64,000 nt of DNA from Roseburia sp. (lineage in GTDB: Bacteria > Bacillota > Clostridia > Lachnospirales > Lachnospiraceae). Shown in pieces: positions 1 through 64,000 of the stretch; within the stretch, counting starts at the first letter, position 1, and each line of letters begins with the position of its first letter. The position numbers and the translations under genes were made by a program. Below the pieces are notes generated by a model. It had not been told where the DNA came from, searched no databases, and was given only the letters and a program-made list of their open reading frames with translations. The DNA is taken from assembly GCA_017937095.1 (NCBI GenBank), contig JAGBEG010000012.1, positions 62,001 through 126,000 of the forward strand, written 5' to 3'.

Positions 1-1419
1 CATCTTTTCCTTAGACAACGGACTGTACCGCATTGCGCAGAGCGTGCATACCCAGCCGATGATCGGCAGACCGAAGTAAAGCGACATCGTCAGCCAGAAA
101 ATCTGCGGCGTAGAAGGGTCCGTAGGCTGCGGCATGGTATTGGTATAGCCGATCAGCGCCACCGCTCCGGTCGCAATCAGCGCACTGAGAGAAGATACCA
201 GCTTGTCCACAAAACTGTAGGTCGCTGTCACTGCCGCCGGAAGATATTTGCCGCTCCGGTCCAGTTCATAATCAATGATATCCGCCATCATTGCGTTGCT
301 GGACATGGTAATGCACATCTTAGACCCGTTCAGCAGCAGCGTCAGGATCACATAGCCGACCATCGCAGGAACCGCTGTGGCAATCAGCGTCGGATCAATG
401 AAGATAAACAATACGACCGTCACTGCGGCAACCGTCATCGCCACATAGGTCCATGTCACCATAGACTCCCTGTTTCCGTGCTTTCCGGCATACTTACCCC
501 CTATTACCGCGAAAATAATGGACGGCAGCATACCGATTACACTTAAGATCGTGCCAAGCTGCATATCTCCGATAATGATTCCGAAAAGCATTGTAGTAAT
601 GATGGTCTGGCTCGCAGTCTGGCTTGCGATCTTGTCGGACGCAGCCGCAACAATATAGGTCTGCAGCGCCTTGTTGGATTTTAACAATGCCCACATATCC
701 TTAAACTTCACAGGTTTCTGTCTGCTCGCAGCGCTGATGCCGTTAAAATTCTCAGGCTTGTCAAAAGCGAATACCCCAATACAGCACATGACATAAGAAA
801 GCGCGGATACGCTCAAGCAGACCTTGCATGCCGCCGCCAGCATTCCCAGATTATATTCATTGCCAAAACGCGGAAGCAGGATGACCGTCAGCGCAATATT
901 AAGTATCATCGGAATCAGGTAGTTGAATACGGTATTCCACACTCCGACCATCGGACGCTGCTTCGGGTCGTTTGTCAGAACAGGCGCTATGATCTGCCCG
1001 GTCACATTGCAGAGCGTATAACCGATGATATACAGCAGATAAAGAATTACGAACGTCAATATTCCAAAGCCTTTTCCGCTCGCCCAGCAATACATGATAT
1101 AGACTGCCAGCGCCTCAATCGCCCAGCCGATTCCCATCAGAATCCGTATTTTACCGAATCTGGTATTCGTCTTGTCAATCAGTATGGCAATGATCGGGTC
1201 CGTGACCCCGTCAAAAATTCTTGTTGCCGTTAAGATGATCCCGACTACCGCCGTCGCAATTCCATAGCCTGCATTGGCGATATAGCTTGCCAGCCCCAGC
1301 AGGATATAAAAACTCGTGCCGATTCCCGCATTAAACGAACACAGAATAATCTGCCATGTCTTCGCCCGGCGGTAGGATACGCCGTCGTTCTCATTTTGAT
1401 TTACGTTTGTCTTTGACAT
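1..1419 (-). CDS. GPH-family sugar:cation symporter (MFS), 3' end cut by window
   Basis: Inner-membrane secondary transporter of the glycoside-pentoside-hexuronide (MelB-like) family, probably importing the glycoside cleaved by the GH1 enzyme encoded divergently. The N-terminus reads MSKTNVNQNENDG, followed by hydrophobic helices and the family signature FDGVTDP with a downstream DKTNTRFGK, matching the D-x-TDP and R-x-GK pattern of the family. The start at 1419 is supported by an AGGAGG site a few bases upstream. The reading frame is open to the first base of the window, giving 473 codons, so only a few C-terminal residues should be missing. A sigma-A-like promoter (TTGAAA, 17-base spacer, TATATA) lies upstream. 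The substrate cannot be read from sequence. Confidence 0.9.
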   Translation of the reverse strand, partial: MSKTNVNQNENDGVSYRRAKTWQIILCSFNAGIGTSFYILLGLASYIANAGYGIATAVVGIILTATRIFDGVTDPIIAILIDKTNTRFGKIRILMGIGWAIEALAVYIMYCWASGKGFGILTFVILYLLYIIGYTLCNVTGQIIAPVLTNDPKQRPMVGVWNTVFNYLIPMILNIALTVILLPRFGNEYNLGMLAAACKVCLSVSALSYVMCCIGVFAFDKPENFNGISAASRQKPVKFKDMWALLKSNKALQTYIVAAASDKIASQTASQTIITTMLFGIIIGDMQLGTILSVIGMLPSIIFAVIGGKYAGKHGNRESMVTWTYVAMTVAAVTVVLFIFIDPTLIATAVPAMVGYVILTLLLNGSKMCITMSSNAMMADIIDYELDRSGKYLPAAVTATYSFVDKLVSSLSALIATGAVALIGYTNTMPQPTDPSTPQIFWLTMSLYFGLPIIGWVCTLCAMRYSPLSKEKM

Positions 1420-1564
1420 AAAAAACCTCCTCCTGATATTTATGAGATACTGCGGTGTGCCAGTTCCTTGCAGTACTCCTCTACCGTTTTTTACATGCCC
1501 TAATTCTATCCGGTATTTCTTTTTTCTGCGTTTACATTTTCGTTCTGATGTTATAAAATTAATC

Positions 1565-1593
1565 TATATATTTGATATATCATTTATTTTCAA
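1565..1593 (-). promoter_or_regulatory. Promoter of the GPH symporter gene
   Basis: On the minus strand a -35 TTGAAA (1588-1593) and a -10 TATATA (1565-1570) are separated by 17 bases in the AT-rich divergent region. The rest of the 295-base gap (1420-1714) holds an inverted repeat CACCGGC/GCCGGTG just upstream of the GH1 gene and no clear consensus promoter for that gene, as expected if it needs AraC activation. Confidence 0.5.
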
Positions 1594-1714
1594 ACATAAA
1601 CACTAATTTTTAAACGCATTATCTTGTCTCCTGCGCTATAGTTGAATCAGAAAACATCTGACACCGGCATACCATATCATCAGCGCCGGTGCAGGGAAAC
1701 GGAGGCATTACAAT

Positions 1715-3028
1715 ATGGAGAAATTTTCATCTGATTTTATGCTCGGCGCAGCGACTGCCGCCCATCAGGTAGAGGGCAATAACACGAACAGCGACTGCTG
1801 GGCGATGGAGCAAATGGAGCACACCAGCTATCTTGAGCCGTCTCTGGACGCGGTGGACCATTATCACCGCTACGAAGAAGACATCCGGCTTCTTGCCGAT
1901 GCAGGCTTAAACGCCTACCGCTTTTCTATCGAATGGGCGAGAATTGAGCCGCAGGAGGGACAATTCGATCAAACGGAGACAGAGCACTACCGGGATGTTA
2001 TCCGCTGTTGTAAGAAATACGGCGTCGAGCCGGTCGTAACGCTGCATCATTTTTCCAGCCCGAAGTGGCTGATTGGAAAAGGCGGCTGGGAAGCGGAAAG
2101 CACCGTTGCGGACTTCGAGCGCTATGTCCGCTATATCATCGGCGAGCTCGGCAGTGAACTGCACTATGTCTGCACGATCAACGAGGCAAATATGGGGATT
2201 CAGGTTGCCGCTATTGCCAAACGGTACATGCAGACAATGATGGCTGCGCAGGCGGCAAACCCGCAGAACGGCGCAGGTGATAAGGACAGCGCGGACGGCA
2301 CCGTACAGGTAGGCATCAATCTTGCCAAAATGATGGAAGGGCAGAAGGTGACTGCAGAGGAGAATATGAAAGTGTTCGGCGTGGCAAAGGTAGAGAATTT
2401 TACCTCCATGCGCACACCGGACGGAGATCTTATCGTCGCACACGCTCATGAGGCTGCAAGACGTGCCATCAAAGAACTGTACCCGGACATCCGGGTAGGA
2501 CTGACCTTAAGCCTTCACGATATTCAGGCGGCGGAAGGCGGCGAAGAAGCCGCTGCGAAGGAATGGGCGGATGAATTTACGCACTATCTCCCTTATATCT
2601 TAGAGGATGACTTCCTCGGCATACAGAATTATACGCGCTCCGTTATCGGACCTTCCGGCACGCTTCCCGTACCGGAGGATGCAGAGACTACGCAGATGAA
2701 TTATGAATTTTACCCGGAAGCGTTAGAGCATGTTATCCGCCGCGTAGCAGAGGATTTTAAGGGCGATCTGATCGTCACCGAAAACGGAATCGCCACTGCT
2801 GACGACAAACGCAGAATCGAGTTCATCCAACGAGCGCTCGCGGGCGTACGGCGCTGTATGGAAGACGGACTGCCTGTCAGAGGATATTTTCACTGGAGTT
2901 TGTTAGACAACTTCGAATGGCAGAAGGGCTACTCGATGACTTTCGGTCTGATTGCCGTAGACCGCAGTACCCAGACACGTCAGCCCAAGGAAAGTCTCTC
3001 TTTCTTAGGGGCGCAGCTTAAGGCATAA
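1715..3028 (+). CDS. Glycoside hydrolase family 1 (beta-glucosidase type)
   Basis: Retaining GH1 enzyme of 437 aa, predicted to hydrolyse beta-glucosides or related glycosides in the cytoplasm after uptake. The fold is marked by an N-terminal FMLGAATAAHQVEG, the acid/base glutamate in TINEAN (about residue 158), the nucleophile glutamate in IVTENG, and the C-terminal HWSLLDNFEW substrate-binding block. No signal peptide is seen. A GGAGG site about 10 bases upstream supports the ATG. The usual TFNEP motif reads TINEA here, so proline after the acid/base is replaced by alanine. It is transcribed away from the GPH symporter and followed by a small gene and an AraC regulator, which together suggest an inducible glycoside-use locus. 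Confidence 0.93.
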   Translation: MEKFSSDFMLGAATAAHQVEGNNTNSDCWAMEQMEHTSYLEPSLDAVDHYHRYEEDIRLLADAGLNAYRFSIEWARIEPQEGQFDQTETEHYRDVIRCCKKYGVEPVVTLHHFSSPKWLIGKGGWEAESTVADFERYVRYIIGELGSELHYVCTINEANMGIQVAAIAKRYMQTMMAAQAANPQNGAGDKDSADGTVQVGINLAKMMEGQKVTAEENMKVFGVAKVENFTSMRTPDGDLIVAHAHEAARRAIKELYPDIRVGLTLSLHDIQAAEGGEEAAAKEWADEFTHYLPYILEDDFLGIQNYTRSVIGPSGTLPVPEDAETTQMNYEFYPEALEHVIRRVAEDFKGDLIVTENGIATADDKRRIEFIQRALAGVRRCMEDGLPVRGYFHWSLLDNFEWQKGYSMTFGLIAVDRSTQTRQPKESLSFLGAQLKA

Positions 3029-3039
3029 GGAGAAACGAC

Positions 3040-3288
3040 ATGGATACAGGCATTCATCTTTCAAAAGACGCCGATCTGGTCGATTTTCTGCGGAGAATCA
3101 AGGAGTGCGCCTCCCCGGTCTATTTCGAGACTGCCGACGGTGACTCTCTTGCGCTGCACTCCGCGCTCTGCCAGTACATTTTCTGCTCCCTTGCCGCCCA
3201 GCCGGATATCCTCTATAACGGCCGGCTCCGTTTCGGGAATCCGGCAGAGGAGGAACTTTTGTCCGCTTTTCTTGACATTCAGACATGA
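3040..3288 (+). CDS. Small protein of unknown function in the glycoside locus
   Basis: An 82-aa soluble protein starting MDTGIHLSKDADLVDFLRR. It has no signal peptide, membrane helix or cysteine motif. A GGAGA ribosome site precedes the ATG and the gene begins 11 bases after the GH1 stop, so it is probably co-transcribed. The sequence suggests a compact alpha/beta fold with an FETADGDSL turn. I do not recognise a characterised family. Small proteins of this look occur elsewhere in Lachnospiraceae genomes, but that is memory and not a search result. Confidence 0.7.
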   Translation: MDTGIHLSKDADLVDFLRRIKECASPVYFETADGDSLALHSALCQYIFCSLAAQPDILYNGRLRFGNPAEEELLSAFLDIQT

Positions 3289-3352
3289 TACAACAACGCC
3301 CCGGTCTGCATTCCTGCAGCGCCGGGGTATTTCTCCCGAAAGGAAATAACAC

Positions 3353-4564
3353 ATGGATATCAACGAACGTCTATCCTTTTTTACCGGACTCGTCCGCTGC
3401 AATTACAACTTATTTCTCTGGAACTATGACAAGGATTTTAAGCTTCTCTCCACGAATTGCCCCAAAGAGCTGATTTCCGGGGATATGATCGCCGTGCTGG
3501 GCTTTTCAGAGCTTTTGTCTGCGCATGTCGGGCAGGGAAACCGGAATCCGCTGGTTCTGGATACGGAGTTCGGGCTTCTCTGGATTGCCGCATTCGAATA
3601 TCGGGATGTCTCCCTGCACGGAATGCATCTGATCGGTCCTGCATTTACCGGAAGAAATACGCAGCTTCTCATCCGCAAAAAGCTGGATTCCTACAACATT
3701 TCCGTGCGGCTGCGCAGCCTCATCTTCCGTCAGTTGGAAGAGGTTCCCATCATCCCCTCTTCCGCGCTGCTGCAGCATGCCGTCATGCTGCATTACAGTG
3801 TGACAGGCACTTACATCGACACGGGCAGTGTCTGCTTTTCATCAAGCGGACCACAGGAAAACGCAGATGAAATCGAGCTGATTTCCGGCGAACACCGGGG
3901 CGTTTATCTCGCAGAGCAGAACCTGCTTGCCATGATACGCGAGGGAAACCCCGATTACAGGAAAGCACTCGACAAATGTATTTCTCTTAGCAGCGGCATA
4001 CGCACGGACAGCACCGATAATCTGCGCGAGCAAAAGAACAACGGACTTGTCCTTCTGACGCTCTGCTCCCGGGCAAGCATAGAGGGCGGTCTCAATTCCT
4101 CCATCGCCTATACGCTGTATGACTTTTACGCCGGACGGCTGGAAGAATGCCTTACCGCCGCCGACGCGACGAATCTTGTCCGTGAAATGCTTGCCGATTA
4201 TGTAGACCGTGTCCGCAGTTCCAGAGAAAACGAAGAGATTTCCGTTCAGATTCAGGGCATCCTTGACTATATCGCAATACACATCAAAGAAAATCTCTCC
4301 CTCTCCGAGCTGGCGGCACGCCTCGGCTACACAGAATACTACTTTTCACATAAGTTCAAGCAGGAAACCGGATTAAGCGTAAACGCATACATCCGGCAGA
4401 AAAAGATTGAGACAGCAAAGCTCCTGCTCTCCGGCTCTCGTATGGGGATTCAGCAGATCAGTGACGAACTGTCCTTTAGCAGCCGCAGTTATTTCTACTC
4501 CTGCTTTGAGAAGGAGACCGGAATGTCCCCCAGCGCCTACAGGGAGCGGAATGCGCGGATCTGA
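3353..4564 (+). CDS. AraC-family transcriptional regulator
   Basis: A 403-aa regulator with a roughly 300-residue N-terminal sensor region of no recognised fold and a C-terminal AraC double helix-turn-helix (about residues 300-403: LSELAARLGYTEYYFSHKFK, then ISDELSFSSRSYFYSCFEKE and the MSPSAYRE end). It lies 64 bases downstream of the small gene and likely controls the GH1/GPH divergent unit. The start has a GAAAGGAA ribosome site. Ligand unknown. Its stop is followed directly by a repeat of the end of the convergent sdaAA gene. Confidence 0.9.
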   Translation: MDINERLSFFTGLVRCNYNLFLWNYDKDFKLLSTNCPKELISGDMIAVLGFSELLSAHVGQGNRNPLVLDTEFGLLWIAAFEYRDVSLHGMHLIGPAFTGRNTQLLIRKKLDSYNISVRLRSLIFRQLEEVPIIPSSALLQHAVMLHYSVTGTYIDTGSVCFSSSGPQENADEIELISGEHRGVYLAEQNLLAMIREGNPDYRKALDKCISLSSGIRTDSTDNLREQKNNGLVLLTLCSRASIEGGLNSSIAYTLYDFYAGRLEECLTAADATNLVREMLADYVDRVRSSRENEEISVQIQGILDYIAIHIKENLSLSELAARLGYTEYYFSHKFKQETGLSVNAYIRQKKIETAKLLLSGSRMGIQQISDELSFSSRSYFYSCFEKETGMSPSAYRERNARI

Positions 4565-4567
4565 AGT

Positions 4568-4634
4568 TTACGTCAGGTTCGCCATCCGCTCCCTCTTTCT
4601 CTGTCCCTTACGTGAGGTTCGCCATCCGCTCCCT
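4568..4634. repeat. 27-bp direct repeat duplicating the 3' end of sdaAA
   Basis: Two 27-base copies (4568-4594 and 4608-4634) differ at one base and sit 40 bases apart. The right copy is the last codons and TAA of sdaAA (minus strand, encoding RERMANLT then stop). The left copy repeats the same codons and stop just beyond the gene. See the finding on stop-codon-associated repeats. Confidence 0.9.
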
Positions 4635-5480
4635 GATTTCAACCCCGGTCGGCGTTCCCGCAAGTCCGCCTCTTCCGGTCTCCCGAATGTCCTCGTGCAT
4701 ACTCCGTCCGATGCTTCGCATCGCGTCGATGACCTCATCCGGCGGAATCCTGCTGAAAATCCCCGCCATCGTCATATCCGCAGACGTCATCGCATTGACC
4801 GCGCCCATGACGTTGCGCTTGACGCAGGGCACTTCGACCAGCCCCGCAACCGGGTCGCAGGCAAGACCGAGCAGATTCTTAAGCGCCAGCGCCGCCGCAT
4901 TTGCAATCGCATCGGCATCCCCGCCTAGCAGATACGCGACGCCTCCCGCCGCCATTGCGGATGCAGAACCGATCTCCGCCTGACATCCGCCCGCCGCCCC
5001 TGCAAGAAATGCACGGCTGGCGATCACGCCGCCGATTCCCGCCGCCACGTAAAGCGCCTCGACCATCTTCTCTGTGGAAAAATTCTTCTCCTCCTGCACG
5101 CTTAAGAATACGGCAGGGACAACGCCGCAGGAACCTGCGGTCGGCGCAGCGACGATCCGCTTCATGCAGGCGTTGGACTCACTTGTCTTTAATGCCTTTT
5201 CCATGACCTTCCCAATGAAATCCCCGCAGAGCAGCGTTCCCGCCTCCCTTGCCTTGCGCATCTTCTTTCCTTCCGTTCCGACAAGTCCGCTGGCGGACTT
5301 CAGGTTCTCATCATAATGCGCATCCGCATACTGCATCGCCTCATACATTGCCTGCATCCGCGCAAATGATTCCTCCTCACCGATTCCCTGCTCCCTGCAG
5401 TCGTCCTCCTGAACGATTTTCCAGAACGGCTGCTTCGTCTCCTTCTCAATCCGGCACAATTCTTCCAAAGATTTATACAT
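4608..5480 (-). CDS. sdaAA: L-serine dehydratase, iron-sulfur-dependent, alpha subunit
   Basis: Catalytic subunit (290 aa) of the anaerobic two-subunit L-serine deaminase that converts serine to pyruvate and ammonia using a [4Fe-4S] cluster. The diagnostic blocks are APTAGSCGVVP, AGGCQAEIG and LACDPVAG, which supply the three cluster cysteines. Length is typical for the clostridial alpha chain. ATG at 5480 has a GAGGAG site. It follows sdaAB in the same direction across a 112-base gap filled with tandem repeats. Cytoplasmic. Serine catabolism fits an amino-acid-fermenting anaerobe. Confidence 0.95.
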   Translation of the reverse strand: MYKSLEELCRIEKETKQPFWKIVQEDDCREQGIGEEESFARMQAMYEAMQYADAHYDENLKSASGLVGTEGKKMRKAREAGTLLCGDFIGKVMEKALKTSESNACMKRIVAAPTAGSCGVVPAVFLSVQEEKNFSTEKMVEALYVAAGIGGVIASRAFLAGAAGGCQAEIGSASAMAAGGVAYLLGGDADAIANAAALALKNLLGLACDPVAGLVEVPCVKRNVMGAVNAMTSADMTMAGIFSRIPPDEVIDAMRSIGRSMHEDIRETGRGGLAGTPTGVEIRERMANLT

Positions 5481-5521
5481 TCCCTGCTCCTCTCTTAACC
5501 TTCCTGCATTTCCGATATCCC

Positions 5522-5621
5522 TGCCTGCTTTCCTCCGGCGGGCCTACACCTTTACTTTATGCCTGCCCCTCCGACTGGCTTACGCCTTTGCTTTATGCCT
5601 GCCCTTCCTCCGACAGGCTTA
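5522..5621. repeat. Degenerate tandem repeat across the sdaAB stop codon
   Basis: Three imperfect copies, about 38 bases each on the minus strand, start inside the last codons of sdaAB (about 5583-5621, coding LSLSEEGQA and TAA), followed by a copy at about 5550-5584 and a weaker one at about 5522-5546. The second copy still carries GGGGCAGGCATAA, so it ends in a repeated stop. Nothing else is seen in the gap between the two subunit genes. Confidence 0.85.
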
Positions 5622-6267
5622 AATACGTCACCTTCATGATGCCCTCAAGGTGTTCCAGCCATGCAATCGACTCCGCGGGGACCTCCTGATCGCACTCGAT
5701 GACCATGACCGCATTCCCGCCGCGGCTCGCACGGTAAAGCTGCATTGTCGCAATGTTGACCGATTTATGCGCCAGCATGGAAGTCACCTCTGTCACATGT
5801 CCCGGCTGATCGAGATTGTGCACAATGAGCGTCGGATAGTCCCCGCTGAAATTTGCCGTCAGTCCGTCCAGTTCGCAGATACGGATCTGTCCGCCTCCCA
5901 CCGACGCTGCGACGATTTCAAGCGTTCTGCCGGACGCTCCGGTAAGATTCATCTTCACAGAGTTCGGATGCACGTCGCCTAAATCGATGCCATCCAGCGT
6001 AAATGTCATCCCCGCTTCTTTTGCCAGCGCAAAACTCTCCGGGATTCTCGAATCATCTACCTGCATTCCCAAAAGCCCCGCAATCAACGCCTTATCCGTG
6101 CCATGCCCTTTTCCGGTTGCCAGAAACGATCCGTGAAAATAAATCTTCGCGTCCACAATCTCTTCTGCCAAAAGCTTTCTGCTGACACGTCCGATTTTCA
6201 CCGCTCCCGCCGTGTGGGAACTTGAAGGTCCTACCATCACGGGACCTATGATATCCAGTAAATTCAT
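5593..6267 (-). CDS. sdaAB: L-serine dehydratase, iron-sulfur-dependent, beta subunit
   Basis: Beta subunit (224 aa) of the iron-sulfur serine dehydratase. It starts MNLLDIIGPVMVGPSSSHTA, the usual PSSSHTAG block, and ends in an ACT domain (about residues 145-220, NLDQPGHVTEVTSMLA). I chose the ATG at 6267 because it follows GAAGAGGAGA and begins at the conserved family start. The frame is open further upstream, but that extension reads through a hairpin. It is first gene of an sdaAB-sdaAA unit, with a promoter at 6381-6409 and a hairpin plus T-run in the leader. Confidence 0.94.
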   Translation of the reverse strand: MNLLDIIGPVMVGPSSSHTAGAVKIGRVSRKLLAEEIVDAKIYFHGSFLATGKGHGTDKALIAGLLGMQVDDSRIPESFALAKEAGMTFTLDGIDLGDVHPNSVKMNLTGASGRTLEIVAASVGGGQIRICELDGLTANFSGDYPTLIVHNLDQPGHVTEVTSMLAHKSVNIATMQLYRASRGGNAVMVIECDQEVPAESIAWLEHLEGIMKVTYLSLSEEGQA

Positions 6268-6296
6268 CTTCGCAATCTCCTCTTCTCTATTATGCC

Positions 6297-6327
6297 GAAA
6301 AAAAGAGGGTATATCCCCGATACACCC
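6297..6327 (-). terminator. Attenuator-like hairpin in the sdaAB leader
   Basis: Between promoter and gene the minus strand has an 8-bp stem (GGGTGTAT pairing with ATATACCC, one G-T pair) followed by CTCTTTTTTT, about 30 bases before the sdaAB start. This is an intrinsic terminator by shape. Lying downstream of the promoter it would reduce read-through unless it is opened. No known riboswitch is seen in the short leader. Confidence 0.55.
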
Positions 6328-6380
6328 CCGTTGGTCAGATTTGTTCTCATTACTCCACAATATTGTACAACATGAATCAT

Positions 6381-6409
6381 ATTATAGAAGCATTTGCCCC
6401 AAAATACAA
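6381..6409 (-). promoter_or_regulatory. Promoter of sdaAB-sdaAA
   Basis: Minus-strand -35 TTGTAT (6404-6409), 17-base spacer and perfect -10 TATAAT (6381-6386). Transcription would start near 6374. Confidence 0.65.
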
Positions 6410-6476
6410 CCTGTTTTTTTGCAGATTTTCCGTGCAGCAGACTTGCCGTTTTTTCATGCAGTGAGCCAGATTCTAA

Positions 6477-6505
6477 TTGGCTTTTCCCCCCGGTTATGGT
6501 ACACT
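6477..6505 (+). promoter_or_regulatory. Putative promoter of the CsoR-type gene
   Basis: TTGGCT (6477-6482), a 17-base spacer and TACACT (6500-6505). The spacer contains a run of six C followed by GG, resembling the G/C-tract operators bound by CsoR/RcnR proteins. Autoregulation through this tract is inference. Confidence 0.4.
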
Positions 6506-6547
6506 TTTACAAAAGCATCATCACAATTTTACAAAAAGAGGGAACCT

Positions 6548-7021
6548 ATGAAGCGCACAGATAAAAATATCTCCGAAAACACAACTGTATCTGCGGAAAT
6601 TGACGATACCATGAACACACACGCAGACGGAATCACGCATTCCCACGCACATTCTAACGATACCATGCACACACACACTGACGACACCACGCATTCTCAC
6701 GCACATTCTGACGGTACCATGCACACACACGCTGACGGAACCACGCATTCCCACCCGCACCATCACGAGAATACCAAGGCTGTCATCAACCGCATGAACC
6801 GTGCCATCGGACACATGGAAGCCGTGCGTAACATGGTCGAAGATGGCCGTGACTGCAGCGAGGTCTTAATCCAGATTGCCGCAGTGCGCTCCGCCATCAA
6901 CAACATTGGCAAAATTATCCTTGAGGATCACATCAATCACTGTCTCGTAGACGCGATTGAAACCGGGGACGACCAGGTCTTAAAGGATTTGAACGACGCG
7001 ATAGACAAATTCATTAAATAA
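6548..7021 (+). CDS. CsoR/RcnR-family metal-sensing repressor with His-rich repeat N-terminus
   Basis: A 157-aa DNA-binding metal sensor. The C-terminal ~95 residues are the all-helical CsoR/FrmR fold (INRMNRAIGHMEAVRNM) with the metal-site pattern Cys (RDCSEV) and His-x3-Cys (DHINHC). The N-terminal ~70 residues carry three repeats of 18 residues (54 bases) built on TMHTH, THSHAHS and DGTTHS, ending in HPHHH. The His tail suggests extra nickel, cobalt, copper or zinc binding. The start at 6548 (AGAGGG upstream) is chosen over an open extension that would run back through the promoter. No metal exporter lies next to it, which is odd for this family. Confidence 0.88.
   Translation: MKRTDKNISENTTVSAEIDDTMNTHADGITHSHAHSNDTMHTHTDDTTHSHAHSDGTMHTHADGTTHSHPHHHENTKAVINRMNRAIGHMEAVRNMVEDGRDCSEVLIQIAAVRSAINNIGKIILEDHINHCLVDAIETGDDQVLKDLNDAIDKFIK
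6600..6765. repeat. Three 54-bp coding repeats (His-rich)
   Basis: Three tandem in-frame 54-base units encode the His/Thr-rich tail of the CsoR-type protein. Each begins ACGATACCATG or a close variant. Copies differ at several bases, so the array is not brand new. Confidence 0.85.
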
Positions 7022-7204
7022 GAAGATTCTCATTTGGACATACTTTGTTCATTTTTTATTCACATTTCCCATAAATTCAGTAAATCTTAAGACTTTTTTA
7101 TACATCTTCCCGATTGATTTTTCGCGAAATAAGCGATATATTCTCATAGTATCGAGTTTTGTGTTTTTACAACATTTTTACACCAATTTTACTTAGGAAA
7201 TTCT

Positions 7205-7219
7205 GGCGGTTGTACCGCC
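7205..7219. other. Hairpin upstream of the LtaS-like gene
   Basis: GGCGGT-TGT-ACCGCC makes a tight 6-bp stem 50 bases before the LtaS-like start. There is no T-run, so it is not a terminator. The surrounding 247-base gap (7022-7268) is AT-rich and otherwise shows nothing recognisable. Confidence 0.45.
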
Positions 7220-7268
7220 TGATGTTTATGCATACGATTGATTTTGGGAGGAGAACCAGGAGGGTCAT

Positions 7269-9653
7269 ATGAAAGAGAAATTTAACATTCTAAAGCAAAA
7301 GCTTGCGCCTTTGTCACAAAAGGTGCGTCTTCTAAAGGAGTTTCTTCCTAAGAAGAAGCCACACAGTGAAAAATATTACAAACGGATTGCTTTTCTGAAT
7401 AAGTATTCCCTGATTTTCCACTTTTTATTAGCATGTCTGCTGATTTTTATTGTGGAAATGATTTCCAGACGCGACGTCTTAAGCGCGGTAACATTTATCA
7501 GTAATCACACGCTTGCATTTTTATACAATGCATTCATTATTTTTGCTTCGCTGTCTCTTGTCTACCTGACAAAGTACCGCGCACAGATGCGTGTCTTAAT
7601 CAGCGGCGCGTGGGTGTTCCTCGGAACGATCAACGGTCTGATTCTTTCGAACCGTGTGACCCCGTTCAGCTACACGGATCTGAAATGTATTTCCGATCTG
7701 TTCGCAATGCAGAATACAAATTATTTTACCGCTGAGGAGGCAACCATCGTTGTCGGCGTTGTTGTTTCGTTTTTCGTATTCTTAGCGCTGTTTTTCGTAA
7801 AGGGTCCGAAATATCAGGGAACACGCCACACTGTACTCGTTCCGGTTTCCATTGCAACCCTGCTTTTAGTTGGTCTGCCGATTACGACACAGGCAGCGCA
7901 GAGTTCTAATATTCTTGCTTCTTATTTTTCAAATATTGCGCAGGGATATTCTGATTATGGTTTCGTATATGGGTTCTCTACCAGTGTAGTCGGTCGCGGT
8001 ATGAACAAGCCGGAGGATTATTCCGAGGAAACGATTGACGCGATCAACACACTTGTGGATTCCGCAAGCCAGACGACAGTCACCGCTGCCGGAAAGCAGC
8101 CGAACATCATCTGTGTTCTGCTGGAGTCCTTCTGCGATCCTTACGAGGTGAACTTTTTAAATATGTCCGAAGACCCGATTCCGAACTTCCATAATCTGGA
8201 GGCAAACTACTCTACCGGTTATCTCACAGTTCCGGTTGTCGGCGCAGGTACGGCAAACACGGAGTTCGAGGTACTGTCCGGTATGAGCATGCAGTATTTC
8301 GGTACAGGCGAATATCCATACAAGACCATCTTAAAGCAGACCGACTGCGAGAGCATTGCATCCGATCTCGACAAGATTGGTTACGGCACGCACGTGGTAC
8401 ACAACAATACAGCTACCTTCTACAGCCGCAACAACGCTTTTTCCATGATGGGCTTTGACTCCTTCACAAGCAAGGAGCTGATGAACATTACACAGTACAC
8501 CCCGAACGGCAACTGGCCGACCGACGATGTATTAGTACAGGAAACCGTAAAAGCCATGAACGCGACAGAAGATCAGTCCGATTTTGTATACACGATTACG
8601 GTGGAAGGACACGGCGATTATCCTTCCGAGAAAATTCTCGAAAATCCTGCCATTACCGTGACAGGTGCACCGGACGAGGCTTCTAACAACCAGTGGGAAT
8701 ACTACGTGAACATGATTCACGAGGTAGATGATTTCATCGGCGACCTCATCACCGCAGTTGACCGCCGCGGCGAAGACACGATTATCGTATTCTTCGGCGA
8801 TCACCTTCCAACCATGGGATTGACCGACGAGGATATGAAGTCCGGCGACATCTTTAAGACGAAATATGTCACATGGAACAACATGGGACTTGCAAAGGAA
8901 GATGCGGACATTGCCGCATACCAGTTATTAGCGCAGGTAACCGATCAGGTGGGCATCCATGAGGGAACGATTTTCCGCTATCATCAGACACAGTCTGAAT
9001 CAGAGACCTATCTCTCCGGTCTTGAGAATCTGCAGTATGATCTGCTGTACGGCAAGCGCTACACCTACGACGGCGAGGATCTCTATCCTGCATCCGAGCT
9101 TGTGATGGACGTAGAGGATGTAACAATTGCCTCCGCCCGCAAGAATACGAGCAACAATACGCTGACTGTATACGGTTCCAACTTCACAAAGAACACGAAG
9201 ATTTTTGTGAACGGCACGAAGGTTCCTACCACTTACTTAACCTCGGGTCTTATCACCACAAGTCTTGATAATGTGAAAAATGGTGATGTGATAACCGTTA
9301 ATATCCTCGGTTCTAAGAGCATCCTGCTGCGCGCAGGCGTCGGAGAGGTAATTTACATCGACCCTGACGTTATCCCGGACACCGAAATGCCGATGAGTAC
9401 GGAATCGACGGAGGCTAGTTCTACCGAAGCAACTTCTACGGAAATGAAGTCCACCGAGACGACTTCCACGGAAATGAAATCGACTGAGACCACTTCCACC
9501 GAAATGAAATCCACGGAAACGACTTCCACGGAAATGAAATCCACAGAGGCGACTTCCACGGAAATGAAGTCCACAGAGACGACTTCCACCGAAGCAACTT
9601 CCACGGAGACAGATTCTGCCAAAGCAAAATCCGGCACATCCGCAACAAATTAA
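7269..9653 (+). CDS. LtaS-like membrane sulfatase (polyglycerol-phosphate transferase) with repeat tail
   Basis: A 794-aa alkaline-phosphatase-superfamily membrane enzyme. About five N-terminal helices (residues ~50-215) anchor an extracellular sulfatase domain with metal-binding PNIICVLLESF, the catalytic threonine region GTANTEFEVLSGM, and FFGDHLP. LtaS-type enzymes move glycerol-phosphate from phosphatidylglycerol to teichoic acid or glycans. An IPT/TIG-like beta domain follows (~620-710), then a Ser/Thr/Glu tail of repeated STEMKSTETT units (~725-785). No LPXTG sorting signal ends the tail, so it probably stays as a wall-spanning stalk. The ATG follows AGGAGG. Monocistronic, ended by a strong terminator. 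Confidence 0.88.
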   Translation: MKEKFNILKQKLAPLSQKVRLLKEFLPKKKPHSEKYYKRIAFLNKYSLIFHFLLACLLIFIVEMISRRDVLSAVTFISNHTLAFLYNAFIIFASLSLVYLTKYRAQMRVLISGAWVFLGTINGLILSNRVTPFSYTDLKCISDLFAMQNTNYFTAEEATIVVGVVVSFFVFLALFFVKGPKYQGTRHTVLVPVSIATLLLVGLPITTQAAQSSNILASYFSNIAQGYSDYGFVYGFSTSVVGRGMNKPEDYSEETIDAINTLVDSASQTTVTAAGKQPNIICVLLESFCDPYEVNFLNMSEDPIPNFHNLEANYSTGYLTVPVVGAGTANTEFEVLSGMSMQYFGTGEYPYKTILKQTDCESIASDLDKIGYGTHVVHNNTATFYSRNNAFSMMGFDSFTSKELMNITQYTPNGNWPTDDVLVQETVKAMNATEDQSDFVYTITVEGHGDYPSEKILENPAITVTGAPDEASNNQWEYYVNMIHEVDDFIGDLITAVDRRGEDTIIVFFGDHLPTMGLTDEDMKSGDIFKTKYVTWNNMGLAKEDADIAAYQLLAQVTDQVGIHEGTIFRYHQTQSESETYLSGLENLQYDLLYGKRYTYDGEDLYPASELVMDVEDVTIASARKNTSNNTLTVYGSNFTKNTKIFVNGTKVPTTYLTSGLITTSLDNVKNGDVITVNILGSKSILLRAGVGEVIYIDPDVIPDTEMPMSTESTEASSTEATSTEMKSTETTSTEMKSTETTSTEMKSTETTSTEMKSTEATSTEMKSTETTSTEATSTETDSAKAKSGTSATN
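9400..9615. repeat. 30-bp coding repeats (STEMKSTETT)
   Basis: In-frame tandem units of 30 bases with many synonymous or near-synonymous changes encode the low-complexity tail of the LtaS-like protein. Such arrays change length easily by slippage. Confidence 0.9.
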
Positions 9654-9673
9654 AATGTCTATTTATATAGAAG

Positions 9674-9708
9674 AAACGCCCATTCGGTTTTCTCCCGAAT
9701 GGGCGTTT
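9674..9708. terminator. Bidirectional intrinsic terminator
   Basis: A 14-bp perfect stem (AAACGCCCATTCGG with its complement) around a 7-base loop, with T-runs on both strands. It ends the LtaS-like gene on the plus strand and the rib operon on the minus strand. Confidence 0.92.
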
Positions 9709-9725
9709 TCGTATGTATTTTCTTT

Positions 9726-10193
9726 TTATTTCTCAATCTCACGAAGCAGATTTACCATCTCAATCGCTCCGGTCGCACACTCAAATCCCTTGTTTCCAGC
9801 CTTGCTTCCCGCGCGCTCGATTGCCTGCTCGATATTGTCTGTCGTGAGCACGCCGAACATGACCGGAATGCCGCTTGCGAGCGATACGTTCGCAATGCCC
9901 TTCGACACCTCACTGCACACATAATCATAGTGGCTGGTCGCCCCGCGGATGACTGCGCCAAGGCAGATGACTGCATCGTACTTGCCGCTCTGCGCCATCT
10001 TCGATGCAATTAACGGAATCTCAAATGCTCCCGGCACCCATGCGACATCGATCTGCTCCTCCGGCACATCATGGCGCTTTAAGCCGTCCAGTGCGCCCTC
10101 TAACAGCTTCCCCACAATAAACTCGTTGAACCGCGCTGCTACGATTCCCACTCTGATTTCCTTTGATACATAAGTTCCTTCAAATACGTTCAT
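9726..10193 (-). CDS. ribH: 6,7-dimethyl-8-ribityllumazine synthase
   Basis: Penultimate riboflavin enzyme (155 aa), condensing the pyrimidine and butanone phosphate. Diagnostic blocks are RFNEFIV, the phosphate-site GAFEIPL, and [14 protein letters not shown] with the catalytic histidine. It forms cytoplasmic 60-mer or pentamer shells in characterised relatives. I use the ATG at 10193 (MNVFEGTY) with its GAGAGGAG site and not the longer upstream start. Last gene of ribD-ribE-ribBA-ribH, 16 bases after ribBA. Confidence 0.95.
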
Positions 10194-10209
10194 GATTTTT
10201 CTCCTCTCT

Positions 10210-11412
10210 TTACTCATAGCTCACAAGATGTCCCATGCGCTGCTGCTTTGTTTTCAGGTAGTACAGATCGAACGGCGTCGCGGCAATCTGGATCGGTACG
10301 CGCTCCGTAATCTCCATCCCGAAGTCCTTCAACTGGTATACCTTATCCGGGTTATTCGTCAGAAGCCGAAGCGTCTTAACGCCGAGGTCTTTTAAAATCT
10401 GTGCTCCGATGTAATATTCCCTCTCGTCTCCCCTAAAGCCCAGCGCGAGATTCGCATCCAGGGTGTCCATTCCCTGCTCCTGCAGCTCATATGCCCGCAG
10501 CTTATTGAGAAGTCCGATTCCACGCCCCTCCTGCCGCATATACAAAAGGACACCTCTCCCTTCCTGCTCGATCGCTTCCATCGCCGCTGCAAGCTGCTCC
10601 CCGCAGTCGCAGCGCTTTGAACCGAAGACGTCCCCGGTCAGGCACTCCGAATGCACGCGGCAGAGAACGTCCGCCCCATCCGAAAGCTCACCCTTGACAA
10701 GTGCTACATGATGCTCCCCGTTTAACAGATTCCGGTATCCGTATACACGAAACTCCCCATACTTTGTCGGCAGCTTTGTGTCAGCCACGCGCTCCACCAG
10801 CTTTTCCGTCCGCTTTCTGTAATCCTTAAGCGCCTGAATTGTGATAAATTTCAAATCCCACTTTTCGGCAAGCGCAGACAACTCCGGCGTCCGCATCATC
10901 GTACCGTCTTCCCGCATAATCTCACAGCAAAGCCCGCACTCCTTTAAGCCCGCCAGTCTCATCAGATCGACCGTCGCCTCCGTATGCCCCGCGCGCTCCA
11001 GCACACCGTTTTTCTTCGCAAGAAGCGGGAACATATGTCCCGGTCTGCGGAAGTCCTCCGGCTTCGCATCGTCCGCCACGCAGCGCTGCGCCGTCATGCT
11101 GCGCTCTTCGGCGGAAATCCCTGTTGTCGTCCCCGCATAATCAATTGATACCGTAAAGGCTGTCTCATGATTATCCGTATTCCGGCTGACCATCTGCGGA
11201 AGCCCAAGTCTTTCACAGTAAGCCGCCGACATCGGCATACAGATCAGCCCTCGCGCATATTTTGCCATGAAGTTCACATTCTCTGTCGTCGCATATTCCG
11301 CCGCACAGATAAAATCCCCTTCATTCTCTCTGTCCTCGTCATCTGTGACGAGAATAATTTTTCCCTGCTTTAACGCTTCCAGCGCCTCTTCCACTGAATC
11401 AAATTCCTTCAT
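10210..11412 (-). CDS. ribBA: Bifunctional 3,4-dihydroxy-2-butanone-4-phosphate synthase / GTP cyclohydrolase II
   Basis: A 400-aa fusion giving both entry points of riboflavin synthesis. The N-terminal half (to about residue 205) is RibB with [11 protein letters not shown] and RAGHTEA. The C-terminal half is RibA with the zinc cysteines in [14 protein letters not shown] and the RQEGRGIGL loop. Start at 11412 ([11 protein letters not shown]) has GGAGGAGA directly upstream. The frame is open further upstream, but that part reads through a 15-base repeat array and was excluded. Confidence 0.96.
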
Positions 11413-11422
11413 TCTTCTCCTC

Positions 11423-11467
11423 CACTCTGTTTTATCACACTTTGTTCCATCACACGCTGTTCCATCA
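11423..11467. repeat. Three 15-bp tandem repeats starting at the ribE stop codon
   Basis: On the minus strand three 15-base units follow one another: TGATGGAACAGCGTG, TGATGGAACAAAGTG, TGATAAAACAGAGTG. The first TGA is the ribE stop. The array ends against the ribBA ribosome site. Confidence 0.93.
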
Positions 11468-12109
11468 GAGGAACCCATGCTCTGCAAGAAAATTGCGCGA
11501 GATACTTCCTGCGCCGTTTTGCCCTGCTCCAAGCACCTTCGCCACATATTTCCCGATACAGTCCGTCTCCAGATTTACGACCGCGCCTTCCTTCTTCCCG
11601 GAAAGCGTCGTATGCTCTGCGGTGTGCGGAATCACCGAAACCGCAAAGTCCTGTTCTGTGACCTTTGCGACCGTAAGGCTGATTCCGTCTATCGCAATCG
11701 AACCTTTTTCCACGATTCCCGACAGCAGCGCGGGCTCTGCCGCAATCGTGTACCAGATGGCGTTCGCGTCCGCACGCACGCGCCTGATTTTCCCTGTTCC
11801 GTCGATATGCCCTGTCACAATGTGACCGCCCAGACGGCTGTCTAAGCGCAGCGCGCGTTCCAGATTTACTTTGCCGCCTGCCCGCAGTTCTCCAAGCGAG
11901 GAGCGGTCTAATGTCTCGTGCATGACGTCCGCCGTAAATTCATTCGTTCCATGGGATGTGACTGTCAGACACACACCGTTCACCGCAATGCTGTCTCCAA
12001 GTCTGACATCGTCCAGCACCTTCTTTGCCCCGATGCGAAGCACCGCAGAGTGGGCATTTTTTGTGATAGCAAGCACAACGCCTGTCTCCTCTATGATTCC
12101 GGTAAACAT
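11465..12109 (-). CDS. ribE: Riboflavin synthase, alpha chain
   Basis: Dismutates two lumazine molecules to riboflavin (214 aa). Two lumazine-binding repeats are visible: [10 protein letters not shown] at the N-terminus and [13 protein letters not shown] at about residue 97, with the VNGVCLTV and IDGISLTV blocks. ATG at 12109 follows GGAGGGGA. It overlaps the end of ribD by 19 bases, implying translational coupling. Confidence 0.95.
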
Positions 12110-13239
12110 CTTTCCCCTCCTGTCTGCCGCACGCGTCCTTTCACAAGAAAGTCTCCGCCAATCATCTCCGTTTTCACATCCTCCAGCCCGACCGCATCAT
12201 CCGGCAGTGCCGCTCCGATTCCTGCCACCGGAGATTTTGCCGCAGCGCCGCCGAATATTTTCGGCGCGATATACGCATGTACTTCATTTACAACACCGCA
12301 GGAAAGCGCTGACCAGTTTAAGCTGCTTCCTCCCTCAAGAAGGATGCTGTCAATACCAAGCCCTCCAAGCTCCTGCATAAGCGCGCGAAGTTCAATGTGC
12401 CCGTCCTGTACCGGAAGCTCCATGATTTCACAGCCCATCTTCCGGTATGCCCGAAGTTTCTCCTCTCGCTCCTTATACTGTATGTCTGCCGCCTGCTGCC
12501 CCTGCGCTGTTGCGATAATCGTCCGCTGCTCCCCTGCCGTCCTCACGACCGCAGCATCAAGCGGCGTGCGAAGACGCGTATCACAGATAATGCGGACCGG
12601 ATTTCTTGTGTCAGGAAGCCTGCAGTTTAACATCGGATCATCCGCAAGCACGGTTCCGCTTCCGACCATAATTCCCATCAGTTCATGCCGCAGCGCGTGC
12701 ACCTGCGCTCTCGCAGGCTCTCCGGTAATCCATTTCGACGCCCCTGTTGCGGTCGCGATCTTCCCATCCAGCGTCATGGCATATTTGAGGACAACATAGG
12801 GCATCCCTGACCGTATGTAATGAAGGAAAATCCGGTTCTGTTCCTCGCACTCCTTTTTCAGTACCCCTGTCTCGACCGTCACGCCGTGCTCTCTTAATAT
12901 CGCCGCTCCCCTGCCGCCGACAAGCGGATTCGGGTCCATTGCACCGATCACGACACGGCGGACGCCTGCCGCAAGCAGCGCATCCGTACAGGGCGGCGTC
13001 TTTCCCTGATGGCAGCACGGCTCCAGCGTCACGTAAACCGTCGCCCCGGTCGGATTCTCCGTGCAGTCCGCGAGCGCGTTCCGCTCTGCGTGAAGCTCTC
13101 CGAACTTCCTGTGCCAGCCCTGCCCAATCATCCTGCCGTCCTTTACAATGACGGCTCCAACCATCGGATTCGGGTTCACAAAACCGCGTCCCCGCTCCGC
13201 AAGCTTTAGCGCCACCCGCATGTATTCCTCGTCTGTCAC
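12091..13239 (-). CDS. ribD: Bifunctional diaminohydroxyphosphoribosylaminopyrimidine deaminase / reductase
   Basis: 382 aa. The N-terminal deaminase has zinc ligands in HAERNAL and PCCHQGKTPPC. The C-terminal reductase (from about residue 145, YVVLKYAMTLDGKIA) uses NADPH and ends with the LLEGGSSL block. The start is GTG at 13239 with GGAAAGGAGAAAAG upstream. First gene of the riboflavin operon, controlled by the FMN riboswitch upstream. Confidence 0.95.
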   Translation of the reverse strand: MTDEEYMRVALKLAERGRGFVNPNPMVGAVIVKDGRMIGQGWHRKFGELHAERNALADCTENPTGATVYVTLEPCCHQGKTPPCTDALLAAGVRRVVIGAMDPNPLVGGRGAAILREHGVTVETGVLKKECEEQNRIFLHYIRSGMPYVVLKYAMTLDGKIATATGASKWITGEPARAQVHALRHELMGIMVGSGTVLADDPMLNCRLPDTRNPVRIICDTRLRTPLDAAVVRTAGEQRTIIATAQGQQAADIQYKEREEKLRAYRKMGCEIMELPVQDGHIELRALMQELGGLGIDSILLEGGSSLNWSALSCGVVNEVHAYIAPKIFGGAAAKSPVAGIGAALPDDAVGLEDVKTEMIGGDFLVKGRVRQTGGERCLPES

Positions 13240-13284
13240 CTTTTCTCCTTTCCCTCCGGGTGATGAAAGGCAATGATAGAAAAA

Positions 13285-13307
13285 GAACCCTGCACAAATG
13301 CAGGGCT
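13285..13307 (-). terminator. ribD: Second leader terminator before ribD
   Basis: Minus-strand stem CCCTGCA-TTTG-TGCAGGG followed by TTCTTTTTC, about 45 bases before the ribD start. It lies downstream of the main riboswitch terminator and would catch read-through. Confidence 0.6.
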
Positions 13308-13341
13308 CTTATGCACGCGTGTATGAAACACTCCTGTGCAT

Positions 13342-13374
13342 CAAAAAGCCCCGGAATATTGCTATTCCAGGGCT
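13342..13374 (-). terminator. ribD: FMN-riboswitch expression-platform terminator
   Basis: Minus-strand 12-bp stem (AGCCCTGGAATA pairing with TATTCCGGGGCT, tetraloop GCAA) followed by TTTTTG, 45 bases after the aptamer. It is the likely off-state hairpin when FMN is bound. Confidence 0.8.
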
Positions 13375-13417
13375 GATACGCGTCGATTGCCACGATATGA
13401 TACATATCCTGACACAC

Positions 13418-13523
13418 TCTTCTTTCATCCAGACTATACTGTCGGCTTCGGAGTCTCACCGAATCATGCCTTGCGGCTCGTGGGCTATACCACCGGTAGG
13501 GAATCGCACCCTGCCCTGAAGAT
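13418..13523 (-). ncRNA. FMN riboswitch (RFN element)
   Basis: The minus strand reads the RFN consensus in order: AGGGCAGGGTG, ATTCCCTACCGG, GGTATAGCCCACGAGCC, GCAAGGC, ATTCGGTGAGACTCCGAAGC, CCGACAGTATAGTCTGGATG, AAAGAAG. The position upstream of ribD and the terminators between them fit transcriptional control of the rib operon by FMN. Confidence 0.97.
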
Positions 13524-13581
13524 TATTCTTTTATTTTCTTTTCTTACTATATTGCTTTTTCACACAGATGTCAACCTGTAA

Positions 13582-14748
13582 TTATTTCACATACGCCTTA
13601 TCGACCTTCATCACGACATAATAATTCCTTCCCAGACGCTCAGTCACCTTATTCTGAATCATCATCGTAAGCTGTTCGTCGCTGATATAGAACTTAAACG
13701 GAACAAGCACGTCAAAAATGAGATTCGTGTGTGTCGGTCCTGTCACGACGCGGAAATCATGTATCGTGATAACCTCGTCAATTCCCTTGACGATGGAAAT
13801 GACCGCCGCCTTTAACTCACTGATATGCACATCCGACGTGACAATCGGATCCATATGTATCGTAGCGTCACAGCCCAGCTTCGCGCGCAGCTCATTCTCC
13901 ACGTTGTCAATGACATCGTGAACCTCCAGGATATCGCCGTCCGCCGGTACCTCCGCATGCAAAGAAATCATCTTCCTGCCCGGACCGTAATCGTGCACGA
14001 TCAGATCATGAATGCCGCAGATTTCTTCATGCGCCATCACAATCCGGTCAATCTCCATCACAAAGTCCTCATCGGGCGCCTGCCCCAAAAGCGGATCAAG
14101 CGTCTCCTTTGCCGCGCTGATGCCTGCATACAGAATCAGTATGCCCACCAGCGCACCGCACCATCCGTCAATGTGCAGCCCGGTATAGTGGCCTACCAGC
14201 GTTGCAATAAGAACGACCGCTGTTGCGCAGGTATCGCTCAGACTGTCCATCGCCGTCGCCCGCATTGCCGCGGAATCGTACTTTTTACCGATTCCGCGGT
14301 TATACCAGAACATATAGAGCTTTACGAGGATAGACGCCACGAGGATCCCCACAATCAATATGGAAAACTCCGTGTCCTCGGGATGAAGAATCTTATCAAT
14401 AGAATCACGAATCAGCTCATACGCCATCAAAAGGATTGCCGCCGCTACGACAAGTCCCGACACATACTCTATCCTGCCGTGTCCGAATGGGTGTTCCGGG
14501 TCAGGCTTCGCCCCCGCCAGCTTAAATCCGATTAAGGTCACAAGAGAAGATCCGGCATCTGACAGGTTATTAAACGCATCTGCGGTAATCGCGATCGATT
14601 TACTGATGCTTCCCGCAATAAATTTGCCCCCGAACAGCAGCACGTTCAGCAAAATCCCCACGATGCCGCAGAGAATCCCGTATTGCTGCCGTATCTTTGC
14701 CTGATCCTTCTTCTCCTTTATAAAAAGCTTTGCAAGCAACGTTACCAT
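13582..14748 (-). CDS. Cation diffusion facilitator exporter, Mn-type metal site
   Basis: A 388-aa CDF transporter with six membrane helices (residues ~25-215) and a C-terminal cytoplasmic metal-sensing domain of about 170 residues, longer than in FieF. The transport site reads N-x3-D in helix 2 (NNLSD) and D-x3-D in helix 5 (DSLSD). The NDDD pattern is that of Mn exporters of the MntE type, while Zn/Fe types have D or H at the first position. HPFGHGRIEY follows helix 2. ATG at 14748 follows AAGGGGG. It is 36 bases after lepB, possibly co-transcribed. Metal choice is inference. Confidence 0.85.
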   Translation of the reverse strand: MVTLLAKLFIKEKKDQAKIRQQYGILCGIVGILLNVLLFGGKFIAGSISKSIAITADAFNNLSDAGSSLVTLIGFKLAGAKPDPEHPFGHGRIEYVSGLVVAAAILLMAYELIRDSIDKILHPEDTEFSILIVGILVASILVKLYMFWYNRGIGKKYDSAAMRATAMDSLSDTCATAVVLIATLVGHYTGLHIDGWCGALVGILILYAGISAAKETLDPLLGQAPDEDFVMEIDRIVMAHEEICGIHDLIVHDYGPGRKMISLHAEVPADGDILEVHDVIDNVENELRAKLGCDATIHMDPIVTSDVHISELKAAVISIVKGIDEVITIHDFRVVTGPTHTNLIFDVLVPFKFYISDEQLTMMIQNKVTERLGRNYYVVMKVDKAYVK

Positions 14749-14784
14749 AATATATCCCCCTTATATCATAAGCTGTAAGAAACA

Positions 14785-15366
14785 TTATTCCAACTTTCCT
14801 GCATCCTGTAATGGCCAGTAAATGACGACTGCCTTACCGAGTATCTTCTCCCTCTGTACATAGGTGTTGTTCCAATACCTTGCATCCCACGAATCATTCC
14901 GGTTATCTCCAAGCATCAGGTAGGAATCTTCGGGAACCTGGAAATGATAGTCGCCCGTCGCCACCGTCCACTCTTCCTTCAGATAATCCTCCGTAAGCGG
15001 CGCATCGCTTCCGTCTATATAAATATGTCCGTCCCGGATATCGACCGTCTCACCCGGAAGTCCGATGACACGCTTGACATACAGTTCTTCCTCATCGTCC
15101 GGGTAGCGGAAAATCACGATGTCCCCGCGCTTTGGTCCATCCTTCAGGTAGGAAAGGCGGTTCCCGATCAGTCGGTTCCCCGGCATGATCGTATTCTCCA
15201 TCGAGCCTGTCGGCACATCCGCATTGATAATCACATAATTCTTAAGCAGCAGTGCGACCACGAGCGCTGCTGCAAACGGGATCACCCAGCTTAGAATCTC
15301 TCTCAATACGGACTCCGCCGTTCCCTTCTTCTTCTCCACTTCGACTTCCTGATTCTGTTCCGGCAT
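14785..15366 (-). CDS. lepB: Signal peptidase I
   Basis: Membrane serine protease (193 aa) that cleaves signal peptides. It has one N-terminal helix (about residues 25-48), the Ser nucleophile in PTGSMENTI, the Lys base in YVKRVIGLPGE, and the GDNRNDSWDARYW box. The start at 15366 (MPEQNQ) is preferred because a promoter with -10 TACAAT lies between it and a longer upstream start. Confidence 0.93.
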   Translation of the reverse strand: MPEQNQEVEVEKKKGTAESVLREILSWVIPFAAALVVALLLKNYVIINADVPTGSMENTIMPGNRLIGNRLSYLKDGPKRGDIVIFRYPDDEEELYVKRVIGLPGETVDIRDGHIYIDGSDAPLTEDYLKEEWTVATGDYHFQVPEDSYLMLGDNRNDSWDARYWNNTYVQREKILGKAVVIYWPLQDAGKLE

Positions 15367-15559
15367 ATGCTCTTCAACCCCTATCTGTTTTCTACGTCTA
15401 CCTTTTATTGTAACACAATCATATGCAAAATGAAAATAATTCCTTCGTAAAATCACAGCTCGCCAAAATTACAGGCTGCATCCTGCCGGAAAATATGATA
15501 TGATACATTTGCGCGCACCATACCGTGCGCACGCAAAGAACATCACAAAAGGAGTTACC

Positions 15560-16561
15560 ATGGAATCCATAAACGAACAGTTATTTCCGTCCGAATTTAT
15601 TCTGGACTATAGAAAAGAAGAAGCAGGCGCGACGCGTGTGCTCACATACGCGATGTTTCGTTTTCTCTCCTGCGCGGGAGCCGGCGATGCCGCCCTTCCC
15701 GCCCTGTTAAATGAGCGGCTATCCCGCCCTGTTGCCGGGACTGATTTTTCTCTCATAGAGGATTATCTTGCCGGGGATTATTACTTCTCCCCGTCCTTTA
15801 CCCCGGACAGCTTTGAGCCGTTTTATCTGTGTGCAGCAATCATGCTCGCACAGGACGCATCCGCAGGGAATACCGCGCTGCCGGACGAATTGATCGTGCA
15901 GTATGCGCCCGTTTCCGCCAGTCTGCCCTATGCGGACGGCGGACTTGACCTCTCTGCCCTTCTTACGGACGGGACATCTTTCTATGCGGCGCTTGCATTC
16001 TGCCTCATGCACCAGGAAGCTGCCCTCCCCGTGATTCTCCCGCGGTTCACGCAAGCTTACCGCCCGGAATTTCACTTTACCTGTGAGGATTTCATCCTGT
16101 TTGACTTCATGGACGAATACTTTGAGGAAAAGAACTGCCGCAGGCATCCGTCCTTTGTCCGGCTGATCGATACGCTTGTCACAGCGACCCTGCATTATTA
16201 CGATACCGATTTTGGGACCATTCTGGAAAAGGAGTGCACTCCGGGCGCCTCTTCCCGCTTTGCCGGAATCAACCGCTGCGGAACGATACAGCTTCCTGCC
16301 ATTACCGATACCGGCAAGGCGTGCCATATGCTTGCGGGGCTGTTCCGCTACGCCGCCGCATATGAATTGCGCAACAATCTCTTCGACTTCCATCTGGAGG
16401 ACGACAGGCTGATTACGCTTTCTAACTGGGAGGAGAAGCTGCGCTGGCACTATGTCCAGTACGCTAATGTCTATCAGTTGGCGCTGGATTCCTTCCACTC
16501 TGCAATGCTCGCAAGGATTCTGCTCAAGAAGCAATTTGCAGAAAATCTCTCCGCGCTCTGA
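15560..16561 (+). CDS. Conserved-looking protein of unknown function
   Basis: A 333-aa soluble protein starting MESINEQLFPSEFILDYRKE after an AAAGGAG site. It has no signal peptide or membrane helix, and is rich in aromatic and acidic residues in what looks like an all-helical fold (HYYDTDFGTILEKE, LFDFHLEDDRLITLSNWEEK). I recognise no domain or catalytic motif. It stands alone between lepB (divergent) and a chemoreceptor gene (convergent). Its last three codons and stop are part of a 45-base repeat. Confidence 0.8.
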   Translation: MESINEQLFPSEFILDYRKEEAGATRVLTYAMFRFLSCAGAGDAALPALLNERLSRPVAGTDFSLIEDYLAGDYYFSPSFTPDSFEPFYLCAAIMLAQDASAGNTALPDELIVQYAPVSASLPYADGGLDLSALLTDGTSFYAALAFCLMHQEAALPVILPRFTQAYRPEFHFTCEDFILFDFMDEYFEEKNCRRHPSFVRLIDTLVTATLHYYDTDFGTILEKECTPGASSRFAGINRCGTIQLPAITDTGKACHMLAGLFRYAAAYELRNNLFDFHLEDDRLITLSNWEEKLRWHYVQYANVYQLALDSFHSAMLARILLKKQFAENLSAL

Positions 16562-16640
16562 TGCAGCACGCCGCAGAACGCCATGACACAATATGCCGCG
16601 CTCTGATGCAGCACGCCGCAACACGCCATGACACAATATG
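16551..16640. repeat. Two 45-bp tandem repeats across a stop codon
   Basis: Units 16551-16595 and 16596-16640 differ at two adjacent positions. Each carries the last codons and TGA of the 333-aa gene, so the second copy repeats the gene end just past the real stop. 45 bases is an exact number of codons. Confidence 0.95.
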
Positions 16641-16682
16641 CCGCTTTAAGGTTCTGTCCAAAAACCTTAAGGCGGCATATAT
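16636..16682. terminator. Convergent terminator hairpin
   Basis: TATGCCGC-TTTAAGGTT pairs with AACCTTAA-GGCGGCATA around a short loop, between the 333-aa gene and the convergent chemoreceptor. T-runs are weak, so termination is plausible but not certain. Confidence 0.6.
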
Positions 16683-16698
16683 GCATTCTATTCTTTTA

Positions 16699-18780
16699 TT
16701 ATTCTGTCTTAAATACGGCGATCTCCGCTTTCAGTCCGCTCATATTGTCCCCAAGATTCTCAGCCGTACCGTTTAAGTTCTCCACATTCTGCTGCAGCCT
16801 CTCCGCAACATTCTTTACTACCTCTGCGCTATGTGCTGTCTCCTCGATAATCGAAGAAATATTCCGCACAGCCTCAAGCGCATCCCCGCGCTCCTGATCC
16901 GCGCGCTCCGTTCCGGTGAGGATTTCCTTTAATCCCGAAAACAGTTTGTCCATCGCGTCGCTCATGCTCTGGAATACGCCCGTGACCTCACGCACGGTCT
17001 CAGTCTGCAGTGCCACCATCGCCCCCGCCTGCTTCGCACTCTCCACACTGACGGTCGTATGTGCGCTGATATTCGCCACATTATTGCGGATTTCTCCCGC
17101 CGCCTGTGCCGAATTATCTGCAAGCTTGCGGATTTCCTCCGCCACCACGGCAAAGCCGCGTCCCGCTTCGCCGGCTCTCGCCGCCTCAATTGAGGCGTTT
17201 AACGACAACAGATTCGTCTGCTCTGAGATATCTGTGATCATTGCGACGAACTGATTGATCGTCTCGGATTCCCGCCGCAGATTCTCGATGCTGTTCTCTA
17301 CCTGCTCCGTCACCTGCGTTGTCTCGCCCGCACGCTGCCCAAGCTGTTCGATCTGCGCCATCCCTCTGCGGATCATCTCCTCCGCTTCGCCGACCAGCGA
17401 CTCTACCTCACGTGCAATACGGTTGACTGCCTGTATCTCCCCGGACAACGTATCTGTCTTGGCGACACATTCCTGTGCATGTATGGACTGCTGTTCCATG
17501 CCCTCATTGATCTCGCCGATTGCCTGCGTAATATCTATGGAATATTCCTGTATGACGCCGGATACACCTGCGACTTCCTCTGCCGATTTCTCCAGCCTGC
17601 CTGTCGCCTGACTTACCTTCTGAACAAGCGTCTTATTGTGTGCAATCATATCGTTTGCCGCCGCTGCAAGGCCGCAGAACTCGTCTTTCCCCCTGACCGA
17701 CACCGTTGTCGCAAGATTTCCCTCTGCGACGATCTCAAGGCTGCCGGAAATACGCTTCATGTTCCTGCGGATGCCGGACGCGATTGCAATGCCGATAAAA
17801 ATTGCAATCACGCTTGAAATAATCACGCCAATCACAGTGAGCTGCCGGATGGAGTCCGCCTGTCCGGTAACGACCTGCATCGGCACAAGCGCACAGGTCA
17901 TTGCCCCTGTTTTGTCACTTCTGCTGTGAAAGAACAGGTATCTTTTGCCGTCATATTTCACTTCGGTTACTCCGTCTTCATCCGATGCCTGTAGGTAAAA
18001 GTCCTTATCCGCAAAGATCGTCTCTCCTTCAATCAGGCTGCCCTGCTCGTCCTCCGCGTTCCGTCGGACCGCAATCTCTCTGCCGCCCTCTGTGACAAGA
18101 CCGACAATACTTCCGTCGCCAAGATTCAGTCCCTGCAGAAATTCCTGCACTGCCTGCGCCTTGATATCAATGATGATGACTGCCTTGCCTGACTGCGCCT
18201 CTGCCTGATAGGTAAGGATGTATTCCGAAGAATCGATACCAAGATATGTATCCAGTTGTTCGTGATGGTCGTCCCACTCCTTTAGCGTGCCATCCTCACC
18301 TGTCATCTCCTCCAGATATTCGTCGTAAATGCCCTTCTGTGCCTTGCTCTTCGTCGATATCATCTGCTGGCTGTCCGACATGATATAAATGTTGCTGATA
18401 TAGGTATTCCCCACCTGAGATGCCAAGATACGTGTCTTGACCTGATCGACCAACGTCCGCTTCTTTGTCGGGTCGTTATCGTAAATTCCGGTGAAATACT
18501 TTCCAAGATCGGAATCCACCACATACTTAAGCCCCTCTGCTTCGACAAAAGAATTACTCATGTCAATGTAGTCCGTCGCCATGGAAATCGTCTGCTCCGT
18601 TGAATCGCGAAACGAAGCATTCATTCCGTCCGCCGCTTTCCGGTAGGACAATACCCCAAGCAGGATCATAAATAAAATCGGCACAAGAAAACAGATGATG
18701 ATCTTGTTACGAATACTAAACATCTGTGTCCTTGTGCCCTTTCTTCTCCCCGCCTGCATCTTCCCCTTCTGTGTCTCCAT
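16699..18780 (-). CDS. Methyl-accepting chemotaxis protein with large extracellular sensor
   Basis: 693-aa chemoreceptor. Helix 1 (about 25-45, [18 protein letters not shown]), an extracellular Cache-type sensor (about 50-285), helix 2 (about 292-318), HAMP, then a cytoplasmic coiled coil with the hairpin tip [20 protein letters not shown] that contacts CheA/CheW. ATG at 18780 has AGGGGTGG eight bases upstream and is preferred to two in-frame GTG codons that overlap that site. Ligand unknown. Confidence 0.92.
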
Positions 18781-18908
18781 CGTTTTCACCACCCCTGTAA
18801 TAGATGCCTTTATTATAGCGGTGAATCACTGATTTTTCTACAGATTTCGGGGCGATGCGGCGAAGTCGACAATCTCCTGCTAATTACGCCAAAATAATAC
18901 AATTTTTC

Positions 18909-19709
18909 TTACGGCTGCTTACCGATGTACGCCAAAATTCCGCCGTCTACATACAGCACGTGACCGTTCACGAAATCGGATGCGTCGGATGCAAGGAATA
19001 CCGCCGGTCCCATCAGATCTTCCGGTGTTCCCCAGCGCGCAGCCGGTGTCTTGGAAATAATAAAGGAGTCAAACGGATGTCTGCTTCCGTCCGGCTGTGT
19101 CTCGCGAAGCGGCGCTGTCTGCGGCGTTGCAATGTAACCCGGTCCGATACCGTTACACTGGATATTACACTCGCCGTATTCTGATGCAATATTCTTTGTG
19201 AGCATCTTAAGTCCGCCCTTCGCCGCTGCGTACGCAGATACCGTCTCGCGTCCCAGCTCGCTCATCATCGAGCAGATATTAACGATCTTTCCGTGTCCCT
19301 TTTTGATCATGGACGGAATGACCGCTTTCGATACGATAAACGGCGCGTTCAGATCTACGTCGATGACCTGTCTGAATTCCGACGCCTTCATCTCGCACAT
19401 CGGGATTCTCTTGATGATTCCCGCGTTATTTACCAGAATGTCGATAACGCCCACTTCCTTCTCGATCTTAGCGACCATCTCGTCTACCTGCGCTTCGTCC
19501 GTCACATCGCAGACATAGCCGTGCGCCTTAATGCCCTTCTCCTCGTAAGCGGTAAGCCCCTTCTCGACCAGTTCCGGCTTGATATCATTGAATACAATTG
19601 TCGCTCCCGCATCCGCGTAGGCGCTTGCAATCGCAAAGCCGATTCCATAAGACGCGCCTGTCACCAGTGCGATCTTGCCCTCTAACGAAAACTGATTCAA
19701 AATACTCAT
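18909..19709 (-). CDS. Short-chain dehydrogenase, gluconate 5-dehydrogenase-like
   Basis: 266-aa NAD(P)-dependent SDR. Cofactor motif TGASYGIG, NNAG, catalytic Ser in NICSMMSE, and Tyr/Lys in YAAAKGG. The overall sequence, including the GPGYIATPQTAPLR loop, resembles gluconate 5-dehydrogenases that interconvert D-gluconate and 5-keto-D-gluconate. It is transcribed divergently from an AraC regulator, which probably controls it. The exact substrate is inference. Confidence 0.88.
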   Translation of the reverse strand: MSILNQFSLEGKIALVTGASYGIGFAIASAYADAGATIVFNDIKPELVEKGLTAYEEKGIKAHGYVCDVTDEAQVDEMVAKIEKEVGVIDILVNNAGIIKRIPMCEMKASEFRQVIDVDLNAPFIVSKAVIPSMIKKGHGKIVNICSMMSELGRETVSAYAAAKGGLKMLTKNIASEYGECNIQCNGIGPGYIATPQTAPLRETQPDGSRHPFDSFIISKTPAARWGTPEDLMGPAVFLASDASDFVNGHVLYVDGGILAYIGKQP

Positions 19710-19886
19710 CTTTCTTCTCCTCCTGTTTCTTATTTTGTAGCTTTAGTATAGCATAATGAATACACAATTTCTTTGCATCTATTTGCAAAAATATTGGTTT
19801 TTTTGAACTTTTGTACTTGCATTCTGCATTCCATCCTTTAAAATAAATATATCACGTATGATTCCCTCATACTTTCGGAGGTCGTT

Positions 19887-20774
19887 ATGAAAGAACTTTT
19901 TTCCTGCACACAGGCGACAAAAGAGGCAATGGATCAGGTCTACTTTTCCATTGCCCATCTGTACAAAGAGGAGAAGGCATTAGAGATGCATATTCACGAC
20001 TGCTACGAGCTGTATTATTCCATTTCCGGCGGGAAGCAGTTTCTGATTGACAACCACTTTTACCCCATCGAACCGGGGGATATCTTTGTCATCAATCCCT
20101 ATGAAAGCCACTATATCGCCCAGTTCGATTCCGACTCTCACGAGCGCCTTGTCATCTCCATCCATCCGGATTTCGTCCGTCAACTCTCCTCCGATGCGAC
20201 GGATCTTTCCGCCTGCTTTCTGAAGCGTCCGCGCTCCTTCTCCCACAGGCTTCCCCTGAACCAGAATCAGCAGCAGCGCTTCCGGTATTATGTAAATCAG
20301 TTGCTTTCCGATACGGCAACGCCGGCGGCCCCGGTCTACGGACAGGACCTCTATGAGCGCGCCATATTTACGGAGCTTCTGCTCTTCGTCAACCGCTGCT
20401 ACCTGAATCGTCTCGGAGAGCCTGCGGCGGAAGCGGAGAACGCCGTCTATAACAAACAGATTGATGAAATACTTGCCTACCTGAACCAGAACATCAGCGA
20501 GCCGCTCTCCATCAGCGATCTCGCCTCCCATTTTTATCTGAGCGATTCCTACATCTGCCGCATTTTTAAGACCTCCACAGGCATGACCCTGCACAAATAC
20601 ATCACCGCACGGCGCATCAGCATTGCCAAGTCCCTCCTTGCGGACGGTATGGATGCAAGCCTCGTGTGCAGCCAGTGCGGCTATCACGATTACAGCAACT
20701 TTGTGCGCGCATTCACAGGCGCCGTCGGAATCTCCCCGAAGAAATATGCCCTGCAGTCCCAGAAACTCCTCTGA
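19887..20774 (+). CDS. AraC-family regulator with cupin sensor domain
   Basis: 295 aa. An N-terminal cupin (about 25-100, MHIHDCYELYYSISGG and PGDIFVINPYESH) probably binds a small sugar-like ligand. The C-terminal AraC HTH pair (about 195-295) includes ISDLASHFYLSDSYICRIFK and the VGISPKKYA end. ATG follows GGAGG. Divergent from the SDR gene, it shares the 177-base region 19710-19886 and is the likely regulator of that gene. Confidence 0.9.
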   Translation: MKELFSCTQATKEAMDQVYFSIAHLYKEEKALEMHIHDCYELYYSISGGKQFLIDNHFYPIEPGDIFVINPYESHYIAQFDSDSHERLVISIHPDFVRQLSSDATDLSACFLKRPRSFSHRLPLNQNQQQRFRYYVNQLLSDTATPAAPVYGQDLYERAIFTELLLFVNRCYLNRLGEPAAEAENAVYNKQIDEILAYLNQNISEPLSISDLASHFYLSDSYICRIFKTSTGMTLHKYITARRISIAKSLLADGMDASLVCSQCGYHDYSNFVRAFTGAVGISPKKYALQSQKLL

Positions 20775-20778
20775 CGTT

Positions 20779-22038
20779 CTATTCCTGCTGCTCCCGTTCC
20801 TGCGGCGGGAGCACTTTAATTCTCACCTCGCCGATTCGTTTCCCGCACATCTTTGTCACTGTGACACAAAGCCCGTCATCCTCGAAGCCTTCTCCCTCCG
20901 CCGGAATACAGCCGAGCTGCTCCATCACCCAGCCGCTGACCGTAAGCACGTCAAACTCCCGGTCTCTGCCAAGCGCCTCAAAGACCTTCCCGATATTCGC
21001 CTTGCCGGAAACAACATATTCCGTTTCCGCTGTTTGCCTGATCTCTTCCTCGACCTGATCGTGCTCATCCCAGATTTCACCGACCAGTTCCTCTAAAATA
21101 TCCTCCAATGTCACGATACCCGCTGTTCCGCCATACTCATCCATCACGATAGCAATATGTAACTTCTTCTGCTGCAGTTCCTTCATCAGATCGTCGATTT
21201 TCTTATTCTTTGCGACAAAAAGCACCGGGCGCACCGCATCCCGAATCGATTTCTTCGTCTTCCACACTTCATTGTGAAAGTCCTTCTGATAAAGGATTCC
21301 GATAATGTGATCTATATTTTCTTCATATACAGGGATTCTGGAATAGCCTGTTCCTGCAAAAAGCTCCGCCACTTCCTCTCTGGACGTGTCCGCCGAAACC
21401 GCCACGACATCGACCCGCGGCGTAAAGATGTCAACCGCAGAAAGCTCGTTGAACTCAATCGCACTGCGGATGAGCGTTCCTTCCTCCTTGTCAATGCCGC
21501 CGCCTGCCTCCGCTTCGTCTACAATCGTAAGCAGTTCTTCTTCCGTGATTCCTCCGTCGCCTTTCGGCTTAATAATGTGTGATAACAGCTTCTTCCACTG
21601 TGCGAACAGGAAATTCAGCGGCGTCAGTATTTTTATCAGAATATTTAAAAACGGCGCAGAAAACTTCGCGAATGCTTCCGGCGACTCCTTTGCAATGCTC
21701 TTTGGCGAAACTTCACCGAAAATCAGGACAACGATCGTCGTGACGATCGTCGACACACTTGCCCCCGCGTCCTCGCCGAGCATTTTCACAAAAATAACCG
21801 TCATCAGCGAGGATGCGCCGATATTGACAATATTATTTCCAATCAGAATCGTAGACAGCATACGGTCGTAATTGTCCGCGATCTTAAGCACCAACGCTGC
21901 CTTTTTGTCTCCCTTTTCCACCATACCCTTGACCCGAATCCGGTTGAGCGATGAAAACGCCGTCTCTGTCGCCGAAAAATAAGCAGACATAATAATACAT
22001 GCCGCAACGATGATCAATGATACCATGTCACTTTCCAT
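20779..22038 (-). CDS. CNNM/CorC-type (hemolysin family) membrane protein
   Basis: 419 aa. An N-terminal DUF21 domain of about four helices (YFSATETAFSSLN is characteristic) is followed by two CBS modules (about 205-330, EYGGTAGIVTLEDILEELVG) and a C-terminal CorC_HlyC domain. Bacterial relatives are linked to Mg2+ or Co2+ handling. The old hemolysin name is not evidence of toxicity. The 5' region holds a small ORF and a strong hairpin. Confidence 0.9.
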   Translation of the reverse strand: MESDMVSLIIVAACIIMSAYFSATETAFSSLNRIRVKGMVEKGDKKAALVLKIADNYDRMLSTILIGNNIVNIGASSLMTVIFVKMLGEDAGASVSTIVTTIVVLIFGEVSPKSIAKESPEAFAKFSAPFLNILIKILTPLNFLFAQWKKLLSHIIKPKGDGGITEEELLTIVDEAEAGGGIDKEEGTLIRSAIEFNELSAVDIFTPRVDVVAVSADTSREEVAELFAGTGYSRIPVYEENIDHIIGILYQKDFHNEVWKTKKSIRDAVRPVLFVAKNKKIDDLMKELQQKKLHIAIVMDEYGGTAGIVTLEDILEELVGEIWDEHDQVEEEIRQTAETEYVVSGKANIGKVFEALGRDREFDVLTVSGWVMEQLGCIPAEGEGFEDDGLCVTVTKMCGKRIGEVRIKVLPPQEREQQE

Positions 22039-22120
22039 AAATTTAAAAACCTTCCTTTTCTTCTTATTGTTTGTACAATACCAGAACAGCCAGCCGTCCG
22101 GTTCTTTTGCAGGCGCAAAA

Positions 22121-22157
22121 AGGCATAGCCGCGCTTTTACAAAGCGCAGCTATGCCT
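22121..22157. terminator. 17-bp-stem terminator
   Basis: AGGCATAGCCGCGCTTT pairs with AAAGCGCAGCTATGCCT (one mismatch) around a 3-base loop, with a run of T on each side. On the minus strand it ends the short transcript started at 22275-22303 and lies 80 bases before the CNNM-type gene. Confidence 0.85.
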
Positions 22158-22235
22158 TTCTTCTCTATCTTTCACTCTGTCTGTTACTCTGAAATTATGA
22201 TAAGGACCCGTGTCCCCGTCTGCACTGTCTGCCAT
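22137..22235 (-). CDS. Small ORF (32 aa) ahead of the CNNM-type gene
   Basis: MADSADGDTGPYHNFRVTDR and 12 further residues, ending in SCAL. The ATG at 22235 follows GGAGG with 6-base spacing, and a near-perfect promoter lies 40 bases upstream. The stop falls in the loop of the 17-bp terminator. This is either a leader peptide that couples translation to termination ahead of the CNNM-type gene, or a separate small protein. The peptide has no membrane segment. Function unknown. Confidence 0.45.
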   Translation of the reverse strand: MADSADGDTGPYHNFRVTDRVKDREERHSCAL

Positions 22236-22257
22236 GACGAACCTCCACAGTGTATTC

Positions 22258-22309
22258 TGATACTTGTGAGCAGAATTATAGCAGTATCCTGCTTTGCGCG
22301 CAAGTATCA
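22258..22309 (-). promoter_or_regulatory. Promoter bracketed by a 9-bp inverted repeat
   Basis: Minus-strand -35 TTGCGC (22298-22303), 17-base spacer, -10 TATAAT (22275-22280). TGATACTTG (22258-22266) and CAAGTATCA (22301-22309) form a perfect inverted repeat around it, a possible operator. Confidence 0.6.
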
Positions 22310-22331
22310 GGCTGAAACCTTTACAGTTTCT

Positions 22332-23975
22332 TTACAGATTCCCCAACAGCCCCTCAATGCCGTCCCGCTCAAAAATCTCCTTATAATAACCGATCTCGTC
22401 GGCAATCAGTTCATCGATGACGCGCATTCCAAGCACCTCGACCGGAGCCTTGTCGTCTGTCAGAATCCGGTCGCCGCCCTCATAGGCCGCAAGCGAACCG
22501 CCGACCGTCTGCATCAGTCCGGCAAGCTTCTCTTTCTCCTCTGCGTCCGCACCGTTTATCTGCGCTGCATTTGCCTGGTGCATGAGCCGCTCCGCGATTG
22601 CCGGGTTGTCCGAAGCGAACAGCTCGCGGTTCGTTGCCGAACGCACATCCACCGTGTACACACAGTCAAATACCGTGGAAATCGTATCCGCCAGATACGT
22701 ATTGATGCCGTCCCCGCTTCCATCCGAAGCCGTCATATCCGACTTCATATTCATATTGACGACCATCACGCCGTCATCCTTCAAATGCTCCTTCACCAGC
22801 GTAAAAAATTCCACCGAGGACATCTGAAACGGAATCGTGATATCCTGATACGCATCCACCATAATAACGTCGTATTTCTTATCCACCGCCTGTAAGTATG
22901 CCCTTCCGTCATACGTCGTCACCGCCACGGACTCCGGCAGTTCAAAATAAGTATGCGCCAGATCTGTAATCTTCTGGTCGATCTCAACGCCCTCCACCGT
23001 CACATTGTCAAAATACTTCATGCATTGCCTGGCATATGTCCCGGTTCCCATTCCAAGAATCAGTACGTCGGCTTCCTCCTTTTCCGGTACGCCCGCCATA
23101 AAAGGCGCCGCCAGCGCATAGTCGTAATACATGCCGGTCAGGGAATCATCCTTCATCATAATCGACTGCACACCGAACAGGACATTTGTAGAAAGAATCA
23201 CGCTGTGCGCCGTCTCCTTGACCTGAAGATAGTTATAGATGGATTCACCCTCATAAGCAAGATCATCCTCCCAGAACGCGAAGCTCCCCGAATGTCCGAA
23301 AATGCTGCACACCAAAAACAGAACGACCGCCAGCGCGCACGCCCGTTTTCCGCTTCTTTTGCTGATAAAATATACAAGCCCCAGAAGCAGCAGAATCCCG
23401 GAAAAGATCAGAAACGTAATCGCCGTCCCGACTGCCGGAATCGTCACAAACGTCGGGAGAAATGTTCCTAAAATACTTCCGATCGTATTAAAAGCGCCGA
23501 GTGTCCCCACCGTCTTGCCGCTGTCATCCAGACTGTCGACTGTATACTTCACCAGCGACGGCGTCACCGTTCCCAGCAGAAACAGCGGATATACAAAAAT
23601 CAGCATACAGGCAAAAAATGCCGCCAGAATCAGGAAATTATTGCTCACGGTAAATACCAGAAGCGCCGATACACCGAGAATGATATACTTTCCCAGCACA
23701 GGAATCGCCGCAATCCAGACTGCCGCAATCAAAAGCCTGCGATACAGCGTATCCGGATTGGGGTGCTTGTCCGCGCTCCTGCCGCCGTAAATATTTCCAA
23801 GCGCCATTGCAATCATGATCGTTCCGATGATGATCGTCCACACAATCTGCGACGACGAAAAATACGGCGCCAGCAGACGGCTCGCGCCAAGCTCGACCGC
23901 CATAACGGACATTCCCGAAAAAAATTCTGTCAGATACAGATAGTACTTATTCCTTAGTATACTTTGTGATTTCAT
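22332..23975 (-). CDS. Membrane-fused spermidine-synthase-like protein
   Basis: 547 aa. The N-terminal part has about seven helices (to residue ~215; FFSGMSVMAVELGASRLLAPYF), and the C-terminal part is a SpeE-like methyltransferase fold with ILGMGTGTYARQC, VEIDQKI and MVDAYQD. Fused MFS/spermidine-synthase proteins are widespread, and their reaction is mostly unproven. ATG at 23975 is chosen because an upstream in-frame ATG is itself part of the GGAGG ribosome site. The 293-base gap downstream is described under the small ORF. Confidence 0.85.
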   Translation of the reverse strand: MKSQSILRNKYYLYLTEFFSGMSVMAVELGASRLLAPYFSSSQIVWTIIIGTIMIAMALGNIYGGRSADKHPNPDTLYRRLLIAAVWIAAIPVLGKYIILGVSALLVFTVSNNFLILAAFFACMLIFVYPLFLLGTVTPSLVKYTVDSLDDSGKTVGTLGAFNTIGSILGTFLPTFVTIPAVGTAITFLIFSGILLLLGLVYFISKRSGKRACALAVVLFLVCSIFGHSGSFAFWEDDLAYEGESIYNYLQVKETAHSVILSTNVLFGVQSIMMKDDSLTGMYYDYALAAPFMAGVPEKEEADVLILGMGTGTYARQCMKYFDNVTVEGVEIDQKITDLAHTYFELPESVAVTTYDGRAYLQAVDKKYDVIMVDAYQDITIPFQMSSVEFFTLVKEHLKDDGVMVVNMNMKSDMTASDGSGDGINTYLADTISTVFDCVYTVDVRSATNRELFASDNPAIAERLMHQANAAQINGADAEEKEKLAGLMQTVGGSLAAYEGGDRILTDDKAPVEVLGMRVIDELIADEIGYYKEIFERDGIEGLLGNL

Positions 23976-24135
23976 TTTAACCTCCATATTAATAGAGCGG
24001 ATTTCTTCTCTGCTAAAAAAATGCTAATTTTCTTCCGTCAACACTACAGAAAAATTAAGAAATCCGCTCCAAATCTGCGTCCATCCTACTGCCTGCTATA
24101 CTGGTTATATTATATACAGAAAGGGGATAAATCTA

Positions 24136-24270
24136 ATGAGTACCGCAGAATATATCTTTGCCGTCATCGGCATTTTCATCATCATCGGAGGTTTCGCCTA
24201 CGGCATCTATGACTCCTACTTCCAGAAAAAAGATTCCTCACAGCATGAGTCTGACGACAAATGGCACTAA
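24136..24270 (+). CDS. Small single-helix membrane protein (44 aa)
   Basis: MSTAEYIFAVIGIFIIIGGF followed by a charged tail KKDSSQHESDDKWH. One membrane helix at about 5-22. AAGGGG lies nine bases before the ATG. Its stop overlaps the stop of the convergent response-regulator gene by 3-4 bases. Function unknown; it resembles small membrane adaptor proteins. Confidence 0.65.
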   Translation: MSTAEYIFAVIGIFIIIGGFAYGIYDSYFQKKDSSQHESDDKWH

Positions 24271-24986
24271 CTCACAGATGCGGTCTGACTTTCCAACATG
24301 CGGTAGCCCACTCTTGGAATCGTGATGATATACATAGGGTTCATCGGAACCTCCTCGATCTTCTTGCGGATGTTCGTCATATTTACCCTTAAGATGCGGC
24401 TGCCGCTGCTTGCATATGGTCCCCAGATCTTTTCAAGAAGCATCTGGTACGTCACCACTGCACCCGAATTTAAGGCAAGACACTCTAATATCCTGTACTC
24501 TACCGGAGAAAAATGAATCTCTTCTCCTGCCAGAATCACCTGACGCTTGGAGAAATCGATCTTTAAATCTCCCGCTTCATAATACATGCTCTGCCCGCTC
24601 GGGATTCGCCGCCGCAGTGCCGTATGAATACGCGCTGCAAGCTCCTGCTCGTGGAACGGCTTAACGATATAATCGTCTGCTCCCGCATAGAGCGCATTGA
24701 CCTTATCTGTGCATCCGGTCTGCCCGGAAACAACAAGAATCGGACAATCCGTCCATTCCCTGATCCACCGGATCAGTTCCACGCCGTCCATATCCGAAAG
24801 CTGGACATCCATCAGTATCAGGTCCGGACAAATGCTGGTGCTCATCTCCATTCCCTGGCGTCCGCTCTTTGAGGTATAGACCTTGTAATTCTCCCTCTGT
24901 AAGACTCTCCGGATCAGATAAAAAATACTCTCATCCTCATCGATCAGCAAAACCTTCACTCTATCACTTATTCTGTTTTTTTCCAT
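24267..24986 (-). CDS. OmpR/KdpE-type response regulator, no partner kinase nearby
   Basis: 239 aa. Receiver domain (about 11-122) with acidic DED, phosphoacceptor Asp in LILMDVQLSDMDG, and the KPF lysine. Winged-helix DNA-binding domain (about 140-232, FSPVEYRILECLALN, LRVNMTNIRKKIEE). ATG follows AGGAGG with 8-base spacing. It is 24 bases downstream of a small membrane-protein gene that is preceded by a Mn2+ riboswitch, so both are probably one transcript. No histidine kinase gene is adjacent. Confidence 0.9.
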   Translation of the reverse strand: MEKNRISDRVKVLLIDEDESIFYLIRRVLQRENYKVYTSKSGRQGMEMSTSICPDLILMDVQLSDMDGVELIRWIREWTDCPILVVSGQTGCTDKVNALYAGADDYIVKPFHEQELAARIHTALRRRIPSGQSMYYEAGDLKIDFSKRQVILAGEEIHFSPVEYRILECLALNSGAVVTYQMLLEKIWGPYASSGSRILRVNMTNIRKKIEEVPMNPMYIITIPRVGYRMLESQTASVS

Positions 24987-25010
24987 TAAAAACGCCTCCT
25001 GTTAATTACA

Positions 25011-25490
25011 CTATCTTCGTATGTAACATTCCAGAAATGGCGCATCCTTCTTTCCGTCTACCAGATGTATATAATAGATATTCTCCCACAGATCGATCAT
25101 GTGGCAGCCATATCGTCTCATTAGAATCACACAGATCATGTGCACGAACAGAATCAGCAGCATGGCTGTCAGGAAACGTCCTATCAGAACGCGCGGCGCA
25201 TGTTGTTCCTTCGTCGCTGCTTCGTCCAGTACATTGCGGACCGCTGTAATGGTGTCCGGATAGGAATCCGGTCTGCTGCTTGCCCCGTGAAGAACCACGG
25301 TACCGGGAATCACGTTCCCTTCCGGCATTCCCTGCATATCTGCAAGCGTCTGCTCCATGCGGGCAGTCTCCGCCGTCTGTATCTGTGACGCAGCATCTTC
25401 TGTCATGATCGGTGCCATATAGAAAAAAGACGACAGGACAATTGCTGCCATCAGGCAAAGCCAGCTTTTGTATTTTCTGCTGTTCTTCAT
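25011..25490 (-). CDS. Two-helix membrane protein of unknown function under a Mn2+ riboswitch
   Basis: 159 aa. Helix 1 at about 9-29 (WLCLMAAIVLSSFFYMAPIM), an outside segment of about 75 residues with IPGTVVLHGASSRPDSYPD, helix 2 at about 105-125 and a short basic tail. No family recognised. I chose the ATG at 25490 (MKNSRK), preceded by AGGATGGTGGG; two upstream ATGs have poor ribosome sites. It is the first gene after the riboswitch and terminator. Confidence 0.75.
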   Translation of the reverse strand: MKNSRKYKSWLCLMAAIVLSSFFYMAPIMTEDAASQIQTAETARMEQTLADMQGMPEGNVIPGTVVLHGASSRPDSYPDTITAVRNVLDEAATKEQHAPRVLIGRFLTAMLLILFVHMICVILMRRYGCHMIDLWENIYYIHLVDGKKDAPFLECYIRR

Positions 25491-25544
25491 TTGTCCCACC
25501 ATCCTTTCCATATAATGTATGATTTTAACATATATTTTCCAAAA

Positions 25545-25620
25545 TAGGAAATAAAAAAACGAAACCCCTGCCGCAATTATCTGATCGTAAATTGCAACAA
25601 AAGTCTCGTCGTTTCGTTAC
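25545..25620 (-). terminator. Expression-platform terminator of the Mn2+ riboswitch
   Basis: On the minus strand AACGAAAC (in the 3' part of the aptamer) can pair with GTTTCGTT, followed directly by TTTTTA. The hairpin competes with the aptamer, as expected for a switch that turns expression on when metal is bound. Confidence 0.7.
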
Positions 25621-25697
25621 GCACCGGATTTCCATTCTGTGAAATCGTATTGACGGCGTCGTACACATCTAAATGATGCCAACTACTCCCTTTTTCT
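25600..25697 (-). ncRNA. yybP-ykoY manganese riboswitch
   Basis: The minus strand has the family signatures in order: AAAAAGGGAGTAG at the 5' side, an internal arm CATCATTTAGATG, CGTCAATACG, a variable hairpin ending CCGGTGCGTAACG, then ACGACGAGACTTTTG. The AAAAG and CTTTT segments close helix P1 as in the family. A promoter (TTGATT, 18-base spacer, TATATT) lies just upstream. The rest of the gap to the ferredoxin gene holds the ferredoxin promoter region only. Confidence 0.82.
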
Positions 25698-25836
25698 TAA
25701 TATAGCAAATCTTTCCCGAAAAAATCAACTATTTTCAAAAATTTTAACGTCTTCTTAACATCCCTTATGGTATATTCCTGTACGCTACGGGAATACTAAC
25801 AAGAAAATATCATAATAGAAGAAAAGGAGTCATAAT

Positions 25837-26022
25837 ATGAAGGTAAACGTAATTGAAGGCTGCATTAGCTGTGGTCTGTGTGTCAGCGTATGTCCGGAGG
25901 TGTTCCAGTTCAACGATGAAAATGTGTCCGAAGTCTGTAAACAGCCGGACGAAACGCAGGAAGAAGCTGTCCGTGAAGCAGCGGACGGCTGTCCTGTAAG
26001 CGTAATCGTTGTAGAGGAGTAG
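25837..26022 (+). CDS. Single-cluster [4Fe-4S] ferredoxin
   Basis: 61 aa electron carrier. Cluster ligands are Cys9, Cys12 and Cys15 (GCISCGLC) plus Cys52 (DGCPV). Cys19 and Cys34 remain and could form the disulfide seen in single-cluster ferredoxins of this size. AAGGAG lies before the ATG. Monocistronic, followed by two strong hairpins. Confidence 0.95.
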   Translation: MKVNVIEGCISCGLCVSVCPEVFQFNDENVSEVCKQPDETQEEAVREAADGCPVSVIVVEE

Positions 26023-26042
26023 ACAGCTTGTGCCCAAAACAA

Positions 26043-26118
26043 AGTGCCGGTCAAACTGGCACTTTCACATTGAGGAAAACACCCCCGGGGATGTCATTTG
26101 ACACCCCGGGGGTATTTT
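26043..26118. terminator. Two hairpins between convergent genes
   Basis: AAGTGCCGGT-CAA-ACTGGCACTT (26043-26066), then a CCCCCGGGG-based stem (26081-26113) with a T-run on the plus strand and TTTTCC on the minus strand. They end the ferredoxin transcript and the GPH symporter transcript. Confidence 0.85.
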
Positions 26119-26123
26119 TCCTC

Positions 26124-27527
26124 TCAGTGTTCTCTCTTCCGCTTAAGCACCGCCGCATTCTCGTCGACCTTTGCCTTGTTCAGCGGATAGACAAACCAGA
26201 GCATGAACGCCACCGCAAAGAAGCCGGCCGCCGGAACGATCGTCGCCGTCGCATACAGTCCATCAAGGACTTTTGCCGTCTGCACAGTCGCAGCGGACTC
26301 ATATCCGATGATTTCAAGCGCCCAGCCGCCGACGCCTCCCGCCAGCGCCTGCCCGACCTTTCTCGCGAAGGAATACACTGCATAGACGGTTCCGTCCTCC
26401 CTGCGCCCGGTCGCGACCTCCTGATCATCAATCACGTCTGTGATATTCGCCCAGATTACCGTATTAAAGAATCCCAGACCAAGATACCCCACAATTGATA
26501 ATCCCAGAAACAGCCACATATTACTAAGATGCAGGAAATACATCAAAGTAAAAACTGCGCCGGAGAGCAGCATTCCCGCCACAGACGCCTCCTTCTTTCC
26601 GAAACGTCTGGAAATCGGCACGCCAAGCGGCGCTACAACAACCAGCATCACCGCCGTGGACAGAAGCGTAAAAATGGAGATTCCCCCTGCGTTTCCGAAA
26701 TAGTCCGGGTAAATATAGTTATTCATCGTGGTGATAAGAAGCTGTGCAAGCAGCAGAAAAATTGCCGCCCCGATGATTCCCAAAAGCGCCCTGTTCTTAA
26801 ATATTGTCCCGAGCGTTGCCCCCAGGGTAACGTCCTTCGCCGCCGCATCCTTTTCCACTGCCACGCGCTCTGTCGTCAGGCGGTAGCAGATCAGATAACA
26901 GGCAACGGCACATACAGAAAATACGCCCGCTACAATCGTAAATGTTGCTCCGCCGCGCACAATCTGATTGCCGTCTGCATCTTTGGTATAAATAAAAAGC
27001 GGCGTGACAACGCCGATCACCAGCCCTGCGAGCGTCGCGCCGATCGACCGGAAAGTAGAGAGCGCCGTCCTGCCGTCTGTCTCCGCTGTGATTGCGGAAG
27101 CCATCGAACCATAAGGAATATTGATCGACGTATAGAAAATACTGCCCCACAGAAGATATGTGACGTACATGTAGATAACTTTCCACGTCATTGACGCCCC
27201 CGCCATTGCCGTCTGGTACATCAGAAAGCTCGACAGCGCGACCGGACCGCACATCCGCCTTAACCAGCAGCGGAACTTCCCGTCCGGCGCGGGCGGCATC
27301 GCATCCACGATACGCCCCATCGTCACATCCGTAAACGCATCCACGAACCGCGCAACTAAAAACAGTGTTCCTACCATGCCGCCGCTGATTCCAAGCACCT
27401 TGGTATAGAACACCATCAAAAAGGAACTCGCAAAGATGAATGTAAAATCATTGCCAAAGTCCCCAAACATATAGCCTATCTTGTCCCGCATGCCAAACGG
27501 GGCATTCGCATTGTTATTTGTCCGCAT
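26124..27527 (-). CDS. GPH-family sugar:cation symporter (MFS)
   Basis: 467-aa, 12-helix transporter. Starts MRTNNNANAPFGMRDKIGYM with the DFGNDFTF block typical of the family and FVDAFTDVTMGRIVD at the second loop. ATG follows TGGAGG. It differs clearly from the symporter at 1-1419. It sits downstream of two diguanylate cyclase genes across 54 bases that contain a 9-bp inverted repeat (CATACTACC/GGTAGTATG). No sugar enzyme is adjacent, so the substrate is unknown. Confidence 0.9.
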   Translation of the reverse strand: MRTNNNANAPFGMRDKIGYMFGDFGNDFTFIFASSFLMVFYTKVLGISGGMVGTLFLVARFVDAFTDVTMGRIVDAMPPAPDGKFRCWLRRMCGPVALSSFLMYQTAMAGASMTWKVIYMYVTYLLWGSIFYTSINIPYGSMASAITAETDGRTALSTFRSIGATLAGLVIGVVTPLFIYTKDADGNQIVRGGATFTIVAGVFSVCAVACYLICYRLTTERVAVEKDAAAKDVTLGATLGTIFKNRALLGIIGAAIFLLLAQLLITTMNNYIYPDYFGNAGGISIFTLLSTAVMLVVVAPLGVPISRRFGKKEASVAGMLLSGAVFTLMYFLHLSNMWLFLGLSIVGYLGLGFFNTVIWANITDVIDDQEVATGRREDGTVYAVYSFARKVGQALAGGVGGWALEIIGYESAATVQTAKVLDGLYATATIVPAAGFFAVAFMLWFVYPLNKAKVDENAAVLKRKREH

Positions 27528-27581
27528 AAGAATCCTCCATACTACCCGCCTATCAGCGATGTCCGTGGTAGTATGACCGGA

Positions 27582-28733
27582 TTATGCCTTTTTTATACCC
27601 TTTTTCTGTTCGTACATACGCGCATCCGCAATCTTAATCAGTTCCTCAACCTCGCAGACTCCGTTCTCGCCATACTGCACGCAGCCGACGCTGACCGCCA
27701 GCTTCCATGGCTGCTCTTCCTGCCAGTCCATGCATGCTACGCTCTCTTTGAACTCCCGGATCCTCGCCCAGACCTCGTCGTCCTCTTTTCCTTTTATAAT
27801 GACGACAAACTCGTCGCCGCCATATCGCGCTAAAAATGCGCTCAAGCCGCCAAATGACTTTTTCAGTTGATCCGCGACCATTTTCAGAACCATATCGCCG
27901 ACGACATGACCATATGTATCATTCACTTTCTTAAACTTATCCACATCCATCAGGATAAAATGGCAGTTCGTTCCCTCCATGCCGCGCTCCTGCAGCGTCT
28001 TTAAGTACTCGTCGAGCCGTCTTCTGTTATTCAGACCGGTAAGACCGTCCTGTGTCACCTGATCCTTCTGAATATTGAGGTACACCGTCAGAAGCGCCAC
28101 CACAACAGCCGCCCAGAACAGATCTATCTTGGGCCAGAAGACCTTTAACACCAAAGCGCCCGCCGGAAGACAGACTGTCGCCGCAAGGCATCTGCATTCC
28201 CGCTTCTTCTCCTGTACCGGCTGTCTGAAAGAGCCCAAAAGCGCCAGAGCGGACGCCGCAAGCAAATATCCCGCTGCCACCGCCGCATACAATTCAAAGA
28301 GGAAGCCTTTCCTGATATAGTTATTCGCATCCACAAAAAACACTGCGCCCGTAAACGGATTCGATACATACAATACCAGCGCACAAAGCAGCGGAATCGC
28401 CGGGATAAGCACCCGCTTTCCATACTGCCCATCGCCGTTCGTCGCTACGTCGCGAACATAAAGCAGCCACAGAAACGCTGCAAATTCCATGATAAAGAAC
28501 GTCGTCAGACCACATATCAAAAGGAGCGAATGCATTCCAAAGGATCTTCTTCCCTGTATCATGCACGCAATCGAATTTGCCCCAAGGAGAATCGCAATCA
28601 GCAGCATAATAAAACGAAGCGCCCTGTTTCTCCACGTATAAGAGAGCGTGCGTTCCGTGTTCAGCCGCATCATGATAATCGCGATCATCGGTATGAGATT
28701 CATCTGCAAATATGTTACTGATTCCACCCGCAT
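27582..28733 (-). CDS. Membrane diguanylate cyclase (GGDEF)
   Basis: 383 aa. Six or seven N-terminal helices (to about residue 210) and a C-terminal GGDEF domain (about 220-375; LTGLNNRRRLDE, ILMDVDKFKKVND, ARYGGDEFVVI). The catalytic GGDEF is intact, so it should make c-di-GMP from two GTP. The RxxD product-inhibition site before the motif is absent (GLSA). AGGAGG precedes the ATG. It is 19 bases downstream of a second GGDEF gene. Confidence 0.92.
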   Translation of the reverse strand: MRVESVTYLQMNLIPMIAIIMMRLNTERTLSYTWRNRALRFIMLLIAILLGANSIACMIQGRRSFGMHSLLLICGLTTFFIMEFAAFLWLLYVRDVATNGDGQYGKRVLIPAIPLLCALVLYVSNPFTGAVFFVDANNYIRKGFLFELYAAVAAGYLLAASALALLGSFRQPVQEKKRECRCLAATVCLPAGALVLKVFWPKIDLFWAAVVVALLTVYLNIQKDQVTQDGLTGLNNRRRLDEYLKTLQERGMEGTNCHFILMDVDKFKKVNDTYGHVVGDMVLKMVADQLKKSFGGLSAFLARYGGDEFVVIIKGKEDDEVWARIREFKESVACMDWQEEQPWKLAVSVGCVQYGENGVCEVEELIKIADARMYEQKKGIKKA

Positions 28734-28752
28734 TGCCTCCTGTGAACGATTC

Positions 28753-29901
28753 CTAACCCCGCGTCTTCTTCTTCCTTACCTTCTCCGCATACATCCGCTT
28801 ATCCGCTTCCTTGATCAGATTCTCTGCTCTCCGCCCTGCCTCATGCCAGAACGCATATCCAACGCTCAGGGAGAGTTCATAAGACTTCTTGCGGTTCGCA
28901 TTGAACTTCTCCACCTCGGTCTGAATCTTCTCAATTGCCGCGCCGACTTCCTTCTCGTCAAACCAGTCCCCGATTATCACAAATTCGTCGCCGCCATAAC
29001 GCGCAAGAAGCGCCCTGTCCCTTCCAAAGACATGACGCAGTATATCCGCGGTCTCCCAGAGCGCCTCATCTCCGACCGCATGTCCCATCTGGTCGTTAAT
29101 ACGCTTGAAATCATCCACGTCGATCATCAAAAGTCCCCACTCGTGCTCGGGGTACAGCTCAATCTTCTTAGCGAGCTGCGCATCAAACTCCCTGCGGTTG
29201 TTAAGCCCCGTAAGTCCGTCTGTTGTAATCTGATGGTTCTGTGTATTGATATAGATAAAAAGAATCGACAGTGCAAAGCACGGTCCCGTCGTCCACCAGC
29301 CCTTTGCAAAATGCTGAATGGTAATGCCGCAGAGCGCGCCTATGCCAAACCCCAGCATATAGGTAACTTCTCTGCGCCCCTCCTTGGAAACCTCATGCGA
29401 ATAAGCACTCGCCACAACAGCCACGCTTCCGATAAGGAATAAAATTCCCACCATATTCGGAAGTGCTTCCAGTTGTCCGCTCCTGTAATAGCCTGCCCTG
29501 GAGATAAAGAATATGCTGTGCGTCCACGGCGTTATAAGTATGAGAAACGCAGTAAGCACAGCGCCACCAAACGTCATATAGCGCGCTGCATCCAGCCACG
29601 GTCCCGGATTCCTGACTTCAAGCTTGCGGCACACATACATCAGCCAGACAAACGGTACTGCGACCACAAGCAGCATATGGATGATGTGGAACACATACTG
29701 CCCGGAAATCGGTACTCTGTGCAGACTCTGCAAGCCATAACGCAAAATATCCGCCACCATCAGCGCGATCGCCAGAATTGTCAGCATGTTGAACAGCCGG
29801 TTTCCTGAGGTTCTGTCCTCCCGCTTGTGATTGTTGACATAAATAGTGAGGAGTATCGCAATCGGAAATAAATTAATACTCAGATGTGTTATTAATTCCA
29901 T
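28753..29901 (-). CDS. Membrane diguanylate cyclase (GGDEF), second copy
   Basis: 382 aa with the same layout as its neighbour: seven-helix sensor (about 5-215) and GGDEF domain (LTGLNNRREFDA, LLMIDVDDFKRIND, ARYGGDEFVII). The RxxD inhibition site is also missing (RDRA). I chose the ATG at 29901 (MELITHLS), which has GAGGAGG six bases upstream, over a longer frame that includes the promoter leader. The two proteins look like an old tandem duplication. Confidence 0.92.
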   Translation of the reverse strand: MELITHLSINLFPIAILLTIYVNNHKREDRTSGNRLFNMLTILAIALMVADILRYGLQSLHRVPISGQYVFHIIHMLLVVAVPFVWLMYVCRKLEVRNPGPWLDAARYMTFGGAVLTAFLILITPWTHSIFFISRAGYYRSGQLEALPNMVGILFLIGSVAVVASAYSHEVSKEGRREVTYMLGFGIGALCGITIQHFAKGWWTTGPCFALSILFIYINTQNHQITTDGLTGLNNRREFDAQLAKKIELYPEHEWGLLMIDVDDFKRINDQMGHAVGDEALWETADILRHVFGRDRALLARYGGDEFVIIGDWFDEKEVGAAIEKIQTEVEKFNANRKKSYELSLSVGYAFWHEAGRRAENLIKEADKRMYAEKVRKKKTRG

Positions 29902-30005
29902 ATCGCTCCTCCTCACTTTTGTATCTGCTATGCCATGGGTGTGCGCATGGGCGCTCACGGCAAATGCCACGGACGCTTTGCGTTTATGGCATAATATCTG
30001 GCGAT

Positions 30006-30034
30006 ATTATATCATTTTTTCGGCTTTCTGTCAG
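30006..30034 (-). promoter_or_regulatory. Promoter of the GGDEF gene pair
   Basis: Minus-strand -35 CTGACA (30029-30034), 17-base spacer, -10 TATAAT (30006-30011). The ~100-base leader holds two hairpins (AATATC-GCCA-GATATT, and TGCCA/TGGCA enclosing ACGC-AAA-GCGT). It does not match the c-di-GMP-I riboswitch. Confidence 0.65.
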
Positions 30035-30082
30035 TATTTTCTGCATTTCTTTTGTATACTTTTCAGTCCTGCGATCCGGCGT

Positions 30083-32077
30083 TTACTGATACTTTCTGCG
30101 GAACTGCACCGGTGTCATCTCATATGCCTTCTTAAACAGCCGGTTGAAATGCTCCACATTCTCATAGCCCACATATGCGGCAATCGACTCCACGGTCTGG
30201 TTCGTCTCCTTTAACATCGTGCGCGCCTTTTTCATCCTCGCCTTTTTCACTGCATCCTGAAACGTCATGCCCGACTTTTCTTTGATATACTTGGACAGGT
30301 ACGGCTTCGACAGATTAAAATTGTCCGCCAGCACATCCAGCGTCACATCCGCATAGTGATTCTGGATATAATTCATGATATCGACGATGCGCTCCTCGCG
30401 CCCCTCGACGATATTCTCGCTCTTTACCATCTTATTTGCAGCGGACACCAGCGCCGCAATGGAGCTCTTGATAATATCCTCGTCAATGCCGACTCCCCAG
30501 AATTTTCTGCCCTTGCAGATGATCTCCACATATGCCGCCGCTTTGGAGGAGGAACCTTCCGAAATCGCGTGCTCCTGATAGGTCGCAAGCTCATAGCTCA
30601 CGCCAAAATACATCTTGATGGCATTGCTGACCGCATCAAGGCGTCCGTTTCCGGTCGTCTCGATCGTGCGTCTTTCTTTGTTCTGCTCAATCGTCACCTT
30701 CGCGGTAATTCCGTCCTTCTGCTCGAAGTGGCACTCCGGAATATGGAAAATATCGCTGATATTGATGTAGTGCTCCTCGAAAATGCGGTAAATCGCATCC
30801 GGTGAAAGCTCCTGATGACGGCGGTCTGATACGCCCTTCACCAGATAACCTACCTCCTCTTTCATCTTATCCGGCAATGCCATACCGAAATTCTGCTTTA
30901 AGATGAAGGCAACGCCGCCCTTGCCGGACTGGCTGTTGATGCGGATCACATCGGACTCATACTCTCTTCCGACATCCTTCGGGTCGATCGGCAGATACGG
31001 CACATCCCAGCGCTCCCCGCTCTTTCCGGCTTCTCTCCATGCCATTCCCTTGGAAATCGCATCCTGATGCGAACCGGAAAATGCGGTAAATACCAGATCG
31101 CCCGCATAAGGCGTGCGCTCATATACCTTCATGCCCGTAAACCGCTCGTATTTCTCACGGATCGGGTTGATATTGGAAAAATCAAGCTTCGGGTCAACGC
31201 CATGGCACACCATGTTCATTGCGACCGTCACAATGTCCACATTTCCGGTACGCTCTCCGTTTCCGAACAGAGTTCCCTCCACGCGGTCCGCGCCTGCGAG
31301 GATGCCGAACTCCGCATCGCTGATGCCGCAGCCCCTGTCATTGTGCGGGTGAACGCTCAGAATGACGTTATCGCGGTATTTCAAATGCTTATGTATATAC
31401 TCGATCTGGCATGCGAACACATGCGGCATCGCGATCTGTACCGTCGTTGGAATGTTGATGATCGCCTTGTGCTCTGCATCCGGCTGCCATACGTCCAATA
31501 CCGCATTGCAGACCTCAACGGCATAATCAACCTCTGTTCCCGGGAAGCTCTCCGGGCTGTACTCGAAGGTAAAGTTGCCGTCCGTCTCCGCCGCAAGATT
31601 CTTAAGCAGGACCGCTCCGTCAACCGCAAGCTGTTTGACCTCTTCCTTGCTCTTCTTAAAGACCTGCTCACGCTGTGCGACAGATGTAGAGTTGTACAGA
31701 TGAATCACAGCATGCGGCGCGCCCTTTACCGCCTCAAAAGTCTTCCTTATAATATGCTCTCTTGCCTGCGTCAGAACCTGAACGGTGACATCATCCGGTA
31801 TCATGTTCTGCTCGATCAACGCCCGCATAAAATTGTATTCTGTGTCCGACGCCGCCGGGAAGCCGACCTCAATCTCCTTAAAGCCGATATCCACAAGCAT
31901 CTGGAAAAACTCCAGCTTCTCGTCAAGTCCCATCGGCTCAATCAGCGCCTGATTCCCGTCTCTTAAGTCCACACTGCACCAGATTGGCGGCTTTTCAATG
32001 CTGTCCTTTTTCACCCAGTCATATGTCACCTCCGGCGGCATGAAGTAAGATTTTCCGTATTTTGCTGCAATATTCAT
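30083..32077 (-). CDS. 2-isopropylmalate synthase fused to an AraC-type DNA-binding domain
   Basis: 664 aa in one uninterrupted frame. Residues ~30-310 are the LeuA TIM barrel with WCSVDLRDGNQ (metal Asp) and SVHPHNDRG (HxH metal ligands). Residues ~440-550 are the LeuA regulatory dimer domain that binds leucine in relatives. Residues ~561-664 are a complete AraC double HTH (VLADNFNLSKPYLSKYIKEK, IAAYVGYENVEHFNRLFKKA, TPVQFRRKYQ). Ordinary LeuA of this type ends near 550-560. The first leucine-pathway step therefore appears physically joined to a DNA-binding module. ATG at 32077 follows AGGAGG. No other leu gene is adjacent, and there is no T-box in the leader. Confidence 0.93.
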   Translation of the reverse strand: MNIAAKYGKSYFMPPEVTYDWVKKDSIEKPPIWCSVDLRDGNQALIEPMGLDEKLEFFQMLVDIGFKEIEVGFPAASDTEYNFMRALIEQNMIPDDVTVQVLTQAREHIIRKTFEAVKGAPHAVIHLYNSTSVAQREQVFKKSKEEVKQLAVDGAVLLKNLAAETDGNFTFEYSPESFPGTEVDYAVEVCNAVLDVWQPDAEHKAIINIPTTVQIAMPHVFACQIEYIHKHLKYRDNVILSVHPHNDRGCGISDAEFGILAGADRVEGTLFGNGERTGNVDIVTVAMNMVCHGVDPKLDFSNINPIREKYERFTGMKVYERTPYAGDLVFTAFSGSHQDAISKGMAWREAGKSGERWDVPYLPIDPKDVGREYESDVIRINSQSGKGGVAFILKQNFGMALPDKMKEEVGYLVKGVSDRRHQELSPDAIYRIFEEHYINISDIFHIPECHFEQKDGITAKVTIEQNKERRTIETTGNGRLDAVSNAIKMYFGVSYELATYQEHAISEGSSSKAAAYVEIICKGRKFWGVGIDEDIIKSSIAALVSAANKMVKSENIVEGREERIVDIMNYIQNHYADVTLDVLADNFNLSKPYLSKYIKEKSGMTFQDAVKKARMKKARTMLKETNQTVESIAAYVGYENVEHFNRLFKKAYEMTPVQFRRKYQ

Positions 32078-32194
32078 ATTTTCCTCCTGTTACTTCCCTC
32101 TATGTTCCTACAGCCGGAGCGATATCCCCCTGCAGTGAAAATAATTCAAGAAAGTTGATTTCTATTATTTATTTTGTATATACTATCATACGAA

Positions 32195-32217
32195 ACGCAC
32201 CGATGCAAGGTGCGTTT
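32195..32217. terminator. Terminator between nth and leuA
   Basis: AACGCACC-GATGCAA-GGTGCGTT with TTTATC on the plus strand and GTTTCG on the minus strand. It separates the nth transcript from the leuA promoter region. Confidence 0.65.
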
Positions 32218-32239
32218 TTATCAAATAGATTGATTTATT

Positions 32240-32887
32240 TTATCCTTTCTTTTCCACTCCGGCTTTTTTGCAGATCTCATTCAGGCAGCATTCCTCACAA
32301 TGCGGCGCAGTACGCGCCGTGCAGACCTCGCGTCCGTGGTCTACGAGCCTATGGCAGAAATCATTGCTCTCCTCCGGGGGAATCAACTTCCAGAGCGCCA
32401 TTTCCACCTTCTTCGGCTCCTTGATTCCGTCGACAAGCCCCATCCTGTTTACAAGACGGATGCAGTGCGTATCCGTCACAATCGCAGGCTTGCCGAAGAC
32501 GTCTCCCATAATCAGGTTCGCGCTCTTCCTTCCGACGCCCGGAAGCGCGAGGAGCGCGTCAAAGTCCCCGGGCACTCTGCCCTGATACTGTTCCTGCAAT
32601 ATCTTCATACAGGCGCTGATATCCCGCGCCTTGCTGTGTCCTAATCCGCACGGCTTAACGATCCGCTCGATATCCTCCACATCCGCCGCCGCAAGCGCCG
32701 CCACATCGGGATATTCCTTATATAAATCCTGCACCACCACATTGACCCTGGCATCGGTGCACTGCGCCGCCAGCCGGACGCTCACCAAAAGCTTCCACGC
32801 GTCATCGTAGTCTAATGTGCACCCGGTGTCCGGGTACGCCGTCTTCAACCGCTCTATGATCTGTAATGCAAGCTCCTTTTTTCTCAT
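32240..32887 (-). CDS. nth: Endonuclease III
   Basis: 215-aa DNA glycosylase/AP lyase for oxidised pyrimidines. Helix-hairpin-helix LPGVGRKSANL with the catalytic Lys, catalytic Asp in VTDTHCIR, and a C-terminal [4Fe-4S] site. The cysteine spacing reads C-x7-C-x2-C-x5-C, one residue longer than the usual first gap. ATG at 32887 has GGAGCGG upstream. The 151-base region to the next gene upstream is a short-repeat tract. Confidence 0.93.
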   Translation of the reverse strand: MRKKELALQIIERLKTAYPDTGCTLDYDDAWKLLVSVRLAAQCTDARVNVVVQDLYKEYPDVAALAAADVEDIERIVKPCGLGHSKARDISACMKILQEQYQGRVPGDFDALLALPGVGRKSANLIMGDVFGKPAIVTDTHCIRLVNRMGLVDGIKEPKKVEMALWKLIPPEESNDFCHRLVDHGREVCTARTAPHCEECCLNEICKKAGVEKKG

Positions 32888-32900
32888 ATTCCGCTCCTGC

Positions 32901-33003
32901 CTTTCTGCTGTCTGCTGTCTGCCGTCTTCTGTCTTGCTGTCTTCTGTCTGCTATCTTCTGTCTGCCGTCTTCTGTCTGCCGTCTTCTGTCTGCTATTTTC
33001 TGT
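32901..33003. repeat. Polypyrimidine 14-bp short-repeat tract
   Basis: About seven degenerate copies of a 14-base unit close to CTGTCTGCCGTCTT fill the gap between nth and the alkyltransferase-family gene. Units vary by one or two bases and by small indels. There are no spacers of constant length, so it is not a CRISPR. Confidence 0.92.
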
Positions 33004-33038
33004 CATGAATCATGCTCTGCGCTCCGCCGCGCGCGTCT

Positions 33039-33356
33039 TCAAAATGTCAGCTTCTTCCACTGGTAGCGCTCCATGTCCACATGGTTATCCACCACGCGCA
33101 CGCCCTCCGCCTCAAGCAGTAATTTCTGCTGATTCACACCGCCGAACGCAAATGCATCAGAAAGCCTTCCCTCTTTATTTACCACACGGTAGCACGGGAT
33201 GCCTTCGGGATCGGGGTTCACGTGAAGCGCATACCCGACCACCCGCGCCCATCTCGGATTGCCCGCAAGCGCCGCCACCTGTCCGTAGCTTGCCACGCAG
33301 CCGCGCGGAATCTGTTTTACGACCTCATATATTTTCTCATAGGAATTCTGGCTCAT
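33039..33356 (-). CDS. MGMT-family DNA alkyltransferase-like protein
   Basis: 105 aa, the C-terminal DNA-binding and active-site domain only. It has RGCVASYGQVA (HTH) and IPCYRVVN, keeping the acceptor cysteine of O6-alkylguanine transferases with Tyr in place of the usual His. It may repair alkylated DNA or act as a lesion-binding protein like the ATL group. It begins with ATG at 33356. Being next to nth suggests a small DNA-repair unit. Confidence 0.85.
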   Translation of the reverse strand: MSQNSYEKIYEVVKQIPRGCVASYGQVAALAGNPRWARVVGYALHVNPDPEGIPCYRVVNKEGRLSDAFAFGGVNQQKLLLEAEGVRVVDNHVDMERYQWKKLTF

Positions 33357-33554
33357 GATGCTCCTCCCCTCGCGCTTTCTATTTTACCACATTTGTTGAC
33401 AATTTTTTTGTATTTTTGCGCAATCATACCTTGCAGATATTTCCATGCAGTGATAGAATTTTATCTTGTGTGTTTATAAATTTTTAATAATTATTTTATA
33501 CTTTATACAGAATATAAGCGTTTTCGAAGCGTTTGGTTCTGTGAGGAGGATTTT

Positions 33555-35201
33555 ATGAATGAACTAAAGCCAAAATTGTTTGACGTCATGAAGGGGTACA
33601 CGAAAGCGCAGTGCATCCGCGACATTATTTCCGGTATCATCGTGGCAATCATTGCCCTGCCGCTCTCTATCGCGCTGGCAATCGCATCCGGCGTCAGCCC
33701 GGAGCAGGGTCTTTATACCGCGATCATTGCCGGATTCTTTATCTCGTTTTTCGGCGGAAGCCGTGTGCAAATCGGCGGTCCGACTGCTGCATTCGTTGTC
33801 ATCATCTACGGGATCGTCACAGAGCATGGCACCGACGGACTGATTATCGCCACCATACTCGCCGGCATTATCCTTATTATTATGGGCTTCTGCCATTTCG
33901 GCTCGCTGATCAAGTACATTCCCTATACGATTACGACCGGATTTACCTGCGGTATCGCAGTAACGCTCTTCGTCGGACAGCTCAAAGATTTCCTCGGGCT
34001 CTCCATGGAGAGCGTACCGTCCGCGTTTCTGGATAAGGTGATTGCCTATGCAAGACATATCACAACAATCAACTGGATGGCTCTCGGCGTGGGACTTGCC
34101 GCAATCGTGATTATGCTGCTCTGGCCGAAGGTCACCGACAAGATTCCGGGATCTTTAATCGCGATTATCGCAACGACAGCATTCGTCTATTTTACAGAGC
34201 TTCCGGTCAACACGATCGGCAGCGTCTACGGCGAACTGTCGTCTTCCTTCCCGGCGTTTCATGCTCCTTCGCTCTCCATGAAGCTCGTGCAGGAAATGCT
34301 TTCCCCGGCATTCACAATCGCCATCTTAGCCGGTATCGAGTCCCTGCTCTCCGCAGTCGTATCTGACGGTATGATCGGCGACACCCACAAGTCCAACGCC
34401 GAGCTGATCGGTCAGGGTCTGGGAAATGTTTTCTCCGGTCTCTTCGGCGGCATCCCTGCCACCGGCGCGATTGCGAGAACCGCTGCAAACGTAAGGAACG
34501 GCGGGCGCACCCCGATTGCAGGTATCGTGCATTGTCTGACCTTAACCGTTATCCTGCTCGTACTGATGCCTCTCGCCGCACTGATTCCGATGACGACGCT
34601 CGCCGCCGTACTCTTAATCGTTGCCGCAAACATGGCAGACTGGACTTCCTTTCTGCGCCTGTGCAAAACCGCGCCCAAAAGCGATGTTATCGTACTGGTT
34701 GCCACGTTCTTTCTGACGGTGTTCTTCGATCTCGTCGTTGCAATCGAGGTCGGCGTTGTGCTCGCCTCTCTTCTGTTCATGAAGCGCATGGCGGAGACCG
34801 CAGACGTCAAGTCATGGAAATATACGGAACAGCCGGACGTCACTCCGGGCGAAGCGGAAAAGCTGCGTGCCATCCCCCGCAGCATCCGCGTGTTTGAAAT
34901 CAGCGGTCCGCTGTTCTTTGCCGCTGCCGACCAGCTTCTGGCGATCAACAGCAAGCAGTACACGCGGGTAATCATCATCCGTATGCGAAGCGTACCCGCA
35001 ATGGACGCAAGCGCAATGAAATCCTTGCGCGAGCTTGCCGACCGCGCGAAAAAGAAGAATATCACCCTGATTTTCTCGCATGTCAACGACCAGCCGATGT
35101 CTGTCATGCAAAAGGACGGCTTCGTGGAGTACGTCGGCAGGGAAAATTTCCGCTCGAATATTGTAGAAGCGCTCGATTACGCGGAAAGCCTTCTGAAATA
35201 A
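33555..35201 (+). CDS. SulP-family anion transporter with STAS domain
   Basis: 548 aa. About 11-14 membrane helices (to residue ~410; ASGVSPEQGLYTAIIAGF, GGSRVQIGGPTAAF are family blocks) and a cytoplasmic STAS domain (about 435-548, VPAMDASAMKSL). It moves sulfate, bicarbonate or other anions. Substrate is not readable. ATG follows GAGGAGG. Monocistronic, with a terminator at 35215-35254. Confidence 0.92.
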   Translation: MNELKPKLFDVMKGYTKAQCIRDIISGIIVAIIALPLSIALAIASGVSPEQGLYTAIIAGFFISFFGGSRVQIGGPTAAFVVIIYGIVTEHGTDGLIIATILAGIILIIMGFCHFGSLIKYIPYTITTGFTCGIAVTLFVGQLKDFLGLSMESVPSAFLDKVIAYARHITTINWMALGVGLAAIVIMLLWPKVTDKIPGSLIAIIATTAFVYFTELPVNTIGSVYGELSSSFPAFHAPSLSMKLVQEMLSPAFTIAILAGIESLLSAVVSDGMIGDTHKSNAELIGQGLGNVFSGLFGGIPATGAIARTAANVRNGGRTPIAGIVHCLTLTVILLVLMPLAALIPMTTLAAVLLIVAANMADWTSFLRLCKTAPKSDVIVLVATFFLTVFFDLVVAIEVGVVLASLLFMKRMAETADVKSWKYTEQPDVTPGEAEKLRAIPRSIRVFEISGPLFFAAADQLLAINSKQYTRVIIIRMRSVPAMDASAMKSLRELADRAKKKNITLIFSHVNDQPMSVMQKDGFVEYVGRENFRSNIVEALDYAESLLK

Positions 35202-35214
35202 ATATTTGTCCACC

Positions 35215-35254
35215 AAAAAGGATGTTCTCCGGTACTCCCGGGAACATCCTTTTT
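35215..35254. terminator. Bidirectional terminator
   Basis: AAAAAGGATGTTC pairs perfectly with GAACATCCTTTTT around a GC-rich loop. It ends the SulP gene and the convergent membrane-protein gene. Confidence 0.9.
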
Positions 35255-35269
35255 CATGTATAAATCCTA

Positions 35270-36349
35270 TTATTCTGTATACCGTCCGTTTGCGGCATTT
35301 ATCATATCGCAGATTCTCCCATAGCCCTCGTTTGCCTTAGGGACCTTCTTCTTCGCCCAGGACTCTTGTTTTTCATCCCAGTACTTTATCTTACTGCTAA
35401 AAATACCCTTTCTGATAATCCCGGGAAAATTAAGACGCGTGATGATCCATTCTCTCTCCGGGTCTGCCCCGTCATTGATAACGCTCTCTGCCATCGCCAG
35501 AAATGCATCGCTGTGAAGATATTGTTCCATCCGTTCGCGCAGCTTGGCATCCATTCTTATCACCTTCATATTATGAAAAAATGCGCCGATTTTCGTAATC
35601 GGTTCCGGTCCATAATTGCGCGGCGTAAGCTGCACATAATAGATGATTCGCTCATTCGTCGTCAAGAACGCCTTGGTCATGCTATTTGCAATATCTCCAT
35701 GGACAGAAATCGCACCGATGAAACCTATCCAGAATACGACCGTCAGAATACATGCTGCAATGCCAAGCTGCGTGCGGTCGAATTCACCCACAATCGCCGG
35801 AATGGAAAGCAGCGAGCCTGCCGCCAGCAAAAAGAAAACAATAAAAAGCAGATAGTTATCCACGCCCGCATGACGGTTGTAATGTATACTGACTTGCTGC
35901 GGGAACTGACCGCTCGGAAGAGAGAGAAGCTGCTTATTACGCTCCTTCTCCTCCTGCTTCTTACGGAGCAGCTCTTCCTGATGTCGCGCCTTCGCCGCAA
36001 GCGCTGTCTGCTTGCTTCTAAGACACTTCTCCTTGTACCCTTCGTACCATTCCAGAACCGGGTGTGTGTTTTCTTCCCTAAGCTGCCATTTTCTTTCCTG
36101 TTCTGCCTCTTTACGCCTGCGCTTATGCTCCTGCCACTTCTCCCGGTAACGCTCCCACCGGAAGAGCAGCACTCCCGCAGTCATAAAGCCAAGCTGCAAT
36201 GCCGCCAAAAGAAACACCGCGTTCCAGTTGATTTCTTTCGAATAATCGGTCGGTGTCGAAAACGCAACTGGTATCAATATCAGAATTAACAGGAAGAAAC
36301 TCCCCACTGCAATAAAAAGTCCCCCGGTTACTTTACGAATGATCCTCAC
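35270..36349 (-). CDS. Four-helix membrane protein with basic coiled-coil segment, unknown function
   Basis: 359 aa. Two N-terminal helices (about 8-30 and 45-62), a long Lys/Arg/Glu-rich segment (about 65-150, likely coiled coil), two more helices (about 165-190 and 195-215), then a ~140-residue soluble domain with NERIIYYVQLTPRNYG. No family recognised. It lies 43 bases downstream of the flotillin gene, so it may act with it at the membrane. Start is ATG at 36349. Confidence 0.75.
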   Translation of the reverse strand: MRIIRKVTGGLFIAVGSFFLLILILIPVAFSTPTDYSKEINWNAVFLLAALQLGFMTAGVLLFRWERYREKWQEHKRRRKEAEQERKWQLREENTHPVLEWYEGYKEKCLRSKQTALAAKARHQEELLRKKQEEKERNKQLLSLPSGQFPQQVSIHYNRHAGVDNYLLFIVFFLLAAGSLLSIPAIVGEFDRTQLGIAACILTVVFWIGFIGAISVHGDIANSMTKAFLTTNERIIYYVQLTPRNYGPEPITKIGAFFHNMKVIRMDAKLRERMEQYLHSDAFLAMAESVINDGADPEREWIITRLNFPGIIRKGIFSSKIKYWDEKQESWAKKKVPKANEGYGRICDMINAANGRYTE

Positions 36350-36392
36350 TGTTTCCTCACTTCTGCCTGCAGACCCTTTTCCTGATCCGGTT

Positions 36393-37916
36393 CTACTCTG
36401 TCACATCCGCGTTGCCATTGTCTGCGCTCTTCTCATCCTTTACGACCAGATTCACGGAATCAAGCCCGGACACGTTGATGTTGCGGTTGACCTGCGCATC
36501 GTAGGAATCCGCATTGATAATGTCTGCCAGATCGATGCCTGTCGCCTCTTTCATGCTCTCAAATACCTTCGCCATGACAACCGGCACATTTCCTGCGACC
36601 TGATCTACTCCGTTTCCGCCTTCTCCTCCGCCGATAATTGTAATCTTGTCGATCTGTCCCAGCGGCTCCGCAACCTTCGCCGCAATATCGGGAAGCACTT
36701 TGATCATCATTTCCGCTACGGCTGCCTTGTTGTACTTCGCATAAGCCTCCGCCTTCTTCTCCATCGCTTCTGCCTCTGCGATACCCTTTGCCTGAATTGC
36801 AGACGCCTCCGCCTCACCGACTGCACGGATACCGGCTGCTTCCTGCTCCTTGGCGTAACGGTCCGCCTCCGCCTGTGCTTTTCTGGCTTCCGCCGCACGC
36901 TGTGCCTCGAACTGCTTCGCTTCCGCATCCTTCTGACGCTGGTAAAGCTCTGCATCGGCGCGCTGCTGCGCTGCGTACTTATCTGCTTCCGCCTGCTTCT
37001 TGATCTCAGCCTCAAGAGACTGCTCCCTGACAGCAACCTCCTTCTGCTTTAACTCGATCTCGCGCTCCTGCTTTGCGATATCCGCATTGGCAGTCGTAAT
37101 CTCGATCGTCTTACGCTGTTCCTCTTTCTGAATCTCGTAAGCGGCGTCCGCCATAGCTTTCTTGGTGTCCGCCTCCATCTGAAGCTCGGACTTCTTGATC
37201 GCCAGTTCATTCTGCTTCTTTGCAATCTCTGTCTGTGCTGCTACCGCGGCGTCGTTGGATTCCTTGTCAGCGGAAGCCTGCGCCACCTTGATGTCTCTTT
37301 CACTCTCGGCTCTCGCGATCGCCGCCGCCTTCTTGATCTTCACAATATTGTCGATACCGAGGTTCTCGATGACTTCGTTGCCGTCAACGAAATTCTGTAC
37401 GTTAAAACTGATGATATCGAGTCCCATCGCCGCAAGATCCGGCTCCGCATTTTCCTTTACCAGATTTGCAAACTTCTGGCGGTCGGAAACCATCTCCTCC
37501 AGCTTCATCTTACCCACGATCTCACGGACATTTCCTTCCAGAACCTCTCTGGCAACACCTGCGATATACTCTGTGTTCTTGTTGAGGAAATTCTCTGCCG
37601 CAAGGCGGAGCTTCTCCGGATCGTTGCTGATCTTGACATTGACCGTCGCATCCACATTGATGTTGATGTAGTCCGCCGTCGGCACGGCGTTGCTCGTCTT
37701 GACGTCAATCGGGATCAGGCGCAGGTTCAGCTTATCCAGACGCTCAAAGAACGGAATCCTTATGCTCGCCTTTCCGATGACGACCTTGGACTTCTTCTTG
37801 ATACCGGAAATGATGTACGCCATATCCGGCGGCGCTTTCACATACCCAATCACAAGTAAGAGCACGATAAGCACTACAACAGCTACTGCCACAATCAGTG
37901 GTGTAAAGTTTTCCAT
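36393..37916 (-). CDS. Flotillin-like SPFH-domain protein
   Basis: 507-aa membrane-microdomain scaffold. N-terminal helix (about 5-25), SPFH domain (about 28-210, VVIGKASIRIPFFERLDKL), long Ala/Glu/Lys coiled coil (about 215-400, including AEAEAMEKKAEAYAKYNKAA) and the flotillin C-terminal block PLGQIDKITIIGGG. ATG at 37916 follows AAAGGGGAAG. A longer upstream frame has no ribosome site. The NfeD partner often found with flotillins is absent here. Confidence 0.92.
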   Translation of the reverse strand: MENFTPLIVAVAVVVLIVLLLVIGYVKAPPDMAYIISGIKKKSKVVIGKASIRIPFFERLDKLNLRLIPIDVKTSNAVPTADYININVDATVNVKISNDPEKLRLAAENFLNKNTEYIAGVAREVLEGNVREIVGKMKLEEMVSDRQKFANLVKENAEPDLAAMGLDIISFNVQNFVDGNEVIENLGIDNIVKIKKAAAIARAESERDIKVAQASADKESNDAAVAAQTEIAKKQNELAIKKSELQMEADTKKAMADAAYEIQKEEQRKTIEITTANADIAKQEREIELKQKEVAVREQSLEAEIKKQAEADKYAAQQRADAELYQRQKDAEAKQFEAQRAAEARKAQAEADRYAKEQEAAGIRAVGEAEASAIQAKGIAEAEAMEKKAEAYAKYNKAAVAEMMIKVLPDIAAKVAEPLGQIDKITIIGGGEGGNGVDQVAGNVPVVMAKVFESMKEATGIDLADIINADSYDAQVNRNINVSGLDSVNLVVKDEKSADNGNADVTE

Positions 37917-38206
37917 AATTAACTTCCCCTTTCCTTTGTGAAACATATTTATGTATACAACATACCGTTTATTCACGGACGCCGTCACATAACAACTCCT
38001 CATTTGTTTCCTGTTACATAAGGAATACTTCTTATCCCGGCAAAATGTTTCAAAAACAGAAAAATTTTGCAAATTTATTTCTGTGTTCCCTTCTATTCTA
38101 TCAGACATACGATGCAAATTCTACCCGGAATGTTGAATGACATGAAAAGAGAACAGCGAAAGATTTCAAGGAACGGCAAAAGACTTCAAGGCATTTGTTT
38201 TCGTGC

Positions 38207-38235
38207 TTGTATTAATGCTATAAGGATGTTAGTAT
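38207..38235 (+). promoter_or_regulatory. Promoter of the MATE gene
   Basis: TTGTAT (38207-38212), 17-base spacer, TAGTAT (38230-38235). The 366-base gap 37917-38282 also has a direct repeat just upstream (AAAGATTTCAAGG and AAAGACTTCAAGG, near 38160 and 38179), a possible regulator site. The rest is AT-rich and shows nothing else. Confidence 0.5.
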
Positions 38236-38282
38236 AGAAAGGTACGCTTGAAAAAACAATGAGAAAAACAAAGGAGGTCCTT

Positions 38283-39641
38283 ATGCAGGAAAACAAGATG
38301 GGCGTTATGCCTATTGATAAATTAATTGTGTCAATGTCTCTGCCAATCATGATATCCATGCTGGTACAGGCACTCTATAATATTATCGACAGTGTTTTTG
38401 TCGCAATGATCAATGAAAACGCTCTGACAGCAGTATCTATGGCGTTCCCGATCCAGAATCTCATGATTGCGGTCGGCGTCGGAACCGCCGTCGGCGTCAA
38501 TGCGCTTCTTGCACGTTCTCTTGGTGAAAAGGATTTCGATAAGGTCAATGCCATTGCCGAAAACGCCGTATTTCTGGCGATCTTAAGCTACGCTGTATTT
38601 CTTATCATCGGTCTGTTCTTCGCCGAGCCGTTCTACCGGAGCCAGACAGACATCGAAGAAATCGTTGTATACGGGAAGGAATACTTAACCGTCTGCTGCT
38701 GCCTGTCTTTCGGCAGCTTTGTCCAGCTTATGTTCGAACGAATGCTGCAGGCGACCGGAAAGACCATTTTCACGATGTTCACGCAGGGCATCGGTGCGAT
38801 CGTAAATATCATCCTTGACCCGATTCTGATTTTCGGGCTTTTGGGTCTTCCGGCAATGGGCGTAACGGGCGCTGCCGTTGCCACGGTTATCGGGCAGATT
38901 GTTGCAGGCGTCCTCGCCGTCGTCTTCAACCAGACCAAGAATCATGAGGTACACATCCAGCTAAAGGGCTTTCGTCCGAACGGCGCGATCATCCGCCAGA
39001 TTTACGCGATCGGCGTTCCGTCAATCGTCATGCAGGCGATCGGCTCCGTCATGAACTACGGAATGAACCGCATCCTTCTGGCGTTTTCTTCCACGGCGAC
39101 TGCTGTATTCGGCGTATACTTTAAGCTCCAGAGCTTCGTGTTCATGCCTGCGTTCGGACTGAACAACGGCGTAATTCCGATTATGGCATACAACTATGGC
39201 GCCGGCAACAGAGAGCGCGTCACCAAGACCTTAAAGCACTGTGTCGCATACGCCATCGGAATTATGGCAATCGGGCTTTTGCTATTCCAGCTTTTTGCAA
39301 AGCAGCTTCTTATGATGTTCAACGCCTCGGAGACGATGCTCACCCTCGGTGTACCCGCGCTTCGTATCATCAGTCTCAGCTTCATTCTTGCGGGCTTCGG
39401 CATTTCGTGCAGCAGCGTGTTTCAGGCGCTCGGCAAAGCGGTCTACAGTATGTTCGTCTCCGTCGCCAGACAGCTCGTCGTCCTGCTGCCGGTTGCCTTT
39501 GCACTGGCGCAGCTTGGCGACGTAAATATGGTATGGTGGGCATTTCCGATTTCAGAGCTGGTATCTGCCATTGTAACTGCAATTTTTATGGTGAAGATTT
39601 ATCGGGATATTATTTCTAAGATCGGAACAGAGGCTGCCTAG
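38283..39641 (+). CDS. MATE-family efflux transporter
   Basis: 452 aa, 12 helices, cation-driven multidrug or metabolite exporter. Begins MQENKMGVMPIDKLIVSMSL, with the IIDSVFVAMINENALTAVS block near helix 2. The start at 38283 follows an ideal AAAGGAGGT site, better than an upstream in-frame ATG. Monocistronic. A long hairpin (39697-39748) follows. Confidence 0.92.
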   Translation: MQENKMGVMPIDKLIVSMSLPIMISMLVQALYNIIDSVFVAMINENALTAVSMAFPIQNLMIAVGVGTAVGVNALLARSLGEKDFDKVNAIAENAVFLAILSYAVFLIIGLFFAEPFYRSQTDIEEIVVYGKEYLTVCCCLSFGSFVQLMFERMLQATGKTIFTMFTQGIGAIVNIILDPILIFGLLGLPAMGVTGAAVATVIGQIVAGVLAVVFNQTKNHEVHIQLKGFRPNGAIIRQIYAIGVPSIVMQAIGSVMNYGMNRILLAFSSTATAVFGVYFKLQSFVFMPAFGLNNGVIPIMAYNYGAGNRERVTKTLKHCVAYAIGIMAIGLLLFQLFAKQLLMMFNASETMLTLGVPALRIISLSFILAGFGISCSSVFQALGKAVYSMFVSVARQLVVLLPVAFALAQLGDVNMVWWAFPISELVSAIVTAIFMVKIYRDIISKIGTEAA

Positions 39642-39696
39642 CTCCTCCTGTGCGGTATTCCGCCAACGCAGAATATTTCCGATGCAACATCAAAAT

Positions 39697-39748
39697 GCGG
39701 CTGCCGCGCGAATGCCTGTTTCTGACAGACATTCGCACGGCGGCCGCT
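39697..39748. terminator. Long GC-rich hairpin between convergent genes
   Basis: An imperfect ~23-bp stem (GCGGCTGCCG and GCGAATG pairing with CATTCGC and CGGCGGCCGC) between MATE and the AMP-ligase gene. T-runs on both sides are short. Confidence 0.7.
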
Positions 39749-39768
39749 TATGTTTCTATTCGCTATTT

Positions 39769-41310
39769 CTATTTTGTTCTGATAATCTTTTTCGTGGTAT
39801 TCTTCTCAAATTCCACCTCACGGACTTTGAGTTTAAAAATCCGCTTGTACAGAGGCGCTTCTTTATTATAAGCGTCGATCAGCTCCTGAAGCTTCGCCTG
39901 CACGTCCTTGATTTTCTTCTTTCCCGCATATTCGTAATCCGGGAAAATCTCAGCCTCGATCACGCCTTCGCTCTCGCGGACAATGACCTCCTGCACAAGC
40001 CTGTCCTCGCCAAGCCTGTTCTCAATCTCCTCCGGGGAAACATTCTCACCATTTGGCGTGATAATGAGGTTCTTCTTTCTTCCGGTCAGAAATACGAAGC
40101 CGTCCTCATCTACATAGCCAAGGTCTCCGGTCTTTAACCAGCCGTCCTCTAATGCCTCCGCAGTCTCTTCCGGCATATGATAATACCCCTGCATGACGCT
40201 TGATCCTTTCACCCAGAGCTCCTCATTCACGGTCTTTGCCTCACAGTTTGGCATCAGCTTTCCGACCGAACCAATCTTGCTGTCCCAGCTTAAGTTCGTG
40301 CTGATAACAGGCGCACATTCTGTCATTCCATAGCCCTGCAGTATTGTAATTCCATAGCGTTTGAACGTCTCTATGTACGCGGGATTCAGATATGCACCGC
40401 CGCTGCATACTGTGTGAAACTGCTTTCCGAACACCTTCGCTTTCACAAGCGCGGCAGGCATCCACGCCGCTTCTTCAAGCTTTTTCGCAAGCGTCTCTAT
40501 CATCAGCGGGACCATCAATATCATATTCGGCTCAAACAGTTTGATGTTCTTTGCGACGCGCAGCAGCGAATCGTTGATACAGATGATCGCCCCTGTGGAG
40601 AGCGCCTTTAAAATGTCCATGCTCAGGCAATATGCATGGTGAATCGGCAATACGGACAGCAGTACCGTGCGCGGCTCGATTCTCATATCAAGGCAGGTCG
40701 CATTCTCCGCAAGATTGCGGTGGGTCAGCATAACGCCCTTACTCTTCCCGGTCGTTCCCGAGGTGAACATGATCGTGGCAAGGTCCTCGGGAAGCGGTTC
40801 ACAGGCATATCCCGGCTGTTGTTCTCCCAGCAGCTTCCAGAAGGAAAGCGCTCCCTCTGCGGCGCTCCCGTCCTTCATGGAAATCATATGCTTTAACCCC
40901 GGGCACGCCTCCTTCGCGGCTGCCGCCACCTGCGCTTTGCCCTCATCAAAGACAAGCGTCGTAACATCTGCCCGGTTCAGAAGCTCACATAAAGCTTCTG
41001 TGGAAAGCTGCGTATCCAGCGGCACGGCGACGCTGCCGCCGTTTACGATTCCAAAGTAAGAAACGACCCATTCGTAGGAGGTTGCCCCGAGCACTGCGAT
41101 ATGGCTCTTTGTCTCCCCAAGCTGCTCTAACGCAGCCGAAAACCGCTCGCTGTCCTGCTTCAATTCAGTGTAGGTCTTCCCTTCGATGACAGGCTTCTTC
41201 TCTCCCTTTTCATCAACCTTCTTTTCCTTATAGCGAAATGCATCCTGCGCGCCATAAGTCTCTTCCGCTTTTACCAAAAGGCTGCGGATGGTACTGCTCA
41301 ATGCGTACAT
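39769..41310 (-). CDS. AMP-forming acyl/aryl/aminoacyl ligase (stand-alone adenylation enzyme)
   Basis: 513 aa ANL-superfamily enzyme. Core motifs TSGTTGKSKGVML (P-loop), YGMTECAP, KTGDLGYVD and the C-terminal catalytic Lys region FEKNTTKKIIR are intact. It should activate a carboxylic acid as an adenylate and load it on the carrier protein encoded just upstream (13 bases). Substrate unknown: the sequence is nearer acyl-CoA synthetases than NRPS A domains by eye. Last gene of a five-gene TetR-controlled operon. Confidence 0.9.
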   Translation of the reverse strand: MYALSSTIRSLLVKAEETYGAQDAFRYKEKKVDEKGEKKPVIEGKTYTELKQDSERFSAALEQLGETKSHIAVLGATSYEWVVSYFGIVNGGSVAVPLDTQLSTEALCELLNRADVTTLVFDEGKAQVAAAAKEACPGLKHMISMKDGSAAEGALSFWKLLGEQQPGYACEPLPEDLATIMFTSGTTGKSKGVMLTHRNLAENATCLDMRIEPRTVLLSVLPIHHAYCLSMDILKALSTGAIICINDSLLRVAKNIKLFEPNMILMVPLMIETLAKKLEEAAWMPAALVKAKVFGKQFHTVCSGGAYLNPAYIETFKRYGITILQGYGMTECAPVISTNLSWDSKIGSVGKLMPNCEAKTVNEELWVKGSSVMQGYYHMPEETAEALEDGWLKTGDLGYVDEDGFVFLTGRKKNLIITPNGENVSPEEIENRLGEDRLVQEVIVRESEGVIEAEIFPDYEYAGKKKIKDVQAKLQELIDAYNKEAPLYKRIFKLKVREVEFEKNTTKKIIRTK

Positions 41311-41323
41311 AACCTACCTCCTG

Positions 41324-41551
41324 CTACTTTACAAGTTTCTCGAGATAATCAACGGCTTCCTGCACCGTGCGGATATCCGCCGCATCCTCCTGCACGATTT
41401 CCACGTCAAGCTCGTCCTCGACTTCTCCGAGCATACTCATAAAGTCGTAGGAGGTAAAGCCAAGATCCTCCATAAAACGGGACTCCGGCTTAATGTCCGC
41501 CTTATCTACCTCAACATAATTTACAATGATATCTGCCAATTTTTCAAACAT
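41324..41551 (-). CDS. Discrete acyl/peptidyl carrier protein
   Basis: 75 aa four-helix carrier. The phosphopantetheine Ser lies in DLGFTSYDFM, with Tyr where most ACPs have Leu. It differs clearly from the fatty-acid ACP at 62949, so it is dedicated to this operon. It is placed between the condensation-type gene (10-base gap) and the AMP ligase (13-base gap). A phosphopantetheinyl transferase is not encoded in the window. Confidence 0.92.
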   Translation of the reverse strand: MFEKLADIIVNYVEVDKADIKPESRFMEDLGFTSYDFMSMLGEVEDELDVEIVQEDAADIRTVQEAVDYLEKLVK

Positions 41552-41561
41552 AGCGCGCCTC

Positions 41562-42959
41562 CTATATCAGTTTGATGATGTCTCCGATTTTCAAATTCGG
41601 GTTTTCAATCCCCTTGAACATGATTTTACACATATAGTAATAGAAATATTCCAGCGTCTCCTTTGTGATCGCGGCGGTCTGATGCTCAAAGTTAAAGTCC
41701 AGCCCGTTGTCTTCCGGTCTGTGCATCACGGTAAGATACATCGCCTGCGTCGTCGCCCCGTTCGGATACCACTTCGTCTTATAATGAATGTCGCCAAGCT
41801 GGGTCAATCCCTTTTCCTTTAACGTCATCGGCTGGTAGGTCAGCGACATCGGTTCATAGGTCGTTCCCTGCTCGACCGGGTAGATTTTACTTCTGTACGC
41901 AAAATACTCCACCGGATCGAAATTCGCATGACGGAATGTCTCGTTTTGTCCTTCCCGGATTCTGTGAATCCCCTCAAGAAATGTCTGATCCTCCGGGATA
42001 ATGGTCCGGAACGGGAACGAATGGATTCTGGTACCGCCGGATTTCTTCTCCGCGAGCGTGGCTCTTCTTGCATACGCGACGTTGATGGACACGTCGTCGT
42101 TGCCGTTCATTTTCTGTAAATATGTACGGATTCCCATAATGAGAAGGCACTGTAAGGAAATATGCTGCTCCTCACAAAATTTCATCAGACGGCTTGTCGG
42201 CTCTTCCTCCAGATGAAAAATATCAAGCGCTGAATCCACATTTCCGGTAGCCGACCGCGCCGACCGCGCCTTCGGATTCTTTTTTCTTTCTTCCAGCAGT
42301 GCCGCCGGTCCCTCGATGCCGTTATAAATCGGCTCAGACTGTTCAATCAGCTTATAAAAATAGTCCCGGTCTCTCTGCTGCGCCTTGCTGCCAGCCTCAT
42401 ATTCCAGATCCTTTTTCAACTGCTCAATATAGGAGCGCATCTCCCCCGGAAATTCCACGCCCTCATACATCCTGCTGCAGTAGATCTCAATGACGTCCCG
42501 CAAAAAGCAGATGAGCGACTGCGCATCCAGCGTCAGGTGATCTCCCAGAAGATAGATTCCCTGATTGCCGTCAGGCGTCTTAATGATGACAATTTTATTC
42601 ATCGGGGAGTCCTCGCGCTTAAAGGGAACTCTCGTCCACCCCTTCATGATTTCCTCCGCCTCTTCCATGGTCTTCCCCGTAAAATCCACGTAAGGGATTT
42701 CACGGTCTTCCTTCTTCGCCACGTACTGATACCATTGTTCTTCTTTCCTGTCATACGCGAACCGCAGGCGCATCGCCTCGCAGCGCTCATATGCCTGATA
42801 AATCGCCTCCCTGAGCACATCGATGTCCAGCTCATATTCAATCGTAAGACTTGTTCCGACATTCACGACCTCTTTTTTCGGACAGAAATCCAAATAGAAG
42901 AAATGGAATTTCTGCGCCACCGTAAGCGGATAGGTCTGACAGCCTTTTCTTGTTTTCAT
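41562..42959 (-). CDS. Stand-alone condensation-domain enzyme (NRPS C / acyltransferase fold)
   Basis: 465 aa. The CoA-dependent acyltransferase fold is marked by an N-terminal YPLTVAQKFHFF, the active-site region LLGDHLTLDAQS in place of HHxxxDG (second His kept, first His and Gly changed), and a C-terminal DFNFEHQTAAITKE. It probably joins the carrier-bound acyl group to an amine or alcohol. ATG at 42959 follows GGAGGATGAT and is preferred to an upstream in-frame start. No partner acceptor can be read. Confidence 0.82.
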   Translation of the reverse strand: MKTRKGCQTYPLTVAQKFHFFYLDFCPKKEVVNVGTSLTIEYELDIDVLREAIYQAYERCEAMRLRFAYDRKEEQWYQYVAKKEDREIPYVDFTGKTMEEAEEIMKGWTRVPFKREDSPMNKIVIIKTPDGNQGIYLLGDHLTLDAQSLICFLRDVIEIYCSRMYEGVEFPGEMRSYIEQLKKDLEYEAGSKAQQRDRDYFYKLIEQSEPIYNGIEGPAALLEERKKNPKARSARSATGNVDSALDIFHLEEEPTSRLMKFCEEQHISLQCLLIMGIRTYLQKMNGNDDVSINVAYARRATLAEKKSGGTRIHSFPFRTIIPEDQTFLEGIHRIREGQNETFRHANFDPVEYFAYRSKIYPVEQGTTYEPMSLTYQPMTLKEKGLTQLGDIHYKTKWYPNGATTQAMYLTVMHRPEDNGLDFNFEHQTAAITKETLEYFYYYMCKIMFKGIENPNLKIGDIIKLI

Positions 42960-43062
42960 ATCATCCTCCGTTCCAAAGCCGCTCACAGACAGAGCTCAGT
43001 CTCCGCCCTGTGTCTCTGACAGCTTCTTTTGTCTGCACTACATTTTTGCTTCAACACTTTCA

Positions 43063-44010
43063 TTACAGCGTTTCCGTAAATTCATCCAACGCCTTTTCGT
43101 ATGCTTCCATGTCCTTAAAGTAGCTCTCCCCGTGCGCAGCGCCCTCCGCGATCCATTTTCTCTTGGGCGACGCGCAGCGATCATACAGTTCATGACACAT
43201 CGAAACCGGAACGAAAGTGTCCTTTGAACCGTGAATGAACAGAATCGGTACTTTCGCCTTTGCGACCTCCCGCTTCGCATTACACTCATCCATGCCGTAG
43301 CCCGCCAGCCTCCGGTTGAGCAAATCCGCTGCCGGTATCACCGGAAACGCCGGAAGATGGTACATGCTTTTTAACACATGGGTAAACACTTCCTTCGGGG
43401 AGGTAAAGCCGCAGTCCGACACGATTCCCTTTACCTGCGGCGGCAGCGGCAGTCCCGCCGCCATAAGCACGGTCGCTCCGCCCATCGAGATTCCGTGAAG
43501 CAGGATTTCCACATCCGCCCCGCACTTCTTAATCACCCAGTTGATCCACTTCATAGCATCTCTCCGGTCGAGACATCCAAAGCCGACATACTCCCCCTCG
43601 CTCTCCCCGTGTGCCCTCGCATCCGGATGAAGCATGGCGTAGCCCCGCTTGAAATAATAATCCGTCAGTCCGGTAAAATCAGCCAGCGCCCTGCTCGTGT
43701 AGCCGTGAAAACAGATGACGACCCGTTTCCTGCTGCTCTCTGTAATCGCCGGGAAATAAACTGCGTGCAGCTTCAGACCGTCAAACGACGTCTCATACAC
43801 ATCCTCGTGCGGCTGCGCAAGCATATATTCTTTCCTTTCCGCTAAAATGTCCGCATACTGCGACCAGTCCGTTCCCGCCATTTTCATGGTGCGCTCTAAG
43901 TCCACTTCATTTCTTTTCATGGTCCTGCCATAGAAATAGACCGTCTCCGCTACCGTTCCCACTGCCGCAAGCGCCCCGGCGCATGCAAGCTTTTTTCCTA
44001 ATCTCTTCAT
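43063..44010 (-). CDS. Membrane-anchored alpha/beta hydrolase
   Basis: 315 aa. An N-terminal helix or lipid-facing anchor (about 5-25), then an alpha/beta hydrolase with FHGYTSRA, nucleophile HGISMGG, Asp in HGSKDTFV and His in EGAAHGESY. Relatives are annotated as serine aminopeptidase/lipase-type hydrolases. ATG at 44010 follows GGGAG. In this operon it may be a releasing or editing thioesterase, which is inference. Confidence 0.85.
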   Translation of the reverse strand: MKRLGKKLACAGALAAVGTVAETVYFYGRTMKRNEVDLERTMKMAGTDWSQYADILAERKEYMLAQPHEDVYETSFDGLKLHAVYFPAITESSRKRVVICFHGYTSRALADFTGLTDYYFKRGYAMLHPDARAHGESEGEYVGFGCLDRRDAMKWINWVIKKCGADVEILLHGISMGGATVLMAAGLPLPPQVKGIVSDCGFTSPKEVFTHVLKSMYHLPAFPVIPAADLLNRRLAGYGMDECNAKREVAKAKVPILFIHGSKDTFVPVSMCHELYDRCASPKRKWIAEGAAHGESYFKDMEAYEKALDEFTETL

Positions 44011-44164
44011 TATTTCTCCCATAATTCGAATCCGCGACTTTCTGCTTCTTCATTTGAAATTCTATATGATTTTTTTGCCGCTGCTTTTCGATGCTGCCGT
44101 TTTTCCTGTATCTCTCTTTTGCTTTTATGTCTATGTCTTTCTGGCTGCTATTTTTTCGTTGCGG

Positions 44165-44581
44165 TTATTTTTTCTTTCCCGGTTTCTTCGCGCCGTCTTT
44201 CTCTGCACGTTCTTTCTCTGCACGTTCCTTCTCTGCCGCTTTCTTCTGCTTTAACTTCAGATCGATAATTTCCTTTAGGCGGAGCGCTTTTTCAATATCG
44301 CCCTCGACCTTCAGCTTCTGCGTCGTGAACGCCCATACCGGATCGATTTTACCCTCCGCGATCTTCATGAAGGTATCCGGATCGGAAATAAAATTTGCGT
44401 CCCGGTCATAATACTCATACGGCTCTACATAAAGCTGTCCGTCTTTTACCTCCACATAGAAGCAGCCGCCCGCCTCCTCGTCCTCGATGGAAAACTGGTA
44501 TGCCAGATGTTCTTTGATGTCACTGACATCCGTTCCCATAAATTTCCCTTTTATTTCATAGAAAAAATCTGCGTACGTCAT
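44165..44581 (-). CDS. SCP2-like sterol/lipid-binding domain protein
   Basis: 138 aa. The first ~110 residues have the SCP2 look (ADFFYEIKGKF, FYVEVKDGQLYVEP, FMKIAEGKIDPVWAFTTQKLKVEGDIEKALRLKEI in part), a hydrophobic-cavity fold. A Lys/Glu tail (KERAEKERAEKDG) is a short coding repeat. AGGAGG precedes the ATG. First gene of the carrier-protein operon; the lipid-binding fold suggests a greasy substrate or product. Confidence 0.82.
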   Translation of the reverse strand: MTYADFFYEIKGKFMGTDVSDIKEHLAYQFSIEDEEAGGCFYVEVKDGQLYVEPYEYYDRDANFISDPDTFMKIAEGKIDPVWAFTTQKLKVEGDIEKALRLKEIIDLKLKQKKAAEKERAEKERAEKDGAKKPGKKK

Positions 44582-44596
44582 TTTTTCCTCCTATTT

Positions 44597-44655
44597 TCGA
44601 CCGTCAGTCGATTTCCTTTTTCAACATAATAGCACACCATTCGACCGTTGGTCAA
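44597..44655 (-). promoter_or_regulatory. Operon promoter with twin TetR-type operators
   Basis: Two related palindromes, TCGACCGTCAGTCGA (44597-44611) and TCGACCGTTGGTCAA (44641-44655). On the minus strand -35 TTGACC (44650-44655) lies inside the second and -10 TATTAT (44626-44631) between them (18-base spacer). Binding would block the SCP2-hydrolase-C-ACP-ligase operon. Confidence 0.75.
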
Positions 44656-44669
44656 TTATATTTTTTCTG

Positions 44670-44698
44670 TTGTTCGCAATCTTTTGATGTGATACAAT
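44670..44698 (+). promoter_or_regulatory. Promoter of the first tetR gene
   Basis: TTGTTC (44670-44675), 17-base spacer, TACAAT (44693-44698), divergent from the operon promoter and outside the palindromes. Confidence 0.6.
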
Positions 44699-44734
44699 TA
44701 GCTAATACATCGGAAAACAAAAGGAGATTTTCAT

Positions 44735-45376
44735 ATGCCGGACAGAATGAAATCCGAAAAGATACTGGACGCGCTCCAGCAATTATTAGAAGAAAAGAGT
44801 ATTCAACATATTTCTGTAAGTGAAATTGCCGTAAAAGCCGGCATTGGAAAAGGAAGCATTTACTATTACTTTCCTTCAAAAGACGCGATTGTAGACGCGT
44901 TGGTCGAGCGCAGCTACGCCAAACCAATCGATACTGCCAAAAGTCTGTCCGCGCAGACCGGCGTTTCTTCTCTGACGCGGATGGCAATGCTGTTTCAGGC
45001 GTGCCGGACCTCCTCCGCCGCCTTTTTAAAACAGGACCATTCCGCGGCGGCAAGCACGCAGGAGCCTTCCGCCGCGGCAAGTGTGCAGGAGCAGGCTTTC
45101 CTGCATCAGAAATACTTAAAATATCTGATTTCCGAGCTAAAGCCTGCCCTGACCGACATCATCTCGCAGGGAATCGACTGCGGCGAAATCTGCTTCGACC
45201 GCCCCGCCGCGCTGGCGGAGATTGTTCTGATCGTGCTTGCGGTAAAGCTTGACAATTCGCTTGTCCCCTCTGCGCCGGAAGAGACAGAGGATACGATCAA
45301 AGGGCTGATCGCGCTGTTAGAAAAAGGCACCGGCGTGCCCGCCGGTGCCCTGGGATATCTGTCGCTGTTTAAATAA
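44735..45376 (+). CDS. TetR-family repressor of the carrier-protein operon
   Basis: 213 aa. N-terminal HTH (about 10-55, ISVSEIAVKAGIGKGSIYYY and FPSKDAIVDALVE) and a helical ligand domain with an Ala-rich insert holding a doubled SAAAS-Q-EPSAAASVQEQ-like repeat (about 105-120). AAAGGAG precedes the ATG. Divergent from the SCP2-to-ligase operon and next to its twin palindromes, so very likely its repressor. Confidence 0.9.
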   Translation: MPDRMKSEKILDALQQLLEEKSIQHISVSEIAVKAGIGKGSIYYYFPSKDAIVDALVERSYAKPIDTAKSLSAQTGVSSLTRMAMLFQACRTSSAAFLKQDHSAAASTQEPSAAASVQEQAFLHQKYLKYLISELKPALTDIISQGIDCGEICFDRPAALAEIVLIVLAVKLDNSLVPSAPEETEDTIKGLIALLEKGTGVPAGALGYLSLFK

Positions 45377-45399
45377 GTACGGCTGCGGCAGAATTGGGT

Positions 45400-46041
45400 T
45401 CAGACTGCCGCTTTCGCCTGCTCTGTGCGTTTTACTTCCCGGAGAAATCCTATGTACATCACATCAAGGACAAAACAGATTATCCCTGTCACAATGATAA
45501 AAATATTTCCCTCTATCGCACCATAAATGGTGGGCGTCAGCGTTCCAATACACTTGCAGACCGCAATCGTCATCGTCTGCCCTCTGCTGCTCTTTCTGCT
45601 GTTTAACATATACAGATATGCGATGCTCATTGCCACATTCTGCAGATATGCAGAGTATTTTTCACCTTCCACATCCCCGAATTGTACAAGGAACAAAATC
45701 TGCAGCACGAAGCAGATGAACAGCACAAGCACAGTCCACGGAACAAACCATTTTTTTGCAAGAGGCGAGTCGAACTCCTCCTGTGCGAACCGAAACCATG
45801 TCACAACGATAAAAATGTCCAGCAGAAACCAACAGGTATTTGCAATCGCCTGCGCTCCAATGGACTTTCTCACAAACAAGTCCGTATACGCATAAATTCC
45901 CTCCCACGCGATATTCAGCCCCAGCGCAAATAAGGGCATACAATAGGTTTTCTGGCGAAATCCGGTTCGAATGCTGTCGATATAAACCACGGACCAGCAT
46001 ATACCGCTTGCCACAATCAAAAGGGAAATGATTATTTGCAT
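45400..46041 (-). CDS. Seven-helix membrane protein, Pyr4/PaxB terpene-cyclase-like
   Basis: 213 aa with seven predicted helices (about 3-24, 34-54, 65-86, 98-120, 129-147, 156-175, 179-200). The layout and acidic residues in membrane helices (Glu47 in NIAWEGIY, Asp75 in WFLLDIFIV, Asp193 in FVLDVMYIGF) resemble membrane terpene cyclases of the Pyr4/PaxB group, where one Glu and one Asp are essential. No prenyltransferase is adjacent, so the activity is a hypothesis. ATG at 46041 has AGAGGAAAGG upstream. Confidence 0.6.
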   Translation of the reverse strand: MQIIISLLIVASGICWSVVYIDSIRTGFRQKTYCMPLFALGLNIAWEGIYAYTDLFVRKSIGAQAIANTCWFLLDIFIVVTWFRFAQEEFDSPLAKKWFVPWTVLVLFICFVLQILFLVQFGDVEGEKYSAYLQNVAMSIAYLYMLNSRKSSRGQTMTIAVCKCIGTLTPTIYGAIEGNIFIIVTGIICFVLDVMYIGFLREVKRTEQAKAAV

Positions 46042-46062
46042 CCTTTCCTCTCCTTTCTCTTC

Positions 46063-46120
46063 ATTGACATGTGTCAATGTTTATGCTAGTATCATAAGCA
46101 GGATATTGACATATGTCAAT
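46063..46120. promoter_or_regulatory. Face-to-face promoters with twin perfect palindromes
   Basis: ATTGACATGTGTCAAT (46063-46078, one central mismatch) and ATTGACATATGTCAAT (46105-46120, perfect), centres 42 bases apart (four helical turns). The plus promoter uses TTGACA (46064-46069) and TAGTAT (46087-46092). The minus promoter uses TTGACA (46114-46119) and TATGAT (46091-46096). The -10 boxes overlap, so only one polymerase can sit there at a time. Confidence 0.85.
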
Positions 46121-46158
46121 GTTTTGCCGATAACTTGTACAAAAATGGAGAGATGTAA

Positions 46159-46716
46159 ATGTATACCGGAAACAATCCCACCGCTCTGCAGTCCAGACAA
46201 TGGTTTCTCGACTCCCTGATTGCGCTGATGCAGGAAATGCCTTACCAGGACATTACCATCCGGATGATTTGTAAACGTGCAGACCTGTCACGTCAGACCT
46301 TCTATAATCTGTTCGAAAATAAGGAAGAGATTTTGCACTGCTGCCTGCGGCAGCTCTATTTGGAAGAGTTTGACAAACTTTCTAAGAAAAATCATATTTC
46401 ACTGTATGATACCATTGAATCTTTTTCTGCTGTGCTCGAACATAACCGCACACTGCTGGCATTGATGATTGATAACCATCTGGAATCGGTGATAACCGTT
46501 GAAATTTCTAACTGTGTGACGCTTTTTGCAAACCGCTTTTCTATTCAGGGACCTGCGGACAATACCATGCCCTACGGCGTTGCCTTCTTGAGCGGCGCCC
46601 TCGCCCAGACGCTTGTTTTCTGGTTCAAGCAGGAAACGCCGCTCCCATTCACAGAGCTTTCCGATCTGCTGATGAAAATTCTTGCCGGAAAATATTATCA
46701 GGATTTTTCAGACTGA
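46159..46716 (+). CDS. TetR-family regulator of the seven-helix protein
   Basis: 185 aa. HTH at about 25-62 (ITIRMICKRADLSRQTFYNLF, ENKEEILHCC) and a C-terminal TetR_C-type domain. GGAGAG lies before the ATG. Divergent from the seven-helix gene and separated by the double-palindrome promoter, so it probably represses both genes. Confidence 0.9.
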   Translation: MYTGNNPTALQSRQWFLDSLIALMQEMPYQDITIRMICKRADLSRQTFYNLFENKEEILHCCLRQLYLEEFDKLSKKNHISLYDTIESFSAVLEHNRTLLALMIDNHLESVITVEISNCVTLFANRFSIQGPADNTMPYGVAFLSGALAQTLVFWFKQETPLPFTELSDLLMKILAGKYYQDFSD

Positions 46717-46846
46717 CATAAATACAGACTACAAGACAGCTTACAGTTCTTGCCAAATCCGCTTTTCCGTAGTAATGTGTAAGTAACCCATTTCGGATGA
46801 TTACGACAGCTTTATAGCTATAAGCAAAGTACGGGAGGAATCACTT

Positions 46847-48271
46847 ATGAAAAAGACTGCAAATTCCATGTCCAACATTGCGCGGAGCAACAAAACCGCC
46901 ATGCGCGCCCATCTGATCGACGTCGCTGTCATGGCAACGTTCTGTTTCCTGCAGGCCGCAGGCGGTCTGCAGCCCTGGTCTTATGTACTTGTAATCGCTC
47001 TTTTGGGTTTTGTCCCTGTTATCATCGAGTATTTTTGCTGGAGGCGCAATCACGAGACCCGCAGCATCAAGCCTGTGATGGCAATCGGCTTTTTTATTTT
47101 TTACACCTACGCGCTTTTTACCTCTTCCAATCAGTTCGTGTTCGTTTTTGCGATTCCGATAATTCTGGTCGCATCTGTTTTCAACGACGTAAAATATTCG
47201 CTGCTCCTTAACATCTGCGCCGTTCTTGAAAGTCTGATTCTTGTGATCGCCGGATCACAAACCGGAAAATTCGGCTACCTCGGAAGCGACTACGCTATCA
47301 TCCAGGTGGTAATTGTCATCCTCATCGGTATCTATGCACTGTTTACGACCCAGACCATAAATCAGAATTTCAATCAAGTGCTCGCGAATCTTTCTTCCCT
47401 GTCCGAGGAAATGAAATCGGGAATTATCGACATCAATACAGAGCTGGCGAAATTAAGCGACTCCTCCAAATCGACCCGCGCCGCCATGCAGGAGGTTTCT
47501 ACCGGCACAAGCGATACGGCGGACGCCGTACAGAACCAGTTATTACAAACGCAGTCCATTGGGCAGAAGACGGATGCTGTCTATACGTCTATCCAGCAGA
47601 TTTCTGAGAACATGCAGCAGACCTTAGCCGCTCTGTATATGGGAAATGAAAATGTTTCTTCTCTGGTACAGAAGGTGGACGCCTCTGTCGAAAACGGCAT
47701 TTCCGTTACAGCAAAATTAGAGACTCTGGAGCACCTCATCGAAGAAATGAACTCCATTACAGAACTGATCGGCAGCATCGCAAAGCAGAGCAACCTCCTC
47801 TCTTTAAATGCGCGGATTGAAGCTTCCCGCGCAGGTGAATCCGGGAAGGGATTTGCCGTTGTCGCCTCCGAATTTTCGGATATGGCTGCACAGACCGCCG
47901 ACGCCACAACGCACATCGATAAGCTGATTGGGACTATTTCTTCCGGGCTCCATGAAACAATGTCTGTCATCCAGCAGATGATTGACGGAATTAACGAAGA
48001 GAAGACCTCAACGGAACGTACTGCTGCAAGCTTTGATTCCATTCAGGAAAACACGCTTTCCATCCGGGATCATGTGGAGCTTCTTACCCGGAATATGGAG
48101 GAACTAAAGAACGCCAATTATCTTATTGCCGATTCGACTCAGACGATTTCCGCCGTGTCGGAGGAGGTTTCCGCCCATGCAGCGGAGACAATGACCGCAG
48201 AGGAGCGCAATGAGGAACTGCTCGGACAGATTCATGGAAAGATGCAGGGATTGGTGAAGCTGACGGAATAG
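46847..48271 (+). CDS. Methyl-accepting chemotaxis protein with six-helix N-terminal sensor
   Basis: 474 aa. Six N-terminal helices (to about residue 170) with no large outside domain and no clear HAMP, then a signalling coiled coil with SNLLSLNARIEASRAGESG at the tip. It may sense a membrane-linked cue. ATG follows GGGAGGAA. No sigma-28-type promoter is seen in the 130 bases upstream. Its last 11 codons are copied at 49085. Confidence 0.9.
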   Translation: MKKTANSMSNIARSNKTAMRAHLIDVAVMATFCFLQAAGGLQPWSYVLVIALLGFVPVIIEYFCWRRNHETRSIKPVMAIGFFIFYTYALFTSSNQFVFVFAIPIILVASVFNDVKYSLLLNICAVLESLILVIAGSQTGKFGYLGSDYAIIQVVIVILIGIYALFTTQTINQNFNQVLANLSSLSEEMKSGIIDINTELAKLSDSSKSTRAAMQEVSTGTSDTADAVQNQLLQTQSIGQKTDAVYTSIQQISENMQQTLAALYMGNENVSSLVQKVDASVENGISVTAKLETLEHLIEEMNSITELIGSIAKQSNLLSLNARIEASRAGESGKGFAVVASEFSDMAAQTADATTHIDKLIGTISSGLHETMSVIQQMIDGINEEKTSTERTAASFDSIQENTLSIRDHVELLTRNMEELKNANYLIADSTQTISAVSEEVSAHAAETMTAEERNEELLGQIHGKMQGLVKLTE

Positions 48272-48336
48272 CGGGCAATTTTAGCCCGCTGCTTCTGCAC
48301 TGTCAGGTTCAGGGAAGGCTAATTTCAAATTGCCCC

Positions 48337-48365
48337 TTGAAACAATTGATACACTATACTATAAT
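48337..48365 (+). promoter_or_regulatory. Antitoxin RNA promoter, copy A
   Basis: TTGAAA (48337-48342), 17-base spacer, TATAAT (48360-48365). Identical boxes in copy B. Confidence 0.8.
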
Positions 48366-48371
48366 TAAGAC

Positions 48372-48472
48372 ATAGAAAGAGAGTAACCGCCCACAAAGTG
48401 GTTAGCCCTCCGTTATATGACAAAATAAGTCACTCGTCCGGCCAAGACAAGAGTGGCTTATTTATTTTCGCT
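48372..48472 (+). ncRNA. Antitoxin RNA, copy A
   Basis: Starts a few bases after the TATAAT. A hairpin at 48384-48404 (TAACC/GGTTA) is followed by the terminator stem AAGTCACTC/GAGTGGCTT (48427-48459) and ATTTATTTT. Its 3' part is antisense to the end of the toxin mRNA, as in the txpA/RatA and bsrG/SR4 systems. Confidence 0.7.
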
Positions 48473-48554
48473 TGTTGTCCCTATCTATGTAGGCAAGCAG
48501 TGTAATTAAAAATGTTGCAAACAGAATCAAATCCTGAAATGAAAACATTTCCAT
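48462..48554 (-). CDS. Holin-like type I toxin, copy A
   Basis: 30 aa: one membrane helix followed by the typical ending LLAYIDRDNKRK. It belongs by look to the holin-like toxin family (Hol_Tox; TxpA/BsrG-like). GGGGAGGTGG ribosome site upstream is locked in a hairpin with CCTCCCC. The toxin damages the membrane when its antitoxin RNA is missing, in studied relatives. Confidence 0.8.
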   Translation of the reverse strand: MEMFSFQDLILFATFLITLLAYIDRDNKRK

Positions 48555-48562
48555 CCGCACCA

Positions 48563-48590
48563 CCTCCCCTCTATTATTAGTTTGGGGAGG
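48563..48590 (-). promoter_or_regulatory. Hairpin hiding the toxin ribosome site, copy A
   Basis: On the minus strand CCTCCCC pairs with GGGGAGG (7 bp, 14-base loop). GGGGAGG is the toxin Shine-Dalgarno. The same stem is kept in copy B (49417-49443) while the loop differs. Confidence 0.8.
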
Positions 48591-48622
48591 CTACCACTCT
48601 GTACACAATTACTCTCACAAAT

Positions 48623-48651
48623 ATTTTAACATAAGTGATTTTATTGCACAA
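48623..48651 (-). promoter_or_regulatory. Toxin promoter, copy A
   Basis: Minus-strand TTGTGC (48646-48651), 17-base spacer, TAAAAT (48623-48628). Same boxes and spacing in copy B. Confidence 0.7.
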
Positions 48652-48800
48652 TTTCCGCTCAATATTTTTGTATAAAATGCACAAAATCCCGGGAATGCTC
48701 CAAATAAGCATCGCTGGGATTCCTTTTAATAATTCATTTTCAGCTTAAATGTTGGACGGCGAATTGAGGGAGACGTAGCCAGCAGATTTCTCTAACCGGA

Positions 48801-49084
48801 TTAAGTCCTCCAATGACACAACCCATGTGCGATGGTTGCTGCATCTATCTTTTTCATGAGACCGGAGAGTCGTTCCTAATTCCAAAACAGACCCCCGAAT
48901 CCTAAAAGCTCACTCCCCACGTCATGGTTCGGGATGCAGATATAGTTTCCATAGTGGTGTTTTCCGGCAATCACATGGAAATATGTGCCGCGGCCCGTGA
49001 TCTCTGCTTCATAACAGGTATCGGAATGGCTGATGAGCCGGAATTTCTCCCTGTCAGCGCTCTTTTCGTTTTTCTCTTCACGAA
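48801..49084 (-). pseudogene. Truncated gene remnant, DUF6618-like
   Basis: The minus strand encodes EAEITGRGTYFHVIAGKHHY, GNYICIPNHDVGSELLG and LFWN, then a TAG (48876-48878) in mid-domain, then ERLSGLMKKIDAATIAHGL in the same frame. The pieces match my recollection of the DUF6618 family found on plasmids and conjugative elements (not checked). The 5' end is lost at the edge of duplicated copy B. It is the only unique sequence between the two toxin modules. Confidence 0.6.
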
Positions 49085-49182
49085 AAGATGCAGGGATTGG
49101 TGAATCTGACGGAATAGCGGGCAATTTTAGCCTGCTGCTTCTGCACTGTCAGGTTCAGGGAAGGATAATTTCAAATTGCCCC

Positions 49183-49211
49183 TTGAAACAATTGATACAC
49201 TATACTATAAT
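49183..49211 (+). promoter_or_regulatory. Antitoxin RNA promoter, copy B
   Basis: TTGAAA (49183-49188), 17-base spacer, TATAAT (49206-49211). Confidence 0.8.
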
Positions 49212-49217
49212 TAAGAC

Positions 49218-49325
49218 ATGGAAAGAGAGTAACCGCCCACAAAGTGGTTAGCCTCTCGCAGTCAAGTTTTTAAGCCTGCCTTTGAACCGGCCAAGTACAA
49301 AGGTAGGCTTATTTATTTTCGCTTG
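49218..49325 (+). ncRNA. Antitoxin RNA, copy B
   Basis: Same 5' hairpin as copy A (49230-49250). The terminator differs: AAGCCTGCCTTTG pairs with CAAAGGTAGGCTT (49272-49310), then ATTTATTTT. The divergent 3' part would let each antitoxin recognise its own toxin mRNA. Confidence 0.7.
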
Positions 49326-49408
49326 TTATTCCTATCTATATAGGCAAGCAATGCGATTAGAAACGAACCACCTAAAAACAACAGGCTAAAGACTTCGTAT
49401 GTATCCAT
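49313..49408 (-). CDS. Holin-like type I toxin, copy B
   Basis: 31 aa, beginning MDTYEVFSLLFLGG and ending LLAYIDRNNKRK. The N-terminal half has diverged from copy A while the C-terminal half is nearly the same. The ribosome site is again in a CCTCCCC/GGGGAGG hairpin (49417-49443), and the TTGTGC-17-TAAAAT promoter is retained. Confidence 0.8.
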   Translation of the reverse strand: MDTYEVFSLLFLGGSFLIALLAYIDRNNKRK

Positions 49409-49709
49409 CCGCACCACCTCCCCTCTATCTCTAGTTGGGGAGGCTACCACCGAACTCAGCTATGCTAAGCTTGTACACGACTACTCTCACAAATATTTTA
49501 ACATAAGCGGTTTTATTGCACAATTTCCGCGCAATATTTTTGTCTAAAACGCACAAAATCCCGGGAATGCTCCAAATAAGCATTCTCGGGATTCCTTGTA
49601 TTATCAGACTTTCCCCTGTCAATAACCGCTTCTGCGACCACTCCATTCTATACGGCAGTTTCCATCCCTTATGCTGTTCTTATCCTGCGCCATCTGCCTG
49701 CCCGTAAAT

Positions 49710-51003
49710 TTATTTAAAATCAGCAAGGATAACTTCCGATTTTTCTGCAAAATCTTCTCCTTCATAATATTGCAGTTCTATATGGCAGTTATCTATAATT
49801 TTTATATCAATGACCGCATCCATTGGGTTCGCATATGGCGCAAAATTTCTTTCCACCTCTATATAAACCTCGCCTCTTTGAAATATATCCGTAAAAACAA
49901 GAGCGCCGCCTTTGTCATCATCCATATAAGCAATATACTTGTTTTCCAGGACAATCGGATTGAAATAAGTCGGTGAAATCTCCGCCGTTTCCTTATCAAA
50001 AAAAATAAATGTATACCGCCGGTGAACCAACACTCATGCTGATTTCTAATAAATCTCCGGATAATTCATTCATTTCCGGCACTTTTATCGAGCCTGCAGG
50101 CGTTGGATAGATTTCAGAATAAACTTTTTCATAATCTTTATCATACAAAGTAAGCTCATATCCATCCGCGACCTTTTTTAATGAAGCCTGCTCCATTTCT
50201 TTCTCAAATATTTCTGAAGAATCCTCTTCCTTCTCAGCAGCATACACCACGTGTTCCTTTTCTGCTTCTTCCGAATCTTGATTGCTTTTTGCATTATTTT
50301 TCGTAAAATAGATTTTCCCGGACACCTGGTCGCTATACAGCAATACAACGGATTTCAGTTCTCCCCAATAAGTGTAAATATCGTCTCCGGATTTCTGAAA
50401 AGATACCAGAATATCCGAATCGTCCCAATAATCCCCGCTCGTCACATCCTCCGGCAGGCATCCCGCAAATACAAGTCTTATCTCTTCTCTATTTCCATAG
50501 ACCTCTGCCCTAACACTTATGTATGTCGTTTGACCGTTTACAGAAATATCTGCATACCCGTTTTCATAAATTTTAATTGCGAAATCCATCATCATTGGCG
50601 AGCCGGCAGGCGTAGTGTCCAACTCAAGAAACGTATATTCCCCCACCCATGCGCGCAGTTCTGCTTCACTTATCGTTTGAGAATTGTCCAAATCCTCTGT
50701 ATTGGCTGCCAAAACTTCGTTCAGATCCTCTGTGTCTGTCATCCCTGTCTGGTTCAAAGCGACTGTATCTACTGCCGGAACTTCGTTCAAACTACTTTCG
50801 CCTATTACCCCTGTCTGCTTCAAAGCTTCCGTATTTATTGCTGAAATTCGGTCTATATCTTCTGCATTTATAATTTGAGAATCATTCGTGTTATCCGCAT
50901 TTGAAGTTTTAATTAAAAAAGCTTTTATTCCTATGAGCAGCAGACATAAGGAACCGATGACGATTCCACAAATAACCTTTTTGCTCTGGTGCAATTTATC
51001 CAT
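49710..51003 (-). pseudogene. Frameshifted gene for a membrane-anchored protein
   Basis: The first reading frame (49996-51003) gives an N-terminal helix (about 10-30), a degenerate repeat region (INTEALKQTG, VDTVALNQTG, NTEDLDNSQ) and a soluble domain ending LLEISMSVGSPA, then VYIYFF and stop. A second frame (49710-50033) continues the same domain as RYTFIFFDKETAEISPTYFN to a normal stop. The switch falls at GGCGGTATAC, just before a run of eight T. Read as one protein it would be about 430 aa. Function unknown. A sequencing slip is possible. Confidence 0.7.
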
Positions 51004-51016
51004 ATTATTTTTAACC

Positions 51017-51688
51017 TTATTCTTCTAAATTTATAGCGGTTTCTGGCTGCAGTTTCCCCTTAATCTCTCCCACCAGTTCATGCACTGTAGTACACGGAAA
51101 CATCTCTGATGGCTTTGTTTTACCTTCTCTAATACACTGCTCCAGCTTCTGTTTCGCTATCTGAATTGCCTTTTCCTCGTCCCCGGCTTTACAAATTTTT
51201 CCATACATTTGCTCATCAGCCTTGGAATACTTCTGCCCGGTTTGGGTTTCATATACCCGTCCAAACTCTGAACAGCAGGTCCACGAATCCTTAATTGCCG
51301 GCATGGAACCGAAATAGGCATACATCCATATTTCAAAACACGGATTGGACCAGCCCACCTGTATTCCTTTACTCACTGCCTCTGCAATAATCCCGTCGAA
51401 CCCTTGGACCTGATCTCTGTCAAACACAATCCACGGAATGCGATACTGTGCATCATAAGCTGTAAGTTCCAGACATTTATCAATCATGGTACGTGTCTTT
51501 GTCTCCACAACCTTGATAACGAGCTTATTTCTAACATTCTCTGGCAAAGCCTGATGAAGCCCTGTAAAGAAACATCGCTCCGTAGCTTCTGTATCGGTAA
51601 CAATCAGATAGTAACCTAATTCCGGTACTTTGAATTGCTTTCTCTGCTCTCGCGATTTTCGGTTGCCTGTTCTATCCTTTTTCGCCAT
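51017..51688 (-). CDS. RloB-like TOPRIM-type nuclease component
   Basis: 223 aa. A basic N-terminus (KDRTGNRKSREQRKQ), acidic TDTEATE near the start, IVFDRDQ, and NPCFEIWMYAYF are the RloB/AbiLii blocks. RloB probably acts as a metal-dependent nuclease with the RloA ATPase in phage defence. Its start overlaps the end of the RloA gene by 17 bases, so they are coupled. Confidence 0.85.
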   Translation of the reverse strand: MAKKDRTGNRKSREQRKQFKVPELGYYLIVTDTEATERCFFTGLHQALPENVRNKLVIKVVETKTRTMIDKCLELTAYDAQYRIPWIVFDRDQVQGFDGIIAEAVSKGIQVGWSNPCFEIWMYAYFGSMPAIKDSWTCCSEFGRVYETQTGQKYSKADEQMYGKICKAGDEEKAIQIAKQKLEQCIREGKTKPSEMFPCTTVHELVGEIKGKLQPETAINLEE

Positions 51689-53000
51689 TTCTTACCCTCT
51701 CAGAAAGTTTTGATTGATAAGCCAGCATCCTCTTCATCTGTTCTTCCTTTAAAATATCAATTTTTTTCAATTCAGGAATTGCTCCATACTTTCCAATCAT
51801 ATAATTCTTCTCATAGTTTTCATCCTTGCGAATACGGGAACCATCCTCATCCACAAAGTCAGCTAATGAGTATAATGTAGAAACACCTCTGTCATCCTTT
51901 TTCACAAACCAGATTTCATCACGACGCAGCAACTGATTGGACAACTGCCATGTATCGTGAGTTGTAAATACAAGTTGTGCATGATTTGTGTTGATTTCCG
52001 GATTTAAAAATGTAAGCAAAAAGTTTCTTACAAGCAACGGATGGAGACGGGCATTTAATTCATCAATAAAGAATACACTTCCCTTTTCCAATACTTCCTG
52101 TAATTCCGGATATAATGCGAACATTTTCAATGTTCCGGCAGACTCCATTCCCAAGGGGATTTCTGCCATATCATCCGAATCAATCATTTTATGGAGAGCA
52201 TTAATCTTGTAAGTATCCTCTTTTGTTTCTCCATCGTGTGGAACCTTTTCGATTCTAAAATCCTTGATATGCTCGTCAAAAGACGCAAAATATTCCACCA
52301 CCTTCTGCTGAACATCTTTATTTTCTACAAATCCCTTCGGCAACCTGCGGGACATAAAAAAGTTTGTAAAAGGATCACCAAAATTAGCAAATTCATTTGT
52401 CAGAAACCAATCTCTGATCTCCTTGCACTTACCGACTTTCAACTTCGCTCCCAACGAAATAATGAGTACCTGCTTTTCAAGGGCGACCCGAATATTATCC
52501 CTGCTACTCTTAGGGAATCCAGATAAATCCAATTCTTCATCGGAAGTTCCACGATAAAATACAGTACTGTACTTTCTGGCGGTTTTTGCCTTAGAGTTGA
52601 GCCACTCTTCCGTTACACCTTCCTTGTTAATGCAGAAACCATAATTATATGTTCTCTCCGCCTTATCGCCCTGCAAGGTGAAATATACTTCAAAGCTGGA
52701 TTCCGCATCTACGGTTATAGAATCAAACAAGAATGGAGTAGGTCTGAATTCCTCAAACTTTTCCTCTTCATCGCCATACTTGAAAGAATCTGCAACATAA
52801 TCAGACATATATTCAAAAGCGCTATATATATTAGACTTTCCGCTTGCGTTTGCTCCGTAAATAGCAGCAACCGGCAAAATCTTCTCACTCCCAACAGTCA
52901 CTACTCTATCCGAAAACTCTGTCATTTTCGCTGCAGACAAGTCCAAAGTAGCCTCATCTCTAAATGATTTGTAATTTTTAAAATTAAATTGAATTAACAT
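51672..53000 (-). CDS. RloA-like AAA/ABC ATPase
   Basis: 442 aa. N-terminal IQFNFKNYKSFRDEATLDLS, Walker A GANASGKSN, an inserted coiled and arm region, Walker B SVFFIDELNARLH and the switch FTTHD. These are the OLD-type or RloA features. ATG at 53000 follows GGTGAGG and is preferred to a longer frame. A promoter (TTGATT, 16-base spacer, TATAAT) lies just upstream. With RloB it forms an AbiL-like two-gene system. Confidence 0.88.
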   Translation of the reverse strand: MLIQFNFKNYKSFRDEATLDLSAAKMTEFSDRVVTVGSEKILPVAAIYGANASGKSNIYSAFEYMSDYVADSFKYGDEEEKFEEFRPTPFLFDSITVDAESSFEVYFTLQGDKAERTYNYGFCINKEGVTEEWLNSKAKTARKYSTVFYRGTSDEELDLSGFPKSSRDNIRVALEKQVLIISLGAKLKVGKCKEIRDWFLTNEFANFGDPFTNFFMSRRLPKGFVENKDVQQKVVEYFASFDEHIKDFRIEKVPHDGETKEDTYKINALHKMIDSDDMAEIPLGMESAGTLKMFALYPELQEVLEKGSVFFIDELNARLHPLLVRNFLLTFLNPEINTNHAQLVFTTHDTWQLSNQLLRRDEIWFVKKDDRGVSTLYSLADFVDEDGSRIRKDENYEKNYMIGKYGAIPELKKIDILKEEQMKRMLAYQSKLSERVRNGEKG

Positions 53001-53217
53001 GATTGCTGCCTCACCTTCTTTTCTACTTTTTATTATATACAGTTTTTGTTCAAAATCAACATCCAATTACGCCTTTTTCTCATTTTAGTGTATTTTTAGC
53101 GCAGATTTTCCTCATATGAAAAAAATCCTCATATTTTCTGTATGCAAATTGGATTGCCTAGATTAGCTTCTGTTTATGAATACTCTGACAATTCATATAG
53201 CTATCAATACATAAAGA

Positions 53218-53270
53218 AAAGTCCCATAAACAACATTCAAACCGAAGATTTGATTTGTTTACGGGACTTC
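53218..53270 (-). terminator. Terminator downstream of gdhA
   Basis: Minus-strand AAGTCCCGTAAACAAAT pairs with a near-complement ending GGGACTT, followed by TTCTTT. The wider gap 53001-53356 holds this, the 18-base repeats and the rloA promoter, nothing more. Confidence 0.7.
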
Positions 53271-53305
53271 TCCATATAATCTCTTATCTTATAAATTCGC
53301 GATTC

Positions 53306-53356
53306 GCCGTCAAGCACAGATTAACTGTCAATCACAGATTAGCTGTTAATCGCAGA

Positions 53357-53359
<3 letters not shown>
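53306..53359. repeat. Three 18-bp tandem repeats starting at the gdhA stop codon
   Basis: Minus-strand units TAATCTGCGATTAACAGC, TAATCTGTGATTGACAGT and TAATCTGTGCTTGACGGC. The first TAA is the gdhA stop. The unit length is a multiple of three. Confidence 0.93.
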
Positions 53360-54694
<1,335 letters not shown>

Positions 54695-54779
54695 CTATGT
54701 CTCCTTACTGTTAGTATTTCATGCGGCGTCGATCCGCCGCACGGCAGGATGTATCTCCTGCAAACTTATCAACAGGTAT

Positions 54780-54808
54780 ATTTTAGTATAAAATGAATTT
54801 ACACGCAA
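54780..54808 (-). promoter_or_regulatory. gdhA: Promoter of gdhA
   Basis: Minus-strand TTGCGT (54803-54808), 17-base spacer, TAAAAT (54780-54785). Confidence 0.6.
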
Positions 54809-54850
54809 TATTTTTTTCTTTATTCCGCTAAATTGTTAAAGTTCCACAGC

Positions 54851-54871
54851 AAAAAAAGCGGCAAAGCCGCT
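54851..54871 (-). terminator. Terminator of the fab operon
   Basis: AGCGGC-TTT-GCCGCT followed by TTTTTT on the minus strand, 44 bases after the DUF4321 gene. Confidence 0.9.
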
Positions 54872-54914
54872 GATTTCACTTGAAATTTATTCAATTTTCA
54901 CAACACCGCTCCCA

Positions 54915-55178
54915 CTAAATCAGACGGTAGATGATAATTGCGATCAGCACGCCGATCAGGCTTGCGATTGTAATCTTGATCGACAAACCGAACGTAATGA
55001 CAAGAATGCCGAGATCGAGCACAATCGGATTCGCAAATCCAAAACTCTGTCCGTAATTCAGCCAGCTAAGTCCGGGAACCCCGGCTGCGAGATTTCCGAT
55101 AAAGCCTCCCAGCATAATCCCCGCCAACAGCATCAAAAACAATGCCCAGTTATTCTTTCCCAATACGCCTCTGCTCAT
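54915..55178 (-). CDS. DUF4321 small membrane protein
   Basis: 87 aa with two helices (about 12-32 and 52-85). The opening NNWALFLMLLAGIMLGGFIG is typical of DUF4321 proteins that accompany Clostridia cell-envelope or fab genes. Function unknown. It starts 3 bases after the MarR gene stop and is the last gene of the fab transcript. Confidence 0.85.
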   Translation of the reverse strand: MSRGVLGKNNWALFLMLLAGIMLGGFIGNLAAGVPGLSWLNYGQSFGFANPIVLDLGILVITFGLSIKITIASLIGVLIAIIIYRLI

Positions 55179-55181
55179 ATG

Positions 55182-55649
55182 CTACCTCACATTATCTTCC
55201 TCGTCATCCAGACCATACTCCGATTGAAAATAATCTACCAGCTTTGCCAGCGCGTAGATTAAAACCGGCGTCTCCTGCTCTGTCAACTGTCCTTTGATGT
55301 TCGCAATCATCTTCCGGTGAAATTCCTCGTGATGCGCATATGCCGCCTTGCCTTTGTCGGTGAGATAGACCCATACGACACGCTTATCCTGTCTGCTCCG
55401 CTCCCTGACGGCATAACCTTTCTCCGTTAATGCGTCCATCGCTTTCGTGAGCGTTCCCGTCGTCACATCCATCAGCTTTGCGACCGCAGTCATACTCTTT
55501 GGCTCCTGCAGACCGATCGCCTCAATAATGTGGAAGTCGTTGTAGCTTATATCCTTAAACTCGTCTGTCACAAGGCACCGCGCCTCAATCTCCATGATGT
55601 CTTTGAACAATCTTACCAATAATTCATTCAGTGTCTCATCTGTGGTCAT
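55182..55649 (-). CDS. MarR-family regulator, FabT-like
   Basis: 155 aa winged-helix repressor (SMTAVAKLMDVTTGTLTKAM, DKRVVWVYLTDKGK). Sitting inside the fatty acid synthesis operon, it is most likely FabT, which uses acyl-ACP as corepressor in studied species. A TTTGA-N3-TCAAA site lies at the operon promoter (63246-63258). The symbol is withheld because identity rests on context. Confidence 0.88.
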   Translation of the reverse strand: MTTDETLNELLVRLFKDIMEIEARCLVTDEFKDISYNDFHIIEAIGLQEPKSMTAVAKLMDVTTGTLTKAMDALTEKGYAVRERSRQDKRVVWVYLTDKGKAAYAHHEEFHRKMIANIKGQLTEQETPVLIYALAKLVDYFQSEYGLDDEEDNVR

Positions 55650-55704
55650 GTATTATACTCCTGTTCATGACAATATCCTAGCGCGGCTGCCTCATAATCC
55701 CCGC

Positions 55705-56691
55705 TTACCACCGAAGCACCGATGCGCCCCAGGTAAGTCCTGCTCCGAAACCAGCCAGCACTATTTTACCGCCTTTTTTTATCATACCATGATTCTTTAC
55801 ATTATCAAGTAAAATCGGTACGCTGGCAGCAGAAATATTTCCATATTCCTGCAAATTCGTAGGGAATTTTTCCATTGGCTGATGAAGCCGCTTCGCCACT
55901 GCTTCTATGATTCTGTAATTCGCCTGATGCAGTAAAAATAAATCGATTTTATCTACGGCAAGTCCTGCTTTTTCGACCGCCGCCTCAATCACCTTCGGGA
56001 CAGTCTTCACTGCAAATTTATAGACTTCCTGCCCGTTCATCGACACATAGGAAAGCGCCGTATCATTTTGCACATAAGGGTTGTTGACCGGACGGTTATC
56101 GCAGCGTAATACCATCCCCCTCGCACCGTCAGTTCCCAGCACTGTGCTAAGGATTCCCTCCGGCTGCGCTTCTGTACTGTCTGTCTCCTCCGCGCGCAGT
56201 ACCGCAGCGCCCGCACCGTCCCCGAACAGCACGCAGGTGCTTCTGTCGTTCCAGTCCATAATCTTAGACAACGTTTCCGCGCCGATGATCAGCGCGTTTT
56301 TGCAGAAACCGTTCTTTAAATACATATCCGCGGTATTCATCGAAAACAAAAATCCCGAACACGCGGCGCTTACATCAAACGCGACCGCATTTTTGGCTCC
56401 AAGGGCGCTCTGCACCTCGCAGGCAAGATTCGGCAGAAAGCGGTCGGGCGTTGCCGTCGCCGCGACAATCAACTCCAGCTCCTCCGCTGTCATCCCCGCC
56501 TCCTGCAGTGCCTTCCCGGCTGCCTCTGCCGCCATGCCTGTAGTCGTCTCTTCCACCGCAAGATGACGGCTCTCGATTCCTGTCCGGCTTTTAATCCACT
56601 CGTCCGAGGTGTCCATGAGTCTGCTCAAATCATCATTTGTCACACGCAGTTTCGGAACCGCACTGCCCGTTCCCACTATCCTTACATTCAT
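55705..56691 (-). CDS. fabH: 3-oxoacyl-ACP synthase III
   Basis: 328 aa. Starts fatty acid synthesis by joining acetyl-CoA to malonyl-ACP. Cys/His/Asn triad in VSAACSGFLF, LLHQANYRI and YGNISAAS. ATG at 56691 follows GGAGG with 7-base spacing; an upstream in-frame start is ignored. Unlike many fab clusters, fabH is near the end and not at the front of the operon. Confidence 0.95.
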   Translation of the reverse strand: MNVRIVGTGSAVPKLRVTNDDLSRLMDTSDEWIKSRTGIESRHLAVEETTTGMAAEAAGKALQEAGMTAEELELIVAATATPDRFLPNLACEVQSALGAKNAVAFDVSAACSGFLFSMNTADMYLKNGFCKNALIIGAETLSKIMDWNDRSTCVLFGDGAGAAVLRAEETDSTEAQPEGILSTVLGTDGARGMVLRCDNRPVNNPYVQNDTALSYVSMNGQEVYKFAVKTVPKVIEAAVEKAGLAVDKIDLFLLHQANYRIIEAVAKRLHQPMEKFPTNLQEYGNISAASVPILLDNVKNHGMIKKGGKIVLAGFGAGLTWGASVLRW

Positions 56692-56745
56692 AACCAATCC
56701 TCCACGCAGCATGGCTGCGTTGCCGCGCCCGTCTTAAGCATCCGC

Positions 56746-58434
56746 CTAAAACGCCCGGAAACGCGCATAACGCTCTGCCGCAAGCTGCTCGCCTGTCTTT
56801 TTATCCTGCTTCTTTAAAAATTCCTTCATGTGTCCCTTCATGTAACGGGAAATCGACTCCAGCGCCGGTTCGTCCGCCATTCCATACTCCGGAATGACCT
56901 CCTCCACAACTCCCAGTTCCTTGAGATCGTGCGCCGTAATCTTCATCACACCGCTCGCCTCCTTCGCCCGCTTTCCGTCCTTCCAGAGAATCGACGCGAA
57001 GCCCTCGGGAGAGAGAATGCTGTAGGTCGCGTTCTCGAGCATCCAGACCTCGTTTCCGACTGCAAGCGCAAGCGCACCGCCGCTTCCGCCCTCTCCGATC
57101 ATAAGACAGAGTACCGGAGTCTTTAACGCCGCCATCTCATAGAGATTTCGCGCGATCGCCTCGCCCTGTCCGCGCTCCTCCGCTTCCATCCCGCAGAATG
57201 CGCCGGATGTATTTACAAACGTAATGACCGGACGGTGGAATTTCTCCGCCTGCTTCATCAGGCGCAGCGCCTTGCGGTAGCCCTCAGGAGACGGCATTCC
57301 ATAGTTATGACGCATACAGTCCTTCAAATCCTTGCCCTTATGAACGCCGATGACCGTCACCGGCTGTCCGTCCAGATAAGCGATACCGCCGACAATCGCC
57401 GGATCATCCCGGAACTGACGGTCGCCGTGCAGTTCCATGAAATGATCGAAGATCTGATCCATATAATCTACGGACGCGAGGCGGTCCACCTTTCTTGCCG
57501 CCTTTACCTTCTCCCATGCGGAGAGCGGCTTTGCCTTTGTGGCGCGCTCCTTCATAAGCTCGGTCGGCTCAAGGCACTCCGCGTCGCGAAGCGGCTCAAA
57601 GTTCGCATATCCCGTTCTCGTGCGATGCATCTCTAAGATGCGGTATAACGTCATCTTTAAATCCTTACGCTCCACGATGGCATCCACAAAACCGTGCTCC
57701 AACTGGAACTCTGCGCGCTGGAAGCCCTCCGGCAGCTTCTGCCCGATCGTCTGCTCGATAACGCGCGGTCCGGCGAATCCGATCAGTGCGCCCGGCTCAG
57801 CTAAGATGATATCGCCGAGCATTGCAAAGCTTGCCGTCACGCCTCCGGTCGTCGGGTCTGTGAGCACCGGCACATAGAGAAGCCCGGCGTCCGAATGGCG
57901 CTTTAACGCCGCGGAAGTCTTCGCCATCTGCATCAGGGAAACAATTCCCTCCTGCATTCTGGCACCGCCGGAGCAGCAGAATAAAATGACCGGAAGTTTG
58001 CGCTCCGTCGCACGCTCCACTGCAAGCGCGATCTTCTCGCCAACGACATGCCCCATGCTGCTCATCAGAAATCTTGCGTCGCAGATACCGAGCACTGTCT
58101 CCTCCCCATAAATCTGGCAGCGCCCGATCGTCACCGCTTCGTGCAGTCCGGTCTTTTCCTTCGCTGCCGCTACCTTTTCCTCATATCCCGGGAAATCGAG
58201 CGGATTTGCCGACTCTAAATCCTCAAACCACGGCTCGAAGGTTCCGCTGTCCGCCACCATCTTAATTCTGTTCTTCGTGCGCACACGGAAATAGCTGCCG
58301 CACTCGTAGCAGACATATTTATTTTTCTCAGCTTCCTTTTTGTTGATTTCTCTTCCACAAGCAGGGCAGACAATCGTTTCCGGCTGTCCTGCCGCCTCAG
58401 TCGTTTCCGGCTTCTTCTTAAATAAAATTGCCAC
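56746..58434 (-). CDS. accDA: Acetyl-CoA carboxylase carboxyltransferase, fused beta-alpha (AccD-AccA)
   Basis: 562 aa single chain. N-terminal AccD with zinc ribbon (CPACG and CYECG, about residues 23-46) and [10 protein letters not shown]-terminal AccA (from about 290, [27 protein letters not shown]). It transfers CO2 from carboxybiotin to acetyl-CoA. Start is GTG at 58434 with GGAGG seven bases upstream. The accB and accC genes, often in the same cluster, are missing. Confidence 0.95.
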
Positions 58435-58447
58435 TTTTCTGCCTCCT

Positions 58448-58879
58448 TCAACCACCGATTGCAAATGTGAGTTCCGCCGTGCAGGCGATTTTTCCGTCTA
58501 CCTTCGCCGTCGCACGCCCGACCCCGATGGGACCTTTCTGTTTTATGATTTCCGTCTCAAGCGTCAGCACATCGCCCGGTGTGACCTTCTGCTTGAAGCG
58601 CGCTGCGCTGATTCCTGCAAAATACGCTGTTTTCCCTTTATTCTCCTCCATACAAAGGATTGCGACTGCTCCCGTCTGCGCCAATGCCTCGATAATGAGA
58701 ACGCCCGGCATCACAGGCTCGCCCGGAAAATGTCCGGCAAAAAACGGCTCATTGTAGCTGACGCACTTTTTTGCCACCGCGCGCACGCCCGGCTCTAATT
58801 CCTCTACCGTATCGATCAGCAGAAACGGCTGACGGTGCGGTATAATCTCCATGATTTCCTTCGTCGTCAAGACTGACAT
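58448..58879 (-). CDS. fabZ: 3-hydroxyacyl-ACP dehydratase
   Basis: 143 aa hot-dog-fold enzyme. [11 protein letters not shown] at the start and catalytic His/Glu in [20 protein letters not shown] at 58879 follows GGGAG. It is placed 60 bases after fabF and 13 bases before accDA. Confidence 0.96.
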
Positions 58880-58939
58880 ATGCTTCTCCCTATTCAAACT
58901 ACATCCTTTTTCGGTATCAATCTGCTGCACTTCGTCTTC

Positions 58940-60175
58940 CTACGCCTCGTATTTCTTGAGCAACAGGCTCGCGTTATGTCCGCCAAAGCCTAAAGAATTG
59001 CTGAGTGCGTACGGAACTTCCATCTCAACTGCTTCCTTGCAGTAGTCAAGATCCAGCTCCTCATCCGGCGTGCGGTAGCCAACGGTCGCGTGGATATAGT
59101 TCTCCTCGATTTCCTTAACGCATGTCACAAATTCTACCGCGCCTGCTGCACCGAGCAGATGTCCGACCATCGACTTTGTGGAATTGATCTTCAAATTCTT
59201 TGCGTGATCTCCGAACGCAAGCTTGATCGCACGCGTCTCAAAGAGGTCGTTCAGATGCGTTGCCGTTCCGTGCGCATTGATGTAGGTAATCTCCTCCGGG
59301 GAAACGCCCGCATCCTGCATCGCGTTTGTCATCGCGCGCGCTGCGCCTGCGCCGTCCTCCGCCGGCGAAGTAATGTGGAACGCATCCGAAGAGCAGCCAT
59401 AACCGACCAGCTCGGCATAAATCTTCGCGCCGCGGCTCTTTGCATGTTCAAGTTCCTCAAGGATGACGATGCCCGCGCCCTCGCCCATAACAAAGCCGCT
59501 GCGGTCCTTATCGAATGGAATCGAGCAGCGCGCCGGATCGCTCTCGCTTGATAACGCCGTCAGTGAGGTAAATCCCGCAATACCGATCGGGGTGATGCTG
59601 CCCTCCGTTCCGCCTGCCACCATCACGTCCGCCTCTCCGTACTGGATGCTGCGGAATGCCTCTCCGATCGTGTTCGTACCGCTCGCACACGCGGTCACAA
59701 CATTTAAGCTCTTTCCCTTTAAGCCGAACTGAATCGACACATTTCCTGCCGCCATATTGGAAATCATCATCGGCACCAGAAGCGGATTGACGCGTCCCGG
59801 TCCTTTTTCGAGAAGCTTTTTATGCTCTCTCTCCAGCACCTGTAAGCTTCCGACGCCGTTTCCAATCGCCGTTCCCACCATATAGGGGTCTTCCTTTTCC
59901 ATATCAAGCCCTGCGTCCTCGATGGCTTCCTTCGCAGCCACGACCGCATACTGGCAAAACAATTCCATCCGCTTTGCCGTCTTTGCATCCATATAATTCT
60001 TTCCGTCGAAGTCCTTTACCTCGGCTGCAAGATGACATTTATATTCTGACGCATCAAAATGCGTGATCTCTCCAAATCCAATTTTCTCTTCCCGTACTGC
60101 TTTCCAGAATGCCTCTACGGAATTGCCGATCGGCGTCACCGCTCCCATTCCGGTCACTACTACTCGTCTGCTCAT
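58940..60175 (-). CDS. fabF: 3-oxoacyl-ACP synthase II
   Basis: 411 aa elongation enzyme. Cys/His/His set in VTACASGTNT, NAHGTATHLND and MVGHLLGAAG. I use the ATG at 60175 (MSRRVVVTG), the conserved family start; a TTG two codons earlier is possible because the ribosome site (GAAAGG) is rather far. Confidence 0.95.
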   Translation of the reverse strand: MSRRVVVTGMGAVTPIGNSVEAFWKAVREEKIGFGEITHFDASEYKCHLAAEVKDFDGKNYMDAKTAKRMELFCQYAVVAAKEAIEDAGLDMEKEDPYMVGTAIGNGVGSLQVLEREHKKLLEKGPGRVNPLLVPMMISNMAAGNVSIQFGLKGKSLNVVTACASGTNTIGEAFRSIQYGEADVMVAGGTEGSITPIGIAGFTSLTALSSESDPARCSIPFDKDRSGFVMGEGAGIVILEELEHAKSRGAKIYAELVGYGCSSDAFHITSPAEDGAGAARAMTNAMQDAGVSPEEITYINAHGTATHLNDLFETRAIKLAFGDHAKNLKINSTKSMVGHLLGAAGAVEFVTCVKEIEENYIHATVGYRTPDEELDLDYCKEAVEMEVPYALSNSLGFGGHNASLLLKKYEA

Positions 60176-60275
60176 ATTCAATTACCATGCCTTTCCGGTA
60201 CCTGCGAATCCGGCTGCACTGTTGTGCTGCGGCGCAGGCACACTATTTGCAAAATGAATTTCTTCGCCCATCTGC

Positions 60276-61010
60276 CTACATATGCATACCGCCGTCCACG
60301 GAAATCACCTGTCCCGTGATGTACGACGCCTTATCCGATGCAAGGAACGCCACCAGCTCTGCAATGTCCTGCGTCTTTCCTGTCCTCTGCAGCGGAATCT
60401 GTGCTTTCACGGCTTCCTTCGCGGCGTCCGTCATCGCATCTGTCATCTCCGTCTCGATGAATCCCGGCGCAACCGCGTTGCAGGTAATTCCCCGCGACGC
60501 AAGCTCGCGCGCAACGCTCTTCGTAAGTCCGATAATTCCCGCCTTGCTTGCGCTGTAATTTGCCTGCCCTGCGTTTCCCATCACGCCGGACACGGAAGAA
60601 ATATTGATAATTCTTCCGGCGCGCTGCTTTAGGAAGCTGCGGGATGCATGACGGATCGTGTTGAACGCGCCCTTTAAATTGGTAGCAACGACCGCATCGA
60701 AATCATTCTCGCTCATTTTCATAATAAGACCGTCCCTCGTGATTCCCGCATTGTTCACAAGGATGTCGAGATGACCGTACTCCTTTACAATTCCGCTAAT
60801 CAGCGCCTCACACGCCGCAAAATCAGATACGTCGCATCCGATTGCCACCGCGTGTTCCGCTCCGATCTCTGCGACTACTTCCTCTGCGCGTTCCTTTGAG
60901 CCGTTATAATTTACAACGACGAACGCGCCTTCTCTTGCGAGCGTTTTTGCAATTTCTCTTCCGATTCCTCTGCCCGCCCCTGTGACGAGCGCCACTTTTC
61001 CTGTAAGCAT
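60276..61010 (-). CDS. fabG: 3-oxoacyl-ACP reductase
   Basis: 244 aa [11 protein letters not shown] cofactor loop, NNAG, Ser in NISSVSG, YSASKAG, and [11 protein letters not shown] at 61010 is the family start ([11 protein letters not shown]) after GGGAAGGGAAAGAGG. A longer frame overlaps fabD and is rejected. Confidence 0.95.
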
Positions 61011-61035
61011 CCTCTTTCCCTTCCCGCTTCCGTTC

Positions 61036-61977
61036 CTAACGTCTTTCCTGCATGAATTTTTCAAAATCTTCCATCTTGTCAATATTGCTTACGCATAAAG
61101 CGTCCGCTTCTATTCCCGCTTCGCGGCTGATTTTCTTCATAAATCCACTGAGCGTCTTACCCGGTCCGATTTCCACGAATGTGTCCACGCCGTCGTCAAG
61201 CATCCGCTGCACAGACTGCTGCCAGCGCACGGAGGAAGATACCTGCCGTCTTAACAGGTCCTTGACCTCAGCGGTCGATTTCACATAGTCCGCCGTCACA
61301 TTTGTAATGTACGGTATTGCTATATCGTGAATCTCTACATGTGCAAGCTCCTCGCCAAGCTTCTCGCCCGCGCCCGCTAACATCGGCGAATGGAACGGTC
61401 CGCTGACCTTAAGCGGTACGACGCGCTTTGCGCCCGCTTCCTTGCATTTTTCGCCTGCGGCGGCAACCGCAGCCTCTTCACCCGTGATAACGATCTGACC
61501 CGGGCAGTTATAATTGGCGATGGAGACGATTCCTTCGGTCTGTTCACAGACCTTCTCGATTTCCGTCTCAGCAAGTCCTAATACCGCTGCCATAGCGCCG
61601 CCTGTCGGTACGGCTTCCTGCATATAGATACCGCGCTTTCTGACAAGTGCGAACGCGTCCTTCCAGTCCAACACGCCCGCGGTAAGAAGTGCTGCGTATT
61701 CCCCAAGGCTTAGTCCCGCCGTCACATCCGGCGTGATTCCCTCTTCCTGCAGCGCCTTTAAGATCGCCGCCTCTGCTGTCAACATACAGATCTGCGTATA
61801 TTCCGTAATGTTGATTTTCTCATTTTCCTCGAAACAAAGTGCCGGAACATCCAGTCCGGACGCCTCTGATGCCAGTTCAAACACCCTGCGGCATGACGGA
61901 AGCTGCTCATAGAACTCCTGCGCCATGCCTACATACTGCGAACCCTGTCCCGGAAATATGAATGCCATCTTTCCCAT
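61036..61977 (-). CDS. fabD: Malonyl-CoA:ACP transacylase
   Basis: 313 aa. Nucleophile Ser in [17 protein letters not shown] at the start and His in [11 protein letters not shown] at 61977 (MGKMAF) has AAAGG upstream. Makes malonyl-ACP for FabH and FabF. Confidence 0.95.
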
Positions 61978-62007
61978 ATCGTTTTCCAACCTTTCAACTG
62001 TGCCGTT

Positions 62008-62949
62008 TTAGCTGTTTCCCAGCATATCTCTTCCAAACAGCTCTTCGGTTTCACTCACAAGCTCATCGATGATTTCCTGGCAGGTCTGCTCTTTTTTGAC
62101 CAGCCCGGCAATCTGCCCCGCCATCACGGAACCGTTCACCACATCACCCTCCATGACGGCCTTTCTAAGGCTGCCGAGCGTAAGCTGCTCCAGCTCCTCA
62201 AGACCTGCGCCCTCCTTCTCGAGCTTTAAATACTGCCTGCTCATCTGATTGCGCAGCACGCGGATCGGATGTCCGGTGCTCATGCCCGTAACCTCAGAGT
62301 CAATATCGCGCGCCTTAATCAGGCGCTCCTTATAATTGCTGTGTACGATCGACTCCTTTGCGACCACAAAACGCGTTCCCATCTGCACGCCCTCTGCGCC
62401 AAGCATGAACGCCGCAGCAACGCCTCTTCCGTCTGCGATTCCCCCGGCAGCAATGACCGGAATGGAAACTGCGTCTGCGACCTGCGGCACAAGCGCCATC
62501 GTCGTCGTCGAACCGATATGTCCGCCGCTCTCCATTCCCTCTGCAACGACTGCGTCTGCTCCGCCGCGTTCCATCATTTTCGCCATCGCCACGCTTGCAA
62601 TTACGGGAATTACCTTTACGCCGGCTGCCTTCCACATTTCCATGTATTTCGCAGGATTTCCCGCTCCTGTGGTGACAACCTTAACACCCTCGTCAACGAT
62701 CACCTTAGCGATTGCGTCTGCTTCCGGATTCATCAGCATGATATTCACGCCAAAGGGCTGATTTGTCACTTCCTTTGCCTTACGGATCTGCTCTCTGACA
62801 AATTCCGCCGGCGCGCCGCCTGCGCCGATGATTCCCAGACCGCCCGCATTGGAAACCGCCGCCGCAAGATGATACTCAGCGACCCATGCCATACCGCCCT
62901 GTATGATCGGGTATTTTATTCCAAGTAATTCGTTTACTCTCGTTTTCAT
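62008..62949 (-). CDS. fabK: Enoyl-ACP reductase II (FMN-dependent)
   Basis: 313 aa TIM-barrel FMN enzyme. IIQGGMAWVAEY, GGHIGSTTTMALVPQV and AAGGIADGRG match FabK, the triclosan-resistant replacement for FabI. Its ATG overlaps the acpP stop (TAATG), so translation is coupled. Confidence 0.95.
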   Translation of the reverse strand: MKTRVNELLGIKYPIIQGGMAWVAEYHLAAAVSNAGGLGIIGAGGAPAEFVREQIRKAKEVTNQPFGVNIMLMNPEADAIAKVIVDEGVKVVTTGAGNPAKYMEMWKAAGVKVIPVIASVAMAKMMERGGADAVVAEGMESGGHIGSTTTMALVPQVADAVSIPVIAAGGIADGRGVAAAFMLGAEGVQMGTRFVVAKESIVHSNYKERLIKARDIDSEVTGMSTGHPIRVLRNQMSRQYLKLEKEGAGLEELEQLTLGSLRKAVMEGDVVNGSVMAGQIAGLVKKEQTCQEIIDELVSETEELFGRDMLGNS

Positions 62950-63185
62950 TATGCTGTAACGCCTTTTCCCTTTAAGTACTCGATAACATCCTTTACGGTT
63001 ACGATGGACTCTAAATCCTCGGACGGAATCTCAACGCCGAACTCCTCCTCAAGCGCCATCACAAGCTCGAATAAATCCAGGGAATCTGCGCCCAGATCCT
63101 CCTTGAAGTTGGACTCTTCCTTAATCTCAGACTCCTCAACGTTCAACTGCTCTGCAATAATCGGCTTCATTTTCTCTAACATCAT
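62949..63185 (-). CDS. acpP: Acyl carrier protein of fatty acid synthesis
   Basis: 78 aa. Phosphopantetheine Ser in [21 protein letters not shown] precedes two adjacent ATG codons, the first used here. First gene of the fab operon. Confidence 0.96.
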
Positions 63186-63245
63186 TTTTCTCCTTTACTT
63201 TTCCTGATTTTTTTCGGTTTCGATAATCATTTGCCCTTCAAATAT

Positions 63246-63258
63246 TTTGATTGTCAAA
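63246..63258. promoter_or_regulatory. FabT-type operator
   Basis: TTTGA-TTG-TCAAA palindrome just after the predicted fab transcription start, matching the FabT site pattern TTTGA-N3-TCAAA. Confidence 0.7.
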
Positions 63259-63273
63259 CAATTAGCTTCTCAA

Positions 63274-63302
63274 AGTATATGACTTGTTCCGGTGTTTGTC
63301 AA
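63274..63302 (-). promoter_or_regulatory. Promoter of the fab operon
   Basis: Minus-strand TTGACA (63297-63302), 17-base spacer, TATACT (63274-63279). The -35 box is part of an inverted repeat GTTTGTCAA/TTGACAAAC (63294-63319). Confidence 0.75.
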
Positions 63303-63383
63303 GGAAGTTTTTGACAAACGTTATTCCGGGGATTTTCTCCATCGGCCATCAGCAGTCCGTCAACAGGGAAAAAACCGTCATAC

Positions 63384-63412
63384 TTGACAAGCCGCAATAG
63401 AGCGGCTATAGT
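63384..63412 (+). promoter_or_regulatory. Promoter of the TPP riboswitch/thiT transcript
   Basis: TTGACA (63384-63389), 17-base spacer, TATAGT (63407-63412). The spacer contains a GCCGC/GCGGC dyad. Confidence 0.7.
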
Positions 63413-63444
63413 ATAGTTCGTTGTTAATATAGAATATGAAAATG

Positions 63445-63541
63445 CTAGGGGTGCATCGTTTGTGCCGTAAGACGCGCAGTTTGCTGAGAGATAGATATCG
63501 ACCCTTATTACTTGAACCGGATAATACCGGCGTAAGGAAGC
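63445..63541 (+). ncRNA. TPP riboswitch (THI element)
   Basis: The plus strand has CTAGGGGTGC, GCTGAGAGA, ACCCTT, CTTGAACCGGATAATACCGG and CGTAAGGAAG in family order. Upstream of thiT. Confidence 0.97.
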
Positions 63542-63560
63542 TTTTCTCCTGTAGTTGATG

Positions 63561-63603
63561 AAATCCTCCCCGGCAGTTCGTATTCACCAAGGAGGATTTT
63601 TTT
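63561..63603 (+). terminator. thiT: TPP expression-platform hairpin covering the thiT ribosome site
   Basis: AAATCCTCC pairs with GGAGGATTT, followed by a T-run up to the ATG. GGAGG (63591-63595) is the thiT ribosome site, so the stem can both terminate transcription and block translation. Confidence 0.8.
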
Positions 63604-64000
63604 ATGAATAACTTTTTTGCTACACCGGAGGGCGCCTGGGGCGACGGCTCCGTTCATCTTACCACTATCGGCATCGTTCTTGTCGTGATCGTAATCGCGC
63701 TTCTGCTTATCGCAGCCGCACTATTGCGCCGCCGCACTGCTTCCAAAAAAGCAGCGCTGACGACCAAACAGCTTGTCTATTCTGCGATGGCAATCGCAAT
63801 CGCCTTTGTATGCTCGATGATCAAGCCGTTTGAAATGCCAATGGGCGGTTCCGTGACGCTTTTATCCATGCTTTTTATTGTGCTGATTGCCTATTGGTAT
63901 GGACCATATGTCGGTATCATGACAGCAGTTGCTTTCGGTCTTATCCAGTTCGTGACAGAGCCGATCTTCTATACGATTCCGCAGATGCTTCTGGATTATC
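63604..64000 (+). CDS. thiT: ECF-type thiamine transporter S component, 3' end cut by window
   Basis: The first 132 codons are seen. A first helix (about 20-42) and basic loop RRRTASKK precede the ThiT core with MGGSVTLLSML (binding-pocket loop) and YGPYVGIMTAVAFG. It imports thiamine with the shared ECF energising module, not encoded here. The first helix is an extension compared with short ThiT proteins. Control by the TPP riboswitch supports the call. Confidence 0.9.
   Translation, partial: MNNFFATPEGAWGDGSVHLTTIGIVLVVIVIALLLIAAALLRRRTASKKAALTTKQLVYSAMAIAIAFVCSMIKPFEMPMGGSVTLLSMLFIVLIAYWYGPYVGIMTAVAFGLIQFVTEPIFYTIPQMLLDY

What the first reader, a model, noticed from the sequence alone, without database searches (positions are those of the whole stretch)
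30083..32077. 2-isopropylmalate synthase with a built-in AraC DNA-binding domain
One open frame of 664 codons joins a complete LeuA (metal motifs and leucine-binding dimer domain, to about residue 550) to a complete AraC double HTH (about 561-664). LeuA is feedback-inhibited by leucine. If leucine binding also moves the HTH, the enzyme would be its own transcription regulator, reading pathway state directly. The gene has no T-box or other leu gene nearby, so some other control is needed. The join has no stop or frame change between the domains.
Basis: partly seen in the sequence, partly recalled or inferred. Interest (0 to 1): 0.85.

Follow-up and report, generated by a model that had tools for sequence, protein, structure and literature searches.

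The report
Leucine enzyme with built-in gene switch
In many gut bacteria the enzyme that commits carbon to leucine carries a DNA-binding domain on its own tail, and a matching DNA site sits at its own promoter, so the enzyme very probably controls its own gene.

Summary
One open frame (30083-32077, minus, 664 codons) joins a complete long-type 2-isopropylmalate synthase to a complete AraC double HTH. It is no artefact: the 80 best loci kept of 227 found elsewhere all carry it, as do at least 76 of 298 family genomes. The HTH is under strong purifying selection (median dN/dS 0.015).

New here: a conserved, roughly palindromic site (O1, TTAAAATAAATCAAnnnnnTTGATTAAA) lies just upstream of the weak -35 of these genes, usually 48-50 bp before the -10. 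On a tree of rows I chose, 71 of 79 fused and 0 of 49 unfused relatives have it. Eleven of 12 exact matches in 100 genomes lie upstream of a fused leuA. In four fused genes without O1 the HTH has decayed; three others lack O1 with an intact HTH. A second site, O2, sits 73-76 bp downstream in 35 of 80 loci without a T-box string.

Best reading: the enzyme binds its own promoter and controls its own synthesis, instead of or beside a T-box. Binding itself, leucine as the switch, and its direction are inferred. Ten paper searches listed no description.

The parts
30083..32077 (-). leuA-araC fusion gene, 664 codons
31157..31984 (-). catalytic HMGL-like domain, residues 32-307
   Evidence: Pfam; R39, D40, E176, H243, H245, N279 (and H337, Y361 beyond the domain) invariant in 47 fusions
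30896..31099 (-). IPMS_D2 subdomain, residues 327-394
   Evidence: Pfam
30428..30811 (-). LeuA_dimer (allosteric, dimerisation) domain, residues 423-550
   Evidence: Pfam; GNGRLD 476-481 invariant in 47 fusions
30380..30427 (-). linker, residues 551-566: variable in sequence, nearly fixed in length
   Evidence: same length in 108 of 109
30095..30379 (-). AraC/XylS-type double helix-turn-helix domain, residues 567-661
32213..32246 (-). operator O1 (AGGATAAAATAAATCAATCTATTTGATAAAAACG), just upstream of the -35; overlaps the last 7 bases of the upstream ORF 32240-32887 (endonuclease III-like; name mine)
   Evidence: PWM 31.7 bits, best in the window, next 7.7; the only zero-mismatch hit of the pattern in the genome
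32203..32208 (-). weak -35-like hexamer TTGCAT, 17 bp before the -10
   Evidence: read; across loci the best -35 matches TTGACA at 3-4 of 6 in 89 of 109
32180..32188 (-). extended -10, TGATAGTAT
   Evidence: read; TGn in 101 of 109 loci with a recognised -10
32139..32162 (-). second operator O2 (AGAAATCAACTTTCTTGAATTATT), 75 bp from O1 core to core, downstream of the -10
32083..32088 (-). ribosome-binding site AGGAGG

Best explanation
The gene makes a working 2-isopropylmalate synthase that is also the dedicated regulator of its own promoter. The dimer held by the LeuA_dimer domain carries two AraC-type DNA-binding domains on short linkers. They bind O1, which lies against a weak -35 at a fixed distance from an extended -10, as an AraC-family class II activator would; where O2 exists, the protein may also hold O2 about seven helical turns downstream. 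Shown by sequence: both halves intact and under selection; O1 specific to fused genes; HTH decayed in four loci that lack O1. Inferred: physical binding; activation at O1 (about 60 %; repression about 40 %); and that leucine in the regulatory domain, which inhibits catalysis, also weakens activation or favours an O1-O2 loop, so that one protein sets both activity and amount of the first enzyme of leucine synthesis.
For: Fusion conserved: the 80 loci kept of 227, 23 in-frame of 100 genera, at least 76 of 298 family genomes. Selection: median dN/dS 0.015 in the HTH (14 pairs), 0.025 in the catalytic part (17). O1, up to 3 mismatches: 23 of 25 HTH-bearing against 1 of 25 HTH-less leuA in the family sample (the one is a poor match 472 bp upstream). 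Out of sample with a frozen matrix: 16 of 20 fused and 0 of 14 unfused reach 12 bits. On the tree 71 of 79 against 0 of 49. Exact matches in 100 genomes: 11 of 12 lie within about 0.85 kb upstream of fused leuA (places). Geometry: O1 core to -10 is 49 bp in 85 of 109 loci, 48-50 in 102. O2 at 73-76 bp in 35 of 80 loci without a T-box string; between offsets 25 and 119 its core was seen only 69-78 bp from O1. Decay: L045, L047, L049, L054 lack O1 and have 11-18 substitutions at 39 conserved HTH positions, against a median of 0 in 103 loci with O1, from at least two events.
Against: No binding, expression or ligand data. The matrix was trained on fused loci, so searches are partly circular (searches are not). 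Of 79 fused genes on the tree 8 score under 12 bits: four have decayed HTHs, L284 just misses (11.98), but L288, L294 and L298 have near-intact HTHs (3-4 substitutions) and scores of -20.7, 7.1 and 3.5. The 20 new fusions gave no further case of joint decay. L128 has 11 HTH substitutions yet a 27.6-bit O1. Independent pairs are few: 4 on well-supported branches, O1 agreeing in 3.9 on average, p 0.125; 6, p 0.031, only if the four decayed HTHs are scored as lacking, a choice made after seeing them. O2 is absent from 43 of 80 loci without a T-box string.
Confidence: 0.8

Rival explanations
1. O1 is read by a separate conserved regulator, and the fused HTH binds elsewhere or serves another role.
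For: Binding was not measured; three fused loci with near-intact HTHs (L288, L294, L298) lack a good O1.
Against: O1 is absent from 49 of 49 unfused relatives, seven of them inside the fused group; it stays before leuA while the gene neighbours vary; four loci without O1 have decayed HTHs.
Confidence: 0.1
2. The fusion is a pathway-wide regulator, acting also on other leucine or branched-chain genes.
For: A 16.5-bit site with a directly repeated half-site (22 bp apart) lies between ilvC and leuS of this genome, and one of 14.2 bits in its closest relative.
Against: In this genome leuA holds the only zero-mismatch site; the ilvD stretches and the rest of the leuCD-ilvC-leuS stretch scored below zero; 2 of 30 leuS loci exceed 12 bits; sites at up to 1 mismatch away from leuA are no commoner in HTH-bearing genomes (17 in 25) than in the rest (70 in 75; my count).
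Confidence: 0.15
3. The protein is a simple autorepressor: it blocks RNA polymerase from O1 and O2 when leucine or enzyme is plentiful, with no activation.
For: O2 lies downstream of the -10; PutA and BirA are enzyme-repressors (passages of PMC6978683).
Against: O1 is the better conserved site, is fixed relative to the promoter and adjoins a weak -35, as at AraC-type activated promoters (recalled).
Confidence: 0.35
4. The HTH is a vestige or a mere structural tail without DNA binding.
For: It has decayed in four of the loci examined.
Against: Strong purifying selection with conserved presumed recognition helices in most lineages.
Confidence: 0.03
5. Sequencing or assembly error joined two genes.
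For: L131 and L138 show the HTH in another frame.
Against: Same junction, same frame and same linker length in 108 of 109 fusions, from many assemblies.
Confidence: 0.005

Closest known systems
Mycobacterium tuberculosis LeuA (1sr9, 3fig), long-type 2-isopropylmalate synthase
   Different: No AraC domain: the match covers the chain to its end (644 residues) and the model only to residue 551
AraC/XylS family (YesN/AraT, AraC, Rns)
   Different: The sensor and dimeriser is a biosynthetic enzyme; O1 looks palindromic, where AraC half-sites are direct repeats (recalled)
PutA, BirA and other trigger enzymes
   Same: One polypeptide is enzyme and regulator of its own pathway (PMC6978683, passages)
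   Different: Other enzymes and other DNA-binding folds (recalled); here the apparent target is essentially one promoter, its own
Ada (methyltransferase with AraC-like domain)
   Different: DNA repair protein switched by self-methylation (recalled), not an allosteric biosynthetic enzyme
T-box leader (RF00230) before leuA
   Same: Controls amino-acid genes by tRNA charging (recalled); occupies this position in 18 of 25 close unfused relatives
   Different: RNA sensor; not found in the window

Membership tests
Long-type 2-isopropylmalate synthase (LeuA) | HMGL-like, IPMS_D2 and LeuA_dimer domains above cut-off | tested here: met
   47 of 47 fusions match these domains at E up to 0.001
Long-type 2-isopropylmalate synthase (LeuA) | Subfamily model NF002991 above its curated cut-off | tested here: met
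   801 bits against 455
Long-type 2-isopropylmalate synthase (LeuA) | Metal and catalytic residues (roles recalled from the M. tuberculosis enzyme) | tested here: met
   alignment; invariant in 47 fusions
Long-type 2-isopropylmalate synthase (LeuA) | Enzyme activity and leucine feedback inhibition | not testable with these tools
   needs assay; GNGRLD of the leucine-site region conserved
AraC/XylS transcription regulators | Double HTH matching HTH_18 above cut-off | tested here: met
   77.7 bits against 33.6; 47 of 47 fusions match
AraC/XylS transcription regulators | Seven-helix AraC DNA-binding fold | tested here: met
   (predicted model)
AraC/XylS transcription regulators | Binds specific DNA and controls transcription | not testable with these tools
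   indirect only: O1 specificity and joint decay
Trigger enzymes (enzyme that regulates genes of its own pathway) | One protein with enzyme and regulatory parts, both under selection | tested here: met
Trigger enzymes (enzyme that regulates genes of its own pathway) | Regulation responds to substrate, product or end product | not testable with these tools
   needs leucine-dependent binding or expression data
T-box regulated leuA | T-box leader upstream | tested here: not met
   no RF00230 match in the window at gathering score

The most novel reading that the evidence does not exclude
The enzyme is an AraC-like molecular switch whose sensor is an allosteric enzyme: LeuA dimers on O1 and O2, seven helical turns apart, form a small repression loop when leucine fills the regulatory domain, and activate from O1 when it is empty. 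Catalytic inhibition and transcriptional control would then be two outputs of one allosteric transition, and the cell would measure both leucine and the amount of enzyme with one molecule.
Probability: 0.33. Interest if true: 0.92.

Novelty: new variant of a known kind. Interest (0 to 1): 0.8.

Why it matters
If true, the committing enzyme of a core amino-acid pathway in a major family of gut bacteria senses its end product and sets its own gene, with no separate regulator. It shows a protein autoregulator and an RNA switch (T-box) sharing or exchanging the same job at one gene, with natural losses and possible intermediates, and it gives a ready-made test of how allosteric inhibition of an enzyme can be wired into transcription. 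It also offers a compact, possibly leucine-responsive part to study.

Tried and rejected
Frame error or assembly artefact: rejected. A wider regulon in this genome: the pattern gave 21 hits at up to 3 mismatches, reversed control 11, only leuA at zero mismatches; the ilvC-leuS site is left open. Operon explanation: downstream neighbours vary (77 of 80 loci parsed). T-box exchanged for the fusion as a repeated evolutionary trend: counts differ, but the three usable independent pairs mostly show no difference (2.4 of 3 on average, 0.6 in the trend's direction), so inheritance may explain it. Half-site order: the matrix fits a palindrome best (self-correlation 0.55 over 29 columns, next 0.38), but a direct repeat of about 22 bp reaching into the -35 can also be read in some loci; undecided. 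The whole-model fold searches showed enzyme matches in their top 50 rows, so the HTH was folded alone. Distant unfused leuA genes (about 50-54 % identity) were not tested one by one for O1; one search covers their genomes. Paper searches: listings only, at most 15 rows each (searches found 184 and 301 papers and listed 10 and 8), apart from passages of PMC9026213 and PMC6978683.

Full report

It is not an accident of one genome. Of 227 relatives found in named genomes, the 80 kept all reach residue 659 or beyond; the other 147 were not seen. In one genome from each of 100 genera of the family, 91 have a match and 23 are fused in frame; in 298 family genomes 76 are (my count of the rows, whose strict E-value makes it a lower bound). 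Among 243 genomes drawn from the class, three outside the family carry it (G284, G165, G286), two of them beside a second, unfused LeuA. On a tree of the LeuA part all 50 fused rows and five unfused ones fall in one supported group (SH-aLRT 95), so one gain and several losses is the simplest history; in the larger tree the label needs seven changes, four of them forced by well-supported branches. All 47 fusions in one alignment match the five Pfam models.

Both halves are kept by selection. Median dN/dS over close pairs is 0.025 in the catalytic part (17 pairs), 0.039 in the dimer domain (16), 0.104 in the linker (13) and 0.015 in the HTH (14). The linker varies in sequence but hardly in length (same in 108 of 109). 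Residues corresponding to the catalytic and metal ligands of the M. tuberculosis enzyme (correspondence from the alignment; roles recalled) and the GNGRLD segment of the leucine-site region are invariant in 47 fusions.

The operator. Reading the upstream regions showed a recurrent element, later modelled as a 34-column matrix with consensus A.atTAAAATAaATCAAtaAAAtTGATTAAAtTt; 107 of 113 HTH-bearing loci exceed 6 bits and the best of 35 unfused ones has 9.8 (training and test overlap). In the window it is at 32213-32246 (31.7 bits, the best site of the window) and is the only zero-mismatch match to the simpler pattern in this genome. In the family sample 23 of 25 HTH-bearing leuA genes have it with up to 3 mismatches and 1 of 25 close HTH-less ones has a poor match 472 bp away (25 of the 26 close unfused genes were tested). 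Trained on L001-L055, the matrix gives 12.8 bits or more to 30 of 33 other fused loci (L133, L172 and L173 fail); one of 35 unfused loci reaches 13.4 and the next 5.0; of 1650 shuffled upstream regions 95 % stay under -1.1 and the highest reaches 17.7. With the matrix frozen, 34 newly fetched loci gave 16 of 20 fused at 12 bits or more and 0 of 14 unfused (best 3.6). Across 100 genomes a pattern search returned 12 exact matches, 11 of them within about 0.85 kb upstream of a fused leuA (places compared); the twelfth, in G022, is not on the contig of its leuA.

Promoter geometry. From the O1 core to the -10 hexamer the distance is 49 bp in 85 of 109 loci where a -10 was recognised (of 125 with O1), 48-50 in 102; the -10 is extended (TGn) in 101, and the best -35 at spacers 16-18 matches TTGACA at only 3 or 4 of 6 positions in 89 of 109. 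O1 thus lies where an AraC-family class II activator would sit (recalled). A second element with the core nCAA-n4-6-TTGA lies 73-76 bp further down in 35 of 80 fused loci without a T-box string and in 2 more at 69-70; 43 of 80 lack it. Over offsets 25 to 119 the core was seen nowhere but 69-78 bp from O1 in that group. It was seen in 1 of 27 loci with a T-box string, at another distance. In the window it is at 32139-32162, downstream of the -10. Seventy-four base pairs are about seven turns of DNA; a loop is possible but not shown.

Joint decay. Four fused loci with at least 1.2 kb of upstream sequence lack O1 (L045, L047, L049, L054) and carry a T-box string (two more, L016 and L031, have too little upstream sequence to tell). 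Their LeuA parts are ordinary (81-83 % identical to the window), but at 39 HTH positions conserved in 90 % or more of fusions they have 11 to 18 substitutions, several turning residues of the presumed recognition helices acidic, against a median of 0 and mean of 1.0 in 103 loci with O1 (Mann-Whitney p 1.5e-4, not corrected for kinship). They represent at least two events. Against this: L128 has 11 substitutions with O1 present; and among 20 new fusions L288, L294 and L298 lack a good O1 with only 3-4 HTH substitutions, while none shows new joint decay. Unfused genes nested among fused ones (seven) also lack O1. Independent pairs on well-supported branches are four, O1 agreeing in 3.9 on average (p 0.125); scoring the four decayed HTHs as lacking makes six (p 0.031), a choice made after seeing the data. 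The pair test is therefore modest; the specificity of the exact matches and the out-of-sample test carry more.

T-box. By Rfam at gathering score, 18 of 25 close unfused leuA genes and 2 of 25 HTH-bearing ones have a T-box. By a short string, 12 of 14 new unfused and 7 of 20 new fused ones do, and 29 of the 80 named fused loci. The tree-based pair test has no power to show a trend. The window's genome uses T-boxes elsewhere: 15 matches at E up to 0.001, four over the gathering score, one of those before leuS.

Targets. In the loci parsed, leuA has no constant neighbours. leuCD of this genome lie on another contig with a divergent LysR-type gene (product names are mine from the sequence). Scans of the leuCD-ilvC-leuS stretch and both ilvD regions gave one site above zero, 16.5 bits between ilvC and leuS, 14.2 bits in the nearest relative and below 10 in the other 28 leuS loci. 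So the fusion looks like an autoregulator with, at most, a small regulon here.

How it most likely works. The dimer of LeuA presents two AraC domains; they bind O1 beside a weak -35 and, I think more likely than not, recruit polymerase when leucine is scarce. Leucine in the dimer domain inhibits catalysis (established for this enzyme family, recalled) and plausibly changes the pose of the HTHs through the short linker, ending activation or favouring an O1-O2 loop. Binding, direction and ligand are not shown by any result here.

Novelty. Enzymes that regulate genes are known (PutA, BirA: passages of PMC6978683; Ada recalled), but ten full-text searches listed no paper whose title or abstract start describes a LeuA-AraC fusion; lists were capped, bodies were not read, and most subscription journals are not held, so it may be in print elsewhere. 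I rate it a new variant of a known kind.

Noticed in passing
L131 (G050) and L138 (G063), just after the leuA stop: The HTH follows leuA in another frame in two genera (frame +1 with a possible ATG of its own; frame -1 beside a run of A). Gene fission, frameshifting or sequence error; O1 is still present upstream.
   Followed up: partly
L224 around 15941 (own genome C7, between ilvC and leuS): A directly repeated O1 half-site, 22 bp apart, just upstream of the leuS T-box; partly kept in some close relatives.
   Followed up: partly
L288, L294, L298 upstream of leuA: Fused genes with a near-intact HTH but no good O1 within 900 bp; in L288 the upstream stretch looks coding almost up to leuA.
   Followed up: partly
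window 13413-13527 minus and 63437-63555 plus: FMN and TPP riboswitches above gathering score.
   Followed up: no
window 27582-28733 and 28753-29970, minus: Two neighbouring proteins with membrane-like fronts and GGDEF-like C-terminal parts downstream of leuA; names are mine from the sequence.
   Followed up: no
L171 and L175 (G284, G165; another family of the class): Genomes with both a fused and an unfused LeuA, which may point to horizontal transfer of the fusion.
   Followed up: no
L224 3570-6460: leuCD with a divergently transcribed LysR-type gene, so the rest of the pathway may have its own regulator.
   Followed up: no
L124 1229-1331 and L135 3263-3426: A THF riboswitch near one fused leuA, and a Clostridiales-1 RNA between the T-box and an unfused leuA.
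   Followed up: no
L050 upstream of leuA: O1 with an intact left half and a lost right half, next to the lineage with decayed HTHs: a possible intermediate.
   Followed up: partly
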